Part shown: piece by piece, positions 1 to 54,554 of the stretch
Layout of the letters: the number at the start of each line of letters is the position of its first letter
Numbering within the stretch: position 1 is the stretch's first letter
Assembly: GCA_030158485.1 (NCBI GenBank)
Contig: JAOASS010000015.1
Location: 6,760-61,313, forward strand
Reading direction: 5' to 3'
Source of the DNA: Pseudobdellovibrionaceae bacterium
GTDB taxonomy: Bacteria > Bdellovibrionota > Bdellovibrionia > Bdellovibrionales > Bdellovibrionaceae
Length of the DNA stretch: 54,554 bases
Position numbers and translations under genes: made by a program
Notes under the pieces: model-generated
Told to the model about the DNA's origin: nothing
Databases searched by the model: none
The model's input: the letters and a program-made list of their open reading frames with translations, nothing else

Positions 1-6
1 AAATTC

Positions 7-405
7 ATGGTCAATTGCCGCGTGATAGAAAAAAATCAAACAAAACACATTCTGATAGTTGATGATTCTCCAGACCAACAATTTCTTCTCAAAACGCTTC
101 TAGAAGCAAGAGGATATACAACAGAGTCTACTCCTAATGGCAAAGAAGCACTAAGACTATTACGTACACGTAAAGAGATGCCGCAAACGATCCTACTCGA
201 TATGAAAATGGACGTAATGGGCGGCTTTGAATTTCGCGAGCTACAACGCGCAGATCCTTTGCTAAAAAACATACCCGTCGTAGTCGTCAGTGGAGAAGAT
301 AACGTGGCATCGATTCGTGCAAAGATGAATTCTGATGTCATACAGAAACCTATCAATATTTTGGCTTTACTGGAAGCTCTTGACCAAAACTCTTGCTTAC
401 ATTGA
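7..405 (+). CDS. Receiver-only (CheY-like) response regulator
   Basis: The 132-residue product is one receiver domain with no output domain. It has the acidic pair near the N-terminus (ILIVDDSP, about residues 16-23), a phospho-acceptor Asp in TILLDMKMD (about residue 65), the conserved Ser/Thr in VVVVSGED and the conserved Lys in IQKPI. Such proteins take phosphate from a histidine kinase and signal through a partner, which is not in view. Only six bases precede the ATG, so no ribosome binding site can be seen. The true start could be further upstream or at the in-frame GTG six codons in. The family call is firm, the partner unknown. Confidence 0.85.
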   Translation: MVNCRVIEKNQTKHILIVDDSPDQQFLLKTLLEARGYTTESTPNGKEALRLLRTRKEMPQTILLDMKMDVMGGFEFRELQRADPLLKNIPVVVVSGEDNVASIRAKMNSDVIQKPINILALLEALDQNSCLH

Positions 406-479
406 GTTCGATTACTTCAAATATAATACTCATCGATGGCAAACCTGTTGGCCACAAAGTGGTCACGGAATTTAAAAAT

Positions 480-503
480 GAGCCCTTTAATTTAAAAGGG
501 CTC
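480..503 (-). terminator. Rho-independent terminator of the small secreted protein gene
   Basis: A perfect 9-bp stem (GAGCCCTTT / AAAGGGCTC) with a 6-nt loop lies just beyond the stop of the minus-strand gene at 512-955. Read on the minus strand it is followed by a T-rich stretch. The plus side lacks a T-run. Confidence 0.65.
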
Positions 504-511
504 TTAGAAAA

Positions 512-955
512 CTATTTATCGCAGCTCATGAAAGTAGTGCTTGAATTTGCTGATACTACGCCACCCTGAATAAGAGCAGACTTAATTAAAAACTCAACAG
601 AATTATCAGAAGTTTTTTTATATTCGAAATTTGTAACTAAGCCCGATTTGTCTTTGGTGATAAAAAAAGAAGACTCGATTTTTAAAGAATTGCTATCACA
701 TTGTGCCGAGTATTTGGTTTCTAATCCGGCAACCGATGCCTCTAATTTTTTTCCATTAGCATCGACATTCATAGTTGAATCAGATGTTAAACCTTTAATA
801 CTAAATTTATTTCCCTCTTGTTGGATGACCAACTTGGTTTTTTCTCCGTCGACTTGAAAAGCACACTGATAGGTGCCAGATAAATCTGGACACGCATAGG
901 ATACCGTAGCGAAAAAAGATAATAAAACTGAAACTGATAGCGACTTAGTAAACAT
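512..955 (-). CDS. Small exported protein of unknown function
   Basis: I do not recognise a family. The product of 147 residues begins with a classical signal peptide (about 20 residues ending VSYA, then CPDLSG), so it is exported and may have its mature Cys near the N-terminus. The rest looks beta-rich and polar with three more Cys. The ATG at 955 is chosen over an in-frame start 28 codons upstream because GGAGG sits 5 nt before it and the signal peptide starts there. The gene is monocistronic: a TATAAT lies about 25 bp upstream of the start and a terminator follows. Confidence 0.75.
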   Translation of the reverse strand: MFTKSLSVSVLLSFFATVSYACPDLSGTYQCAFQVDGEKTKLVIQQEGNKFSIKGLTSDSTMNVDANGKKLEASVAGLETKYSAQCDSNSLKIESSFFITKDKSGLVTNFEYKKTSDNSVEFLIKSALIQGGVVSANSSTTFMSCDK

Positions 956-980
956 AAATACCTCCAAAAATTGAATTCGC

Positions 981-986
981 ATTATA
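981..986 (-). promoter_or_regulatory. Putative -10 box for the 512-955 gene
   Basis: A perfect TATAAT on the minus strand would place the transcription start near 974, about 19 nt before the start codon and just upstream of GGAGG. I could not find a good -35 at the right spacing. Confidence 0.4.
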
Positions 987-1143
987 TTCGAAATAAGTTT
1001 TTGCAGATGGTTTATCTGGATTGCGTGCAGTTCATTCAAAAGCCGTCAAAAATATAAACATCACTTGCGTAGATTAGTAAAAATTGGTCACAAAAATCTT
1101 TTTGAATTTTTAAACTATTGATATCGTTGAAGAAAAGCCGAAA

Positions 1144-1233
1144 TGGCGGAGAGCGAGGGATTCGAACCCTCGAGCCCCGCGAAGGGCTGCCAGTTTTCAA
1201 GACTGGTGTATTCAACCGCTCTACCAGCTCTCC
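1144..1233 (-). tRNA. tRNA-Ser (anticodon UGA)
   Basis: The minus strand folds as a class II tRNA. The acceptor stem is GGAGAGC / GCTCTCC and the anticodon stem-loop is CCAGT-CTTGAAA-ACTGG with anticodon UGA. A long variable arm (GCCCTTCGCGGGGC) is typical of serine tRNAs, the T arm contains GGTTCGAATCC, and CCA is encoded at the 3' end (1144-1146). It reads UCA and, by wobble, other UCN codons. It lies 85 nt downstream of serS on the same strand, so its cognate synthetase is its upstream neighbour. Confidence 0.95.
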
Positions 1234-1263
1234 GGGGTCAGTTCTATTGGATTTCGACCCCGG
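1232..1263. repeat. 8-bp inverted repeat abutting the 5' end of tRNA-Ser
   Basis: CCGGGGTC and GACCCCGG are separated by 16 bp. One arm overlaps the first two bases of the mature tRNA. It could form a hairpin in the precursor between serS and the tRNA, acting as a processing signal or leaky terminator. The role is inferred. Confidence 0.5.
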
Positions 1264-1318
1264 AAGTCAAACTCAGATCAATATTATATAACCTTTAGAA
1301 TAACAAATGACTCGCCGC

Positions 1319-2608
1319 CTACTGACTCGTAAGTGGGTACCATTTTTTGAGGGCGGTGGGGATTTTAATTGTACCGTCTTCTTGTTGATAATTTTCAAGA
1401 ATGGCAATGAGTGTGCGACCTACTGCTAAGCCCGAACCGTTCAATGTGTGAACAAACTGAGGCTTTCCATTTCCGCCTGGACGAAATCTAATATTCGCAC
1501 GCCTTGCTTGAAAGTCTTCGAAGTTTGAACACGATGAAATTTCTCGGTACTCTTCAGGGCCTGGCAACCAAACTTCTAAGTCGTAAGTCTTTGAAGAGCC
1601 AAAGCCCATATCACCCGTACACAAAAGCATTCGACGGTAGGGCAATTCGAGTTCTTCTAAAACTTTTTCCGCATGCGCCGTTAACTTTTCATGAGCTTCA
1701 TAGGATTTATCGGGATGTGAAAAAGTCATTAATTCCACTTTGTGAAACTGATGTTGGCGAATAAGACCTTTCGTATCACGACCATGGCTTCCAGCTTCCG
1801 ATCTAAAGCACGGTGAATAAGCACAAAATGAGATCGGCAATTCAGATTCGTTCAAAATTTCATTGGCAAAATAATTTGTAACTGGAACTTCAGCCGTTGG
1901 AATAAGAGCGTAATTTGTGCCCTCAAGATGAAATAAATCATCTTTGAATTTTGGCAATTGTGCAGTTCCAATTAAACTTTGTTGATTCACAATATAAGGT
2001 GGAATCATTTCCGTATAACCATGCTTATCACTATGTAAATCCATCATAAATTGGATGAGCGCCCTTTCTAAGCGAGCCGCCTGCCCTTTTAAAAAAGTAA
2101 ATCTTGCGCCCGTGACTTTGCCGGCCCGTTCAAAATCAAGAATCCCCAGTTTTTCACCAATTTCCCAGTGCTCTTTCGCTTTGAAATTAAATTTTCTAGG
2201 ATCGCCCACTTGTTTAATTAATTTATTATCCGCAGCCGATGTTCCCAAAGGAACTGAAGAGTGCGGCTTGTTTGGCAAATACAGCGCTAAATTATAAACA
2301 TCCGAATCAATAGCCGCAGCGTGGGCTTCTAATTTTTTAACTTCTGCTGATAGCTGACCCATTTCTTCAATGAGTTTTGAAGCATCTTGTCCTTCGCGCT
2401 TCATTTTGGCGATATCACCGCTGACTTTATTTTGCTTTGCTTTTTCAGTTTCAGCTTTCGTGAAAATTTCTTTTCGTTTTTTATTGAGCTCTAAAACTTT
2501 ATCTAAAGTGTCATTTGATTCACCACGATTAGATAAAGACTTTTTATATTCATCGATGAAAGATGTCCCATTTTCATTCTTTCTATCGAATAACTTGATA
2601 TCAATCAT
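1319..2608 (-). CDS. serS: Seryl-tRNA synthetase
   Basis: SerRS charges tRNA-Ser with serine in the cytoplasm. The product is 429 residues, normal for the family. It has an N-terminal coiled-coil arm (roughly residues 30-100, rich in Lys and Glu) that recognises the tRNA-Ser long arm, then a class II catalytic core. The core shows motif 2 ([15 protein letters not shown]) and motif 3 ([11 protein letters not shown] near the C-terminus). The ATG at 2608 is preferred to an in-frame TTG five codons upstream, because that TTG overlaps the GGAG that serves 2608. The tRNA-Ser(UGA) gene lies directly downstream on the same strand. Confidence 0.96.
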
Positions 2609-2674
2609 CTGCAAAATCTCCAAAAATCTAAGAAAATAAATTTAAGTCTCATTTAATTTTCAGGCCCTGTAAGG

Positions 2675-2983
2675 TCAAGGCGCCAATAAGATGTACATCT
2701 TCAAAATCTGAAGTACAAGTGCGCAAAACAGATCAAACATAATTATCTTAAACACTGTCCAAGAGCTCGATATTCGATAAAAAAATGCCGTAAAAAATAG
2801 AACAAAAAATGACATGATTAAATTACCAAACTCGATTAATTCCTGAGCCATCAATGCTAAAACATAGCCTAAAATCAGCCCCGTTAATATTCTCAGTAAA
2901 AATGAACTGACCTGTATTGTTGTATTTTGTGCAGTTCCTTTAACAGAACTTGCAAGCCCATCTATTCTTTTACCAATTCCCAT
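2675..2983 (-). CDS. Small integral membrane protein, unknown function
   Basis: No recognised family. The product is 102 residues: a short polar N-terminus (about 25 residues) followed by at least two, probably three, hydrophobic segments (about 28-48, 53-70 and 80-100). It is probably an inner-membrane protein. Its ATG lies 2 nt beyond the TAG of the upstream TPR gene, and its ribosome binding site (GGGAGG) is inside the end of that gene. This points to translational coupling and a role linked to the TPR protein. Confidence 0.7.
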   Translation of the reverse strand: MGIGKRIDGLASSVKGTAQNTTIQVSSFLLRILTGLILGYVLALMAQELIEFGNLIMSFFVLFFTAFFYRISSSWTVFKIIMFDLFCALVLQILKMYILLAP

Positions 2984-2985
2984 AT

Positions 2986-5820
2986 CTAACCTCCCAACTG
3001 ACGAATCAATTCATTTATTTGAGCCGAGTCCGGAGCGTTCGGCGAAAGCTCAATATAAATCTGATAGGCCTCAAGCGCCGCTTCGTTATCACCTTTTAGC
3101 TGAAACAGCGCCCCTTGTTCCCGATATATTTCAGCATAACCATTCTCTTTTTGTTTTGCCAAACTTAACATATCCTGTGCAACATCAATCGAATTGGACT
3201 GTCGATAACAACGAGCCGCTTTAACGTAAAGCTCTGCGCTTTGAGGTCTCAATTTTATCGCTTGTGAATATTCTGTCGCACAATCTGCATACTGCTTTAA
3301 TGCAAAATCAACTTCCGCGGCTAATATATAGGGATCTGAAAGATTTGGATTTCGGTTCTTTTCTTCGGTGGCTGCTTTTTTAGCTTCATCAAAATCACCT
3401 TTAGATAATGCGGACTGTCCGATCGATAAATAAAGCCTTGGGTAAAATGGATTCACTTTTAGTGCTTTTCTATAATTCTCGATTGCTTGCTGAAAGCGAC
3501 CCATTTCGGCCAAAGTCTGACCAGCATGATAAAAGCTTTCAGCATCGGATGGGTCCACAATCGCCGCTTGCAAAAATGTTCTCAAAGCATCTTCATTTTC
3601 ACCAACTGATCGCATACAAATTCCCAAGCCAATTAATGCTTCTTTGTTTTTGGGATCAACTGCAGTCACTTGTTGATATATTTCTTTTGCTTGAATAAAT
3701 CGATCTTCTGATCTTAAGAGTTTTGCTAAAGCCGTTCGGTACTCAAGGGTGTATGCGAATTTTTTTATAAGCTCATTGAAATACTGAACTCCGGTATCAA
3801 CTCCATGTTGTGCCGCAAGCATTTCCGCATACACAACTTGGGCCTCAGTATTTGTTGAATCAAGCTCAACCGCGCGGGTCGCATAAGACTTCATATTTTT
3901 AACGGCTTGGTCTCTTTCTTGAATTAACTTATTATTGTCAGGAGGTATTGAAAGTGCCCGTTGTCGATATGCTTTTGAAAGTAAAATATATGTTTCAACA
4001 TCGCCTTCGAATTGAGCTTTAGCGCGCTCTCCGTAATTAATTGCACCCAGTGTGTTGTTTTTTCTGTATTCTAACCATGCTAACCCTCTGAAAACTTCAT
4101 AGCTCTGAGGCGACTGTTGTTGTGCTTTTTTTAAAAGCTCCTGTGCTTTTCCGAAATCGAAACGTCTTGAGACATAATCAGCTTGGACAACATAAGCTTC
4201 AATTAATTTAGGATCAGATTTGATTGCTTTATTAAGCCAATCAATCGAATCATAAACTTGATTGAGTTGCCAAAGACATTTACCAGCTTTGATGGCTGCC
4301 TCTGCATTTTTGGGATTCGCATCAAAAGCGGCTTTGTATTCTGCTTGTGCCGATAAACAGTCTCCTTGGCGGTAATACTGATCGCCTAATAAAACCATTT
4401 CTTGATTTCTTTTTCTTTTATCCTGAATTTCCTCATCACCACCCAGCCTCACAACTAGATCCCGAGCCGCTCGATTTTGCGGCATCAAATTATACGCCTT
4501 CTGTGCCGCTAGCAAAGCTTTTGATTTCGAATTTTTTTCTAACCACAGTTGTGCTAAAACAAACCAAGCATCAGATTCTAATCTAGGCTTTAACTTCCCA
4601 GGCTGCTTCAAGGCCGCATCTAATCGTCTTAAAGCAACATCTTTTCGATTAAAGCCTTGTGCTTCAACCAAGCCCAATAAAATATAACGCTCTTTATTTT
4701 TAGCATGCTGCGGTTTCATGTTTTGTAAAATAGCAAAAGCTTCTTGGTATTTTTTATTTCGATATTTTAATTCCGCAAGTGTCAAAAATGGCCGAGCCCA
4801 CGTATCCCACATTTGTCCTGCTTTTTCATAATACGAAGCTGCCGCTTGTATTTCTCGATCAACTTCTAGAATTTCACCTTTGACATAATAACTAAAAGGC
4901 AAAAGTGAGAAAGTCCCCCCAGTTTCAAGTAAACTGTCCACTTGGGCTCGAGCTTCTCGGTAACGACCCACCACTAACATCCGAATTGTTTCACACAGTT
5001 GTCCATATGGACTTGTTAAATTCAGTGCACGAGTCGTTTGAGTGACAACATCAACTGTTTTTTGATCCTCAGCATCTTGATAACTAAACGGCCAAATTTC
5101 TTTGTATAAAAAACAAAGCATGCCCCTTGCTTCCAGATTTCTATTTTGACCCTCAACCAAAGACACCAAACTATTTTGAGCCTCTAACAAATCTTCGACA
5201 GTGCTCATTTCTAAACTCGCAAGCGTTCGATTCAGTTTTGCTTTTACTTCGCCTCCATCCAGTTCTGGCTGATTCGTAAGTGGTCTTAAAAGCCTGACTC
5301 GCGAAAGATTTGTATTCGATGGAAATAACAAAACTAAAAGAATGACTCCAATCACCGAAACGGCCGCGATAAATAATATTTTTTTCTTTTTATTCCGATC
5401 AGTTTCCTCTTTATCATCCCTATTCAGATCAATCACAGATGCCGATGGCGTTGACTTAAATTGCTGTAATTGTTCAATTTTATTTATACTGCTTGGAGCT
5501 GGTTCCAATTTAGGCTGAGACGGCGGCGGCATAAAAATAGTTTCTTCGAAATCCTGATTTCGCTCTTTTTTCGGTGGTTTTTTATAGCCGGCATCGTCTG
5601 CTTTTTTTTCGAGAATCGATAAAATTTGTTCGTAAAATTCAGGCTCTTTTGAAAGCGGAACCCACTTTCCATTCGGATAAGCAGAAATCATCTCATCGCC
5701 GTGCAATGAGCCGTCAGAAATTCGATGTAAAACCTCTTTTGTCGTTAAAGGACCCAGAATCTGGCCTTTATGACTTCGAATAATCCAACTCATTTGTGAA
5801 TTTTTACCTGAACGACTCAT
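2986..5820 (-). CDS. GYF_2-TM-TPR protein (membrane-anchored tetratricopeptide scaffold)
   Basis: The product is 944 residues. Residues about 10-65 match the GYF_2/DUF4339 type (W at 12, then GPLTTKEV, ISDG and a GKWVPL ending). Residues 75-145 are charged and Pro-rich, likely disordered. Residues 148-167 are one transmembrane helix preceded by KKKK. From about 200 to the end the protein is a continuous series of TPR-like helical pairs, many with the A..Y..A/P spacing. The predicted topology is a cytoplasmic GYF_2 head with periplasmic TPRs, so it is probably an assembly scaffold; its partners are unknown. A promoter-like TATAAT only 8 bp before this ATG makes the in-frame ATG at 5793 (MSWIIRS) an equally good start. 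Confidence 0.8.
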   Translation of the reverse strand: MSRSGKNSQMSWIIRSHKGQILGPLTTKEVLHRISDGSLHGDEMISAYPNGKWVPLSKEPEFYEQILSILEKKADDAGYKKPPKKERNQDFEETIFMPPPSQPKLEPAPSSINKIEQLQQFKSTPSASVIDLNRDDKEETDRNKKKKILFIAAVSVIGVILLVLLFPSNTNLSRVRLLRPLTNQPELDGGEVKAKLNRTLASLEMSTVEDLLEAQNSLVSLVEGQNRNLEARGMLCFLYKEIWPFSYQDAEDQKTVDVVTQTTRALNLTSPYGQLCETIRMLVVGRYREARAQVDSLLETGGTFSLLPFSYYVKGEILEVDREIQAAASYYEKAGQMWDTWARPFLTLAELKYRNKKYQEAFAILQNMKPQHAKNKERYILLGLVEAQGFNRKDVALRRLDAALKQPGKLKPRLESDAWFVLAQLWLEKNSKSKALLAAQKAYNLMPQNRAARDLVVRLGGDEEIQDKRKRNQEMVLLGDQYYRQGDCLSAQAEYKAAFDANPKNAEAAIKAGKCLWQLNQVYDSIDWLNKAIKSDPKLIEAYVVQADYVSRRFDFGKAQELLKKAQQQSPQSYEVFRGLAWLEYRKNNTLGAINYGERAKAQFEGDVETYILLSKAYRQRALSIPPDNNKLIQERDQAVKNMKSYATRAVELDSTNTEAQVVYAEMLAAQHGVDTGVQYFNELIKKFAYTLEYRTALAKLLRSEDRFIQAKEIYQQVTAVDPKNKEALIGLGICMRSVGENEDALRTFLQAAIVDPSDAESFYHAGQTLAEMGRFQQAIENYRKALKVNPFYPRLYLSIGQSALSKGDFDEAKKAATEEKNRNPNLSDPYILAAEVDFALKQYADCATEYSQAIKLRPQSAELYVKAARCYRQSNSIDVAQDMLSLAKQKENGYAEIYREQGALFQLKGDNEAALEAYQIYIELSPNAPDSAQINELIRQLGG

Positions 5821-5827
5821 CTTTGAT

Positions 5828-5857
5828 ATTATACGAAGCTCTTTGTGGCCCGGTCAC
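5828..5857 (-). promoter_or_regulatory. Putative sigma-70-type promoter for the GYF_2-TPR gene
   Basis: On the minus strand: GTGACC (-35, 4/6 match), an 18-bp spacer, then a perfect TATAAT (-10). The expected transcription start is near 5820-5821, on top of the first ATG. Either the message is leaderless or translation starts at 5793. Confidence 0.5.
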
Positions 5858-5902
5858 CGCACACTGGAAGTTCTCAGAAGGAACTCATCTTTAGTCCCAG
5901 TT

Positions 5903-5920
5903 CGGAATCAAGTGATTCCG
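5903..5920. repeat. Short perfect hairpin in the divergent intergenic region
   Basis: CGGAATC-aagt-GATTCCG forms a 7-bp stem followed on the plus strand by TTTT. It lies between the promoter of the TPR gene and the small-peptide gene at 6030. It could be an operator, or the end of a short plus-strand RNA. Nothing else in 5858-6029 was recognised. Confidence 0.4.
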
Positions 5921-6029
5921 TTTTGGAACCGACAAAAGAGGATTCAAGTACCCGAAACCCCTGTAGATTTTAAAAGAGATGTTAATTTGTTTGGCACTTC
6001 TCTTGCTACTCTGTTTCGCAGAGGAGCAT

Positions 6030-6197
6030 ATGCTAAAACAAAATTCCCACAGAAATCCGATTCTAAAAATTAAAAAAAGCAGTGTGGGACGTATGTTAAT
6101 AGCAATTTATGTTTTAGTTGTTTTAGCTCTATCGGCTACAGCTAAGGCTCAAGTTAATGTTCCTTTTTTTGAAAATCGAATCCAAATTTCTAGATAA
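6030..6197 (+). CDS. Putative 55-residue exported peptide
   Basis: I do not recognise a family. The ORF starts at an ATG with GAGGAG immediately upstream. The N-terminus is strongly basic (K and R at seven positions in the first 22 residues). A hydrophobic stretch of about 15 residues then ends in a signal-peptidase-like site (SATAKA before QVNV), leaving about 15 residues (QVNVPFFENRIQISR). A later ATG at 6093 would give a minimal 34-residue version. A strong terminator 48 bp downstream on the same strand supports a real plus-strand transcript. Without homologues the coding call is moderate. Confidence 0.5.
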   Translation: MLKQNSHRNPILKIKKSSVGRMLIAIYVLVVLALSATAKAQVNVPFFENRIQISR

Positions 6198-6244
6198 GGT
6201 TTAATTAAGGACCCCCTCCCTGATTAAGTCTGAAAAGGAAGTTG

Positions 6245-6284
6245 AAAGCCCGACCGAGTCCCCTCCAGGTTGGGCTTTTTTTTT
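6245..6284 (+). terminator. Strong rho-independent terminator
   Basis: An 11-bp stem with one G-T pair (AAAGCCCGACC / GGTTGGGCTTT) and a 12-nt loop runs into a long T tract on the plus strand. No annotated plus-strand gene other than the small peptide at 6030-6197 lies upstream, so it most likely ends that transcript. Confidence 0.75.
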
Positions 6285-6351
6285 ACCTTTTTTTAGTGGG
6301 TTTGGTCAGAAATTTGAACTTTGTTTGAATATTGATTAAAGCTTTTCTGAA

Positions 6352-7608
6352 CTAATCCGCTCTTCTGATTTGTGCACCCAATGAAGAAAGTTTTTCTTCC
6401 ATGCGTTCATAGCCTCGATCTAAATGGTAAATTCGATTAACCACTGTTTCGCCCCGAGCCGCAAGACCCGCTAACACAAGCGAAGCACTAGCCCTTAGGT
6501 CAGTCGCCATAACAGGAGCGGCCGTTAATCCTTTTTCAGGAATTCCCCTAACAACAGCAACTTGAGTTTTAGGCGTAATATCAGCACCTAATCGCATCAA
6601 TTCTGTTACGTGCATAAAGCGATTTTCAAAAACAGTTTCGGCAATCACACTTGTTCCATGTGCTAAAGTCATCAAAGCCATAAACTGCGCCTGTAGATCC
6701 GTTGCAAATAACGGATGCGGAGCTGTCGTAATATCAACAGACTTCCAAGATTTTAACTTTTTAATCGTGATCGTGTTAGATGTTGTTTCAATTTTAAAAT
6801 GGGCTTCACGAAGTTTTGAAAGAAATGCTTCCAAATAAAGGGGCTCGACGTGAGTCACCGTCACTTCACCACCCGTTATCGCACCTGCTATTAATAAAGT
6901 TCCCGCTTCAATTCGATCTGGACAGATCGTATGTTCAGCTGGTTTTAATTTATCAACGCCTTCGATGTGAATCACACTTGTTCCGTGACCAGTAATTTTT
7001 GCACCCATCTTAATTAAGTAATTTGCCAGATCAACAATTTCGGGTTCTTTTGCTGCATTTTCTAAAATAGTCGCGCCTTCAGCTAAAGTTGCAGCCATCA
7101 TCATGTTTTCTGTCCCACCGACAGTTACTTTTTCAAAAAGAAAAGTAGTCCCTTTTAGTTTTTTTGCTTTCGCATGAACATATCCTTCTTTCAGTTCAAT
7201 TTCTGCGCCCATCGCTTTCATGGCTTCTAAGTGTAAATCAATCGGCCGAGTTCCAATCGCACAACCACCAGGCAAAGAAACAATGGCATCTCCAGTTTTA
7301 GCAAGCAAAGGTCCTAAGCATAAAATGGATGCTCTCATTTTACGCACAAGCTCGTAGTCTGCTTTGTTTGATGCAAGTGATTTTGAGTTTATAATTAAAG
7401 TGTTCTGAGAAAATTCACTTTCACAACCTAAGCTTTGTAAAAGTTTTCGCGCAGATTCAACATCTGCTAATTCTGGCACATTATGAAATACATGCTTTCC
7501 TTCTGCCAACAAAGAAGCAAACATCAACTTAAGAGCTGAATTTTTAGCCCCACTAACGCGAACGGAACCATTTAATTCCACGCCACCCTTTATGACCATT
7601 TTATCCAT
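6352..7608 (-). CDS. murA: UDP-N-acetylglucosamine 1-carboxyvinyltransferase
   Basis: MurA transfers enolpyruvate from PEP to UDP-GlcNAc, the first committed step of peptidoglycan synthesis, in the cytoplasm. The product has 418 residues, the usual length. It shows the substrate-binding Lys-Asn near the N-terminus (SGAKNSALKL, residues 19-28) and the catalytic loop LPGGCAIGTRPIDLH. The loop Cys is about residue 116, so the enzyme is of the fosfomycin-sensitive Cys type rather than the Asp variant. The ATG at 7608 overlaps the prmC stop by 8 nt and has AGGA upstream. An in-frame GTG nine codons earlier would lie deeper inside prmC. Confidence 0.96.
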   Translation of the reverse strand: MDKMVIKGGVELNGSVRVSGAKNSALKLMFASLLAEGKHVFHNVPELADVESARKLLQSLGCESEFSQNTLIINSKSLASNKADYELVRKMRASILCLGPLLAKTGDAIVSLPGGCAIGTRPIDLHLEAMKAMGAEIELKEGYVHAKAKKLKGTTFLFEKVTVGGTENMMMAATLAEGATILENAAKEPEIVDLANYLIKMGAKITGHGTSVIHIEGVDKLKPAEHTICPDRIEAGTLLIAGAITGGEVTVTHVEPLYLEAFLSKLREAHFKIETTSNTITIKKLKSWKSVDITTAPHPLFATDLQAQFMALMTLAHGTSVIAETVFENRFMHVTELMRLGADITPKTQVAVVRGIPEKGLTAAPVMATDLRASASLVLAGLAARGETVVNRIYHLDRGYERMEEKLSSLGAQIRRAD

Positions 7609-8464
7609 GTCTGCTTCCTTGTATAATTCGATCACGACCCGATAAATCTTGAATCACTGTGACAGAATCAAATGCTTTTAAATTTTCAAAATGTTGTCGC
7701 ATTGGGGCCGCTTGAGTGTAGCCCATTTCCATCATCATCAATCCCGGCTTGCTGAGCTTTGGAAAATAAAGCTCAGACCAAGATACTAATAAATCCGTCC
7801 CATTTTTTGCGAAAAGAGCAATGTCGGGTTCAAATTTTTTTACGTTTGTTTCTATTTCAGAGTCTTCGGGACTGATATAAGGCGGATTTGATAAAATCAT
7901 ATCAAATCCATTTTCAATTTCTAAAACAATAGAAGCCGCATCACCCAAAGTGAAAAGACATTTATCTTCAAGTCTGAAGCGTACTGAATTTTCTTTTGCG
8001 ATTTGAAGGGCTTTTTCTGAAATATCAATAAATTGCACTTTCACATTTGGCAGTTCATGAGCCAATGTTAAGCCAATACATCCACTACCGCTTCCGATAT
8101 CTAGAATTTTAATTTCACTTTTATCTTTCAAATATTTTCGTGCCCACTCTATAGCGTACTCAACTAAAGTTTCAGTTTCAGGCCGCGGAATTAACACATC
8201 CGCATTCACTTTGAAATCAAGCTTAAAGAAACCTTTTAATCCCGTAATATAGGCTAAGGGTTCACCGCTTGACCTGCGCCTTACGAATTCCCGCAATTTA
8301 GCCAGTTCAACTTCTTGCAAAGGCTGTTCGTATTTCATGTACAGTTGAACACGATCAAGACCCAATCCTCCCGCAATCAACCATTCAGCTTCTAGACGAG
8401 CTTGATCCATTTTTTTTTCTTTAAAAAACTGGATCGTGCGGTCTAGAACTTCTTTTATTTTCAT
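7601..8464 (-). CDS. prmC: Release factor glutamine methyltransferase
   Basis: PrmC (HemK) N5-methylates the Gln of the GGQ motif in release factors, using SAM. The 287-residue product has the helical N-terminal domain (residues 1-80), SAM motif I ([13 protein letters not shown], about 120-132) and the signature NPPY at 193-196 that holds the target glutamine. Its start overlaps the prfA stop by 4 nt (ATGA), so the enzyme and its substrate are translationally coupled. This is a common arrangement. Confidence 0.96.
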
Positions 8465-9534
8465 GTTGAACTCTGTTGTTTCAACGCTTCTGCTTGGAAG
8501 TGAGCCACAAGCGGATCCACTAAATTTTCAAAGGCCCCATTCATAATTGAATCTATTTGATGTGTCGTCAGACCAATTCTGTGGTCAGTAATTCTTGACT
8601 GAGGAAAATTATAAGTTCTAATTCGTTCAGATCGATCTCCTGTTCCGATTTGATCAAGTCTGACATCAGAAGCTTCTTTACGAACTTTATCTTCTTCAAT
8701 TTGTTTTAATTTCGCATAAAGAATTTGAAAAGCACGTTCTCTGTTTGAGCTTTGAGACTTTCCTTCTTGGCATCGAACTTCCAAACCGGAAGGTAAGTGT
8801 ACGACTCGAACTGCCGATTCTGTTTTATTGACTGACTGTCCGCCAGCTCCGCTAGATCGCATAGTTTCAATACGGACTTCACTCATGTTAATTTTAACTT
8901 CTTGTTCTTCAACTTCGGGAATGACCGCAACAGTTACAGTTGAAGTGTGGACACGCCCCGCCGATTCCGTTTTCGGAACGCGCTGAACCCTGTGAACTCC
9001 GGATTCATATTTTAGTTTCGAATAAACACTTTCACCCGTAACTGAAGCAATAATTTCTTTAGCGCCACCAACATTCCCAGATGAAAACGAAAGGAGTTCA
9101 ACTTTCCATCCCAGCGTTGTTGCGTAATAAGAATAGCCCCTAAAAAGTTCTTCTGCAAAAAGTGAAGCTTCGTCACCACCCGCTCCAGCGCGAATTTCTA
9201 AAATAATATTTTTGTCATCATTAGGATCTTTAGGAATAAGAAGTAATTTCAGTTCTTGTTCCAGCGCCGGCATGGCAGATTCAATTTCGCGATTTTCTTC
9301 TTTTAAAAGTTCTTTCATTTCTGGGTCCGATTCGGTTCCCAAAAGTTTTTTATTCGCCTCAAGCGCTTCTGTTTTCTTTTTGAAGTCTCTGTAAACTGTG
9401 ACGATTTTTTCTAAGTTCGCGACTTCTTTCATCAAAGCTCGATATTGCTTTTGATCCGCAGCAATATCAGGCTTTTGCAGCATCATTTGCACATGTTCAT
9501 ATCGATTTTCAACATCTTCTAATTTTGAATACAT
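8461..9534 (-). CDS. prfA: Peptide chain release factor 1
   Basis: RF1 ends translation at UAA and UAG. The product is 357 residues. It contains the peptidyl-hydrolysis motif GGQ at 231-233 ([12 protein letters not shown]) and the stop-codon-reading PxT tripeptide, here Pro-Lys-Thr at 187-189 within [12 protein letters not shown]. The N-terminal 100 residues form the charged helical domain. An AGGA-type ribosome binding site is 5-6 nt before the ATG. A strong hairpin about 30 bp upstream separates it from rpmE, so it may have its own promoter or depend on read-through. The prmC gene overlaps its end. Confidence 0.96.
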
Positions 9535-9564
9535 AATTTTCCTATTTTAGCATGTGCCAAAATA

Positions 9565-9590
9565 AAAATGCGGCGAAAGTGCCGCATTTT
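9565..9590 (-). terminator. Hairpin terminator between rpmE and prfA
   Basis: A perfect 10-bp stem (AAAATGCGGC / GCCGCATTTT) with a 6-nt loop is followed by T-rich sequence on the minus strand. It lies 31 bp downstream of the rpmE stop and 30 bp upstream of the prfA start. It should end the rpmE message or set the ratio of rpmE to prfA transcript. Confidence 0.75.
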
Positions 9591-9620
9591 GATGGTAATT
9601 CAATTTAATGGAGTCGCAAT

Positions 9621-9866
9621 TTATTTTTTTGCGTACTTCTTTTTGAAACGGTCAATACGACCTTCCATATCCATTACACGTTGCTTACCTGTGTAAAAAG
9701 GGTGCGAAGCAGAAGAAATTTCTACTTTAACAACTGGATACGTTTTGCCATCTTCCCATTGAGAAGTTTCTTTAGAGTCTAAAGTTGATTCCCCTAAAAA
9801 AGAGAAGTCACAAGATACGTCTTTGAAAATTACAATTTGCGTTTTTGGGTGAATTTTTTCTTTCAT
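9621..9866 (-). CDS. rpmE: 50S ribosomal protein L31, type B (zinc-free form)
   Basis: L31 bridges the two ribosomal subunits. The 81-residue product starts [16 protein letters not shown] and contains [10 protein letters not shown], diagnostic of L31. It has only one Cys and no CxxC pairs, so it is the type B paralogue (RpmE2 class) that does not bind zinc. If it is the only copy in the genome, it is the housekeeping L31. It lies between rho and prfA, a widespread position, and is followed by a strong terminator. An AAGGA ribosome binding site precedes the ATG. Confidence 0.93.
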
Positions 9867-10013
9867 TACCAGATCCTTACTTGTAGCGGTCGATAAAACA
9901 GAAGGAATTGTATATCAATTCCGACAAGCCCTGTCGAGAATATTCTGATTTTAATAATCCCCTTTAGTTTCAAATGCTTAGCTAAAACTATAGGAGGTGC
10001 TTAAGTAGACTTA

Positions 10014-11903
10014 TTAAGATCCGCCGCCGCCCATGGCTTTTAAGAAGTCTAAGTTCGTCTTCGTTTGACCGACCTTACCCATCAAAAATTCCATCGCATC
10101 AACAACGTTCATTGGTGATAAAACTTTTCTTAAAATCCAAAGACGATTAAGGTCGTTTTTATCTACTAACATATCTTCTTTTCTTGTTCCGGATTTATTA
10201 ATGTCCATACAAGGAAAAATACGTTTTTCCATCAACTTGCGATCCAAAATAATTTCTGAATTTCCTGTTCCTTTGAATTCTTCAAAAATAACTTCATCCA
10301 TACGAGATCCAGTATCAATCAAAGCCGTCGCAATAATTGTCAGCGATCCGCCCTCTTCAATGTTTCGAGCCGCTCCGAAAAATCTTTTCGGTTTTGGTAA
10401 AGCATTTGCATCCACACCACCGGTTAAGACTTTTCCAGAAGATGGCTGAACCGTATTGTAAGCTCTGGCAAGACGAGTAATTGAATCAAGTAAAATAACA
10501 ACGTCATGCTTGTGTTCAACTAGGCGTTTTGCTTTTTCGATGACCATTTCAGCTACTTGCACGTGACGACTTGGTGGTTCATCGAAAGTTGAAGAAACAA
10601 CTTCGCCCTTCACCGTTCGCATCATATCAGTTACTTCTTCCGGTCGTTCATCAATTAATAAAACGATCAATTTAACTTCTGGATGGTTAATCGTAATTGC
10701 ATTTGCAATATTTTGCATAAGAACCGTTTTACCAGTTCTAGGGGGCGCCACAATAAGAGCACGTTGGCCTTTTCCAATTGGAGCCATCAAATCCACAATA
10801 CGAGTCGTGTATTCTGCAGGATTATGTTCAAGCTTTAATCTTTGATTGGGATAAAGCGGAGTTAAGTTGTCAAAAAGAATTTTATCTTTACCTTTTTCTG
10901 TTGATTCAAAATTAAGTGAATCAACTTTTAAAAGCGCGAAGTATCGTTCGCCTTCCTTTGGAGGCCTGACTGTTCCTGCAACTGTATCACCTGTCCTGAG
11001 ACCAAATCTTCTAATTTGCGAAGGTGATACGTAAACATCATCCGGACCTGGAGAATAATTATAATCCGGTGATCTTAAAAACCCATAACCGTCTGGAAGA
11101 ATTTCTAAAACGCCGTCACCAAAAATATCAACGTTTAACTTAGCCGCTCTTTTTAGAATTTCAAAAATCATGTCCTGGCGACGAAGTCCCGCTGCATTTT
11201 CAATTTTCATTTTTGCGGCAAGGGTTGTCAGTTCTTGAATATTTTTAGTCTTCAGGCCCTTTGAGCTGAGCCAGCTTTTTTCATCTTCTGTTAATTGAAT
11301 ATCTGAAAGATCGACATCAACGGATCCGTGAGGTTCGCTGTGAGATTGAGGATGTTGTGGGGCCCCGCCCATGTTACGATCCCCGCGATCGCCACCATAA
11401 TGACTGCTTCCACTATCTTCTTGATAATCATTGTATTGCTGTGGACGTCTTTCTTTGTAGTCATTACGGTAACCGCCACTGCTGCCATGTCGATCGCGAC
11501 CGCCGCCGCGGTCATTGCGATCATTTCTGTCGCCGCCTCGATCATTTCTTTGAAAATGCTTTTTTTCAAAACGCTTGTTTTGATTATTATGCCGATTTTG
11601 GTTTTGGTTCTGACCCTGATTTTGATTCTGCGAAGGGCCAGGATTTTGATTTTGCGAAGAACCCGAAGTGGAGCTTGAATTCGGATTTTGCACTGGGCTT
11701 TGCTGTTGTGGTGCGGCTGTTGAAACTTCTGGCGCCTGGGGCGCGCTTGGAGCTTCAGCGATAGAAGTCTGTTTTTTTTCTACTGGAAGCGACTTTGCTT
11801 CTACTTTTTCTAGAGGAGCTATAGCAGTTGCTTCTTCAGTTGCTTTGGGACGTCCACGTTTTTTTGTAACCTCAGGATTTGAAGGACTTTTCGGTTCTGA
11901 CAA
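10014..11903 (-). CDS. rho: Transcription termination factor Rho with long disordered N-terminal arm
   Basis: Rho is a hexameric RNA-dependent ATPase that terminates transcription. The 629-residue product is about 200 longer than E. coli Rho. From about residue 205 the canonical fold is intact: the Rho_N helical domain (205-255), the cold-shock-like RNA-binding domain (260-335), Walker A at 387-393 (PPRTGKT) and the ATPase core to the end. Residues 1-205 are an added low-complexity arm. It has an AT-hook-like RGRP (16-19), an A/P-rich part, a Q/N-rich run (about 82-110) and an R/D/G/N-rich part (about 118-180). The start is TTG at 11903, with AAGGAG 7 nt upstream. The gene is probably autoregulated, as rho often is, but no signal is visible. 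Confidence 0.95.
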
Positions 11904-12189
11904 GATTGTCTCCTTGTTTATTTCAAGAGCTCTGTTTGAGTTTTAATTGTTTTAAATGTAATATTTATTTTTTGTTGGGTTGAGTTTGTTTGAAGGCCAG
12001 AATTCATCGCCACACTTTAGTTACTAGACTAATGGCAGGCCTGTGTTTCAGCCAATTTGCTAAATATCTATCGGACTGTCAACTTAATTTCTTAAATGAG
12101 CTTTATCGACGAACCTGGACTTTAAAGTGTCTACAATGGTTCCGATATACATCATAGACGGGCCACCCTACCGTGAAAAGGAGTTCCTA

Positions 12190-12552
12190 GTGGATTCGCA
12201 AGTTCCTGCACCGCGCACACCTTTAACTCTCGAAGTTTCTTTTCGCAAAAGTTATTCGCGAGAAGATACAAAAGGTGTGCTTAAAAATATTAGCATTTCG
12301 GGCGCTTTCCTTGATTTCAAAGATCATTCATTACGCACAAACGATAAGCTTCAACTCACTTTTGAGGTCAGTGGTCGAGTGCGTAAAATTGCAGCTCTAG
12401 TTGTTTGGACAAATACTGCTGGCTGCGGAATTAAATTTCAACCCGTTAACAACCGCGATGTGCAAATCGTTGATGATCTTATTTATTTTGTTGAAACAAG
12501 CCGTAGCGGTAAGAAAAACGTTCTCGATAAAATCTTTAAAAAAGTTTCCTAA
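12190..12552 (+). CDS. PilZ-domain protein (predicted c-di-GMP receptor)
   Basis: The 120-residue product is a single PilZ domain. It has a basic N-terminal stretch (FRKSYSRE) and the NxSxxG motif (NISISGAFLDF), followed by a small beta barrel ending GCGIKFQPV. PilZ domains bind cyclic di-GMP through these two motifs. The first motif here is RxxxxR or KxxxR rather than strict RxxxR, so binding is likely but not certain. I chose the GTG at 12190 because AAAAGGAG lies 6 nt before it; an earlier in-frame GTG at 12127 has no ribosome binding site. It is monocistronic, with a large bidirectional terminator shared with the convergent gene. Confidence 0.82.
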   Translation: MDSQVPAPRTPLTLEVSFRKSYSREDTKGVLKNISISGAFLDFKDHSLRTNDKLQLTFEVSGRVRKIAALVVWTNTAGCGIKFQPVNNRDVQIVDDLIYFVETSRSGKKNVLDKIFKKVS

Positions 12553-12560
12553 AAAACTCT

Positions 12561-12616
12561 CTGTGAGAATAAAAAAATCCACTCTTGGCAAGAGTGGATT
12601 TTTTTTATTCTCACAG
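12561..12616. terminator. Large bidirectional terminator, 26-27 bp stem
   Basis: An almost perfect inverted repeat spans 12561-12586 and 12590-12616 with only a 3-nt loop (GGC). One extra T in the right-hand T8 against the left A7 is the only defect. The internal A/T runs give a T tract in both directions. It lies between the convergent PilZ gene and the LysM gene, ending both. Confidence 0.88.
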
Positions 12617-12626
12617 AAACAGCTTC

Positions 12627-13985
12627 TTAGCCAACGTGAGTTTCGCCCAAAGCTTGTTCCATTTCTCTTTGCTTACGCTTTCTTCTTACCATAATGAGAG
12701 CTAACGCGCCCAAAACCATAGCTCCGACTGCTCCAACCGCAAGATTTGTGTCTTGTTCTGTTGTCGCAGCATCATCAACTGAGGCTTGTGTTGCTGATGC
12801 TGGAGGTGGTGGTGGCGGCGGTGGCGCCATATCCATACTTGGCGGAGGCGGTGGCGCATCCATCGGAGGAGGAGGTGGTGGTAAATCATTTCCTGCCATA
12901 TTATTCATGTCAGGCGGCGGTGGCAATTCCTGCGAAGGTGGAGGCAATTGTGCCATAGGATCTTCTGCTGGCGGAGCCATCGGTGGAGCTTCAGGAATAC
13001 TTGGCATTTCAGGAGCCGCTTGATCCGCTATCGGAGCAGACCCAGAGCTAGGCTGAGCCTCCCAATAGCGAAGCTCAATGCCTTCGCCGATATCTTGTTT
13101 TGATTCGACGCTATTGTAAGCCCAAACTTCTTTCCAAGCTTCTGGATATCCCAAAAGCTCTTGTGAAACTTTTCGAATGTTATCACCCGATTTAGAAATA
13201 TATGTTTTTGCTGGAACATTTTTTTCTTCAAAGTACGTCATAATCTGAGCGTTATCCTCTGGCCGAACAACAGACGCGTAATAAACTTTATCGCCGGGCT
13301 TAACTTCACGATTTGCATAAGTTGGATTAATTTTCTTCAGCTCACTTGTTCGATCGTCACCATAAAGAGTCTGACTAATTGATTCGAGCGAGTCTCCAGG
13401 TCGAGCAAAATAGATTCCGTTAACCCACTTACTTCCCATTTTCCAAGGAGAGCTTGCCATTTTTTGAAGAGTCCGAGACGGCTTAGGCAGATCTAAATCC
13501 GTTTCATCTTTCTGCTCCATTTGTTCAGGAGCTGCTTCTGCTACTTTTTCCATCGAAGCAGGAGGTGTCATTTCTTCGGCCCCCGTGGAAGGTGCTTCCA
13601 TCGCTAAGTCATTCGCAGCGGGTTCTGTTGTCATCGGTGGCGTTGGATCTGCCGAAGCCTGTGCATTTGCATCAGGTACAGGTTCTGTTGTCGCCGCACT
13701 GTCTGCGGTTTCGCCGAATGAATCAATCGTAAGCTGATCTTCTGTCGTTGTTTCGGCAACAGGCGCAGCGGGCTCCGTTGCAGCATCTGGACTTGTAACC
13801 GTTTCACCTGATTGTTCAGAATCGAGAGATTCATCGAGACTGTCAATGCCGGCATCACCCGCCATATCTTCTGCCGTTCCATCTTCTGCAATAACATCTT
13901 CGTTTTTTGAATCTTTAGATGTGCAGCTTGGCAATATGCCCAGTAAACTGATTGTTGCTAATGCGAGTATGAATTTCTTCATCAT
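12627..13985 (-). CDS. LysM-containing, proline-rich envelope protein with lipobox-like signal and C-terminal membrane anchor
   Basis: The product is 452 residues from the ATG at 13985 (AAGGAAG upstream). It has a signal sequence with a possible lipobox (ILPSC, Cys 21; Pro at -2 is unusual). An acidic, Ala/Pro/Thr-rich linker follows (about 25-165). Next come two LysM-like modules (about 185-245, YFARPGDSLESISQTLYG; about 255-305, YISKSGDNIRKVSQELLG). A segment very rich in Pro runs of four to eight residues follows (about 315-400). The C-terminus is one hydrophobic helix with a basic tail (IMVRRKRKQ). LysM binds peptidoglycan. Having both a lipobox and a C-terminal helix suggests an inner-membrane protein whose middle reaches the cell wall. 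Function unknown. Confidence 0.78.
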   Translation of the reverse strand: MMKKFILALATISLLGILPSCTSKDSKNEDVIAEDGTAEDMAGDAGIDSLDESLDSEQSGETVTSPDAATEPAAPVAETTTEDQLTIDSFGETADSAATTEPVPDANAQASADPTPPMTTEPAANDLAMEAPSTGAEEMTPPASMEKVAEAAPEQMEQKDETDLDLPKPSRTLQKMASSPWKMGSKWVNGIYFARPGDSLESISQTLYGDDRTSELKKINPTYANREVKPGDKVYYASVVRPEDNAQIMTYFEEKNVPAKTYISKSGDNIRKVSQELLGYPEAWKEVWAYNSVESKQDIGEGIELRYWEAQPSSGSAPIADQAAPEMPSIPEAPPMAPPAEDPMAQLPPPSQELPPPPDMNNMAGNDLPPPPPPMDAPPPPPSMDMAPPPPPPPPASATQASVDDAATTEQDTNLAVGAVGAMVLGALALIMVRRKRKQREMEQALGETHVG

Positions 13986-14083
13986 GCGATCTTCCTTGAT
14001 ACAGTTAAAAATGAAACTTCTGTCCCACCCAAAATATTGGAGCACGGTTCCTCATTGTATGCAAAACAGTTCCGGACCAGGGT

Positions 14084-14545
14084 CTAGCGCCAATCGAATT
14101 TATCACCGAGTTTAATATCATTTTTATTGAACCAGCCCTTTGGCACTTCAAGCGCAAAAAGAGCCGGACCACTGCTGACATAACTTGGAAAATTTTTTTG
14201 CATTAAACTTGCCGCAGTCATATCGGTTATTTGAAATAATATTTTATTTTGATCAAAATACCCTATACTTAAGTCAATATATGTATTCTTCATCCAAAAC
14301 GAGCGCACTTCCGGTGATTTGAAAACAAAAAGCATCCCTGAGTTTTTAGGCAACTTCGTTAGATACATAAGCCCATAACTTTGTTGCTCTTGGCTTTCAG
14401 CAACTTCAACACTAAGAACAATTTTGTTAATCACAATTTTTTTATTTGTAAAAACGGGTCGAGAACTTTGATTTGTAGCATATGTTGAAAATGTTAAAAC
14501 AAATGTACTAAGAAAAAGTGCCCAACACCTTGTGCGCAAGCCCAT
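14084..14545 (-). CDS. DUF192 family exported protein
   Basis: The 153-residue product begins with a basic N-terminus and a hydrophobic signal segment (about residues 7-24, ending STYA). A DUF192 domain follows, recognisable by GLMYLTKLPKNSGMLFVF and SFWMKNTYIDLSI and by a late LEVPKG. DUF192 proteins are small periplasmic or secreted domains of unclear function. The ATG at 14545 is preferred because AAGGAA is 7 nt upstream; an earlier in-frame start at 14569 is possible. It overlaps the end of the Ppx/GppA gene by 38 nt, so it probably belongs to the gatCAB-ppx operon. Confidence 0.85.
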   Translation of the reverse strand: MGLRTRCWALFLSTFVLTFSTYATNQSSRPVFTNKKIVINKIVLSVEVAESQEQQSYGLMYLTKLPKNSGMLFVFKSPEVRSFWMKNTYIDLSIGYFDQNKILFQITDMTAASLMQKNFPSYVSSGPALFALEVPKGWFNKNDIKLGDKFDWR

Positions 14546-15416
14546 AACGAATTCCTTTCGTTGAAACAAATATTTCTTTACTATTTAATCTTTCCAAAAG
14601 CTCATCAAGAATAACAGCTCCGGCGAAAATCACATCTGCTCGATCGCCAAATCCATATTTTATTTTGTTTTCTTCAACAGATGAAGATCGTAGTTTTTGA
14701 ATCCATTCTTTTAGAAGCGATTGGGACAGGCAATAGCCATCAATCTTTTGAGAATTAAAACCACCTATCGTTGCCGCCACCAAAGATGTTGGAGTTCCCG
14801 CAACTGCCCATATTTTTTCTGAATTTAGCGTTTGAATTTGCGTCCATGTTTTTTCTGATTGGGTTCTTATAATTTGTCTTAATTTTTTCTCTTCACTTTC
14901 TGAAACCGGCTGAGAACTAATGCTCTGTTCAGTTAATTTCACAGCTCCATAGGGCAAGCTCTGAGCCCATTCAATTTTGCCAATCTGACCCACAATGTAT
15001 TCCGTTGAACCGCCACCGATATCAATTAATAAAACTCTCTTGTTTTCATTTGGATCGATCGAGCCTTGAAAGCTCATTAGCGCTTCTTCTTGGCCTGAAA
15101 TAGTTGTAATTGGTATCTGGTGTTTCTGACAAATTTCTAAAAATTCAAAGGAATTTTCTGCTTCTCGTGCCGCCGCTGTTGCCACTGCGTGTATTTGATC
15201 AACCTGAAATTTTCTGATAATTTCAGCATACATTTTTAAACAACCATCAGCTCTTTTAAGTGCCTCTGGATGCAGTTTTTTTGTGTGGCCCAGGCCCTGA
15301 CCTAATCTGACAACTCTCATTTCGTCGTGCAGAACTTGAATTCCACCTTCAATTTTTTTTTCGACAATCAAACACAGGAATGAATTTGTACCCAAATCAA
15401 GTGCTGCAATTTTCAT
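14508..15416 (-). CDS. Ppx/GppA-family phosphatase (exopolyphosphatase-like)
   Basis: The product has the ASKHA sugar-kinase/actin fold: phosphate-1 loop at the N-terminus (ALDLGTNSFLCLIVE) and the Gly-rich phosphate-2 motif (LLIDIGGGSTEYIVG, about residues 130-144). At 302 residues it is the short two-domain form without the HD-like C-terminal domain of E. coli Ppx. The substrate could be polyphosphate or pppGpp; the sequence does not decide. Its ATG overlaps the gatB stop by 4 nt (ATGA), implying translational coupling to the amidotransferase genes. Confidence 0.88.
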   Translation of the reverse strand: MKIAALDLGTNSFLCLIVEKKIEGGIQVLHDEMRVVRLGQGLGHTKKLHPEALKRADGCLKMYAEIIRKFQVDQIHAVATAAAREAENSFEFLEICQKHQIPITTISGQEEALMSFQGSIDPNENKRVLLIDIGGGSTEYIVGQIGKIEWAQSLPYGAVKLTEQSISSQPVSESEEKKLRQIIRTQSEKTWTQIQTLNSEKIWAVAGTPTSLVAATIGGFNSQKIDGYCLSQSLLKEWIQKLRSSSVEENKIKYGFGDRADVIFAGAVILDELLERLNSKEIFVSTKGIRYGLAHKVLGTFS

Positions 15417-16846
15417 TTTTTTAATTTCTCTAGTAGTATTTTATTCACAAGATCCGGGTTCGCTTGTCCTTTTGAAGTTTTCATAACAGCGCCGACAAAA
15501 AAACCAATTAGTTTTTCTTTACCGCCTTTATAGTCGTGAACCTGCGAAGGATTTAAAGCTAAAACATCGTCAACTATTTTTTCGATTGTCGATGCGTCTG
15601 ATATTTGCACCATCTTTTTTTCATTTACAATAGCTTCCGGGCTTTTCCCCGATTTCCACATTTCAGAAAAAACAGACTTAGCAATTTTGCCGGAAATCTT
15701 TTCATTATCAATCATCTGAATCAACTGCCCTAAAGCTTCAGGCGAGACAGGCGCTTTTGAAATTATTGAATTATTTAAATTCAATTCTCTCATGACATCT
15801 GTCATAACCCAATTAGAGCTTGATTTATAATTGCCACAAATCTTTGCTGTTGCTTCATAATAATCAGCAAGCTCACGCTCTGTTGTTAAAACAAATGCAT
15901 CGTATTCTGGAAGGCCATGTGCGCTGATAAATCTTTGAGCTCTTGCAAGAGGCATCTCTGGAATTTCTGCTTTTAACTTTTTTATAAAATCTTCTGATAT
16001 GACAACGGGAAGAATATCCGGGTCTGGAAAATATCGATAGTCTTGCGCATCTTCTTTTTTTCGCATGGAAAATGTACGATTTTTATCCGGATCGTAAAGT
16101 CTGGTTTCTTGAATTACTTTTTGGCCTGACTCAAGAAGGTCTATCTGGCGGTCAATTTCATATTCGATAGCTTTTTCAATAAATCGAAATGAATTGATAT
16201 TTTTGATTTCGACTTTAGTGCCTAATTTATCTACTCCTTCTTTTTTCACACTGATATTCACATCACAACGTAAAGATCCTTCTTCTAAATTCCCATCACA
16301 AACATCCAAATAGCGAACAACCTGGCGAATTGCTTTCCCGTATTCTGCGGCCTCAGTGGCTGATGTGATTTCTGGGCCTGATACTATCTCAAGCAAAGGA
16401 ATGCCAGCACGGTTTAGATTAATTAAAGTGTAGTCCCCGTGATGTGTTGACTTGCCCGCATCTTCTTCCATGTGTGCTCGCGTAATGGAAACTCTTCTTT
16501 CTTGACCATTTACCATAAAAGTCAAAGCTCCATTTTCACAAATGGGCTGATCATACTGCGATATTTGATAGCCCTTGGGCAGATCTGGATAAAAATAATT
16601 TTTTCGAGCAAAAACAGATTTTTTTCGGATGCTACAATTAAGCGCCAAGCCCGTTAGCACAGAATATTCGATCACTTTCTTATTTAAAACAGGTAAAGTA
16701 CCCGGCATCCCGAGGGTAATTGGTGACGTGTTTTCATTGTCTGAGGCATCAAAATTTGTCGCGTCTGATGAAAATATTTTTGACTTTGTCCTGAGTTGCA
16801 CATGGGTTTCAATTCCAATAACAGCGTCGTATCCTCTATATGACAT
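15413..16846 (-). CDS. gatB: Aspartyl/glutamyl-tRNA amidotransferase subunit B
   Basis: GatB is the tRNA-binding and kinase subunit of GatCAB, which converts misacylated Glu-tRNA-Gln (and Asp-tRNA-Asn) to the amide form. The 477-residue product starts SYRGYDAVIGIETHVQL. It carries the conserved blocks LPKGYQISQYDQPI, GIPLLEIVSGPE, EGSLRCDVNISV and YRYFPDPDILP, then the C-terminal YqeY-like helical domain. The ATG at 16846 overlaps gatA by 11 nt; an in-frame TTG six codons upstream is less likely. gatC, gatA and gatB form one operon. Confidence 0.95.
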   Translation of the reverse strand: MSYRGYDAVIGIETHVQLRTKSKIFSSDATNFDASDNENTSPITLGMPGTLPVLNKKVIEYSVLTGLALNCSIRKKSVFARKNYFYPDLPKGYQISQYDQPICENGALTFMVNGQERRVSITRAHMEEDAGKSTHHGDYTLINLNRAGIPLLEIVSGPEITSATEAAEYGKAIRQVVRYLDVCDGNLEEGSLRCDVNISVKKEGVDKLGTKVEIKNINSFRFIEKAIEYEIDRQIDLLESGQKVIQETRLYDPDKNRTFSMRKKEDAQDYRYFPDPDILPVVISEDFIKKLKAEIPEMPLARAQRFISAHGLPEYDAFVLTTERELADYYEATAKICGNYKSSSNWVMTDVMRELNLNNSIISKAPVSPEALGQLIQMIDNEKISGKIAKSVFSEMWKSGKSPEAIVNEKKMVQISDASTIEKIVDDVLALNPSQVHDYKGGKEKLIGFFVGAVMKTSKGQANPDLVNKILLEKLKK

Positions 16847-18305
16847 AGGGTTTTTCTTTCCCAATAATTGAAGCTTTCTCTAAAGCAAAGCCCGCGTTCA
16901 ATAATTTCTGTTCTTCAAAAGCCTGAGCTGTTAATTGAATCCCGATTGGCAGCCGATTTTTTGAAAGACCAAATGGAATGCTTATGCTTGGTAAGCCTGC
17001 CAAATTTGCCGAAGTTGTGTATAGGTCATTTAAGTACATGGCAAGCGGGTTAGATATTCTGTCGCCAAGTTTAAATGCAGGAGTTGCCGCAACTGGGCTT
17101 AAAATAATATCACATTTCTTATAGGCCTCGTCATATTGATTTTTGATTAACCGTCTGACTTTGCAGGCTTTCACATAATACTCTTCATGATAACCACTTG
17201 AAAGACAAAACGTGCCAATCATAATTCGCCTTTTCGATTCGCTACCAAAACCTTGTCCCCGGGTGATTGAATAAAAATCATCTAAGGAGGTGGCAGTTTC
17301 TTGCATTTCGGCTCTGAATCCAAACCTAACACCATCATATCTTGCCAGGTTAGATGAGGCTTCGCTTGCAGCAATTAAATAATAAACAGGTATCGAGTAT
17401 TCTATGAGCGACAATGAAATTGGAATGATTTCGGCTCCCATTTTTTTGAAAGCTTCAATGCTATTCTGCACAGTTTTTTCCACATCCGAATCAAGACCAC
17501 TTTTCAGGGCCTCTTCCAGAATTCCAATCCGCAGCCCCTTCACATCAGCTTTTAGATCTGCACTCCATCTTGGAATGACTTTTTGCGAACTTGTTCCATC
17601 CATTGGGTCATGTCCACATATCATTTCTAAAGCTAGCGCAGCGTCTTCAACATTTGAAGTCATTGGGCCCGCCTGATCAAGTGAGGAAGCATAGGCAATA
17701 ATTCCATAACGACTGACTCGGCCATAAGTCGGTTTCACACCAACAACTCCACAGAAACTCGCTGGCTGCCGAATTGAACCACCCGTATCCGTTCCGATTG
17801 TTCCCGCAACTAATCTTGCCGCTTGGGCGGCCGCAGATCCGCCCGATGATCCTCCGGGTACATATTCTGGATTCCAGGGATTTTTAACAGGGCCAAAAAA
17901 AGAAGTTTCATTTGATGAGCCCATTGCAAATTCATCTTGATTTAATTTTCCTAGAATGACGGCGCCAGAATTTTTAAGTTTTTTAACGACAGTTGAATCA
18001 TATGGTGGAATAAAGTTTTCCAAAATTTTTGAACCCGCCGTGGTTCGCAGGTTTTTTGTACAAAGCATGTCTTTAATTCCAAATGGAATCCCAGCAAGAG
18101 GGCCCAACACATCGCCAGCTTTGATTTGATCGTCAATATTTTGAGCTTGCTGAATTGCATTTTCATTCAAAGTGATAAAAGAATTCAGTTTTGTATCTAG
18201 TAATTGTATCCGATCAAGGAAGTGTTTTGTCACTTCAACTGCTGATACTTTTTTAGTTTTAATAGCTTCCGAAATTTCCCTGAAACTTGAAAAAGTGATA
18301 TTCAT
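16836..18305 (-). CDS. gatA: Aspartyl/glutamyl-tRNA amidotransferase subunit A
   Basis: GatA is the glutaminase subunit of GatCAB and releases ammonia from Gln. The 489-residue product has the amidase-signature Ser-cisSer-Lys triad: Lys 78 (GIKDM), Ser 153 in PGGSSGGSAAA and Ser 177 in GTDTGGSIRQPAS. These are the positions expected for the family. The start codon follows AGGA by about 7 nt and lies 8 bp after gatC. Confidence 0.96.
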   Translation of the reverse strand: MNITFSSFREISEAIKTKKVSAVEVTKHFLDRIQLLDTKLNSFITLNENAIQQAQNIDDQIKAGDVLGPLAGIPFGIKDMLCTKNLRTTAGSKILENFIPPYDSTVVKKLKNSGAVILGKLNQDEFAMGSSNETSFFGPVKNPWNPEYVPGGSSGGSAAAQAARLVAGTIGTDTGGSIRQPASFCGVVGVKPTYGRVSRYGIIAYASSLDQAGPMTSNVEDAALALEMICGHDPMDGTSSQKVIPRWSADLKADVKGLRIGILEEALKSGLDSDVEKTVQNSIEAFKKMGAEIIPISLSLIEYSIPVYYLIAASEASSNLARYDGVRFGFRAEMQETATSLDDFYSITRGQGFGSESKRRIMIGTFCLSSGYHEEYYVKACKVRRLIKNQYDEAYKKCDIILSPVAATPAFKLGDRISNPLAMYLNDLYTTSANLAGLPSISIPFGLSKNRLPIGIQLTAQAFEEQKLLNAGFALEKASIIGKEKPYVI

Positions 18306-18313
18306 TTTTTATC

Positions 18314-18607
18314 CTAAACCACTGGCGGAACTTTAAACAAAGACCCTTGTTGAGACGGCGCATTCGCAACCATTTCTTCAGAGGAATAGTTATTTTCAGC
18401 GATGTCCTCGCGCCAAAAAATTTCTATTTCAGTTGGAGTCACAAGGGGCTCGATGCCTTCTGTTGACAGGTTAGAAATTTTATCAAAAAGTCCCAATATT
18501 TGATTCAACTGATTCGTGTATTCTTGTGCTTGTTGTTCATTTATGGCGAGTCTTGATAGTTTCGCGATATGTTGAACCGCTTTAAAATCAACTTTAATAT
18601 CTGACAA
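18314..18607 (-). CDS. gatC: Aspartyl/glutamyl-tRNA amidotransferase subunit C
   Basis: GatC is the small belt subunit that holds GatA and GatB together. The 97-residue product shows the family pattern: HIAKLSRLAINEQQ near the N-terminus, a middle helix ending in IEPLVTP, then REDIAENNYSSEEMVANAP. The start is TTG at 18607, with GGGAGG 5 nt upstream. It is the first gene of the gatCAB operon and is divergent from ligA. Confidence 0.93.
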   Translation of the reverse strand: MSDIKVDFKAVQHIAKLSRLAINEQQAQEYTNQLNQILGLFDKISNLSTEGIEPLVTPTEIEIFWREDIAENNYSSEEMVANAPSQQGSLFKVPPVV

Positions 18608-18743
18608 GAAAACCTCCCATAAAATAACTTCTTCATTTTACTGTGTAATATTAAAAGGGCGCAACAAGACCCTTTTCTAAAAGAACTAACGACGCGCGTA
18701 ATGCCCCTTTCCAAAATTAAATTTTCAACTTCATATTTATTGA

Positions 18744-20783
<2,040 letters not shown>

Positions 20784-20799
20784 AATCGCACGCAAAAGA

Positions 20800-21018
20800 C
20801 TAAATATGGTCAATTACGATATCGCGATCCATGACGGTTTTTCTTCCATCTTGTTTCGCTTGTTCGATACCTTTCATACAAAGCTTTTCAACTGCTTTGC
20901 TAAGTATCTCTACTGTTGCGGCAGAAGTATTCATTCCACCTTTTTCTTTAATCAGTTTTTTTACTTTGCTCGTGACTACCAAAACTTCAGCCCCTGAGCC
21001 TTCTGTTGAATCATCCAT
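20800..21018 (-). CDS. Single-domain bacterial histone (histone-fold DNA-binding protein)
   Basis: The 72-residue product reads as one histone fold: alpha-1 about 16-26 (TSKVKKLIKEK), a long alpha-2 about 32-57 (SAATVEILSKAVEKLCMKGI), loop 2 with GRKTVM (58-63) and a short alpha-3 about 63-71 (DRDIVIDHI). Arg 59 and Asp 66 have the seven-residue spacing of the histone R-D clamp, and RKT matches the archaeal loop-2 sequence. The first 13 residues are an acidic extension. Known single-domain histones of Bdellovibrio bind DNA and are major chromatin proteins; by analogy this one should form dimers on DNA. GGAGG lies 5 nt before the ATG. It stands alone between ligA and a phosphoesterase. Confidence 0.88.
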   Translation of the reverse strand: MDDSTEGSGAEVLVVTSKVKKLIKEKGGMNTSAATVEILSKAVEKLCMKGIEQAKQDGRKTVMDRDIVIDHI

Positions 21019-21088
21019 TGAATCCTCCGTGTCAGAACTTCTATATCAGATATAAAGAGTTTCCCGAGTAATTATCAGTCTGACAATG

Positions 21089-22534
21089 TTATGCCTGAGT
21101 TACGTCGCTGCGCGGCTTAATATTTTTCTCAAATTTAAGCAGCTCAGCGCGGCGGCCGGCCTCTTTTGAAGCTTCGTGGGGGCTAATCCAAATAAAGTTT
21201 CTTTGCTCTATTGGTTTTTTATACTCAATGTCTTCAAAAGCAGGGGACCACGTCCCAGAATTTAAATGTTCCACCGCTCCGATAATTTCATGTCGCGTAT
21301 GATGTGTGTGCCCATAAATTACTCTTTTAACTTTTGTAATGACAGCTGTCATAGCTAAAATTCTGTCGTCAGGCTCTTTATAAGAAGAAACCATCGACAT
21401 CACCGACCGAGAGTAAAAAAGAAAAAATGGTAAAAACAATGTCGCCGGAAGAAAAGACCAAAAAAGGGAAATCCCAAAAGCAGCTTTAAGTGCTGTAAAA
21501 ATATAGAAAATAATCACTAAAGCTAAAATAATTAAAAATGCACGATCAAGCCACAATTCACGCGCAATTAAAATCGGATTTGATGAAGCTGGCGGAACAA
21601 TCAGCTCCTTCATTTCGCGAATCATACGAGGTTCTGCGTTGGCTTTTTCTGCCATTTTTTGAATTCGATCTTCAATTGTAAAAGCATTCCTAAGGGGAGC
21701 CGCAATTCGATCTTGTACTGTTCTTTGTAATGTTAAAACAGCACCGCCAAACCATGTCAGCACCAGAAGCGGTTGCGCTCTTGCCATATATCGCAGAAAA
21801 ATAACGACGTAATCTTTCATTGTCATAATATAATTGTTATCGGTATGAGGATTAAAAAAACCTAGTCCGTTCATAATATATCGACAGGCAATATTGCCGA
21901 AAGGTAACTTAAGATAAATATTATTATAACCTTTCACAAATGGATTTACAGGATCTTCGCACTGACAATAAGGATCATACTGGTTGCCATGCTCAACTAA
22001 TGTGTCTTGATTGCTAATGTAAAACCATTCTACAAATCTGACTTTTTCTTGATCTCGCGGCAATAGCTTTAATTGTTCCCGTATTTCAGCTTGAACATCA
22101 GGAAAATGAAGTTCTAAATCATGATTTCCAATAACAAATATAACTTTATTTCCCCTTTTGATAAAACTTCCAAGCGCTTGCACAAACTCTTGGTGGTCTT
22201 TTAAAATCTTTCTAATTTTATACTTCGCTTTATCAGACTTGGGCTCAAGTCCACGTTTTTTTTCTAACCAAGAAACTCTGAATGTCGGCTCATGGGGGAT
22301 CGAGACCACGCTGTCAAAATCAAAAATATCCCCGTTTAATATTAACTCAACACTTTGTCCCAGGGCTCTTTCTTCTATGTGTTTTAAAAAATCAGCCAAA
22401 ATATCATCGAAAAAAAATTGCTTGGTTTTATATTTTTTCCAAAGCGGATATTTTGTATTAACAGGCTCTTCTTCTGTTAAGTGTAAATCACTAATAATGG
22501 CCGTATGAGTAGAGTACTTAAATATGTCCGACAT
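21089..22534 (-). CDS. Membrane-associated metallophosphoesterase
   Basis: The 481-residue product carries the calcineurin-like metal-binding blocks in order: ISDLHL (about 15-20), NGDIFDFDS (about 65), GNHDLELH (about 137) and, after a long insertion, YGHTHHTRHE (about 417). The insertion of about 200 residues holds two or three hydrophobic stretches (about 245-262, 330-350 and 355-375), so the enzyme is probably membrane-embedded. The first half resembles LpxH-like enzymes, but the long insert makes the substrate uncertain. It is divergent from murD with a 40-bp gap that must hold both promoters. A GAAGG lies very close to the ATG. Confidence 0.82.
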   Translation of the reverse strand: MSDIFKYSTHTAIISDLHLTEEEPVNTKYPLWKKYKTKQFFFDDILADFLKHIEERALGQSVELILNGDIFDFDSVVSIPHEPTFRVSWLEKKRGLEPKSDKAKYKIRKILKDHQEFVQALGSFIKRGNKVIFVIGNHDLELHFPDVQAEIREQLKLLPRDQEKVRFVEWFYISNQDTLVEHGNQYDPYCQCEDPVNPFVKGYNNIYLKLPFGNIACRYIMNGLGFFNPHTDNNYIMTMKDYVVIFLRYMARAQPLLVLTWFGGAVLTLQRTVQDRIAAPLRNAFTIEDRIQKMAEKANAEPRMIREMKELIVPPASSNPILIARELWLDRAFLIILALVIIFYIFTALKAAFGISLFWSFLPATLFLPFFLFYSRSVMSMVSSYKEPDDRILAMTAVITKVKRVIYGHTHHTRHEIIGAVEHLNSGTWSPAFEDIEYKKPIEQRNFIWISPHEASKEAGRRAELLKFEKNIKPRSDVTQA

Positions 22535-22574
22535 TGCCTTCTAGTCTAGAAGAGCCTATGTTGTTTCGTAAAGC

Positions 22575-23825
22575 ATGAAAATGAAATCTCCTTTTCTTAT
22601 TGTAGGTTTGGGCAAAAGTGGTCTAGCGGCAAAGCGACTTTTGCTTTTATTGGGAATAAATGAAGACCAAATTAAAACTTTTGATGCTAAAGTGACTTCT
22701 GCTGACTTTTCTCAATCTGAAGATTTTGATTCATTCAATCCTGGAACCTTAGTTGTTTCTCCAGGATTTCCACTTAAAACAGCTTGGCTACAAAGTCTTA
22801 TAAATTCTGGCAGTCACTTAACCAGTGAGTTGACTCTGGCATTAGAAAACATGAGCACAGAAAAAATTATCGGAATCACGGGCTCGATGGGTAAAAGCAC
22901 AACAACAACTTTGTTGGGTCTAGGTGCTCAAGCTTTTACAAATCAAGTTTTTACAGGTGGAAACTTAGGCACACCTCTTGCCGATTATGCTGCAGATGTT
23001 TTAGAAAAAAAACGAATGACTGCTGAATGGGTTATCCTCGAGCTTTCAAGTTATCAATTAGAAAATGCGAATTCATTAAAAGTAGAATTAGGTTTGTTAA
23101 CAGCGTTGTCACCTAATCACCTTGAACGCTATGTTAGCTTAGATGAATATTATGAAACAAAGTGGTCATTAAAAAATCGCTGCAAAAAAGCTTTCTTACT
23201 AAATTATGATAGTCCTGAAATAGAACGCTGGTGTAGTACAAGACTTGATTCGATCTGTGGACCTGTTACCGCAAAAGACTATGATTTTGAAGATGCCAAA
23301 CTCATCGGAAACCATAATAAGCAAAATTTAGCTCTTGCTTTTTCAACAGCTGATTTCTTAAAATGGCCAGATAGTTCTCTCGAAGCCATGAAAAATTACT
23401 GCGGACTTGAACACCGTATTGAATTTGTAAATTCAAAAAATGGTATTCAGTATATCAACGACAGTAAAGCGACAACAATTGAAAGTGTTTTGGCAGCAGT
23501 GGACGCTTGCCTACCACTGGTTTCGGCAGATGGACTTCTTCACTTGTTTGTTGGTGGTCGAGATAAGAATCTTCCATGGGCTGAATTGGGACAATTAAGA
23601 AAACGTTCAAAAATTGTTTATCATTTTTTTGGTGAATGTGGTCAATTAGCACAGGGAAAATCTGGTCTGCACGGCAGCATTTCGGTCACTCTTAAAACTC
23701 TGACTTCTACATTTCATGCGAAGTCAGGTGACGTTGTTTTGCTAAGTCCCGGCGGATCAAGCTTAGACGAATTCAAAAACTTCGAAGATCGAGGTGATTT
23801 CTTTAAAAAATGGGCTTCATCTTAA
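22575..23825 (+). CDS. murD: UDP-N-acetylmuramoyl-L-alanine--D-glutamate ligase
   Basis: MurD adds D-Glu to UDP-MurNAc-L-Ala in the cytoplasm, an early step of peptidoglycan synthesis. The 416-residue product has the Rossmann-like N-domain (FLIVGLGKSGLAAK), the ATP P-loop of Mur ligases (GITGSMGKSTTT, about 100-111), the YINDSKATTIES block and the C-terminal domain ending in SPGGSSLDEF. It lies alone, far from any division and cell wall cluster. Its stop overlaps the stop of the convergent gene. A second in-frame ATG two codons later is an alternative start. Confidence 0.94.
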   Translation: MKMKSPFLIVGLGKSGLAAKRLLLLLGINEDQIKTFDAKVTSADFSQSEDFDSFNPGTLVVSPGFPLKTAWLQSLINSGSHLTSELTLALENMSTEKIIGITGSMGKSTTTTLLGLGAQAFTNQVFTGGNLGTPLADYAADVLEKKRMTAEWVILELSSYQLENANSLKVELGLLTALSPNHLERYVSLDEYYETKWSLKNRCKKAFLLNYDSPEIERWCSTRLDSICGPVTAKDYDFEDAKLIGNHNKQNLALAFSTADFLKWPDSSLEAMKNYCGLEHRIEFVNSKNGIQYINDSKATTIESVLAAVDACLPLVSADGLLHLFVGGRDKNLPWAELGQLRKRSKIVYHFFGECGQLAQGKSGLHGSISVTLKTLTSTFHAKSGDVVLLSPGGSSLDEFKNFEDRGDFFKKWASS

Positions 23826-25474
23826 AGCTGGATGATGTTTAAAACATTTGGAATTGTCGGTAAATAAATAGAACGCACAGTTTTTTCACCTGCTGATTGC
23901 ACTGCGTATTCTATGACGCTTTCTTCCGGATCTAAAATAAAAAATCCGCCACCAGCAGATCCAAAATTTCCTTCTACCACTTGCCCTTCTGAATCGAAAT
24001 AAATAACTTGAGCTGTTTTTGAACCAACAGCTTCTACTCTAAATGACTTTTGTGCACCTAAACCTAGAATAATCTTATTTCTTAGAGGTTTTTCAAGTTT
24101 CGCTTGTAGCAAAATAGTTTCAACCCATTCGCTCGTCACCATTGGAAAATTGTAAAGAGCTTCACCTGGTGGCAACACATATTGTGCCGTCATATATTTT
24201 TTATTTAAAGGATTAACAAGCGCATAAGCTGTGTCTAAATTATCTTGAACTGCTACATCTGCTTGTCCGTTTTCAATGACAATATCTTCTTCATGATTTT
24301 GTAAAGTTGCAACAACGCTTTGAGAGGTTTTATTAATCAAATCGTAAGCGGCAATTCGAACTGGACGACGCCTATCAGTTGCATCAATATCTGCAATTGA
24401 TAGCATGTTTTTACGAACAGAAATATTTTGAAATCCCATAAACTTATTTCCCTGGGTGGCTCTTATTGCGTATTCACCATCTGGAACTCCGACCACTGTA
24501 TAAAGACCGTGCGATGCTGTGAATTTTTGATTTGGGTCTGGAATATAAAACTCATTCAAATAAAGAGGGCGCAAATCATCACGACCTTCAACTTCCACTT
24601 GGGCGCCTGCTACAGAGCGCCCTTCATTTGTTGTTCGACCCCAAACTGTTCCTCCGGATACTTCAGCCGAAGAATAGCCGGCATCCTGTGCTAATTTTTT
24701 TAAGGAATCATTAGCTTTATTGTTAGGTATCATCACTCCGCGTTTATGAGTTTGATTGTTTGCCACAAGCCTTGTTGCTGGATGATTGGGTGTCGTAATC
24801 GTCATCACCACATGAGAGCCTGAATCTTCTAAATTGTTGACTGCAGTTTCAAATTTGGCAGCAAGATCTTTTGCTTCAGAACTGTCATAATCATAAAAAT
24901 CAATTACTCGCGCTCTGCCAAATGATCCTGTCTTGGACTGCGTTTGGATCTGAGACTTCTCGATATTTTTTAATCTATCAATATTGGCTGGTGCAGGTGG
25001 CTCAGTATACTTATCAGAAAAAGCGAGAATGTCTTTATACCGTGAAACGGAAAGCATCGGTCCCGCAGTCGTTGATTTATTAATACGATCAAGTGAAAAG
25101 CATCCTTCGCCAATAATTTCATGTTGGCTTCCGCGCAATCTTGCACACACATGCCCTTCTGCATTTGAAAACTTGATTGCATAGGTTCCTTTTTCTATGT
25201 CAACATCGCCATATTCAACTACTTGACCTTTATTTTCTCGGTGAATTTCTATGCGATTATTATCTGTTAACGCCAGTCCCTGCTTCAGCTCTAAAGGTCC
25301 GGATAACGTTAGCGCTACCGTGCTTTTTGAGTAGTCAATAATGACTGATGGTCTAACTTGCGAAACTTGGTGCACACTTGAGTTTCTGTTAAGAACAACA
25401 GGCTTTCCAATAACTTCATTCAAGTTAGCAAATTTCAAAGTCTCAAGTTTTTCTTGTGCTGTAGGCCTTTGCAA
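23822..25474 (-). CDS. Large exported protein of unknown function; true start lies upstream
   Basis: The stretch shown has 550 codons starting at an in-frame TTG. It looks beta-rich throughout; about residues 270-365 (GTVWGRTTNEGRSVAGAQVEVEG ... VVGVPDGEYAIRA) resemble a carboxypeptidase-regulatory-like (CarboxypepD_reg) domain. No catalytic motif was found. The same frame stays open another 51 codons upstream, to a TAA at about 25634. That part encodes a hydrophobic signal-peptide-like segment (LIQLLVIYFTAFAICTFS), but no ATG, GTG or TTG precedes it in frame. An ATG at 25679 would feed into it after a one-base shift in an A5 run. So either the start is unconventional, the gene is frameshifted, or there is a base error. 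Confidence 0.7.
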   Translation of the reverse strand: MQRPTAQEKLETLKFANLNEVIGKPVVLNRNSSVHQVSQVRPSVIIDYSKSTVALTLSGPLELKQGLALTDNNRIEIHRENKGQVVEYGDVDIEKGTYAIKFSNAEGHVCARLRGSQHEIIGEGCFSLDRINKSTTAGPMLSVSRYKDILAFSDKYTEPPAPANIDRLKNIEKSQIQTQSKTGSFGRARVIDFYDYDSSEAKDLAAKFETAVNNLEDSGSHVVMTITTPNHPATRLVANNQTHKRGVMIPNNKANDSLKKLAQDAGYSSAEVSGGTVWGRTTNEGRSVAGAQVEVEGRDDLRPLYLNEFYIPDPNQKFTASHGLYTVVGVPDGEYAIRATQGNKFMGFQNISVRKNMLSIADIDATDRRRPVRIAAYDLINKTSQSVVATLQNHEEDIVIENGQADVAVQDNLDTAYALVNPLNKKYMTAQYVLPPGEALYNFPMVTSEWVETILLQAKLEKPLRNKIILGLGAQKSFRVEAVGSKTAQVIYFDSEGQVVEGNFGSAGGGFFILDPEESVIEYAVQSAGEKTVRSIYLPTIPNVLNIIQL

Positions 25475-25708
25475 AAAATCTTTTTCGACAGCAACAACGG
25501 GTGAATGAGGATCAACTTCAAACTGAATTGATCTGGCTAAATTAATAAAAGTAAAAGACGAAACTTTCGATGGAGAGAAAGTACAAATTGCGAAAGCTGT
25601 AAAATAAATAACAAGAAGCTGAATCAGTTTTTATACCAATCTTTCTTAATATTCGAATATTCAAAAAATAGATATTCATTGAATACTCAGGCACTTACAT
25701 CATGTTAT

Positions 25709-26137
25709 TTAGAAAGCTCTGAAGTCGTCAATGACGTTGCGGTCCTTAAGACTTTCGTTAAGGGTCGTTTCGATTTGATGAGCCAGCTTTTGGGCTAGTC
25801 CTATTTCTTCTGTGATAATTTCGTACTGTTGGTCAACAATTCTGGCTTCTTGAAAGACTTCAATTTTAATATCGTAAGGTCGGCGTTCTCCCAATATTGA
25901 AACTCGGGTGTAAAAACGATTTTTTGCCTTAGCCAGACTAGGATCGACTTGGCCCCGCTTATTGTGAAATTCGGATATAAGTTCACGGCCATCTTCACTT
26001 GTTTTTTTGGGCTGACCAATAACGGTGACAATTGCTTTTCTGATATCAGTCAGCGCCGCTGGGCTTTCTTTAATAAAAATTCCCGTCTGACAACCAATCG
26101 TTAACAAAAAACTGATTGTCAAAAGCAACTTAGTCAT
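25709..26137 (-). CDS. Predicted lipoprotein, unknown function
   Basis: The 142-residue product starts with a short signal peptide and a good lipobox (LTIGC, Cys 16), so it should be lipidated and sent to the inner or outer membrane. The mature part is charged, with a helical C-terminus. I do not recognise a family. Its ATG overlaps the stop of the transaldolase gene by 1 nt (TAATG), making it the last gene of the lptM/dap/tal operon. Confidence 0.78.
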   Translation of the reverse strand: MTKLLLTISFLLTIGCQTGIFIKESPAALTDIRKAIVTVIGQPKKTSEDGRELISEFHNKRGQVDPSLAKAKNRFYTRVSILGERRPYDIKIEVFQEARIVDQQYEIITEEIGLAQKLAHQIETTLNESLKDRNVIDDFRAF

Positions 26138-26784
26138 TATTTTTTACCCAGCTTATTCCAGTCATCCAGAAACATTTTAAGACCTTTGTCTGTTAGCGGA
26201 TGCTGAGTCATCCCCTGCATCACTTTATAAGGAACCGTCACGATATCAGCGCCCATAAGTGCTGCTTGCTCAATATGAAGCGGACCTCGAACGCTGGCGA
26301 CAAGAACTTCAGTTGCGAAATCATAGTTTCTAAAAATTTGAATAATTTCTTCAACCATCGCCATTCCATTTTGGCCAATATCATCGAGTCGCCCAACAAA
26401 TGGTGACACCATTGTTCCACCAGCCTTTGCCACCAATAAGGCTTGTAGTGGATTAAAGACCAGCGTGACATTTGTTTTAATACCTTCTGCAGCTAACTTC
26501 TTAACCGCAATCAACCCTTCTTCAATTAAGGGAATTTTAACGACAACATTATCTGCCAACTTGGCAAGCGTCAGGCCTTCCTTAAACATTTCTTCAGATT
26601 GAGTTGAAATGACCTCCGCGGAAACGGGACCGCTTACTTCTTTACATATTTCTTTAATTGTTTGGTGAAAATCCCGACCATTTTTAGCAATCAAGGTTGG
26701 ATTTGTTGTCACACCATCAACCCAACCTTTTTTGTTGGCTTGTTTAATTTCTTCAATATCAGCACTATCAATAAAAAACTTCAT
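26137..26784 (-). CDS. tal: Small transaldolase / fructose-6-phosphate aldolase family enzyme
   Basis: The 215-residue product is the short single-barrel transaldolase (TalC/FSA subfamily). Conserved blocks are [21 protein letters not shown], the Schiff-base Lys in [29 protein letters not shown] and [11 protein letters not shown]. The enzyme transfers dihydroxyacetone units in the non-oxidative pentose phosphate pathway; subfamily members may instead cleave fructose 6-phosphate. Sequence alone does not separate the two. AGAGG precedes the ATG. It lies 18 bp after an unknown gene in the dap operon. Confidence 0.93.
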
Positions 26785-26802
26785 TTAAAACCTCTTCTAC
26801 TT

Positions 26803-27255
26803 CTACAAGTTAATCAAAGCCTGCCCTTGAGTCAAAAACTCCACGGGATCTTCTACTACAGATTCTTGATCGAGCTCCAATAGAGACTTTTTTTTCACGC
26901 GGTGTTCCCAATAAGGTGCACATTCTGCTGCCAAATGAAGCACAAAAGGGTCTAGTTGTAGCTTAGGATTTGGTAGTGTTAATTCAGGGTCTAAACGAAG
27001 GACCCCTTCAATTGTCAGCAGTTCAACTTGTGCTTTAAGCGTAACAGTTGCGTACTCTTCAATGGTTTCACATCCTTCAATCTGTAAAACCATTTCAAAA
27101 AAATCTTGGCCCGATTCTGCTAATCTCTTTCTTTTATAAGCGCTTGAAGCTTTCACAATTTTAACAAATTTTCTTAAATTTATGATCTTTTGTTTTAATC
27201 GATTAAGCCCTTCGAAAGCTTCAACTTGAACGTGTACTAGCGCATGGGGATTCAT
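26803..27255 (-). CDS. Conserved-looking hypothetical protein in the dap operon
   Basis: I do not recognise this 150-residue protein. It has a helical, basic N-terminal half (about residues 18-50) and an acidic C-terminal half, no signal peptide and no membrane segment. It is therefore probably cytoplasmic. Its ATG overlaps the dapB stop by 4 nt (ATGA), so it is translated with dapB, and the transaldolase follows 18 bp later. Confidence 0.72.
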   Translation of the reverse strand: MNPHALVHVQVEAFEGLNRLKQKIINLRKFVKIVKASSAYKRKRLAESGQDFFEMVLQIEGCETIEEYATVTLKAQVELLTIEGVLRLDPELTLPNPKLQLDPFVLHLAAECAPYWEHRVKKKSLLELDQESVVEDPVEFLTQGQALINL

Positions 27256-27947
27256 ATTTTAAGAAGGTCTTTCATTTCAAAATATCCGCTTTTATAATGC
27301 AAAATTTGCTGAGATGCCCACATTGCACCTTTAGCAAAGACTCTTCTATTTAAAGCTGTATGTTCAATTGATATAATTTCCTCGTCAGAAAAAGCTTGAA
27401 TTCGATGAATACCATAAACACCGCCGGCTCTGATAGAAAGTGGTGCCGGAATGTTTTTCTGACCCAGTACTTCAATTAGTTTTTTTTGTAATAAAAGAGC
27501 CGTGCCGCTAGGCTTATCTTTTTTTAATTTATGATGAACTTCGTCAATTTGGAAATCAAAGTCTTGATAAGAATCAAAAGCCTCCAACATTTTGGTTATC
27601 AAAGCGATTCCCACACTCATATTGGGGGCCCAAAAAACACTTGTTTTTTTTGCATATTTTTTGATTTTTTCTAACTGATTGGCACTAAGCCCCGTCGTGC
27701 CAGAAACAAGAGGCGTCGGATACTGAATCAGTTGATCCAATAAACGATCGAGTGCTTCCGGTGTTGAAAAATCAATCCAAACATCGGGTCGCTGGGACTT
27801 TTTAGATTTCAAATATTGAGTGAGGTTCTTCGATGTGATTTCTGCCACAACGTCATGGCCTGCACTCAAGGCTAAGCTTTTAACTTCTTGGCCCATTCTT
27901 CCGGTTGCACCAACAATTCCATATTTTAATTTACGAATTGATTTCAT
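27252..27947 (-). CDS. dapB: 4-hydroxy-tetrahydrodipicolinate reductase
   Basis: DapB reduces the DapA product with NAD(P)H on the way to diaminopimelate and lysine. The 231-residue product is on the short side of the family. It has the nucleotide-binding loop GIVGATGRMGQEV (10-22), the conserved DEVHHKLKKDKPSGTA block (catalytic His-His and Lys) and the final RAGGVYGIH. It overlaps the end of dapA by 4 nt and the next gene by 4 nt. Confidence 0.93.
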   Translation of the reverse strand: MKSIRKLKYGIVGATGRMGQEVKSLALSAGHDVVAEITSKNLTQYLKSKKSQRPDVWIDFSTPEALDRLLDQLIQYPTPLVSGTTGLSANQLEKIKKYAKKTSVFWAPNMSVGIALITKMLEAFDSYQDFDFQIDEVHHKLKKDKPSGTALLLQKKLIEVLGQKNIPAPLSIRAGGVYGIHRIQAFSDEEIISIEHTALNRRVFAKGAMWASQQILHYKSGYFEMKDLLKI

Positions 27948-28805
27948 GGGATTAAACCCTTCTGTTGAAAATTCTTTTTAAGCCTTTCCACGGTCGCCTG
28001 ACTCGCCTCGATAAGTGGCAGCCGCAGAACTGCAGATTCAATAATCCCGATGAGCTCGAGGCTTTTTTTAACAGGTATTGGATTTGACTCAACATACAAT
28101 GAATCAATCAGTTCTTTGTACTGGGCCTGAAGCTCTTGTGCCGCTTTTATATTTCCACTTTTAACAAGTTCAGTTATTTTATTGAAAACTTCTGGCAAAA
28201 TGTGTGATCCGACAGAAATAATTCCATGTCCACCAAAAGATAAATAATCTGCATAAGTTCCATCATCACCCGACAGTCTGATAAAACCCGGTTTAGTTTG
28301 TTTAGAAACTAACTTTGCTGTTTCCATGTCTGCGGTTGCATCTTTAATTCCAATAATTCCTTGAATAAAAGAAAGCTCAACGATGGTTTCGACGGACATC
28401 ATACAACAAAACCGGTGCGCCTGATTCTTCAGCTACTTTTTTAAAGTGCTGAAACAAACCCCTTTGCATTGGTTTATTATAATAGGGAACAACAACTAAA
28501 GCCGCATCTGCCTTCCAAGATGCTGCAAGCTTTGTATTTTTAATTGTTTTAGCAGTCGAATTCGATCCCGTTCCTAAAATCATGATCGTGTTTTCAGGAG
28601 CTGTCGCCTTAACAATTTGCCAAATATCTTTTAGTTCTGATTCTTCTAAAGTCGGACTTTCGGCTGTTGTACCGTTAATCACAAATCCTTTGATTCCTTT
28701 TTTAACTTGGTCCTTTACAAGATTCTCAAGTGATTTAAAATCAACTTCCATATTGGATTTGAATGGAGTTATAAGTGCTGTTATAACTCCTTCTATTTTT
28801 TTCAT
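27944..28805 (-). pseudogene. dapA: Dihydrodipicolinate synthase gene broken by a small deletion/frameshift
   Basis: Two frames together encode DapA. The 5' part (28805 to about 28395) gives residues 1-137, including GTTAES and the catalytic Tyr in PVLLYDV. It then shifts frame and stops at 28377 after six foreign residues. The 3' part, open from an ATG at 28402 to 27944, resumes at SVETIVEL and contains the Schiff-base Lys in GIKDAT. Homologues have about eight residues (PGRTG type) between the two, so roughly 26 bp seem to be missing. The start at 28805 has GGAG 6 nt upstream and overlaps the dapF stop (ATGA). It could be a true pseudogene, two interacting half-proteins, or an assembly error. 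Confidence 0.8.
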
Positions 28806-29584
28806 AAAATACTCCAGTCTGCTAATTTTTCCACAGGGCCCGTCATCATCCAACCCGTTTCTTGAAAAACAACACTAAGCAATCCACCTGGCATCGAAAT
28901 TTCAAATTTATTTCTTTCTTGAGCTTGATTTTTCCACCAGACTGCTGCTGCCAAAGCGCCTGTACCACAAGCTTTTGTAAAGTCTTCGACTCCACGCTCA
29001 TAAGTAACAGCTTTCATTTTATCTTCAGTTTTTTGAATCCAAGTCACATTCGAGCCCCGAATACCAAAATCTGGGTGATGGCGTAATTTTTTTGAAGTTT
29101 CGACCCAAACATCATGGCTGAGGTTGGGCTGATTCAAGACAAAATGTGGAACGCCCGTATTACACCACAATCCGACCCACTGATTTTCATCGATTTGAAT
29201 TTTTTTCGAGGCTTCCAGAATTTGAGGCCTCGGCATTAAAACCCAATTTCGATTTTCGTCGGTCCAACTTAATACTATTCCTGCTGTTGTCTCATGTTTT
29301 GAATGAATTGAATTTTTTTGAAATCTTAAAAAGCTTTGAGCACATCTAGCAGCGTTTCCACAGAATTCAGCCTCTGATCCGTCAGAGTTAAAAAAATTCC
29401 ACTTGTATTCTTGGGGGCTTTTTTCAATCAAACCCAAATAGCCATCCACTTTAAACCGCTGGCAAATTTTTTGAGCCTCTAAATTTTTAATTGCATCATT
29501 TGAATTTGTGATTTCGATTGCAAAAGTATTACCCGCACCCGACATCAACCAACCCTTATGGGTTTTTTTTTCGATTGAGGTCAT
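28802..29584 (-). CDS. dapF: Diaminopimelate epimerase
   Basis: DapF interconverts LL- and meso-diaminopimelate. The 260-residue product keeps both catalytic cysteines: FCGNAARC (Cys about 75) and TKACGTGALA (Cys about 206). It also has the N-terminal MSGAGNTF block equivalent to MHGLGNDF in other DapF proteins. The ATG at 29584 puts that block near residue 14, as in the family; an in-frame GTG at 29635 would add 17 residues. The 5' end overlaps the small lipoprotein gene by 29 nt in another frame, and the stop overlaps dapA (ATGA). Confidence 0.94.
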   Translation of the reverse strand: MTSIEKKTHKGWLMSGAGNTFAIEITNSNDAIKNLEAQKICQRFKVDGYLGLIEKSPQEYKWNFFNSDGSEAEFCGNAARCAQSFLRFQKNSIHSKHETTAGIVLSWTDENRNWVLMPRPQILEASKKIQIDENQWVGLWCNTGVPHFVLNQPNLSHDVWVETSKKLRHHPDFGIRGSNVTWIQKTEDKMKAVTYERGVEDFTKACGTGALAAAVWWKNQAQERNKFEISMPGGLLSVVFQETGWMMTGPVEKLADWSIL

Positions 29585-29693
29585 TTTTGCTTTCACTTTT
29601 TTTGAGAGGTGCTTGCGGTTTACCTTTGACGCCACAGTTTACAATATTCATCAAAACAAGTGCCGCAATGAAAAGAGCTACTAAAAACTTCAT
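29556..29693 (-). CDS. Small lipoprotein, LptM (YifL)-like, upstream of dapF
   Basis: A 45-codon ORF encodes a hydrophobic signal peptide and a lipobox (NIVNC, Cys 20) followed by GVKGKPQAP and a basic tail. In E. coli and other Gram-negatives a small lipoprotein, LptM, with the mature start CGLKGPLYFP is encoded directly upstream of dapF. The position, size and CGxKG start here match that pattern. LptM helps assemble the LPS translocon LptD. The ORF overlaps the dapF start by 29 nt in a different frame. The ribosome binding site is weak (only AAAGA about 7 nt away), so translation may need confirmation. Confidence 0.65.
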   Translation of the reverse strand: MKFLVALFIAALVLMNIVNCGVKGKPQAPLKKSESKNDLNRKKNP

Positions 29694-29701
29694 ATTGAGT
29701 C

Positions 29702-29730
29702 TTTTTAATTCCCTCTGGTCTTGTTGTCAC
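29702..29730 (-). promoter_or_regulatory. Candidate promoter of the lptM-dapF operon
   Basis: On the minus strand, GTGACA (5/6), a 17-bp spacer and TAAAAA (4/6) lie between the upstream terminator and the small lipoprotein ORF. The predicted transcript would start almost at that ATG. The match is modest. Confidence 0.35.
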
Positions 29731-29751
29731 TGAGATAACGCTTAAAATGAA

Positions 29752-29777
29752 AAAGACTACTCTTTCGAGTAGTCTTT
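29752..29777 (-). terminator. Rho-independent terminator
   Basis: A perfect 11-bp stem (AAAGACTACTC / GAGTAGTCTTT) with a TTTC loop. It is followed on the minus strand by CATTTTAAG, and the stem itself ends in T's. It closes the gene at 29797-30363 and separates it from the dap operon. Confidence 0.78.
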
Positions 29778-29796
29778 CTTGATTTTGAAGTCCTCT

Positions 29797-30363
29797 TTAG
29801 TTTTTTGTAAATGACTTCAGAACAATTGTAACTGTTCCTAATTGGCTTGGTTGGATGATTTTAAGCATGCCGCCAATCGAGATTTTGTCTGGATTAATCC
29901 AGGCCTGAATGATGTCTCCTGTTTTTTTGTCTTTAATCTTAGCAAAAATACAATCGAATGAACCCGCTGGAACAGTGATTTTAGACTCGGATACTTCTAT
30001 CACTTCTTGCTCGCCCTGTTCTGGAACTGCTTGTTCTTTGCCATTGACGATAAATTTTTTAATTTCGCCAGTCGCAGGATCTATCAACTGAGACGCGGTT
30101 TGCTTTCCTGCAAAACCTAGATCCATATTTTGATCAACCCACATGCCTTCACTTGAAATATCACGTACCGTTTGAATCATTGAGCCCTTAATAAAACCCA
30201 TATCAACATTATAAGAGTTTGTGTCACCCTTTTTCCAATCAATTACATTCTGAGCTTCAACAGTCGCTTTTACAACTTGAGTGAAAGTTTCAGAAACGAA
30301 CTCCACGGGACTAGCAGCCCAAGACAATCCGGCCATGAGCAAAGACGCTAATACTAACTTCAT
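29797..30363 (-). CDS. Exported protein of unknown function
   Basis: The 188-residue product starts with a signal peptide (MKLVLASLLMAGLSWA, cleavage after WAA or SWA) and has a soluble, beta-rich mature part with a single Cys. I do not recognise a family. The VPAGSFDCIFAKI segment resembles DUF3108-like or lipoprotein-carrier-like periplasmic folds that handle small hydrophobic ligands, but that is only a hint. The ATG at 30363 has AAGGAGGG upstream; an in-frame GTG two codons earlier is not needed. Monocistronic. Confidence 0.75.
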   Translation of the reverse strand: MKLVLASLLMAGLSWAASPVEFVSETFTQVVKATVEAQNVIDWKKGDTNSYNVDMGFIKGSMIQTVRDISSEGMWVDQNMDLGFAGKQTASQLIDPATGEIKKFIVNGKEQAVPEQGEQEVIEVSESKITVPAGSFDCIFAKIKDKKTGDIIQAWINPDKISIGGMLKIIQPSQLGTVTIVLKSFTKN

Positions 30364-30478
30364 AAACACCCTCCTTAGTTTTATTTGGTGATGACGCTAA
30401 TCAGATCACGCTTAAAAAAGGAGTCAAGCTTAGGGTAAAGCTTTTTTAGTTTTGAAATAAAAAACATGAGTCCTAGAG

Positions 30479-32863
30479 CTATCTTTCACTGAAACTGCTG
30501 ATAAGCACTTGACGCGGCTTGCTGCCATTGGCTGGGCCTACGACACCTTGGGTTTCAAATATTTCAATCAATCTCGCGGCACGAGGATAGCCCAATCGAA
30601 ATTTTCTTTGTAGCAGTGAAGCGCTGACCTCTTTTTGTCCAGAAGTCCATTCAAGAATTTGGTCATACATTTGGTCTTGTTCATCATCTTCAAATGAAGC
30701 CTGACTTCCGCCACCAAATTCCCCGGAATTATCTTGGCCACCGTTTTCAAGTAATTTAATTGCTGCTAAATCATACTCGGGCTCGCCTTGATCGGCCCAA
30801 AATTTGACAACACTTTGGATTTCTTGATCTTTTAAATAGGGTCCATGATGTCGCGCTGGTGTATTAACACCAGGGGCTAAAAAAAGCATATCCCCATTCG
30901 GCAGAAGTCGTTCGGCACCCGCCGCATCAAGAATAATTCGAGAATCTGTTTTAGATGCCACCTTCAGTGCGATCCGACCTGGAATATTTGTTTTAATAAG
31001 TCCTGTGACAACATCTTTTCGTGGTGACTGGGTCGCAAGTATGAGATGCATTCCACAGGCCCGAGCCATTTGTGTAAGCCGCTGTATCGGTTGCTCAACG
31101 TCTTGCTTTGCGACAACCATTAAATCCGCAAGCTCATCCACTATAATAACAACAAAAGGAAGTGTTTGATAATGGTATGATTCTCCTCGTTTTTTTGAAT
31201 CACTTTCGAGCTCTTGATTTGTTTTTTCATGCTCAGCAATTTGTTCAGCCGTTAAGTTTAAAATCTTTTCGTTAAATTTTTCAATTTTTTCTACACCAAA
31301 TTTTGAAAGAGAACGATATCGTTTTTCCATTTCCCGGACCGCCCAACGAAGCGCTCCAACGGCTTTTCTCGAGTCTGTAATATGTGGTAATGCCATATGG
31401 GGAACTTTAGCGAACGCAGCCAAGTCAACCATCTTGGGATCAATTAAAACAAGTTTCAAGGTTTTGGGAGAATGCCGGAAAAGAAGTCCCGAAATAATCG
31501 AGCCTACAAAAACCGACTTTCCAGATCCCGTTGTCCCTGCAATTAATAAGTGGGGTAGCTTTCTAAGATCAACAATTTTTGATTCTCCATTCACTTGGCG
31601 CCCTAAAGCCATTGGCAATAAAACATCGTCACGCCAAAACTCATCTTCTGCCACAAGATCTTTGTAATAAACCGTTTCACGTTTTGCATTTGAAGTTTCA
31701 ATCCCAACCACATCGCGACCGGGTATTTGTCCTACGTATCGAATTGAGTCGGCACTGAGCGCAAGAGATAAATCCTCTTCAAGTTCTCCAATTTTACTGA
31801 TTTTAACATCATCATTCGGTTTAAATTCATAAAGCGTAACAAGAGGACCTGGCTTTGCGTCCGTGACTTCGCCATCGACTCCAAATTTTCTGAGCTTATC
31901 AACCATAAGCTCGGCTTTTCTTTTAATTTCTCTTTCATCAATTCGCACGCGAGATGCTGGCGGATCTTCCAGTAAGGAAATTTTCGGCATAACCCAGTTT
32001 TCAATCCGACGCGGTGGCTTTGCTTTTAAAGTTACTCTTCTTTTGGGCAAATGCACTTGTGGACTAGAAACACTTCCGTGTGGGCTTGCAGAAAAAAGAC
32101 CTTCCGGAGCTTCGTCGTCGATATCAATTTCAGCTTTAAAACCTGGATCAGCGTTTAACTCTTCTGATTTATCTTTAAAAAATGAAAGACTTTCGAAGCG
32201 AGGCTTCAGCGCATTTGCCAAAGTATTGGATTCTGCGTTTCTCAATTGAGCGGTTGGAATTTGAACTTTTTCTTTTGTTCTAGCTTTAAACGTAAAAAAT
32301 ATTTTGAACTGCTTGTAAGCCGTTTTAAAAGCCGCCCGTATGCCATCTAACATTTCTTGAAGGTTTTTTTCTGAATAAAAAACCGCAAGAATAACAAACA
32401 CAGACCATAAAAGAACTTGTACGCCAACAAAATTAAACCCTTTGAGCAAGGCCTGGGAAACTCCCAACCCGATAAGCCCACCTAAATAAATTTGCTGTTG
32501 ATAAATTTTTGTTTCTGGCAAGTAAAGGGCCAGAAGGCTGCAACAAGTTAGAATTAAGAGCGAGCTCCACAAAGTTCTCACATTTTTAAATAGAACTTTT
32601 TCTCCTTGAAGCGTTCGGTATGACATTCGGGCAAAGCCCGCCACGAAAATCCAAGCTGACAATCCAAAACATTGAAATAAAAAATCTGCTAAAAACGAGC
32701 CCACAACGCCACAAAAATTATGAGCTTGAAAGGTTCTGCCCAAAGAATTGAAAGATGGGTCTTGAGGATTATAACTGGCCAAAGCAAGAGCTATAAAGAG
32801 ACCCGTTGCAAGATAGATAATGGCGACAATATCAGTTCTGAATTTTCGAAATATTTGACTCAT
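30479..32863 (-). CDS. ftsK: DNA translocase FtsK/SpoIIIE
   Basis: FtsK pumps chromosomal DNA through the closing septum. The 794-residue product has four or five N-terminal membrane helices (about 12-30, 50-78, 100-115, 125-140 and 145-162). A charged linker follows (165-300), then the motor with Walker A GTTGSGKS (443-450) and Walker B (VVIIVDELADLMV). A C-terminal winged-helix gamma domain (about 730-794) should read polar KOPS-type sequences. The linker is short, so the protein is of the SpoIIIE size class. No strong ribosome binding site is visible before the ATG. It is divergent from queE. Confidence 0.95.
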   Translation of the reverse strand: MSQIFRKFRTDIVAIIYLATGLFIALALASYNPQDPSFNSLGRTFQAHNFCGVVGSFLADFLFQCFGLSAWIFVAGFARMSYRTLQGEKVLFKNVRTLWSSLLILTCCSLLALYLPETKIYQQQIYLGGLIGLGVSQALLKGFNFVGVQVLLWSVFVILAVFYSEKNLQEMLDGIRAAFKTAYKQFKIFFTFKARTKEKVQIPTAQLRNAESNTLANALKPRFESLSFFKDKSEELNADPGFKAEIDIDDEAPEGLFSASPHGSVSSPQVHLPKRRVTLKAKPPRRIENWVMPKISLLEDPPASRVRIDEREIKRKAELMVDKLRKFGVDGEVTDAKPGPLVTLYEFKPNDDVKISKIGELEEDLSLALSADSIRYVGQIPGRDVVGIETSNAKRETVYYKDLVAEDEFWRDDVLLPMALGRQVNGESKIVDLRKLPHLLIAGTTGSGKSVFVGSIISGLLFRHSPKTLKLVLIDPKMVDLAAFAKVPHMALPHITDSRKAVGALRWAVREMEKRYRSLSKFGVEKIEKFNEKILNLTAEQIAEHEKTNQELESDSKKRGESYHYQTLPFVVIIVDELADLMVVAKQDVEQPIQRLTQMARACGMHLILATQSPRKDVVTGLIKTNIPGRIALKVASKTDSRIILDAAGAERLLPNGDMLFLAPGVNTPARHHGPYLKDQEIQSVVKFWADQGEPEYDLAAIKLLENGGQDNSGEFGGGSQASFEDDEQDQMYDQILEWTSGQKEVSASLLQRKFRLGYPRAARLIEIFETQGVVGPANGSKPRQVLISSFSER

Positions 32864-32957
32864 TTAAATAAGTTACAGAATATTTTTCAGTCGGGGTAGT
32901 GTTCTGAGCCCGACCTTGACTTCGGTCCCATGGATGGGCAAGACGTGAGTCTAACCT

Positions 32958-33605
32958 ATGATTAAAATTAACGAAATTTTTTACAGTATTCAGGGCGAAA
33001 CGACTTATGCTGGCCTGCCGACAGTTTTTATCAGAACAACAGGCTGTAATCTTCGCTGTACTTATTGTGATACAAAGTATTCTTATTACGAAGGCACTTT
33101 TCAATCTCAAGAACAAATTCTAGAAGAAATTAAAAAATATCCAACGCCTTATATTTGCATAACAGGCGGGGAGCCTTTGCTTCAAAAAGAAATTTTTTCT
33201 TTTATGAAAACTCTTTGTGATCTTGGATTTAAAGTTTCACTAGAAACAAGTGGCTCTAAAAAAATTGACGCCGTTGACGAAAGAGTCAAAATTATTCTTG
33301 ACGTAAAAACTCCAGACTCAGGAGAAAAAAATTCTTTTCTCGTAGAGAACCTGCGCTGGATCAAGAGTTCAACAGAATTCAAATTTGTCATTTGCTCGGA
33401 TCAAGACATAGACTGGGCAGAAAATTTTTGTCGTCAACATGATTTATTCAAAAATTTTACTGTTTTATACAGTCCATCATACGGCCAAGTAACTGAAACA
33501 TGGTTGGCAGAAAAAATCTTATCAAAAAATTCAATCGCTCCGTTTATCAGGTTGCAATTACAGCTGCATAAGTATATTTGGTCTCCCGACACACGCGGAG
33601 TATAA
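32958..33605 (+). CDS. queE: 7-carboxy-7-deazaguanine synthase
   Basis: QueE is a radical SAM enzyme that contracts 6-carboxytetrahydropterin to CDG, in queuosine and 7-deazaguanine synthesis. The 215-residue product begins INEIFYSIQGETTYAG, has the cluster-binding C-x3-C-x2-C (CNLRCTYCDT, Cys 30, 34, 37) and CITGGEPLLQ. Other queuosine genes are not in this window. Its stop overlaps the next start by one base (TAATG), so the two genes are coupled. Confidence 0.93.
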   Translation: MIKINEIFYSIQGETTYAGLPTVFIRTTGCNLRCTYCDTKYSYYEGTFQSQEQILEEIKKYPTPYICITGGEPLLQKEIFSFMKTLCDLGFKVSLETSGSKKIDAVDERVKIILDVKTPDSGEKNSFLVENLRWIKSSTEFKFVICSDQDIDWAENFCRQHDLFKNFTVLYSPSYGQVTETWLAEKILSKNSIAPFIRLQLQLHKYIWSPDTRGV

Positions 33606-33910
33606 TGTACATGACACCAAACTTAAATAGTTCTGATCATTTATTTGTAGCAAACCTTCAAGCTGTTAGCCTTGAAAAACTCGTCAAGAGTAAGCTTGAA
33701 GTTCTGTTTTCACAGCAGCAAGAAGCGCAAGTTGACCTCAATGGCCTTTATGACATTGTAATGGAACAAGTTGAACGGCCTTTGCTTGAACTTGCTTTAC
33801 GTGCTTTTAATGGCAACCAAGTCAAAACAGCTCAGATGCTTGGTATCAATCGTAATACTTTGAAGAAGAAAATTGACATCTATAAAATCAAAGTTAAAAA
33901 AGCGATCTGA
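33605..33910 (+). CDS. Fis-family helix-turn-helix protein
   Basis: The 101-residue product ends in a Fis-type HTH (about residues 58-98): LLELALRAFNGNQVKTAQMLGINRNTLKKKI closely follows the Fis C-terminal pattern also used by NtrC activators. The N-terminal part (about 15-50) is helical, as in Fis, and could dimerise. It is thus a likely nucleoid-associated protein or regulator. The ATG at 33605 overlaps the queE stop and has GGAG 4 nt upstream; another ATG is two codons later. It lies just before the dnaB promoter. Confidence 0.85.
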   Translation: MYMTPNLNSSDHLFVANLQAVSLEKLVKSKLEVLFSQQQEAQVDLNGLYDIVMEQVERPLLELALRAFNGNQVKTAQMLGINRNTLKKKIDIYKIKVKKAI

Positions 33911-33961
33911 TTTATCATAAATTTTAGCAGCAGTGGGCCCATCTCGTTCTCCATCGTAGCT

Positions 33962-33994
33962 AGAAGCTTTGCAAGCAATCCTTACAAAGCTTCT
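33962..33994. repeat. 10-bp perfect inverted repeat upstream of dnaB
   Basis: AGAAGCTTTG and CAAAGCTTCT are separated by 13 bp and end 1 bp before the proposed -35 of dnaB. No T-run follows, so it is a poor terminator. An operator or an mRNA 3'-end hairpin for the Fis-type gene are both possible. Confidence 0.55.
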
Positions 33995-33995
33995 C

Positions 33996-34023
33996 TTGTA
34001 AAGAGCCCACAAAAATTTATAAT
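33996..34023 (+). promoter_or_regulatory. Putative dnaB promoter
   Basis: TTGTAA (4/6), a 16-bp spacer and a perfect TATAAT. The predicted start near 34030 gives a leader of about 23 nt containing the AGAGGGG ribosome binding site of dnaB. Confidence 0.6.
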
Positions 34024-34052
34024 AAAACCGGCAGCCATCAAGAGGGGTTTTC

Positions 34053-35489
34053 ATGGCGGTAGGGAACAACTATCCAACATCAGGGATACGCATACCTCCT
34101 CAAAGTCTTGAGGCAGAAATGTCTATTCTTGGAGGTCTCATGTTAAATCATGATTCCTTTGATTTGGTTGCGGACCAAATTGATGTAATGGATTTTTACA
34201 GTCCTGCTCATCAAAAAATTTACTCTGCAGTCAAAGATTTGCATGCCAAGGGTAAGCCTGTCGACCTGGTGACCGTGACTGATCAATTACAAAATAAAAG
34301 CGAATTTGATAGCGTTGGTGGCTTCGTCTATTTAACTCAGCTTTTGGAAAAAACTATTTCTTCTGCCAACATTGGCGCTTACACACAAATTGTGAAGCAA
34401 AAATCATTACTTCGTCGTCTAATTTCAACAAGTACTGATATTATTGATAATGCTTTTTCAAGCGAACAAGACGTACAGTCTATTTTAGATTTTGCCGAAG
34501 GTGAAATTTTAAAAGTATCCGAAAATACGAAAAATGACGGTCTTGTTGACTCGATGCAAATCGTAAAGGATTCGATAAAAAAAATCGAAGCTCTTTACCA
34601 ACGCAAAGAAGAAATCACAGGAATTCCAACGGGATTTTCTCAGCTTGATCGTATGACGGCCGGATTTCACCCTGGTCAATTAATTGTCATTGCGGCTCGT
34701 CCTTCAATGGGTAAGTCCGCTTTTAGTATTAATTTAGCTTCTCATGCCGCCTTAAGAGCAAAAAAATCCGTCGCTTTTTTCTCTCTCGAAATGAGCAAAG
34801 AAGACGTGATGGTCAGGCTTCTGTCCTCTGAAGCAAAAGTTCATATGAGCTCACTACGGAACGGTCGACTTCAAGACTCGGACTGGCCAAGGCTGATAGC
34901 GGCTGCTGGTTCTATTTCTGAAGCTAAGCTTTACGTTGATGACTCAGCAGGTATTAGTCCCTATGAAGTTCGTGCCCGTGCTCGTCGCCTGAAATCAAAA
35001 GGTGAACTTGATATGATTGTTATCGATTACTTGCAGTTTATGACACTTAAACAAAGTCGAGAAAGCCGGGCTGTTGAAGTTTCTGAGATCTCTCGACAGC
35101 TTAAATCCATTGCAAAAGAGCTCCAGGTTCCTGTTATTGCACTTGCGCAGCTGAACCGGGCTGTTGAAGGAAGAACAGACAGAAGACCGATGCTCAGTGA
35201 TCTTCGCGAATCTGGTTCAATTGAGCAAGATGCTGATATTATCATGATGCTTTTTAGAGAAGAGTATTACGACAAAGAAGATCCGGAAAAAAAGGGGAAG
35301 TCCCTTGTTATCATTGGTAAGCAAAGAAATGGCGAAACTGGTGATGTCCCTTTGCGTTTCGAGGGACAGTACCAGCTTTTCAAAGATGCTGAACCAGAAC
35401 GCATTAGCCCTCTGCCTCCGCCCCAAGCTCCGCCAACTTACCCTGGACAAGGCAAACCTAAAAACTTTGCTCCTGGTGCAAGCATTTAA
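34053..35489 (+). CDS. dnaB: Replicative DNA helicase
   Basis: DnaB is the hexameric helicase that unwinds the replication fork. The 478-residue product has the N-terminal helical domain (PPQSLEAEMSILGGLMLN), a linker, then the RecA-like motor. The motor shows Walker A (ARPSMGKSAFSINLA), ITGIPTGFSQLDRMTAGFHPGQL, Walker B (MIVIDYLQFM) and the arginine-finger region near GKQRNGETGDV. There is no intein. The C-terminal about 35 residues are Pro-rich and disordered. AGAGGGG precedes the ATG. Confidence 0.97.
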   Translation: MAVGNNYPTSGIRIPPQSLEAEMSILGGLMLNHDSFDLVADQIDVMDFYSPAHQKIYSAVKDLHAKGKPVDLVTVTDQLQNKSEFDSVGGFVYLTQLLEKTISSANIGAYTQIVKQKSLLRRLISTSTDIIDNAFSSEQDVQSILDFAEGEILKVSENTKNDGLVDSMQIVKDSIKKIEALYQRKEEITGIPTGFSQLDRMTAGFHPGQLIVIAARPSMGKSAFSINLASHAALRAKKSVAFFSLEMSKEDVMVRLLSSEAKVHMSSLRNGRLQDSDWPRLIAAAGSISEAKLYVDDSAGISPYEVRARARRLKSKGELDMIVIDYLQFMTLKQSRESRAVEVSEISRQLKSIAKELQVPVIALAQLNRAVEGRTDRRPMLSDLRESGSIEQDADIIMMLFREEYYDKEDPEKKGKSLVIIGKQRNGETGDVPLRFEGQYQLFKDAEPERISPLPPPQAPPTYPGQGKPKNFAPGASI

Positions 35490-35565
35490 TCACAAATAAA
35501 TTTAATCTTGATCAAGTACACATCTCTTTTGATGTGAGAATTCTTTTATATTCTGAATTGTAGCT

Positions 35566-35582
35566 GGCCTCGACTAGAGGCC
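35566..35582. repeat. Short hairpin between dnaB and the next gene
   Basis: GGCCTC-gacta-GAGGCC, followed on the plus strand by A7 rather than T's, so it is not a standard terminator in either direction. A second 6-bp hairpin (CACATC / GATGTG) lies at 35519-35536. No gene was seen in 35490-35683. Confidence 0.35.
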
Positions 35583-35683
35583 AAAAAAATTGATTGGACC
35601 CGCACCTGTATTGAATTCTGTTTAACCGCTTGATCTGATGAACTTGTCTAAATCATGAGATTTCTAGCATGGAGGCGGGAAAT

Positions 35684-35902
35684 ATGAAGAGTCAGGATCT
35701 ATACCAAATATTGCTAAGCTCTCTTGATTTACCGGAAAGTATTAAAGATTCCTATATGGAAGGTCTTTTAAAAAAGTATTCGGTCACTTCTGAAGAACTG
35801 ACGATCGAAGTCTTAAGAGAAATTGTGGCTGATTTTCTGCAAGAAACTATTTTGGAACATGACCGCACAAATGAACAAGACGCCTTTGTTCAAAACCAGT
35901 AA
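35684..35902 (+). CDS. Small acidic hypothetical protein
   Basis: The 72-residue product appears fully helical and acidic, with no signal or membrane segment. I do not recognise a family. The ATG at 35684 follows GGAGG by 8-9 nt; the ATG at 35669 overlaps that site and is unlikely. It converges with the outer-membrane protein gene and overlaps its end by 13 nt. Confidence 0.65.
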   Translation: MKSQDLYQILLSSLDLPESIKDSYMEGLLKKYSVTSEELTIEVLREIVADFLQETILEHDRTNEQDAFVQNQ

Positions 35903-36360
35903 CGGGCTCCAATGCCCAAATCAATATCAACGTCTGTTTCTGGTATGATGTTTACGATGGCTGAAATTTCTCCGAAAAATTCAACACTTGGATCCTTTAA
36001 GTTATAGGCGACTCCCACGGGAACCCTGGGACCGAAGTGCACTTCGTCATCATTTTTTTTTGTATCCGCAACATAAAGTCTGGCGCCGATTCCGTAATAA
36101 AGATTCAAACTTTCATTATCGATCTGAAAGTGGTCTTGCTTTTCAATCAAATAATCTCCGTGAAGGTAAATCGCATCTGCTGGCCCCGTATTAAAAGCCA
36201 GGGCTGCATCGAAGTATTTTGATTCCCCTAAATGTCCTTTAAACGACAAGGCTGTGGGGTCTCCGATCATTGCTCCCAATCCAAAGCCCGAGATCTGAAC
36301 AGACTTCGAAAAACTACTCGTAGTTAAAAGCAAAATAGAAATAATCAAAAAACTTTTCAC
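35890..36360 (-). CDS. Small outer-membrane beta-barrel-like protein
   Basis: The 156-residue product has a signal peptide (KSFLIISILLLTTSSFS) and alternating-hydrophobicity strands such as LNLYYGIGARLYV and VDIDLGIGARYWF. It ends in an aromatic Phe, the usual C-terminal signal for BAM-dependent barrel insertion. About eight strands are predicted. No named family is certain. The GTG at 36360, with GGGGG 5 nt upstream, is preferred over an in-frame TTG at 36399 that would spoil the signal peptide. It follows the DUF4382 lipoprotein by 22 bp, probably in one operon. Confidence 0.72.
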   Translation of the reverse strand: MKSFLIISILLLTTSSFSKSVQISGFGLGAMIGDPTALSFKGHLGESKYFDAALAFNTGPADAIYLHGDYLIEKQDHFQIDNESLNLYYGIGARLYVADTKKNDDEVHFGPRVPVGVAYNLKDPSVEFFGEISAIVNIIPETDVDIDLGIGARYWF

Positions 36361-36382
36361 ACAGGCCCCCGAAGTATTAACG

Positions 36383-37228
36383 TTAATTAGATACTTCAAT
36401 AGTAGTCGTGTCTACAATTTGATGAGGCTCTGGTTGATAAACAACATCATAAACTGGAGCAACATCTTCACCAGGTGTATTCGCTGGATCTTCCGTTGTG
36501 TTGTCAGTAGGCGCTGGTGTCGTTCCCGTGTCGACAGTTGTATCACTAGGTGGAGGTGTCGTAGTTCCTCCAGTGTCGGTATCAGTGTCAGTCGGCGTAT
36601 CTGTCGAGTTATCATCATTAACTGGATCTACAGGACGATATGCAATAATTTCTGCTTTAATAACTGGTTTTAATAGGCAACCATCATTACCTTGTTCAAC
36701 AATTGACTTTTCAACATTGAAAGCCAAGTGAACTGAGTAATGTAATCCTGGCAATATTGTAAAAGCTTCTGGTAATTTAATTTTAAGTCCTGACTGCTGG
36801 CCGCTTGGTGTTTTCAAAATACAGACCGTGCCGTCAGATCGGATGTACTTATTCCCGGTCTCATTTAAAATCAGACGGATCTCTTTTGATTGGATTGATT
36901 GTCCATCATTTAAAGAAATATTAGGAAGTGCTACCTCGTTCAATGTAAGCTCGATATCTTTGTTAAAGCTTAAACCCGAAATAGAAGCTCCAGCTGACGT
37001 CAAAAGCGAAACACTATTAACGCTAACGATGACTCGCTTAGCGCTGGGATTGGCAAGGTCAGTCTCTAGAAAGACGCCAACTTGAGATTTTGATTGAGCG
37101 CTTAGCCCGGTAGGCTCAGTAATCGCATCAGCCGCGCTGCCGCCTCCGCTGCATGCTGCCAACATCAACAAACTAGGCGCTATCGATAAAATCCTTAAAA
37201 GCCCTAAAGTCCTTTTTTTGCTTTCCAT
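36383..37228 (-). CDS. DUF4382 lipoprotein with Thr/Asp/Pro-rich tail
   Basis: The 281-residue product has a lipoprotein signal (LMLAAC, Cys about 26) and a DUF4382-type domain (about 45-195). Recognisable parts are VIVSVNSVSLL, KEIRLILNETGNKYI, LKTPSGQQSGLKIKL and LKPVIKAEI. Residues about 200-265 are a low-complexity run of Thr, Asp and Pro (for example TDTPTDTDTDTGG), likely an extended surface stalk. DUF4382 proteins are surface lipoproteins of unknown function. GGAGG lies 5 nt before the ATG; a TATACT -10-like box is about 28 bp upstream. Confidence 0.82.
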   Translation of the reverse strand: MESKKRTLGLLRILSIAPSLLMLAACSGGGSAADAITEPTGLSAQSKSQVGVFLETDLANPSAKRVIVSVNSVSLLTSAGASISGLSFNKDIELTLNEVALPNISLNDGQSIQSKEIRLILNETGNKYIRSDGTVCILKTPSGQQSGLKIKLPEAFTILPGLHYSVHLAFNVEKSIVEQGNDGCLLKPVIKAEIIAYRPVDPVNDDNSTDTPTDTDTDTGGTTTPPPSDTTVDTGTTPAPTDNTTEDPANTPGEDVAPVYDVVYQPEPHQIVDTTTIEVSN

Positions 37229-37379
37229 ACGTCCTCCGATTTTGTACCTAGAGTCAGTATAGATGATTCAAAAATGATAATAGCAAAAATCAGCCTTAAT
37301 CTTATTTCGAAATAGGACTGTCAAAAGGCTTATCATTTTCATTAAATTAAGTGGAAAGAAAATCTACGATTTATCAAAC

Positions 37380-37409
37380 AATAAAGGCCTCCTTGCGGAA
37401 GCCTTTATT
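37380..37409 (-). terminator. Terminator downstream of rplI
   Basis: A 9-bp stem (AATAAAGGC / GCCTTTATT) with an inner 3-bp extension. It lies 30 bp after the rplI stop on the minus strand and ends the rpsF-DUF2232-rplI operon. Confidence 0.6.
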
Positions 37410-37438
37410 AGTTATATTCGTATCAAATTGAAACGCTT

Positions 37439-37882
37439 TTAAGCTCTTTCAACTGAAATTGTAATAGAAGCCTCAAGTCCTTCGCCGTATTTCACAGCTG
37501 CTTTATGCTGACCTAATACTTTAATTGGTTCTTCTAAATGAATGTCACGTCGATCAACTGAAAAGCCTGCTTTTTGTAATTCTTTAGAAATTTCGGTTGT
37601 TGTTACAGTTCCGAAAAGTTTATCAGTTTCACCAGCCGCCATTTTAAATTTCAATGTTGTTCCATTGATTTTATCTAAAACTGCTTTTCTTTCTGCGTGA
37701 GCTTTTTTCTTCTTCGCTTCTGCTACCGATTGTAAGTGGGTCCATTCCTTCACTCTTTTTTCAGTTGCTTCTGCTGCCATTTTTCGTGGAAAAAGAAAAT
37801 TGCGTGCAAATCCTTCAGACACATTTACTAGATCGCCTACTTTACCAATATCCTTAACATCTTGAGTAAGAATAACTTTCAT
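37439..37882 (-). CDS. rplI: 50S ribosomal protein L9
   Basis: The 147-residue product begins MKVILTQDVKDIGKVGDLV and has GFARNFLFPRKMA, the 23S-binding N-domain of L9. A long connecting helix (about 42-75) and the C-terminal domain follow. The ATG overlaps the stop of the DUF2232 gene (ATGA), and GCGAGG lies upstream. Confidence 0.96.
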   Translation of the reverse strand: MKVILTQDVKDIGKVGDLVNVSEGFARNFLFPRKMAAEATEKRVKEWTHLQSVAEAKKKKAHAERKAVLDKINGTTLKFKMAAGETDKLFGTVTTTEISKELQKAGFSVDRRDIHLEEPIKVLGQHKAAVKYGEGLEASITISVERA

Positions 37883-38757
37883 AATAACCTCGCGTTCGGG
37901 TTGTCCTGACTTTTGGCGGGAAGCTTGCGGATACGACTTCTGAAATCAATCCAGTAATCGATAAACCCAACAAAAGCGAGAACAACGAATAGTTGAAAAA
38001 CAAATAAAAAATAACCCAGAGAACGAACAAAAATTCCAACCCTGAGCGTTTTGTAAAAATATTCAAGGACGGCTATCCCTTGAAGAAAAAATAGCAAAAT
38101 ACAAACATTCAAAATATTGATTGCGTGATTTTGACCATTCCATTCTAATACGGCGCCTAAAAAAGCCACCATGCCGATCCAAACAAAAACGTCTGGTAAT
38201 TTAAAATCTAACAATTTGATTTGAGCCGCAAATCTTTCCCGAGGAATTCGGAACCATCGATAGACAGCTTTTTCAAAGATCAGCGCATGAGCCAACACCA
38301 AAACAATAACAATGACTGAAATTGATGGCAGCTGGAGCACGACTGTCATGAAATCAAATTCTGCTGGTAACTTCAAAAGTGTTTTTTCTTGAAAAAATGT
38401 TTTTATAACGGCCGCTAGCTGATCTCGTGTCACGATTCCGTATGATTGAGAAAGCTTAAAAGCTCCTCCAATTAAAACGGCCGTGCCTAAAGCCACGCTT
38501 AAAACACTATTCCAAACCCAACGCACCCCTTTAGCTTCCAACTCACAATACAAACCGACAACAATCCAAACTGACGCAGTCAAAAACCACATTTCATAGG
38601 AACACAAACTAAAGAAAATTCCAGTCGTCCAATACGCAAGAAATCCAAATCTTTGTCTGAGCACACGAATAAATGGTGCTCCCCAAATAAAAGTAAGCAG
38701 AGTCAGTAAAAACCCTGCAAATGCCATTATTGAAAAAGGAACGATTGATTTACGCAA
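37879..38757 (-). CDS. DUF2232-type polytopic membrane protein
   Basis: The 292-residue product has about eight hydrophobic helices spread over its length and a basic C-terminus. Its place directly before rplI and its composition fit the DUF2232/YybS family, whose genes are commonly next to rpsF, rpsR and rplI; the family function is unknown. The start is TTG at 38757, with AAGG upstream, 11 bp after the rpsF stop. It occupies the place where rpsR is normally found. Confidence 0.75.
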   Translation of the reverse strand: MRKSIVPFSIMAFAGFLLTLLTFIWGAPFIRVLRQRFGFLAYWTTGIFFSLCSYEMWFLTASVWIVVGLYCELEAKGVRWVWNSVLSVALGTAVLIGGAFKLSQSYGIVTRDQLAAVIKTFFQEKTLLKLPAEFDFMTVVLQLPSISVIVIVLVLAHALIFEKAVYRWFRIPRERFAAQIKLLDFKLPDVFVWIGMVAFLGAVLEWNGQNHAINILNVCILLFFLQGIAVLEYFYKTLRVGIFVRSLGYFLFVFQLFVVLAFVGFIDYWIDFRSRIRKLPAKSQDNPNARLL

Positions 38758-38768
38758 ATTTGGTTACC

Positions 38769-39296
38769 TTAAAAGTCTGATCTGTCACGGCCACCGCGAT
38801 CGCCTCTGTCGCCACGATCTCCTCTGTCACCGCGGTCGCCACGATCTCCGCGATCTTCACGGTCACCACCGCCAGAGCGAGCGGCTGCCATTGCGGCTTT
38901 GCGCAATTGTGCTTTTGCTTCTCTTTCACGTTCACGTGTTGCTGTTTCAGCTAAACCATTTTTGAAGTTTTCATAATGCTTCACAAGTGGTGTTCTTTCA
39001 TCAAGACGAGCATGAGTGAATCTCAAGACTTTATCATTGATGCGCATAGTACGCTCGAGCTCGACAACAACGTTTCCAGATGCTTCAAAAAAAGTATGGA
39101 AAAAAATAGCTTTTCTACTTTTTCCAATTGGGCTTGCAAGATTTCTTTTGCCCCAAGTATCTAAAGCAAACACGCCACCTTTGTAGGTTTCAATTGTCGC
39201 TTTATTTTTTTTGAAAAGCTCTTTTTGTTGATCAAGAGTTGCGTCCGGGTGAACGATAATAACTGCTTCATAGAAGCGCTTCGCTTCATCTGCCAT
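38769..39296 (-). CDS. rpsF: 30S ribosomal protein S6 with charged C-terminal tail
   Basis: S6 binds 16S rRNA in the platform together with S18. Residues about 1-110 are the S6 fold (FYEAVIIVHPDATLDQQKELF, GKRNLASPIGKSRKAIFF, VLRFTHARLDE). The remaining about 65 residues form an added tail: a helical basic part, then seven tandem Asp-Arg-Gly units. The ATG at 39296 has AAGGAAG 7 nt upstream; an earlier in-frame start (39359) is not needed. The leader may carry S6:S18 autoregulation, but I could not identify the motif. Confidence 0.93.
   Translation of the reverse strand: MADEAKRFYEAVIIVHPDATLDQQKELFKKNKATIETYKGGVFALDTWGKRNLASPIGKSRKAIFFHTFFEASGNVVVELERTMRINDKVLRFTHARLDERTPLVKHYENFKNGLAETATREREREAKAQLRKAAMAAARSGGGDREDRGDRGDRGDRGDRGDRGDRGGRDRSDF
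38793..38855 (-). repeat. Seven tandem 9-bp repeats (Asp-Arg-Gly codons) in rpsF
   Basis: Seven consecutive GAY-CGN-GGN units encode (DRG)7 at the C-terminus of S6. Codon choice varies between units. The array is therefore either maintained by selection on the protein or old, rather than a fresh slippage product. Confidence 0.9.
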
Positions 39297-39447
39297 TTTG
39301 ACTTCCTTAAGGTTAGAGCCCGACCCCCAATGGGTAGAGCAAGGATTTTTTAAGTTCATGTGGAGTTATCATGGGTTATAAACACAAGCAAGGATTTGCA
39401 CCTTCAGGACTTGGCCAGAGCCCACTCTCCTTGTAACCTTTATCTTA

Positions 39448-40122
39448 ATGACGTTTCTATTGAAGGGTTTAGCTGGTCCTTACCAAAACAAGCACTTTAA
39501 AATCATTGCCGGAATGAGCCTAGGGCGCAGACAAGGCGAAATCCTATTGGAGCAAGATATTACAGTTTCTTCTTTGCACGGGCGCGTTATTTCTCTGCCA
39601 AGCGGGCAACTTTGTCTTAAAGATGCGGGCTCGCAAAATCAGTTTTTAGTTAATGGTAGACGTGTCAGCAGCGTTGATTTAATTGAGGGTGCCGTTTTTC
39701 AAGTCGGGCAGTGTGTCTTTCAAGTCATTAAAATGACGGATAAAGAGCATGCTGGATTTGCTTTTGAAAAAAACTGGAAAGAAGTCATTTTTAGTACTTT
39801 AAGTCATAATACGCAGCCCACGACTGCATCCTCATTAAATCCATCGGTGCAAGTTGACTGTATTCAAGGCCCTTCGGCTGAAACCTCCTGGTTTTTAGGG
39901 TTTGGCCCAAGGCTTTTTGGACCCCTTTGTGAAGATATCGAAATTCTTGAAAAGGATTCTGCAGACGTTGCCTTTGAAATTTCACAAACAAATGATGGGC
40001 CTTCCGTCAAAAGTCTTTCTAAAAACATTCTTATTAATAAAATAAACGCTTCTGAAAAGCTTCTTGAAGATGGAGATGAGATCCAAGTAGGCTCAAGCAT
40101 CTTTAAAATCCGACTGGGATAA
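39448..40122 (+). CDS. Protein with one clear and one degenerate FHA domain
   Basis: FHA domains bind phosphothreonine peptides. Residues about 20-95 match the fold, with Gly-Arg (SLGRRQG), SSLHG in place of the usual S..H, a DAGSQNQFLVNGRRV strand and LIEGAVFQVG. Residues about 150-224 look like a second copy that has lost the core residues (ending LEDGDEIQVGSSIFKIRL). No kinase is in the window. No ribosome binding site is obvious before the ATG. It is 2 bp from the hydrolase gene downstream, so the two are co-translated. Confidence 0.75.
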   Translation: MTFLLKGLAGPYQNKHFKIIAGMSLGRRQGEILLEQDITVSSLHGRVISLPSGQLCLKDAGSQNQFLVNGRRVSSVDLIEGAVFQVGQCVFQVIKMTDKEHAGFAFEKNWKEVIFSTLSHNTQPTTASSLNPSVQVDCIQGPSAETSWFLGFGPRLFGPLCEDIEILEKDSADVAFEISQTNDGPSVKSLSKNILINKINASEKLLEDGDEIQVGSSIFKIRLG

Positions 40123-40124
40123 TC

Positions 40125-41003
40125 ATGGAATACGAAAAAAACGTTTACACAATACCAAGCTTTGATAAATCACCTCTTTACTATGAAGTTCGTGGTCATG
40201 GGCCGCGGACGATGGTTTTTGTCTACGGAATCGCCTGTCTGATGAATCATTGGCACTATCAAGTAGAGCACTTTTCAAAAGAGTTTACAGTGATTAGCTA
40301 TGACCTAAGGGGACACCATAAAAGTGGACCTGTTAGAGATTTTAGCACTTTGAATCTAACATCGCTTGCACAAGATCTTATTTTTCTAATCGATCATTTA
40401 AAGCTTCAGGATGTAACCGGCTTGGGCCATAGCTTTGGAGCTCCCGTTCTATTAGAAGCCCACAGGCTACGTCCGGATCTTTTTTCTTCTTATGTTTTCA
40501 TCAATGGTTTTCAAAAAAACCCTATTAAGGGCATGTTTGGCCTTGATGTCGTAGAGCCTTTTTTTCATTTTATAAAAGCTCAGTTCGAAAAAAATCCAAT
40601 GCTGTGGAATTCTCTGTGGAGAACTCTTGTTGATAATCCAATTTCAATGCAGCTTGCAGCGCTTGCCGGCGGATTTAATATTAAACTCACAGAGTTTAAA
40701 GATATTGAAATTTATGCGAAAGGCGTTTCTCAACTTAATCTAGAAGTTTTCATACCCCTTTTTGAATCCCTCATGTCATTTAATGGCTCTGAAATTTTAC
40801 CAACAATTCAACAGCCCACATTAATTGTTGCGGGAGAAAATGATAATATTACTCCGAAGTCTTTTCAAAAAGAGTTCAAAGAAAATATTCCTCATGCAGA
40901 ATACTTGGAAGTGCCTTATGGATCACACTGTACTCAGCTAGACTTTCCAGAGTTTGTAAATCTTAAGATTGGAGAATTTCTTAAAACAAGAACGGAATCC
41001 TAA
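40125..41003 (+). CDS. Alpha/beta hydrolase
   Basis: The 292-residue product has the alpha/beta-hydrolase layout: oxyanion-hole region (VFVYGIACLMNHW), nucleophile elbow GLGHSFGAP (Ser about 106), the acid in VAGENDNITP (Asp about 246) and the base in YGSHCTQ (His about 274). It has a cap domain between them. The substrate is unknown; haloperoxidase, esterase and C-C hydrolase types look alike here. There is no signal peptide. It is coupled to the FHA gene 2 bp upstream. Confidence 0.88.
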   Translation: MEYEKNVYTIPSFDKSPLYYEVRGHGPRTMVFVYGIACLMNHWHYQVEHFSKEFTVISYDLRGHHKSGPVRDFSTLNLTSLAQDLIFLIDHLKLQDVTGLGHSFGAPVLLEAHRLRPDLFSSYVFINGFQKNPIKGMFGLDVVEPFFHFIKAQFEKNPMLWNSLWRTLVDNPISMQLAALAGGFNIKLTEFKDIEIYAKGVSQLNLEVFIPLFESLMSFNGSEILPTIQQPTLIVAGENDNITPKSFQKEFKENIPHAEYLEVPYGSHCTQLDFPEFVNLKIGEFLKTRTES

Positions 41004-41019
41004 TGATCCCGTTTTTGTT
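40985..41019. terminator. Bidirectional terminator between hydrolase and protease genes
   Basis: An 11-bp stem with one wobble (AACAAGAACGG / CCGTTTTTGTT), an inner ATC / GAT extension, and T-rich flanks on both strands. It overlaps the hydrolase stop codon and ends 5 bp before the protease stop. Confidence 0.65.
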
Positions 41020-41023
41020 TATA

Positions 41024-42685
41024 TTATCTGTAACTTACTTTTGTAATATCAAAGCCATAATCTGAAACACTTTCATCACTTTTGAGTATAACTTTAGCTG
41101 TACTTCCCTGAATCACATCAGAAAAAGTCTCATCATTATTTCCTGTTAACTTTTGGACAAGCTTTCCAGAACCATCATAAATTTCTGCAAAATCATAACG
41201 ATTTTCTGTTCTAAACTTTGCAAAATAGATAGAAATTTCTTTTGCTCCATCGACAGTTATCGTCCACTCATTTTGAGATTTATCAGCGTAAGGATGTGCT
41301 GTTGCTACATTTCTTTCTGTAAAAGCCCAAAAAGAAGGGTCATTTAAGTCGGGTGCGGGAACAGTATTTGTAAGTGCTGTAAAAGCATTTGCAACGCCCC
41401 CGCTTTTCACTTTTTTATTTAGAAATCGATCCGGCTTAGCCGTTGTAACAATTCTTTCTTTCATTTCAACGCCTGACATTTCCGGAAAACGTGAGGCCAA
41501 AAGTACTGCAATACCTGATACGTGCGGAGTTGCCATCGAAGTCCCAGACCACGAAGCATAACCATTTGTTGTTAAGCTCAGCACATTCACTCCTGGTGCG
41601 CCGACATGAACTTTTGTTTTCCCATAACTAGAAAAAGAAGCCAGCTGACCTTTATTATCAACAGCTGCGACAGCTAAAATATTTGGAACATCATAGGTCG
41701 CAGGATATGTCGGTGAAGCATCGTTGTTATTTGATTCATTTCCCGCCGCAGCGACAAATAATGATTTTGCTTCATGAGACTTCTGAATTGATTCTAAAAG
41801 GGCTTGAGAAAATCCGCCGCCTCCCCATGAATTACTAAGGATTTTTGCCCCCATTTTTGTTGCGTAATGAATTGCTTGAACTGCTCCTTCAAGTGTTCCT
41901 GCGCCGGATGCGCTTAAAAACTTGACGCCCATAATTTTGGCTTTCCAAGCAACACCAACAATTCCTTTACCATCATCACCACGCGCGGCGACTGTTCCGG
42001 AACAATGGGATCCGTGTCCGTGATCATCCATTGAGTTTCCTGTTGGCTTCGTCGATTCAACGAAGTTGGCTCCGTGAATATCGTCAATTACGCCATTATT
42101 ATCATCATCAATTCCAATTTGACCATTTTGCTCGACTTCATTAGTCCAAATATTTCCCTCAAGGTCGGCACTATTGTAGTCAACGCCTGTGTCAATTACG
42201 GCGACTACAACGTTTTCATTTCCTGTTTCAATATCCCATGCCTCAAGAGCTCCGACATCGATTCCAGAAGTTCCGATTTGACCACTTGAATCGGGGGTTC
42301 CCATGTTAGACATTCCCCATAACTGACTTAACATTGGATCGTTTGGTGTTTTATTAATTCTATAAATAAAATTAGGCTCCGCATACTCAACGTATGGATT
42401 TTGTGAATACTGCTGAAGAACTGACTTTTGTGATTCAAAAACAGGTCTCTTAACAACAACTAGATTCAAATCTGGAATTGTATTTTTAACGTAAGCACCA
42501 AGTGTTTTAGATAATGTCTCAAGAGATGCGCTTTGAATTCCCAGTTGTGATTTCAACTTCACAACATATTCGCCAGGCACAGATTCGGGATCTTTCCGCA
42601 ACGATTCTTTTTGCTTCGCAAATGTCTTGATTCCAATAAATGTTAACAGACCTATTAAGACAAATGCTCGTCCCTGAAACTTCAT
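41024..42685 (-). CDS. Secreted subtilisin-like serine protease
   Basis: The 553-residue preproprotein has a signal peptide (about 1-23, ending FA), an I9-type propeptide (about 37-110) and a peptidase S8 domain. The triad is Asp 165 (AVIDTGVD), His 224 (HGHGSHCSG) and Ser 383 (SGTSMATPH), with oxyanion Asn 316 (AAGNES). The C-terminal 110 residues form a CUB-like beta domain (EIYDGSGKLV). It is probably exported and self-activating; in predatory relatives such proteases can act on prey, but that is inference. The ATG at 42685 has GAGGGGG upstream. An in-frame start 60 codons earlier would ruin the signal peptide. Confidence 0.93.
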   Translation of the reverse strand: MKFQGRAFVLIGLLTFIGIKTFAKQKESLRKDPESVPGEYVVKLKSQLGIQSASLETLSKTLGAYVKNTIPDLNLVVVKRPVFESQKSVLQQYSQNPYVEYAEPNFIYRINKTPNDPMLSQLWGMSNMGTPDSSGQIGTSGIDVGALEAWDIETGNENVVVAVIDTGVDYNSADLEGNIWTNEVEQNGQIGIDDDNNGVIDDIHGANFVESTKPTGNSMDDHGHGSHCSGTVAARGDDGKGIVGVAWKAKIMGVKFLSASGAGTLEGAVQAIHYATKMGAKILSNSWGGGGFSQALLESIQKSHEAKSLFVAAAGNESNNNDASPTYPATYDVPNILAVAAVDNKGQLASFSSYGKTKVHVGAPGVNVLSLTTNGYASWSGTSMATPHVSGIAVLLASRFPEMSGVEMKERIVTTAKPDRFLNKKVKSGGVANAFTALTNTVPAPDLNDPSFWAFTERNVATAHPYADKSQNEWTITVDGAKEISIYFAKFRTENRYDFAEIYDGSGKLVQKLTGNNDETFSDVIQGSTAKVILKSDESVSDYGFDITKVSYR

Positions 42686-42933
42686 CACATCCCCCTCTAA
42701 AAGCTCTCGAGTTCCCGTCTGATATATGAGGCTTTGTGAGAGCCTGTTATGACTTAAACTCAGTGTTTGTGTACCTGGTTCCAAAATGGTACCGAAAAGG
42801 GATTGCGTGCAGTATGGAAAATATTCGGCTTTATGACAAACTTGCCATAAGTCTAGTTTAACCAATTTGATAAGATATGATTAATATTCAGAAATCTTCG
42901 TGTCTTTGTTATTTAAAAGCAGACTGAAGAAGC

Positions 42934-43722
42934 TTAGCCCGCTTCTCCACCTTTTACTTCGGGTTTTTTATTTAAAGATGCTTTTAAAAATGCACGATTG
43001 AGCTTTGCAATACTGACTAAACTGATGTCTTTAGGACAAGCTGCAGAGCAAGATCCCGTTGTCGAACAAGCTCCGAATCCTTCTTGATCCATTTGAGCCA
43101 CCATATTAAGTGCTCGCTTATCGCCTTCCACTTTTCCTTGCGGAAGCGAACTTAAGTGAACAAGTTTTGCTGATGTAAAAAGAGCTGCAGAGCCATTTTT
43201 GCAGGAAGCAACGCAAGCACCACACCCAATGCAAGCCGCATTTGCAAAAGCTTCGTCTGCATCAGGCTTGGGAACAAGAACAGCATTTCCATCTGGGGCA
43301 TTTCCAGCATTAACGGATATATATCCACCTGATTTAACAATCCGATCAAAAGCTGTTCGATCAACCATTAAATCTTTAATCAGAGGAAAAGCAGATGATC
43401 TCCAAGGTTCTACTGTTAAAACTTCTCCGTCAGAAAAGTTTCTCATATGAAGCTGACAGACTGTTGTGCTTTTTAAAGGCCCATGGGCACTGCCGTTGAT
43501 CATAAATCCACAGGAGCCACAAATACCTTCTCGGCAATCATGATCAAAGGCGATCGGATCATCGCCCTTTTGAATCAACTCTTGATTTAATTGATCGATC
43601 ATTTCCAAAAAAGAAGCATCAGTTGAGACTTTATTTACTGAATATGTACTAAACGAACCTTCTGCATTCTTTGATTTTTGACGCCACACTTTTAATGTAA
43701 GATTAATCATTTTATCAGCCAT
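42934..43722 (-). CDS. sdhB: Succinate dehydrogenase/fumarate reductase iron-sulfur subunit
   Basis: SdhB passes electrons from the flavoprotein to quinone through three clusters. The 262-residue product has the [2Fe-2S] ligands (CREGICGSC ... CQLH), then [11 protein letters not shown] and [12 protein letters not shown] for the [4Fe-4S] and [3Fe-4S] clusters. It lies 8 bp after sdhA in the order sdhC-sdhA-sdhB. This is typical of the b558 (B-type) enzymes of Bacteroidetes, Bacilli and delta/epsilon groups. Confidence 0.95.
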
Positions 43723-43730
43723 ATGATCAC

Positions 43731-45644
43731 CTATTTATAACTTCTAGTTGCGAGTTTGATATTTTCAAAAGTCAGATCTTCTTTGTGTAAACTTTGAGAT
43801 TTATCTTTACCCATCCACTCCCAAGCGGCAACATAGCAATATTTTTCATCATCACGCTTAGCTTCTCCGTCGACTTGGTATTCTTCTCTGAAGTGTCCGC
43901 CGCAAGATTCTTTTCGATCAAGAGCATCTCGGCACATCAGTTCACCTAATTCTAAAAAGTCTGCGACTCTTCCCGCTTTTTCTAATTCTGGATTCAGATA
44001 ATTTGCCTCACCTGGCACTCGAACATTGTTCCAGAATTCTTCTCTTAATTTCGGAATTTGTTGAAGGGCTTCAGTTAGGCCTTTTTCATTTCGAGCCATT
44101 CCACAATTGTTCCACATGATGCGACCTAATTGCTTATGAAAACTTTCAACTGTTCTTCCACCTTTAACATTCATTAACTTCTGAATTTCGATTTGAACCG
44201 TTTCGGTTGCCGCCTTAAATGAATCATGAGTCGGCTGAATTGGCTGAATCTTTGTGTTTGCGATATAATCACCAATTGTATAAGGAATAACAAAATAACC
44301 GTCTGCTAATCCCTGCATTAAGGCCGAAGCGCCCAAGCGATTAGCTCCGTGATCAGAAAAATTAGCTTCACCAGCAACGAAAAGTCCAGGAATTGTACTC
44401 ATCAAATTATAATCCACCCAAAGTCCACCCATCGTATAGTGCGGTGCTGGATAAATTTTCATGGGAGTTTTATATGGATTTTCGCCTGTGATTTTATCGT
44501 ACATCTGAAATAAATTACCGTACTTTTCGGCAATTTTCGCTTCACCTTGTCTTTTAATTGTATCCGCAAAATCAAGATAAACAGCTTCGCCATCAGGAAT
44601 CGCACTATGGCCCTCATCGCATCGATATTTTGCTTGGCGCGAAGCCACGTCTCGAGGCGCTAAGTTTCCAAAACTAGGGTATACTCTCTCTAGAAAATAA
44701 TCCCTTTCACTTTCAGGAATTTCTTCAGGCTTTCTTCGATCGTTTTTAGTTTTAGAAACCCAAACCCTTCCGTCGTTTCTTAAAGACTCCGACATCAAAG
44801 TGAGTTTCGACTGATTTTCTCCATGTACAGGAACGCAAGTTGGATGGATTTGTGTGTAACAAGGGTTGGCAAAATAAGCCCCGCGCTTGTGTGCTTTCCA
44901 AGCCGCTGTGACCGCGCAAGCCATCGCATTTGTTGAAAGATAAAAAACAGTTGAGTAACCACCTGTTGCAAGCACAACGGCATCGGCTTCATGCGATTCA
45001 ATTTCGCCTGTTAGTAAATTTCTTACGATTATTCCTCGAGCTTTTCCATCGACAACAACAAGATCTAGCATTTCTCTTCGAGTTCGGAGCTCCACATTTC
45101 CTAAATCGACTTGTCTCATCATGGATTGGTAGGCGCCTAGTAAAAGCTGTTGTCCCGTCTGACCGCGGGCATAAAAAGTTCTTGAAACTTGAGCTCCGCC
45201 AAAGGATCGATTGGCTAACAAGCCACCATAGTCGCGCGCGAAAGGAACACCTTGAGCCACACATTGATCAATAATTTTAACAGATGTTTCAGCTAGTCGA
45301 TAAACATTGGCTTCGCGCGCACGAAAGTCTCCGCCTTTGATTGTGTCATAAAATAAACGATATGTTGAATCGCCGTCATTCTGATAGTTTTTTGCAGCAT
45401 TGATTCCGCCCTGAGCCGCTACAGAGTGGGCTCTTCTTGGTGATTCGTGGACACAAAAGGCTTTCACTTTGTATCCGAGTTCTCCCATTGAGGCGGCCGC
45501 ACTTGCGCCGGCAAGACCTGTTCCGACAACAATAACTGTGTGTTTTCTTTTATTAGCAGGATTAACGAGCTTCATGTTGAAGCGATGATCTTGCCACTTT
45601 GATTCGATTGGACCCGTCGGTATTTTACCATCAAGTTTAGACAT
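43731..45644 (-). CDS. sdhA: Succinate dehydrogenase/fumarate reductase flavoprotein subunit
   Basis: SdhA oxidises succinate to fumarate. The 637-residue product starts with a dinucleotide fold ([22 protein letters not shown]), has the covalent-FAD His motif [15 protein letters not shown], the substrate region HPTCVP and [22 protein letters not shown]. Its length and the insertions fit the B-type enzyme. It follows sdhC by 13 bp. Confidence 0.96.
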
Positions 45645-45657
45645 TATTAAATACTCC

Positions 45658-46317
45658 TTAGCTCATCATATAGACGTAAAGAGGTTGAGATATAAATCCA
45701 ATTGTAACAACAATCGCATAGGCCCAGCTCGCAGCTTTAATTTTTCCTTGATAACTAGGGTGTAAAAGTCCGAGCGATTGAAAAACTGATCCAAAACCAT
45801 GCTTTAAGTGAGCACAAAGTAGTAAAAGACTAATAACATATCCGGCGACAGCAGGGGGTTGACTGAAAACTTCCGACATAAGCCTTGCAAGGTCTCTCAT
45901 TTTAACGCCGTCAATTGTTGTTTCGTAATATTCACCGTACTTAAATGTGATGAGATGAAGAATGATAAAGGCTAACAAAATTGTTCCCTGAATAATCATC
46001 GTTTGTGCCGCCAAGGGTGTTCTTTTTGATCCGCTAGCTTTTACGGAGCTCGCGATTCCTTTGGAGCTTCTATTACTGATTGTCAGGTTAATTGCCAGAC
46101 CAACATGCACAAGCAAAGATAAAATCAGTGCAGCTTCAGTTCCATACAAAAGAATTTTGTTTGAAACGATTGCGTGACCATACTGATTATACAAATCAGG
46201 ACTCACAAAAATAGTCATATTGCCTGCCATGTGACCAAACACAAAGCCTGCCCATACTAAACCCGTAAGGCCCATCAAATATTTTTTGCCGACTGACGAT
46301 GAAAGAAATCCTGACAT
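45658..46317 (-). CDS. sdhC: Succinate dehydrogenase cytochrome b558 subunit
   Basis: The 219-residue product has five membrane helices (about 14-34, 57-76, 105-122, 155-173 and 190-212). It has haem-ligand-type His residues in [22 protein letters not shown] and CAHLKHGFG, as in the di-haem b558 family. It anchors SdhAB and reduces menaquinone-type quinones in relatives. It is first in the operon. GAGGAG lies about 11 nt before the ATG. Confidence 0.92.
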
Positions 46318-46630
46318 AAGCTTGTTTGCTCCTCAAGGTGAGACCATTGCGAAAGCAGCCAGAAGTTTATCCACGAACAAATGTGGATTTTTTTGGTTGC
46401 CGAACTTGGCCTCGATATCTTATTTTCTATATAGTTCCAAACTTACATCTTGCGAGCCGTATTTGTCTATGTAGGAGTCTCAAGAACCAGCCCTATCGCA
46501 CAACGTTAAATATAAAAGATCTTTTGTAAATTCACTCGCAAGTATAGAAATAAAGACTCAAATAATAAGGCCTTGACCCTTACTAGACTCGTGAATTGAG
46601 TTGCTAGTTTTTTAAACAGGAGCTTCTTGA
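46318..46630. promoter_or_regulatory. Divergent 313-bp intergenic region between sdhC and etfB
   Basis: No gene was found here. It must hold the promoters of the sdhCAB and etfBA operons. A 6-bp hairpin (ATCCAC / GTGGAT) followed by seven T's on the plus strand lies at 46369-46395. It could end a short plus-strand transcript or fold in the sdhC leader. AGGAG at 46619-46623 is the etfB ribosome binding site. I see no convincing -35/-10 pair. Confidence 0.5.
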
Positions 46631-47407
46631 ATGAAAATTTTTGTCTGCTTAAAACAAGTTCCCGATACAGAAGCTAAAATCAAATTTAAACCTGATGGCT
46701 CTGGTCTCGATCCTTCTGGAATCAAGTGGGTTATGAACCCCTATGATGAATTTGCAGTAGAAGAAGCTATCAAATTTCGCGAGTTGAACCCGGGTTCCCA
46801 AATTTTTGTCATCTCAGTGGGCCCAAAAGAACGTGTTGTTGAATCCATTAGAACAGCGCTGGCAATGGGTGCCGATGAGGGCCTCCTTGTGATCGGACCT
46901 GATAATTTAGATGCCTATTCGACAGCTAAAGCCTTGGCCGAAGCTATTAAAAAAGAAAGCGGAGCCCAGGTTATTTTCACAGGAAAACTTTCGATTGATA
47001 CAAACCAAGCGTCTGTCAGCCAAATGTTAGGTGAGTTTTTAAATATTCCTCATGCAACAGTTGTTTCCAAGTTTCAATCTTCTGGCGACTCTGCCAACGT
47101 AGAACGAGACATCGAAGGCGGGGCGAAAGAAAAAATTCAGCTCAAAACACCTTGTGTGATCGCTGCTAACAAAGGTTTAAATTTACCGCGATATGCAAGC
47201 TTGCCGGGCATTATGAAAGCAAAGAAGAAAATCATCAAAGAATATGACTTGGCCGCGCTTGGCGTATCAGATTTAGATCGTAAAGTTTCTTATGTTCAAT
47301 TTACTTTGCCCGCTGAAAAACCACCGGTCAAACTTTTGCAAGGAGACTCGAGCGCCCAGGTTTCTGAACTTATTCACCTTCTAAGAGACGAAGCAAAAGC
47401 TTTATAA
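46631..47407 (+). CDS. etfB: Electron transfer flavoprotein beta subunit
   Basis: EtfB, with EtfA, carries electrons from acyl-CoA and other dehydrogenases to the quinone pool. The 258-residue product has MKIFVCLKQVPDTEAKIKF, NPYDEFAVEEAI and the family signature region (about 185-205, ANKGLNLPRYASLPGIMKAKKK), which holds AMP in Etf proteins. It is followed by etfA. Confidence 0.95.
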   Translation: MKIFVCLKQVPDTEAKIKFKPDGSGLDPSGIKWVMNPYDEFAVEEAIKFRELNPGSQIFVISVGPKERVVESIRTALAMGADEGLLVIGPDNLDAYSTAKALAEAIKKESGAQVIFTGKLSIDTNQASVSQMLGEFLNIPHATVVSKFQSSGDSANVERDIEGGAKEKIQLKTPCVIAANKGLNLPRYASLPGIMKAKKKIIKEYDLAALGVSDLDRKVSYVQFTLPAEKPPVKLLQGDSSAQVSELIHLLRDEAKAL

Positions 47408-47434
47408 ATCTACGAACAACACGAGGAAATGAAA

Positions 47435-48400
47435 ATGCCGACCACATTAGTTTTTGTTGAACACCAAGACGGACAAATCAAAAGAAGCTCTCAAGAGCTT
47501 CTACAAATTGCGACACAAAACAATCAGAAAACGTTAGCCGTTGCTTTTGGTTCTCATGCCAAGAGCCTCGCTTCTGCGTGCGCTCAAAATGGCGCACAAG
47601 AAGTGCACCTCGTTTGCGATTCTAAACTTGATCACTATAATTCTGAACTTTATTTGGCGGCAATGTCGGTCATTGTTGAAAAAACAAGTCCACAGTTTAT
47701 TTTGGCTTCTTCCAGCTCTGTCGGCCGAGATCTTTTTCCGCGATTGGCCGCAAAAACAGGCGCAGGAATTGTCAGCGATGCTATCGCATTAACTTTTGAA
47801 GGTTCAAATTTAAAAGCAAAGAAACCTTTGTATGCAGGAAAGTGTTTTGCAACTGCTGAATTTAAAAACTGTTCAAGTCAAATTGTCTTAATGCGTGCAA
47901 ACCAAATTCCACTCACAACAGTTGCGGCTGGCGCTGGACAACTTGTCGAACATTCTTTACCGGCAACTGATTTAAAAACAATTGTGCAGGAAATTGTAAA
48001 AGGGTCTTCAAAAAAAATGGACTTAACTGAAGCCAATATTGTTATTTCAGGAGGTCGTGGCCTCAAAGAAGCTAGCAACTTCAAGCTTCTTCATGATCTG
48101 GCAGATGTCCTTGGGGCAACTGTTGGCGCTTCTCGGGCTGTCGTCGATGCCGGTTGGGTATCTCACGATATGCAAGTTGGACAAACAGGTAAAACTGTTG
48201 CTCCTACACTTTATATTGCTGTCGGAGTTTCAGGCGCAATTCAACACTTGGCCGGCATGAGTGGTTCAAAAGTGATAGTTGCAATTAATAACGACGCTAA
48301 TGCTCCTATTTTTCAAAAAGCAACTTACGGAATTGTTGGGGATCTCTTCGAAGTTTTGCCCAAATTAACAGAAGAGTTCCGCAAGGTTCTGGGTAAGTGA
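47435..48400 (+). CDS. etfA: Electron transfer flavoprotein alpha subunit
   Basis: The 321-residue product has the N-terminal beta-alpha domain and the FAD-binding C-terminal domain. The FAD domain shows VISGGRGLKE, GASRAVVDAGWVSHDMQVGQTGKTVAP, YIAVGVSGAIQHLAGM and INNDANAPIF. Two ATGs are close (47429 and 47435); GAGGA sits 8 nt from the second, so that is chosen. It lies 27 bp after etfB. Its stop overlaps the next start (GTGA). Confidence 0.95.
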   Translation: MPTTLVFVEHQDGQIKRSSQELLQIATQNNQKTLAVAFGSHAKSLASACAQNGAQEVHLVCDSKLDHYNSELYLAAMSVIVEKTSPQFILASSSSVGRDLFPRLAAKTGAGIVSDAIALTFEGSNLKAKKPLYAGKCFATAEFKNCSSQIVLMRANQIPLTTVAAGAGQLVEHSLPATDLKTIVQEIVKGSSKKMDLTEANIVISGGRGLKEASNFKLLHDLADVLGATVGASRAVVDAGWVSHDMQVGQTGKTVAPTLYIAVGVSGAIQHLAGMSGSKVIVAINNDANAPIFQKATYGIVGDLFEVLPKLTEEFRKVLGK

Positions 48401-49047
48401 GAGAAAAAATTCTGGGGTTTTTGGTTTGGGTTTTATACACATGTCTTTTAAAGACGTGGAAAGTAGAACTTATTGAACACCCAGAAATGCAAGAGCTCAT
48501 GAAAAATAATAAGCCTTTTATTATGGCCCATTGGCATGGTGATGAGCTTGCGCTTGTCCAATTAGCAAGCCGCTATAAAATGGCCACTCTTTCTTCAAAA
48601 AGCAAAGACGGCGCCATTATGACTTATTTTCTAGAAAAACTAGGTGCACAAGTTGTGAGAGGCTCCTCAAGCCGAGGAGCTGTCAGTGGATTGCTTGGAC
48701 TTATCAAGCTTATTCGAAAAGGCCACGTCAGTAGTTTCGCCGTTGATGGCCCCAAAGGGCCTCGATTTAAAGCAAAGCCTGGAATTTTAGAAACTTCAAA
48801 AAATTTAAAAGTTCCCATTATCTGCGGAGGTGCTGCTGCTGATAGAGCTTGGGTCTTTGATAAGGCTTGGAATAAAGCTTTTCTTCCAAAACCTTTCGCC
48901 CGAGTTTGTATTGTGTGGACGAAACCATGGAATCTTCTTTCAATTGATATTGACCCCAACAATCCTGAACTTCTTGAAAAGGTCGAGTCCTCACTTCATG
49001 CTGCAAAACAGCAAGCGCTTGAGATCATTGCGGGATCGATTCGCTGA
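48397..49047 (+). CDS. DUF374 family acyltransferase-like membrane protein
   Basis: The 216-residue product matches DUF374, a family related to lysophospholipid/lipid A acyltransferases. Motifs are IMAHWHGDELA (about 42-52), LSSKSKDGAIM, VVRGSSSRGA and AVDGPKGPR. One N-terminal hydrophobic segment (about 6-20) anchors it to the inner membrane. The likely role is an acyl transfer in envelope lipid synthesis. The start is GTG, overlapping the etfA stop by 4 nt, so it is coupled to an otherwise unrelated operon. Confidence 0.88.
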   Translation: MREKILGFLVWVLYTCLLKTWKVELIEHPEMQELMKNNKPFIMAHWHGDELALVQLASRYKMATLSSKSKDGAIMTYFLEKLGAQVVRGSSSRGAVSGLLGLIKLIRKGHVSSFAVDGPKGPRFKAKPGILETSKNLKVPIICGGAAADRAWVFDKAWNKAFLPKPFARVCIVWTKPWNLLSIDIDPNNPELLEKVESSLHAAKQQALEIIAGSIR

Positions 49048-49087
49048 TGCTAGCGTTTTAGTGTCCCTCAATGCCAAGGAGAGCAGG

Positions 49088-49906
49088 ATGAAGTACCTTG
49101 TGTTCGTATTAAGTTTAGTCAGCGTAATCGCTTGGGCCCAGCAAAAGGATGTTGTTGTGGCTGAAGTTGGTTCTAAAAAAATCACTCTGGATGAGTTCAA
49201 CAAAAAATACTCAGAAATTATAAGCGTCGTTGGAACCAGTGGCGGCACGGCTCCCACAAAAGCTGAATTTTTAGAAGACCTCGTGCGTTTTGAGCTTGGT
49301 CTTGCAGAAGCTGCCAAGAAAAATATAGAAAAAGATCCTGTTCTTCAGGATCGAATGAGGCAAGAAATGTACAAGGTTCTTCTGGAAAAAGAATTAGGAC
49401 AAAAAGCCGCTAAAATTCAAACAACAGAATCAGAAATGAAATCTTGGTACTCAAAAAATCCTTCTATTCGTTGGAGCAATATTTTAATTGAAGTAAAGCC
49501 AAGCGCAACAGCTGAACAAAGAGCCGAAGCAAAAAAACGAGCTCAAGAAATTTTTGCTGAAGTAAAAGCCTCTAAGCGTCCTTACGAAGAATTAGTTCGC
49601 CTGTACTCAGATGATTCTATGGCAAAACAAATTGGCGGAGATGTTGGTTTTCAATCTGTTATTACGGCGCCACTGCTTTACGATAATGTAAAACAAGCAA
49701 AAATCGGTGACGTACTTGGGCCCGTTGAAACAGTTTTTGGATTTTTTATTATAAAAGTCACAGGTCGTGCAACTTTCGAACAAGCAAATCGGGCACAGAT
49801 CAGACAAGCTGTTTTCAACGATAAGCGCCGTCTCCTTATGGATCAATATTTCTCTGGACTTAAGAAGCAAATTCCAAATAAATCTAATCCGAGTCTTCTT
49901 AAGTAG
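49088..49906 (+). CDS. Periplasmic PpiC-type peptidyl-prolyl isomerase
   Basis: The 272-residue product has a signal peptide (about 17 residues, ending AWA), a helical chaperone part and one parvulin domain (about 120-225). The parvulin domain has the typical end blocks LVRLYSDD ... GGDVGF and GPVETVFGFFIIKVTGR. It helps fold outer-membrane or secreted proteins. The ATG at 49088 has AAGGAGAGCAGG before it. It is the first of three related genes in a row. Confidence 0.9.
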   Translation: MKYLVFVLSLVSVIAWAQQKDVVVAEVGSKKITLDEFNKKYSEIISVVGTSGGTAPTKAEFLEDLVRFELGLAEAAKKNIEKDPVLQDRMRQEMYKVLLEKELGQKAAKIQTTESEMKSWYSKNPSIRWSNILIEVKPSATAEQRAEAKKRAQEIFAEVKASKRPYEELVRLYSDDSMAKQIGGDVGFQSVITAPLLYDNVKQAKIGDVLGPVETVFGFFIIKVTGRATFEQANRAQIRQAVFNDKRRLLMDQYFSGLKKQIPNKSNPSLLK

Positions 49907-49916
49907 TTAGGAAGCT

Positions 49917-50891
49917 ATGCTGTTCTACCGAAAAAGCCCCTTTTTTTTGGGGCTGTTCTGTTTAAAAATATTTTTTTTATTTAGCCTGGTCGGATGCGAA
50001 TCTAGAAAAGATGATTTATCTTCGAAGCCCGTTCTCAAAGTAAATGAACGCGTCCTGACATTGCGTGATTTTTCAACACAGCTAGCTAGACGACTTAAAG
50101 ATTTGGACGCTTTGTCTGCAAAAAATACCCAAACAGTAAGTCTCATTAAAGAAGAGCTCTTAAAAGCTTTCATTACCAGATCACTTATACTCGATTATTC
50201 AGATAGCAAGAAAATAGAAGTTTCGAATACGGAATTGGATAAAGAAGTCGATAGAATTCGGTCACTTTATCCTGATGATGTTTCTTTCAGGAGAACTTTA
50301 GCAGTAGAAAATATTTCGTTTTCAGAGTGGCGAGAACAGCTTAAATTCCGCCAGATAGAACAAAAAGTTTTTCAGCTCATGAATGAAAAAATGAAGCCCA
50401 TTAGTTCTGATGATATAAAGCAGTATTATCAACAAAACTCTGCGCAGTTTAAAACAAAAGAGCGAATCTATATTCGCCAAATCGTCGTTGAGGAGCAAGC
50501 AAAAGCAGACCTCATGAAAACCGAAATAAAAAAACGCGGATTAGAAGCATTGGCCAAAGAATACTCTATTGCCCCAGAAGGAAAGACCGGTGGCGTTGTC
50601 GGCTGGATTAGTCAAGACGAAGTGGATTTTTTTCAGCCACTCTTTACATCTAAGATAGGTGTTCCAAGTGCAGTTTTCAAGACACCTTATGGTTATCATA
50701 TTGCAGTCGTAGAAAAAAAATCCCCTGCGACGCAGCTTACTCTTGAAGAAGTTAAACCGCGTATAGAAAGACAACTTAGGGCTCAGAAGGAACAAGCTCT
50801 TTTTACAGAATGGCTCGATGCTCAGCTCAGAAGCAGTCGCGTCTGGCGCGACTATAAATTGATCCAAGCCGTTACGGTTGATACAAAGTAA
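49917..50891 (+). CDS. Lipidated SurA-like peptidyl-prolyl isomerase
   Basis: The 324-residue product starts with a lipoprotein signal (FSLVGC, Cys about 27). A SurA_N-type helical domain (about 38-160) and a parvulin domain (about 178-285, RIYIRQIVVEEQ ... GKTGGVVGWI ... PYGYHIAVVEKK) follow. It is tethered to a membrane and resembles PrsA-like foldases. It lies 10 bp after the previous foldase and 5 bp before surA. Confidence 0.9.
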   Translation: MLFYRKSPFFLGLFCLKIFFLFSLVGCESRKDDLSSKPVLKVNERVLTLRDFSTQLARRLKDLDALSAKNTQTVSLIKEELLKAFITRSLILDYSDSKKIEVSNTELDKEVDRIRSLYPDDVSFRRTLAVENISFSEWREQLKFRQIEQKVFQLMNEKMKPISSDDIKQYYQQNSAQFKTKERIYIRQIVVEEQAKADLMKTEIKKRGLEALAKEYSIAPEGKTGGVVGWISQDEVDFFQPLFTSKIGVPSAVFKTPYGYHIAVVEKKSPATQLTLEEVKPRIERQLRAQKEQALFTEWLDAQLRSSRVWRDYKLIQAVTVDTK

Positions 50892-50896
50892 GGCCT

Positions 50897-51859
50897 ATGA
50901 ACATACAAAAAATTGCTCTTATTTTTCTAATCATCAATCAATTAGCCAACGCAGAAATTGTGGATAAAGTTGTGGCCATTGTGAATAACGAAATTATTCT
51001 TCAATCCGATTATTCTCGTCTGGAAAAAAAAGCGAACAGGCCAGCTCTTATCGAAGAAATTCTATTGGGCGGCAAATCAGCAACAGACCTTAAAAATAAT
51101 AAAAGTATGCAAACTGAGTATCTCATAAACGAAAAACTTATGGACTCCGAAGTTAAAAAAGCTAATTTGACAGCAAGTCCAGAAAAAGTAGATCAAGAAA
51201 TTAAACAAATGGCGCAAAGATATAAGACCACTAAAGAAGAAATTTTAGCTGCTGCTAAAGTTGATATGAATCTTACAGCAGATGAATACAAGCGTTTTTT
51301 AAAAACTCAGATTGAAAGACAAAGCCTTATTGAACAAGATGTCACTTCAAAAGTTCGAGTCTCAGACGAAGAAGTTTTTGAAGAATATAAAAAAAGAAAT
51401 CCAAAATCAGGCTCAAGCTTGTCAGAAGTCACTATTTCACAAGTTTTCTTTAATCCAAAAAAGGGTGGCGAACAAAAGGCAAAAGCACGGGCAGACGCCG
51501 CTTTTGCAAAGTTATCAACTGGTCAAACTTTTGAATCTGTTGCTGAACAAACCTCTGAAGACACAAATTTCGTGACTGGTGGACTTTTGGGCAGCTTCAA
51601 AACCGGTGAATTAAATCCCGAGTTTGAATCAGCAATTGCTGGACTGAAGGCAGGTCAATATTCAAAAGTTTTTAAATCTAAACGCGGTTTTCATATTCTG
51701 AAAGTAAATGATCTCAAAACTATACCAGATCCAAAATTAGAAAAAGATAAAGAAAAGATCCGATCTGTCTTAATGGAAAAAGCTTTTGAAAAACAATTTC
51801 GTTCTTGGTTACAAAAAAAACGTGAAGAAGCGACAATTACAATAAATGATAAAGTATGA
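50897..51859 (+). CDS. surA: SurA-type periplasmic chaperone / peptidyl-prolyl isomerase
   Basis: SurA escorts outer-membrane proteins to the BAM complex. The 320-residue product has a signal peptide (ending ANA), then EIVDKVVAIVNNEIILQSD, the hallmark start of mature SurA. A SurA_N helical region and a single parvulin domain (about 178-280, ISQVFFNPKKGG ... GGLLGSF ... KRGFHILKV) follow. E. coli SurA has two parvulin domains; this one has one. Its stop overlaps pdxA (ATGA), the same surA-pdxA linkage as in E. coli. Confidence 0.92.
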   Translation: MNIQKIALIFLIINQLANAEIVDKVVAIVNNEIILQSDYSRLEKKANRPALIEEILLGGKSATDLKNNKSMQTEYLINEKLMDSEVKKANLTASPEKVDQEIKQMAQRYKTTKEEILAAAKVDMNLTADEYKRFLKTQIERQSLIEQDVTSKVRVSDEEVFEEYKKRNPKSGSSLSEVTISQVFFNPKKGGEQKAKARADAAFAKLSTGQTFESVAEQTSEDTNFVTGGLLGSFKTGELNPEFESAIAGLKAGQYSKVFKSKRGFHILKVNDLKTIPDPKLEKDKEKIRSVLMEKAFEKQFRSWLQKKREEATITINDKV

Positions 51860-52791
51860 AAAAAATTCTCCTCACTTCAGGAGATCCAAATGGGATTGGC
51901 CTTGAAGTAACGGCAAAAGCACTTGAAAAATTAGGCCCGCAAAAAGGCGTACAATTTTTTCTTCTCCGGTCGCCTAAGAGCGAGCTCAATCAGCTTAAAA
52001 GAATTGATAAAAAGTTTAATCGAATTCTTTGCCATAATCTTGATGAGGCCTTTGAATTGGCTTCCAACAATAAAGTGGAACTTCTTGATATCGAAAGCTC
52101 ATTATCTGCTCCACATTGGGTTGAAATTGCGGCTTTGGCCTGCCATCAAAAACTTGCAAATGGAATGGTAACGGCCCCTCTTTCTAAAACCTTAATTAAA
52201 AATGAAGGTTACGTTGCCAAAGGGCATACTGAAATTCTACAAAAAATAGCTCAAGTTAAAAATGTAAATATGGTTTTTATTGGTAGTGAATTTAATGTTT
52301 TTTTAGTCACAGGACATATGGCACTTAAAAATGTTCCTGAAGCATTAACAACGAATCTGCTTAAAACAGCTATCGACCAGGCTCTTACGATTAGAAAAGC
52401 TCTTAACAAGCCTCTACGTAAGCTTCCCATCGCCCTTCTTGGTTTAAATCCACACGCTGGCGAGTCAGGACTTTTAGGAACTGAAGAGGTTAAAATCTTC
52501 AAACCCTTACTGAAAAATCAAAGGTCAATTGTCGGTCCGATTCCGCCCGATACAGCATTTCTGAAAAAAAATTGGAATAAATTCAGTTTATTTATATGTC
52601 CCTACCATGATCAGGGCCTTATCCCATTTAAAATGATTCATGGAACAAAAGGATTTCACCTTACTTTTGGACTTCCATTTATTAGGACAAGTGTTGATCA
52701 TGGAACTGCATTTGATATTTATGGAAAAAATAAAGCAGACGGTTCTTCAATGTTAGATGCGATTAAAGCTTGTATAGAAATGTCGAGGTAA
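51856..52791 (+). CDS. pdxA: 4-hydroxythreonine-4-phosphate dehydrogenase
   Basis: PdxA acts in pyridoxal 5'-phosphate synthesis (the DXP-dependent route). The 311-residue product has TSGDPNGIGLEV, the metal-site histidines in GHTEIL, PYHDQGLIPFK and VDHGTAFDI, and LGLNPHAGESG. It overlaps surA by 4 nt and precedes the phosphohexomutase by 3 bp. Confidence 0.94.
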   Translation: MKKILLTSGDPNGIGLEVTAKALEKLGPQKGVQFFLLRSPKSELNQLKRIDKKFNRILCHNLDEAFELASNNKVELLDIESSLSAPHWVEIAALACHQKLANGMVTAPLSKTLIKNEGYVAKGHTEILQKIAQVKNVNMVFIGSEFNVFLVTGHMALKNVPEALTTNLLKTAIDQALTIRKALNKPLRKLPIALLGLNPHAGESGLLGTEEVKIFKPLLKNQRSIVGPIPPDTAFLKKNWNKFSLFICPYHDQGLIPFKMIHGTKGFHLTFGLPFIRTSVDHGTAFDIYGKNKADGSSMLDAIKACIEMSR

Positions 52792-52794
52792 GAG

Positions 52795-54162
52795 ATGCAC
52801 AAATCAGTTATTTTTAGAGAATACGATATTCGCGGAGTTTATAATGCAGAATTCGATGACAATTTTGCCTATGATCTAGGTTGCGCTTTTGTTAGCTATT
52901 TAGCAGATTCCAATATTAAAAATCCCACCATCACAATTGGGAATGATGCAAGGCTTTCATGCCCCACTATCACACAAGCTTTAAGCAAAGGTATCCGCGA
53001 CTGCGGTGGAAATGTTATCCAACTTGGACTTGTTACAACACCTGTTTGTTATTATTCCACATTTGCTTTAGAGAATATTGCTGGCGCTATCATGGTAACC
53101 GGTAGTCACAATCCCCCTAATTATAACGGCTTCAAAATATCGAAGGGTCAATCTACAATTTTCGGCGATGAGATTCAGAAGCTTCGAATTATAATCGATC
53201 AAAAAAGATCTTTAAGTGGCTCGGGCACAGAAAAACACTACGACATAAAACCAGAATACTATGCACGATATAAAAAGGAATTCGGTCAGATTAAACCAAT
53301 TAAAGTTGTTCTGGATTGTGGAAACGGGGCTGGCGGATCAATTGTTAGGGGTCTTTACAATGCCGTTGGTCTTGATCCTATTATTTTATTTGAAGAACCA
53401 GATGGCAACTTTCCAAACCACCATCCCGATCCAACTGTAGAAAAAAATCTAGTCGCTTTACAAAATAAAGTAAAAGAAACGGGTGCCCTTTGTGGAATCG
53501 GTTTCGATGGGGACGCAGACCGAATCGGAGTTGTCGATCATAATGGTCGCATGCTTTATGGTGATGAGCTCATGGTGATTATTTCGCGTTCAATTTTAAA
53601 GGAACTAAAAGGTGCAAAAATTATTGGTGATGTAAAATGTTCGAACCGCCTTTATCAAGATGTGAGCAAGCACGGTGGCATTCCAATTATGTGGAAAACC
53701 GGACATAGCCTGGTAAAAGAAAAAATTAAAGTAGAGAAAGCTCCTTTCGGTGGAGAAATGAGCGGACATATTTTCTTTGCTGATCGTAACTACGGCTATG
53801 ACGATGCCCCTTACGCAGGTCTGCGATTAATTGAAATTTTGAGTCAAACAGGAAAAACAATTCCGGAACTTTTAGAAGGATTGCCTCACGCTTTTAACAC
53901 TCCAGAAATTCGTATTGATACAACAGAAGAAAAAAAAGTTTTAATAGTTCAAAAAATGAAAGAAGCTTTTTCGGACACAAAATCAACAGAGTATAAAATC
54001 GATTTAACAGACGGGATTCGTTTAAGCTTTGAAGATGGATGGGCGCTGTGTCGATCTTCTAATACGCAACCAGTTCTTGTTCTTCGTTATGAATCACAAA
54101 CAGCAAATGGTTTAAAAAGAATTCAGGCAAGAATAGAAGCCATTGTTAACAAATATTTATAG
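52795..54162 (+). CDS. Phosphomannomutase/phosphoglucomutase
   Basis: The 455-residue product belongs to the alpha-D-phosphohexomutase family of the bifunctional PMM/PGM type (as AlgC/ManB). It has the phosphoserine loop TGSHNPPNYNG (Ser 104), the Mg-binding GFDGDADRIG (about 240-249), the sugar-binding GGEMSGH (about 320-326) and the phosphate-binding RSSNTQP near the C-terminus. It feeds sugar nucleotides for LPS or polysaccharide. The GAGG in the end of pdxA serves as its ribosome binding site. Confidence 0.92.
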   Translation: MHKSVIFREYDIRGVYNAEFDDNFAYDLGCAFVSYLADSNIKNPTITIGNDARLSCPTITQALSKGIRDCGGNVIQLGLVTTPVCYYSTFALENIAGAIMVTGSHNPPNYNGFKISKGQSTIFGDEIQKLRIIIDQKRSLSGSGTEKHYDIKPEYYARYKKEFGQIKPIKVVLDCGNGAGGSIVRGLYNAVGLDPIILFEEPDGNFPNHHPDPTVEKNLVALQNKVKETGALCGIGFDGDADRIGVVDHNGRMLYGDELMVIISRSILKELKGAKIIGDVKCSNRLYQDVSKHGGIPIMWKTGHSLVKEKIKVEKAPFGGEMSGHIFFADRNYGYDDAPYAGLRLIEILSQTGKTIPELLEGLPHAFNTPEIRIDTTEEKKVLIVQKMKEAFSDTKSTEYKIDLTDGIRLSFEDGWALCRSSNTQPVLVLRYESQTANGLKRIQARIEAIVNKYL

Positions 54163-54307
54163 TATTAAATGGGGCCTTATTTTTGCAATTCTCTGTTTTG
54201 TAGTTAGAAATTTTGCTTTAACAAAGGCCCTCGGCATCTGGGCTGTCTAAGTATTATTCAGACATCTGACAATTTTTGTCTTTTGTACTATTAAAAGGAG
54301 ATACCGC

Positions 54308-54554
54308 ATGTTTCAAATGATTTTAACACTTTCAATTTTATTACTATTTTCATCTGCGCATGCTGATCAGTGCGCATCAATCGAAAAGTCTCAAGCGGTG
54401 AAAGCAATGGAAGTTTTATCAACAGCAAATAATATCAATTGGCTTTGTGAGCCCTGTGGCGAAAAAAGCCCTCGATCAATTCAGGTTAATTCATTAGAAA
54501 TCAAATCAATAGATCAAAAAAATGACTGGGCAGTATTCCTAAACGGGCAGAACC
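54308..54554 (+). CDS. 5' part of an exported CxxC protein (runs off the window)
   Basis: From an ATG with AAAAGGAG 7-8 nt upstream the frame stays open to the window end (82 codons). It encodes a signal peptide (about 19 residues ending AHA) and a mature start DQCASIEK. A CEPCGEKSP (CxxC) segment follows near residue 51, suggesting a disulfide or metal site. The rest lies outside the window, so no family is assigned. Confidence 0.72.
   Translation, partial: MFQMILTLSILLLFSSAHADQCASIEKSQAVKAMEVLSTANNINWLCEPCGEKSPRSIQVNSLEIKSIDQKNDWAVFLNGQN

Follow-up and report, generated by a model that had tools for sequence, protein, structure and literature searches.

The closest described relative of the protein studied here is the histone Bd0055 (HBb) of Bdellovibrio bacteriovorus (8cmp, 8fvx, 8fw7, 9ezz, 9f0e; PMC10627809, PMC11317129). 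HBb is a major nucleoid protein that binds DNA without sequence preference, and attempts to delete it have failed (PMC10627809, PMC11317129). Its mode of binding is debated. One crystal study described end-on binding, in which straight DNA is encased in a filament (PMC10627809), and data from solution, two further crystal forms, single-molecule and circularisation experiments indicated that HBb bends DNA as a dimer (PMC11317129). A short alpha-3 and a short alpha-2 define the alpha-3 histone superfamily (PMC11390915), and alpha-3 of HBb is a single turn (PMC11317129). The face-to-face (FtF) histones HLp of Leptospira perolatii (9qt0) and HTkC (9f2c) share with the protein described below membership of this superfamily, the short alpha-3 and a related DNA-binding loop. 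Archaeal HMfA and HMfB also have the histone fold, the KT motif and the RD clamp, but differ in their longer alpha-2, three-turn alpha-3, tetramerisation His, sprocket Arg and wrapping of DNA (PMC10627809).

Identity of the histone encoded beside ligA

We analysed a stretch of 54,554 nucleotides of a Pseudobdellovibrionaceae genome, hereafter the window. An initial annotation had proposed that it encodes a 72-residue bacterial histone with a single domain, a version of the one known from Bdellovibrio. The open reading frame, the PF00808 score and the best matches by both sequence and fold, all to HBb, confirmed that positions 20800-21018 of the minus strand are a genuine gene for such a protein (MDDSTEGSGAEVLVVTSKVKKLIKEKGGMNTSAATVEILSKAVEKLCMKGIEQAKQDGRKTVMDRDIVIDHI, 72 aa; Table 1). 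When the gene was compared with the ortholog of a same-genus genome (G033), pS was 0.81, which is near saturation, and pN was 0.055 over 62 codons, indicating strong purifying selection on the protein and excluding a chance ORF. No sigma-70-like promoter was found around the gene in a promoter scan.

The protein matched the Pfam family PF00808 (CBFD_NFYB_HMF) with 22.6 bits, above the gathering cut-off of 21.4; it matched the NCBIfam archaeal histone model too, yet under the cut-off of that model. In a phmmer search against the PDB the best matches were all HBb (8cmp, E 1.5e-28; 8fvx, E 4.1e-28), the next was an archaeal histone-fold protein (E 3e-4), and HLp was matched at E 0.011. A profile of 46 relatives matched HBb at 4e-33, well ahead of HTkC (1.6e-10) and HLp (2.4e-10). 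The AlphaFold monomer model (mean pLDDT 79.8, pTM 0.53) has the order helix, loop, long helix, loop and short helix, with alpha-1 at residues 6-27, alpha-2 at 32-56 and a one-turn alpha-3 at 64-66, and its top five structural matches in Foldseek were HBb entries. Agreement between the monomer model and HBb was moderate (TM 0.52-0.64, rmsd 5-6 A), possibly an effect of folding a dimer-former alone. Given these moderate TM-scores, the model backs the fold but not a precise structure.

The identity of 79-80% to HBb over the fold, at E 1.5e-28, is the close similarity to HBb that characterises bacterial dimer histones in PMC11390915. The RKTxxxD motif and the alpha-1 lysines of the HBb group are present (R59 K60 T61, D66, D57; K18, K20, K24), and alpha-2 and alpha-3 are as short as in HBb. 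The features of archaeal nucleosomal histones were not found: alpha-3 is one turn, and Q56 (HBb A48) stands at the position of the tetramerisation His. Judged from these comparisons, the window protein is a vertically inherited Bd0055/HBb ortholog, a 'bacterial dimer' histone of Bdellovibrionia. That it might instead be an FtF histone forming DNA-wrapping tetramers like HLp is hardly credible. HLp and the window protein share a one-turn alpha-3 and membership of the alpha-3 histone superfamily, and FtF histones are present in the sister class Bacteriovoracia (PMC11390915); however, HBb is far closer than HLp (E 1.5e-28 versus 0.011), identity to HLp and HTkC is about 33-34% in the structural alignment, and the C-terminal alpha-2/loop-2 Arg and Asn of the HLp tetramer are absent, their aligned positions being Q53 and D57 (HBb S45, D49).

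The initial annotation had also regarded a shortened alpha-3 as peculiar to this protein and as a possible source of a new packing mode on DNA. We rejected the former, as HBb and the whole superfamily share the short alpha-3 (PMC11390915, PMC11317129), and the latter is unsupported, since HBb, whose DNA binding has been described in the literature, has the same alpha-3. Likewise, the suggested end-on binding rather than wrapping is a published, debated property of the HBb family (PMC10627809), not one special to the window protein.

Table 1. Histone gene, its parts and its neighbours, in window positions
Feature	Position	Strand	Remarks
HBb/Bd0055 ortholog gene	20800..21018	minus	72 aa, one histone fold
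Codons 1-8 (MDDSTEGS), acidic N-terminal extension, apparently lineage-specific	20995..21018	minus	Ortholog comparison
Gly9	20992-20994	minus	At start-Met position of orthologs
GGAGG ribosome-binding site	21024..21028	minus	5 nt ahead of ATG; sequence and start survey
First part of alpha-1, predicted DNA contacts T16 S17 K18 K20 K24 (HBb T8 S9 K10 K12 K16)	20947..20973	minus	Alignment, conservation, PMC11317129
Loop 1 and start of alpha-2, predicted DNA contacts N30 T31 S32 A33 (HBb N22 T23 S24 A25)	20920..20931	minus	Alignment, PMC11317129
Loop 2 and start of alpha-3, R59 K60 T61 V62 M63 D64 R65 D66	20821..20844	minus	RD clamp, KT motif, predicted contact R65 (HBb R57); alignment, PMC11317129
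ligA, convergent downstream neighbour	18786..20783	plus	
Calcineurin-like metallophosphoesterase (PF00149), upstream neighbour	21089..22534	minus	

DNA-contact residues and expected binding

Crystals and simulations of HBb identified DNA contacts at T8, S9, K10, K12, K16, N22, T23, S24, A25, K52, T53 and R57 (PMC11317129); an HBb residue number is that of the window protein minus 8. All 12 contact positions are identical in the window protein, and most are invariant across orthologs. Among 59 aligned sequences of the class, the window protein included, S9, K10, K12, N22, T23, R51, K52, T53, R57 and D58 (HBb numbering) did not vary. The clamp of Arg59 and Asp66 at seven-residue spacing, pointed out in the initial annotation, aligns with R51/D58 of HBb, and the extra Asp that helps it (D49 of HBb, here D57) is kept as well. 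The window protein departs from HBb at E26 (A34 here), S45 (Q53), A48 (Q56) and A56 (D64), and these substitutions occur in some relatives. The residue changes A48H, S45F and I61L turned Bd0055 to DNA wrapping (PMC10627809). The window protein has Q56, Q53 and I69 at these sites, and therefore wrapping is not expected of it.

We infer dimerisation, bending, abundance and importance for growth from HBb. The window protein would form a homodimer through antiparallel packing of alpha-2, and this dimer would grip the DNA backbone at minor grooves with alpha-1 (T16 S17 K18 K20 K24), loop 1 (N30 T31 S32) and loop 2/alpha-3 (K60 T61 R65). As an abundant nucleoid protein it would bend DNA irrespective of sequence, and no wrapping tetramers would be expected.

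The acidic N-terminal extension

Proteins of this family normally start with M-A/S-D/E-V-L-V-V-T-S-K. An acidic extension of 13 residues had been described for the window protein; the extension is present, but it comprises 8 residues (MDDSTEGS), because residues 10-15 (AEVLVV) are the ordinary N-terminus of the family. These eight residues are added relative to HBb, and they are absent from all 59 other orthologs read. Among these is the ortholog of the same genus (G033, MAG Ga0074139; LNEB01000015.1, L097/L032), which is 92% identical over residues 11-72 and agrees in Q53, Q56, D64 and the neighbour genes but begins MNEVLVV. A further genome of the genus (G034, 67% complete) yielded no histone match and is uninformative on the tail. 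Since it is missing from the 59 other orthologs, the tail looks like a recent, lineage-specific change, and we rejected the idea of a conserved regulatory feature on the same ground.

At the sequence level the tail looks real, because no start codon other than its ATG has a good ribosome-binding site; the start survey revealed no further start codon in frame upstream and none within the first ten codons. It is very improbable that the extension is untranslated, whether through an internal true start or through 24 extra nucleotides introduced by an assembly error. Such a reading would agree with the 59 of 59 other orthologs that begin at or near residue 9-11, with a TTG codon at residue 13 and with a genome in 23 contigs. 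However, a full GGAGG stands 5 nt ahead of the upstream ATG, no other ATG/GTG/TTG occurs in that region, a start at TTG-13 would remove the conserved AEV, and the 24 extra nucleotides keep the reading frame. The tail may have arisen through a 24-nt insertion behind the start codon, or an upstream start may have replaced the old one. Ahead of GCT, the stretch GAAGGCTCAGGG looks like a degenerate form of the GGAGG-and-start region that relatives have; the comparison covers two genomes of the genus, which are too few to decide between the two routes.

Without the tail the calculated net charge is +3 and the pI 9.2; with it they are 0 and 6.6. The net charge of the fold alone spans +1 to +3 across 60 sequences. 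With a net charge of 0 and a pI of 6.6, the tailed protein could differ from HBb in DNA affinity. The tail has low confidence in the AlphaFold model (pLDDT <50 at residues 1-3, mean 57 at residues 1-10). It is probably a disordered appendage, which could weaken tail-mediated contacts between dimers or the affinity for DNA.

Given the three net negative charges that the tail adds and its absence from the other orthologs read, together with the N-terminal tails that dimers swap in the crystal filament of HBb (PMC10627809), the tail could make the protein a distinct HBb variant, a weaker or non-filamenting binder in which the basic ridge is shielded or the tail exchange disturbed. We consider this unlikely: Bd0055 without its four N-terminal residues retained DNA binding and did not switch to wrapping (PMC10627809), HBb itself lacks order in its first three residues (PMC11317129), and a tail limited to one genome gives no sign of selection for it. 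Since binding survived the four-residue deletion and no wrapping ensued, any effect of the added tail should be modest at most. It is quite doubtful that the recently gained acidic tail, which neutralises the net charge, also shifts the association of dimers on DNA and so makes the protein a natural tail variant of HBb, and we found no evidence that the extension alters DNA binding. Altogether, the window protein is a vertically inherited HBb ortholog and very probably a homodimeric, sequence-independent DNA-bending nucleoid protein whose recent tail has little or modest effect.

Distribution and genomic setting

The source genome (2.48 Mb, 23 contigs, 98.3% complete) carries the histone in single copy along with four HU/IHF-family genes. 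No credible second PF00808 match was found in it, the only other hit being a stop-containing chance match (E 0.49). With the window protein as query, a relative was detected in 135 of the 144 class genomes, including 104 of the 106 better ones, a few of the 135 matches being only a longer or diverged histone-like ORF. No viral relatives were found among viral contigs by tblastn.

The longer proteins, which join a cysteine-rich, zinc-finger-like N-terminal part to a C-terminal histone fold, occur in relatives (L153:1225-1674 and many second matches) and are probably known Bd3044-like or ZZ-type histones; this kind is absent from the source genome, though it is the second histone in relatives. 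The diverged histone-like ORF (e.g. MSLIIVKKTKDLFKERGLKTSAEAMEALNKQFEKLCHKAADNVVADKLKTVKANHVPSLDGLL...) was observed in one family of the class, in genera with small genomes (1.4-2.0 Mb), at loci L155:1432-1695, L154, L158, L159 and L160 (genomes G126, G104, G123, G125 and G103). In these ORFs RKTVMxRD is replaced by LKTVKxxH or similar, so that the RD clamp is lost on both sides, and the standard HBb was not found in these five genomes.

The position beside ligA, noted in the initial annotation, was borne out, and the neighbourhood is that of HBb, with ligA downstream. In 53 of the 60 loci read, ligA lies downstream in convergent orientation within the stretch covered, at no more than 200 bp in 35 of 60, and in 39 of 60 a homolog of the phosphoesterase gene closely precedes the histone gene on the same strand. 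This place beside ligA is thus the usual address of the histone in the class.

Elsewhere in the window, on the minus strand, dapA (DHDPS, PF00701; 27944-28853) is broken by a frameshift into two ORFs that overlap but differ in frame, 28377-28853 covering profile positions 2-135 and 27944-28402 covering 143-288; the cause is a sequencing error or else a genuine break. A 550-residue ORF at 23822-25474 (minus) has no Pfam match, and many relatives have homologs of it, at 20-45% identity, in the same neighbourhood. The window contains a single tRNA gene, tRNA-Ser (TGA) at 1144-1233 (minus), which adjoins a seryl-tRNA synthetase-like ORF at 1319-2623 (minus), named from its sequence and not by profile search.

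Taken together, the window protein is an already characterised kind of histone, and the tail is the sole peculiarity of this copy. The role of the N-terminus of HBb in filament formation as against bending is disputed, and the tail provides a naturally occurring case for comparison, though this is a small point. The presence of a relative in 135 of 144 genomes, mostly in the same place by ligA, confirms that the histone is a conserved chromosomal fixture of Bdellovibrionia and part of the core nucleoid set of the class.
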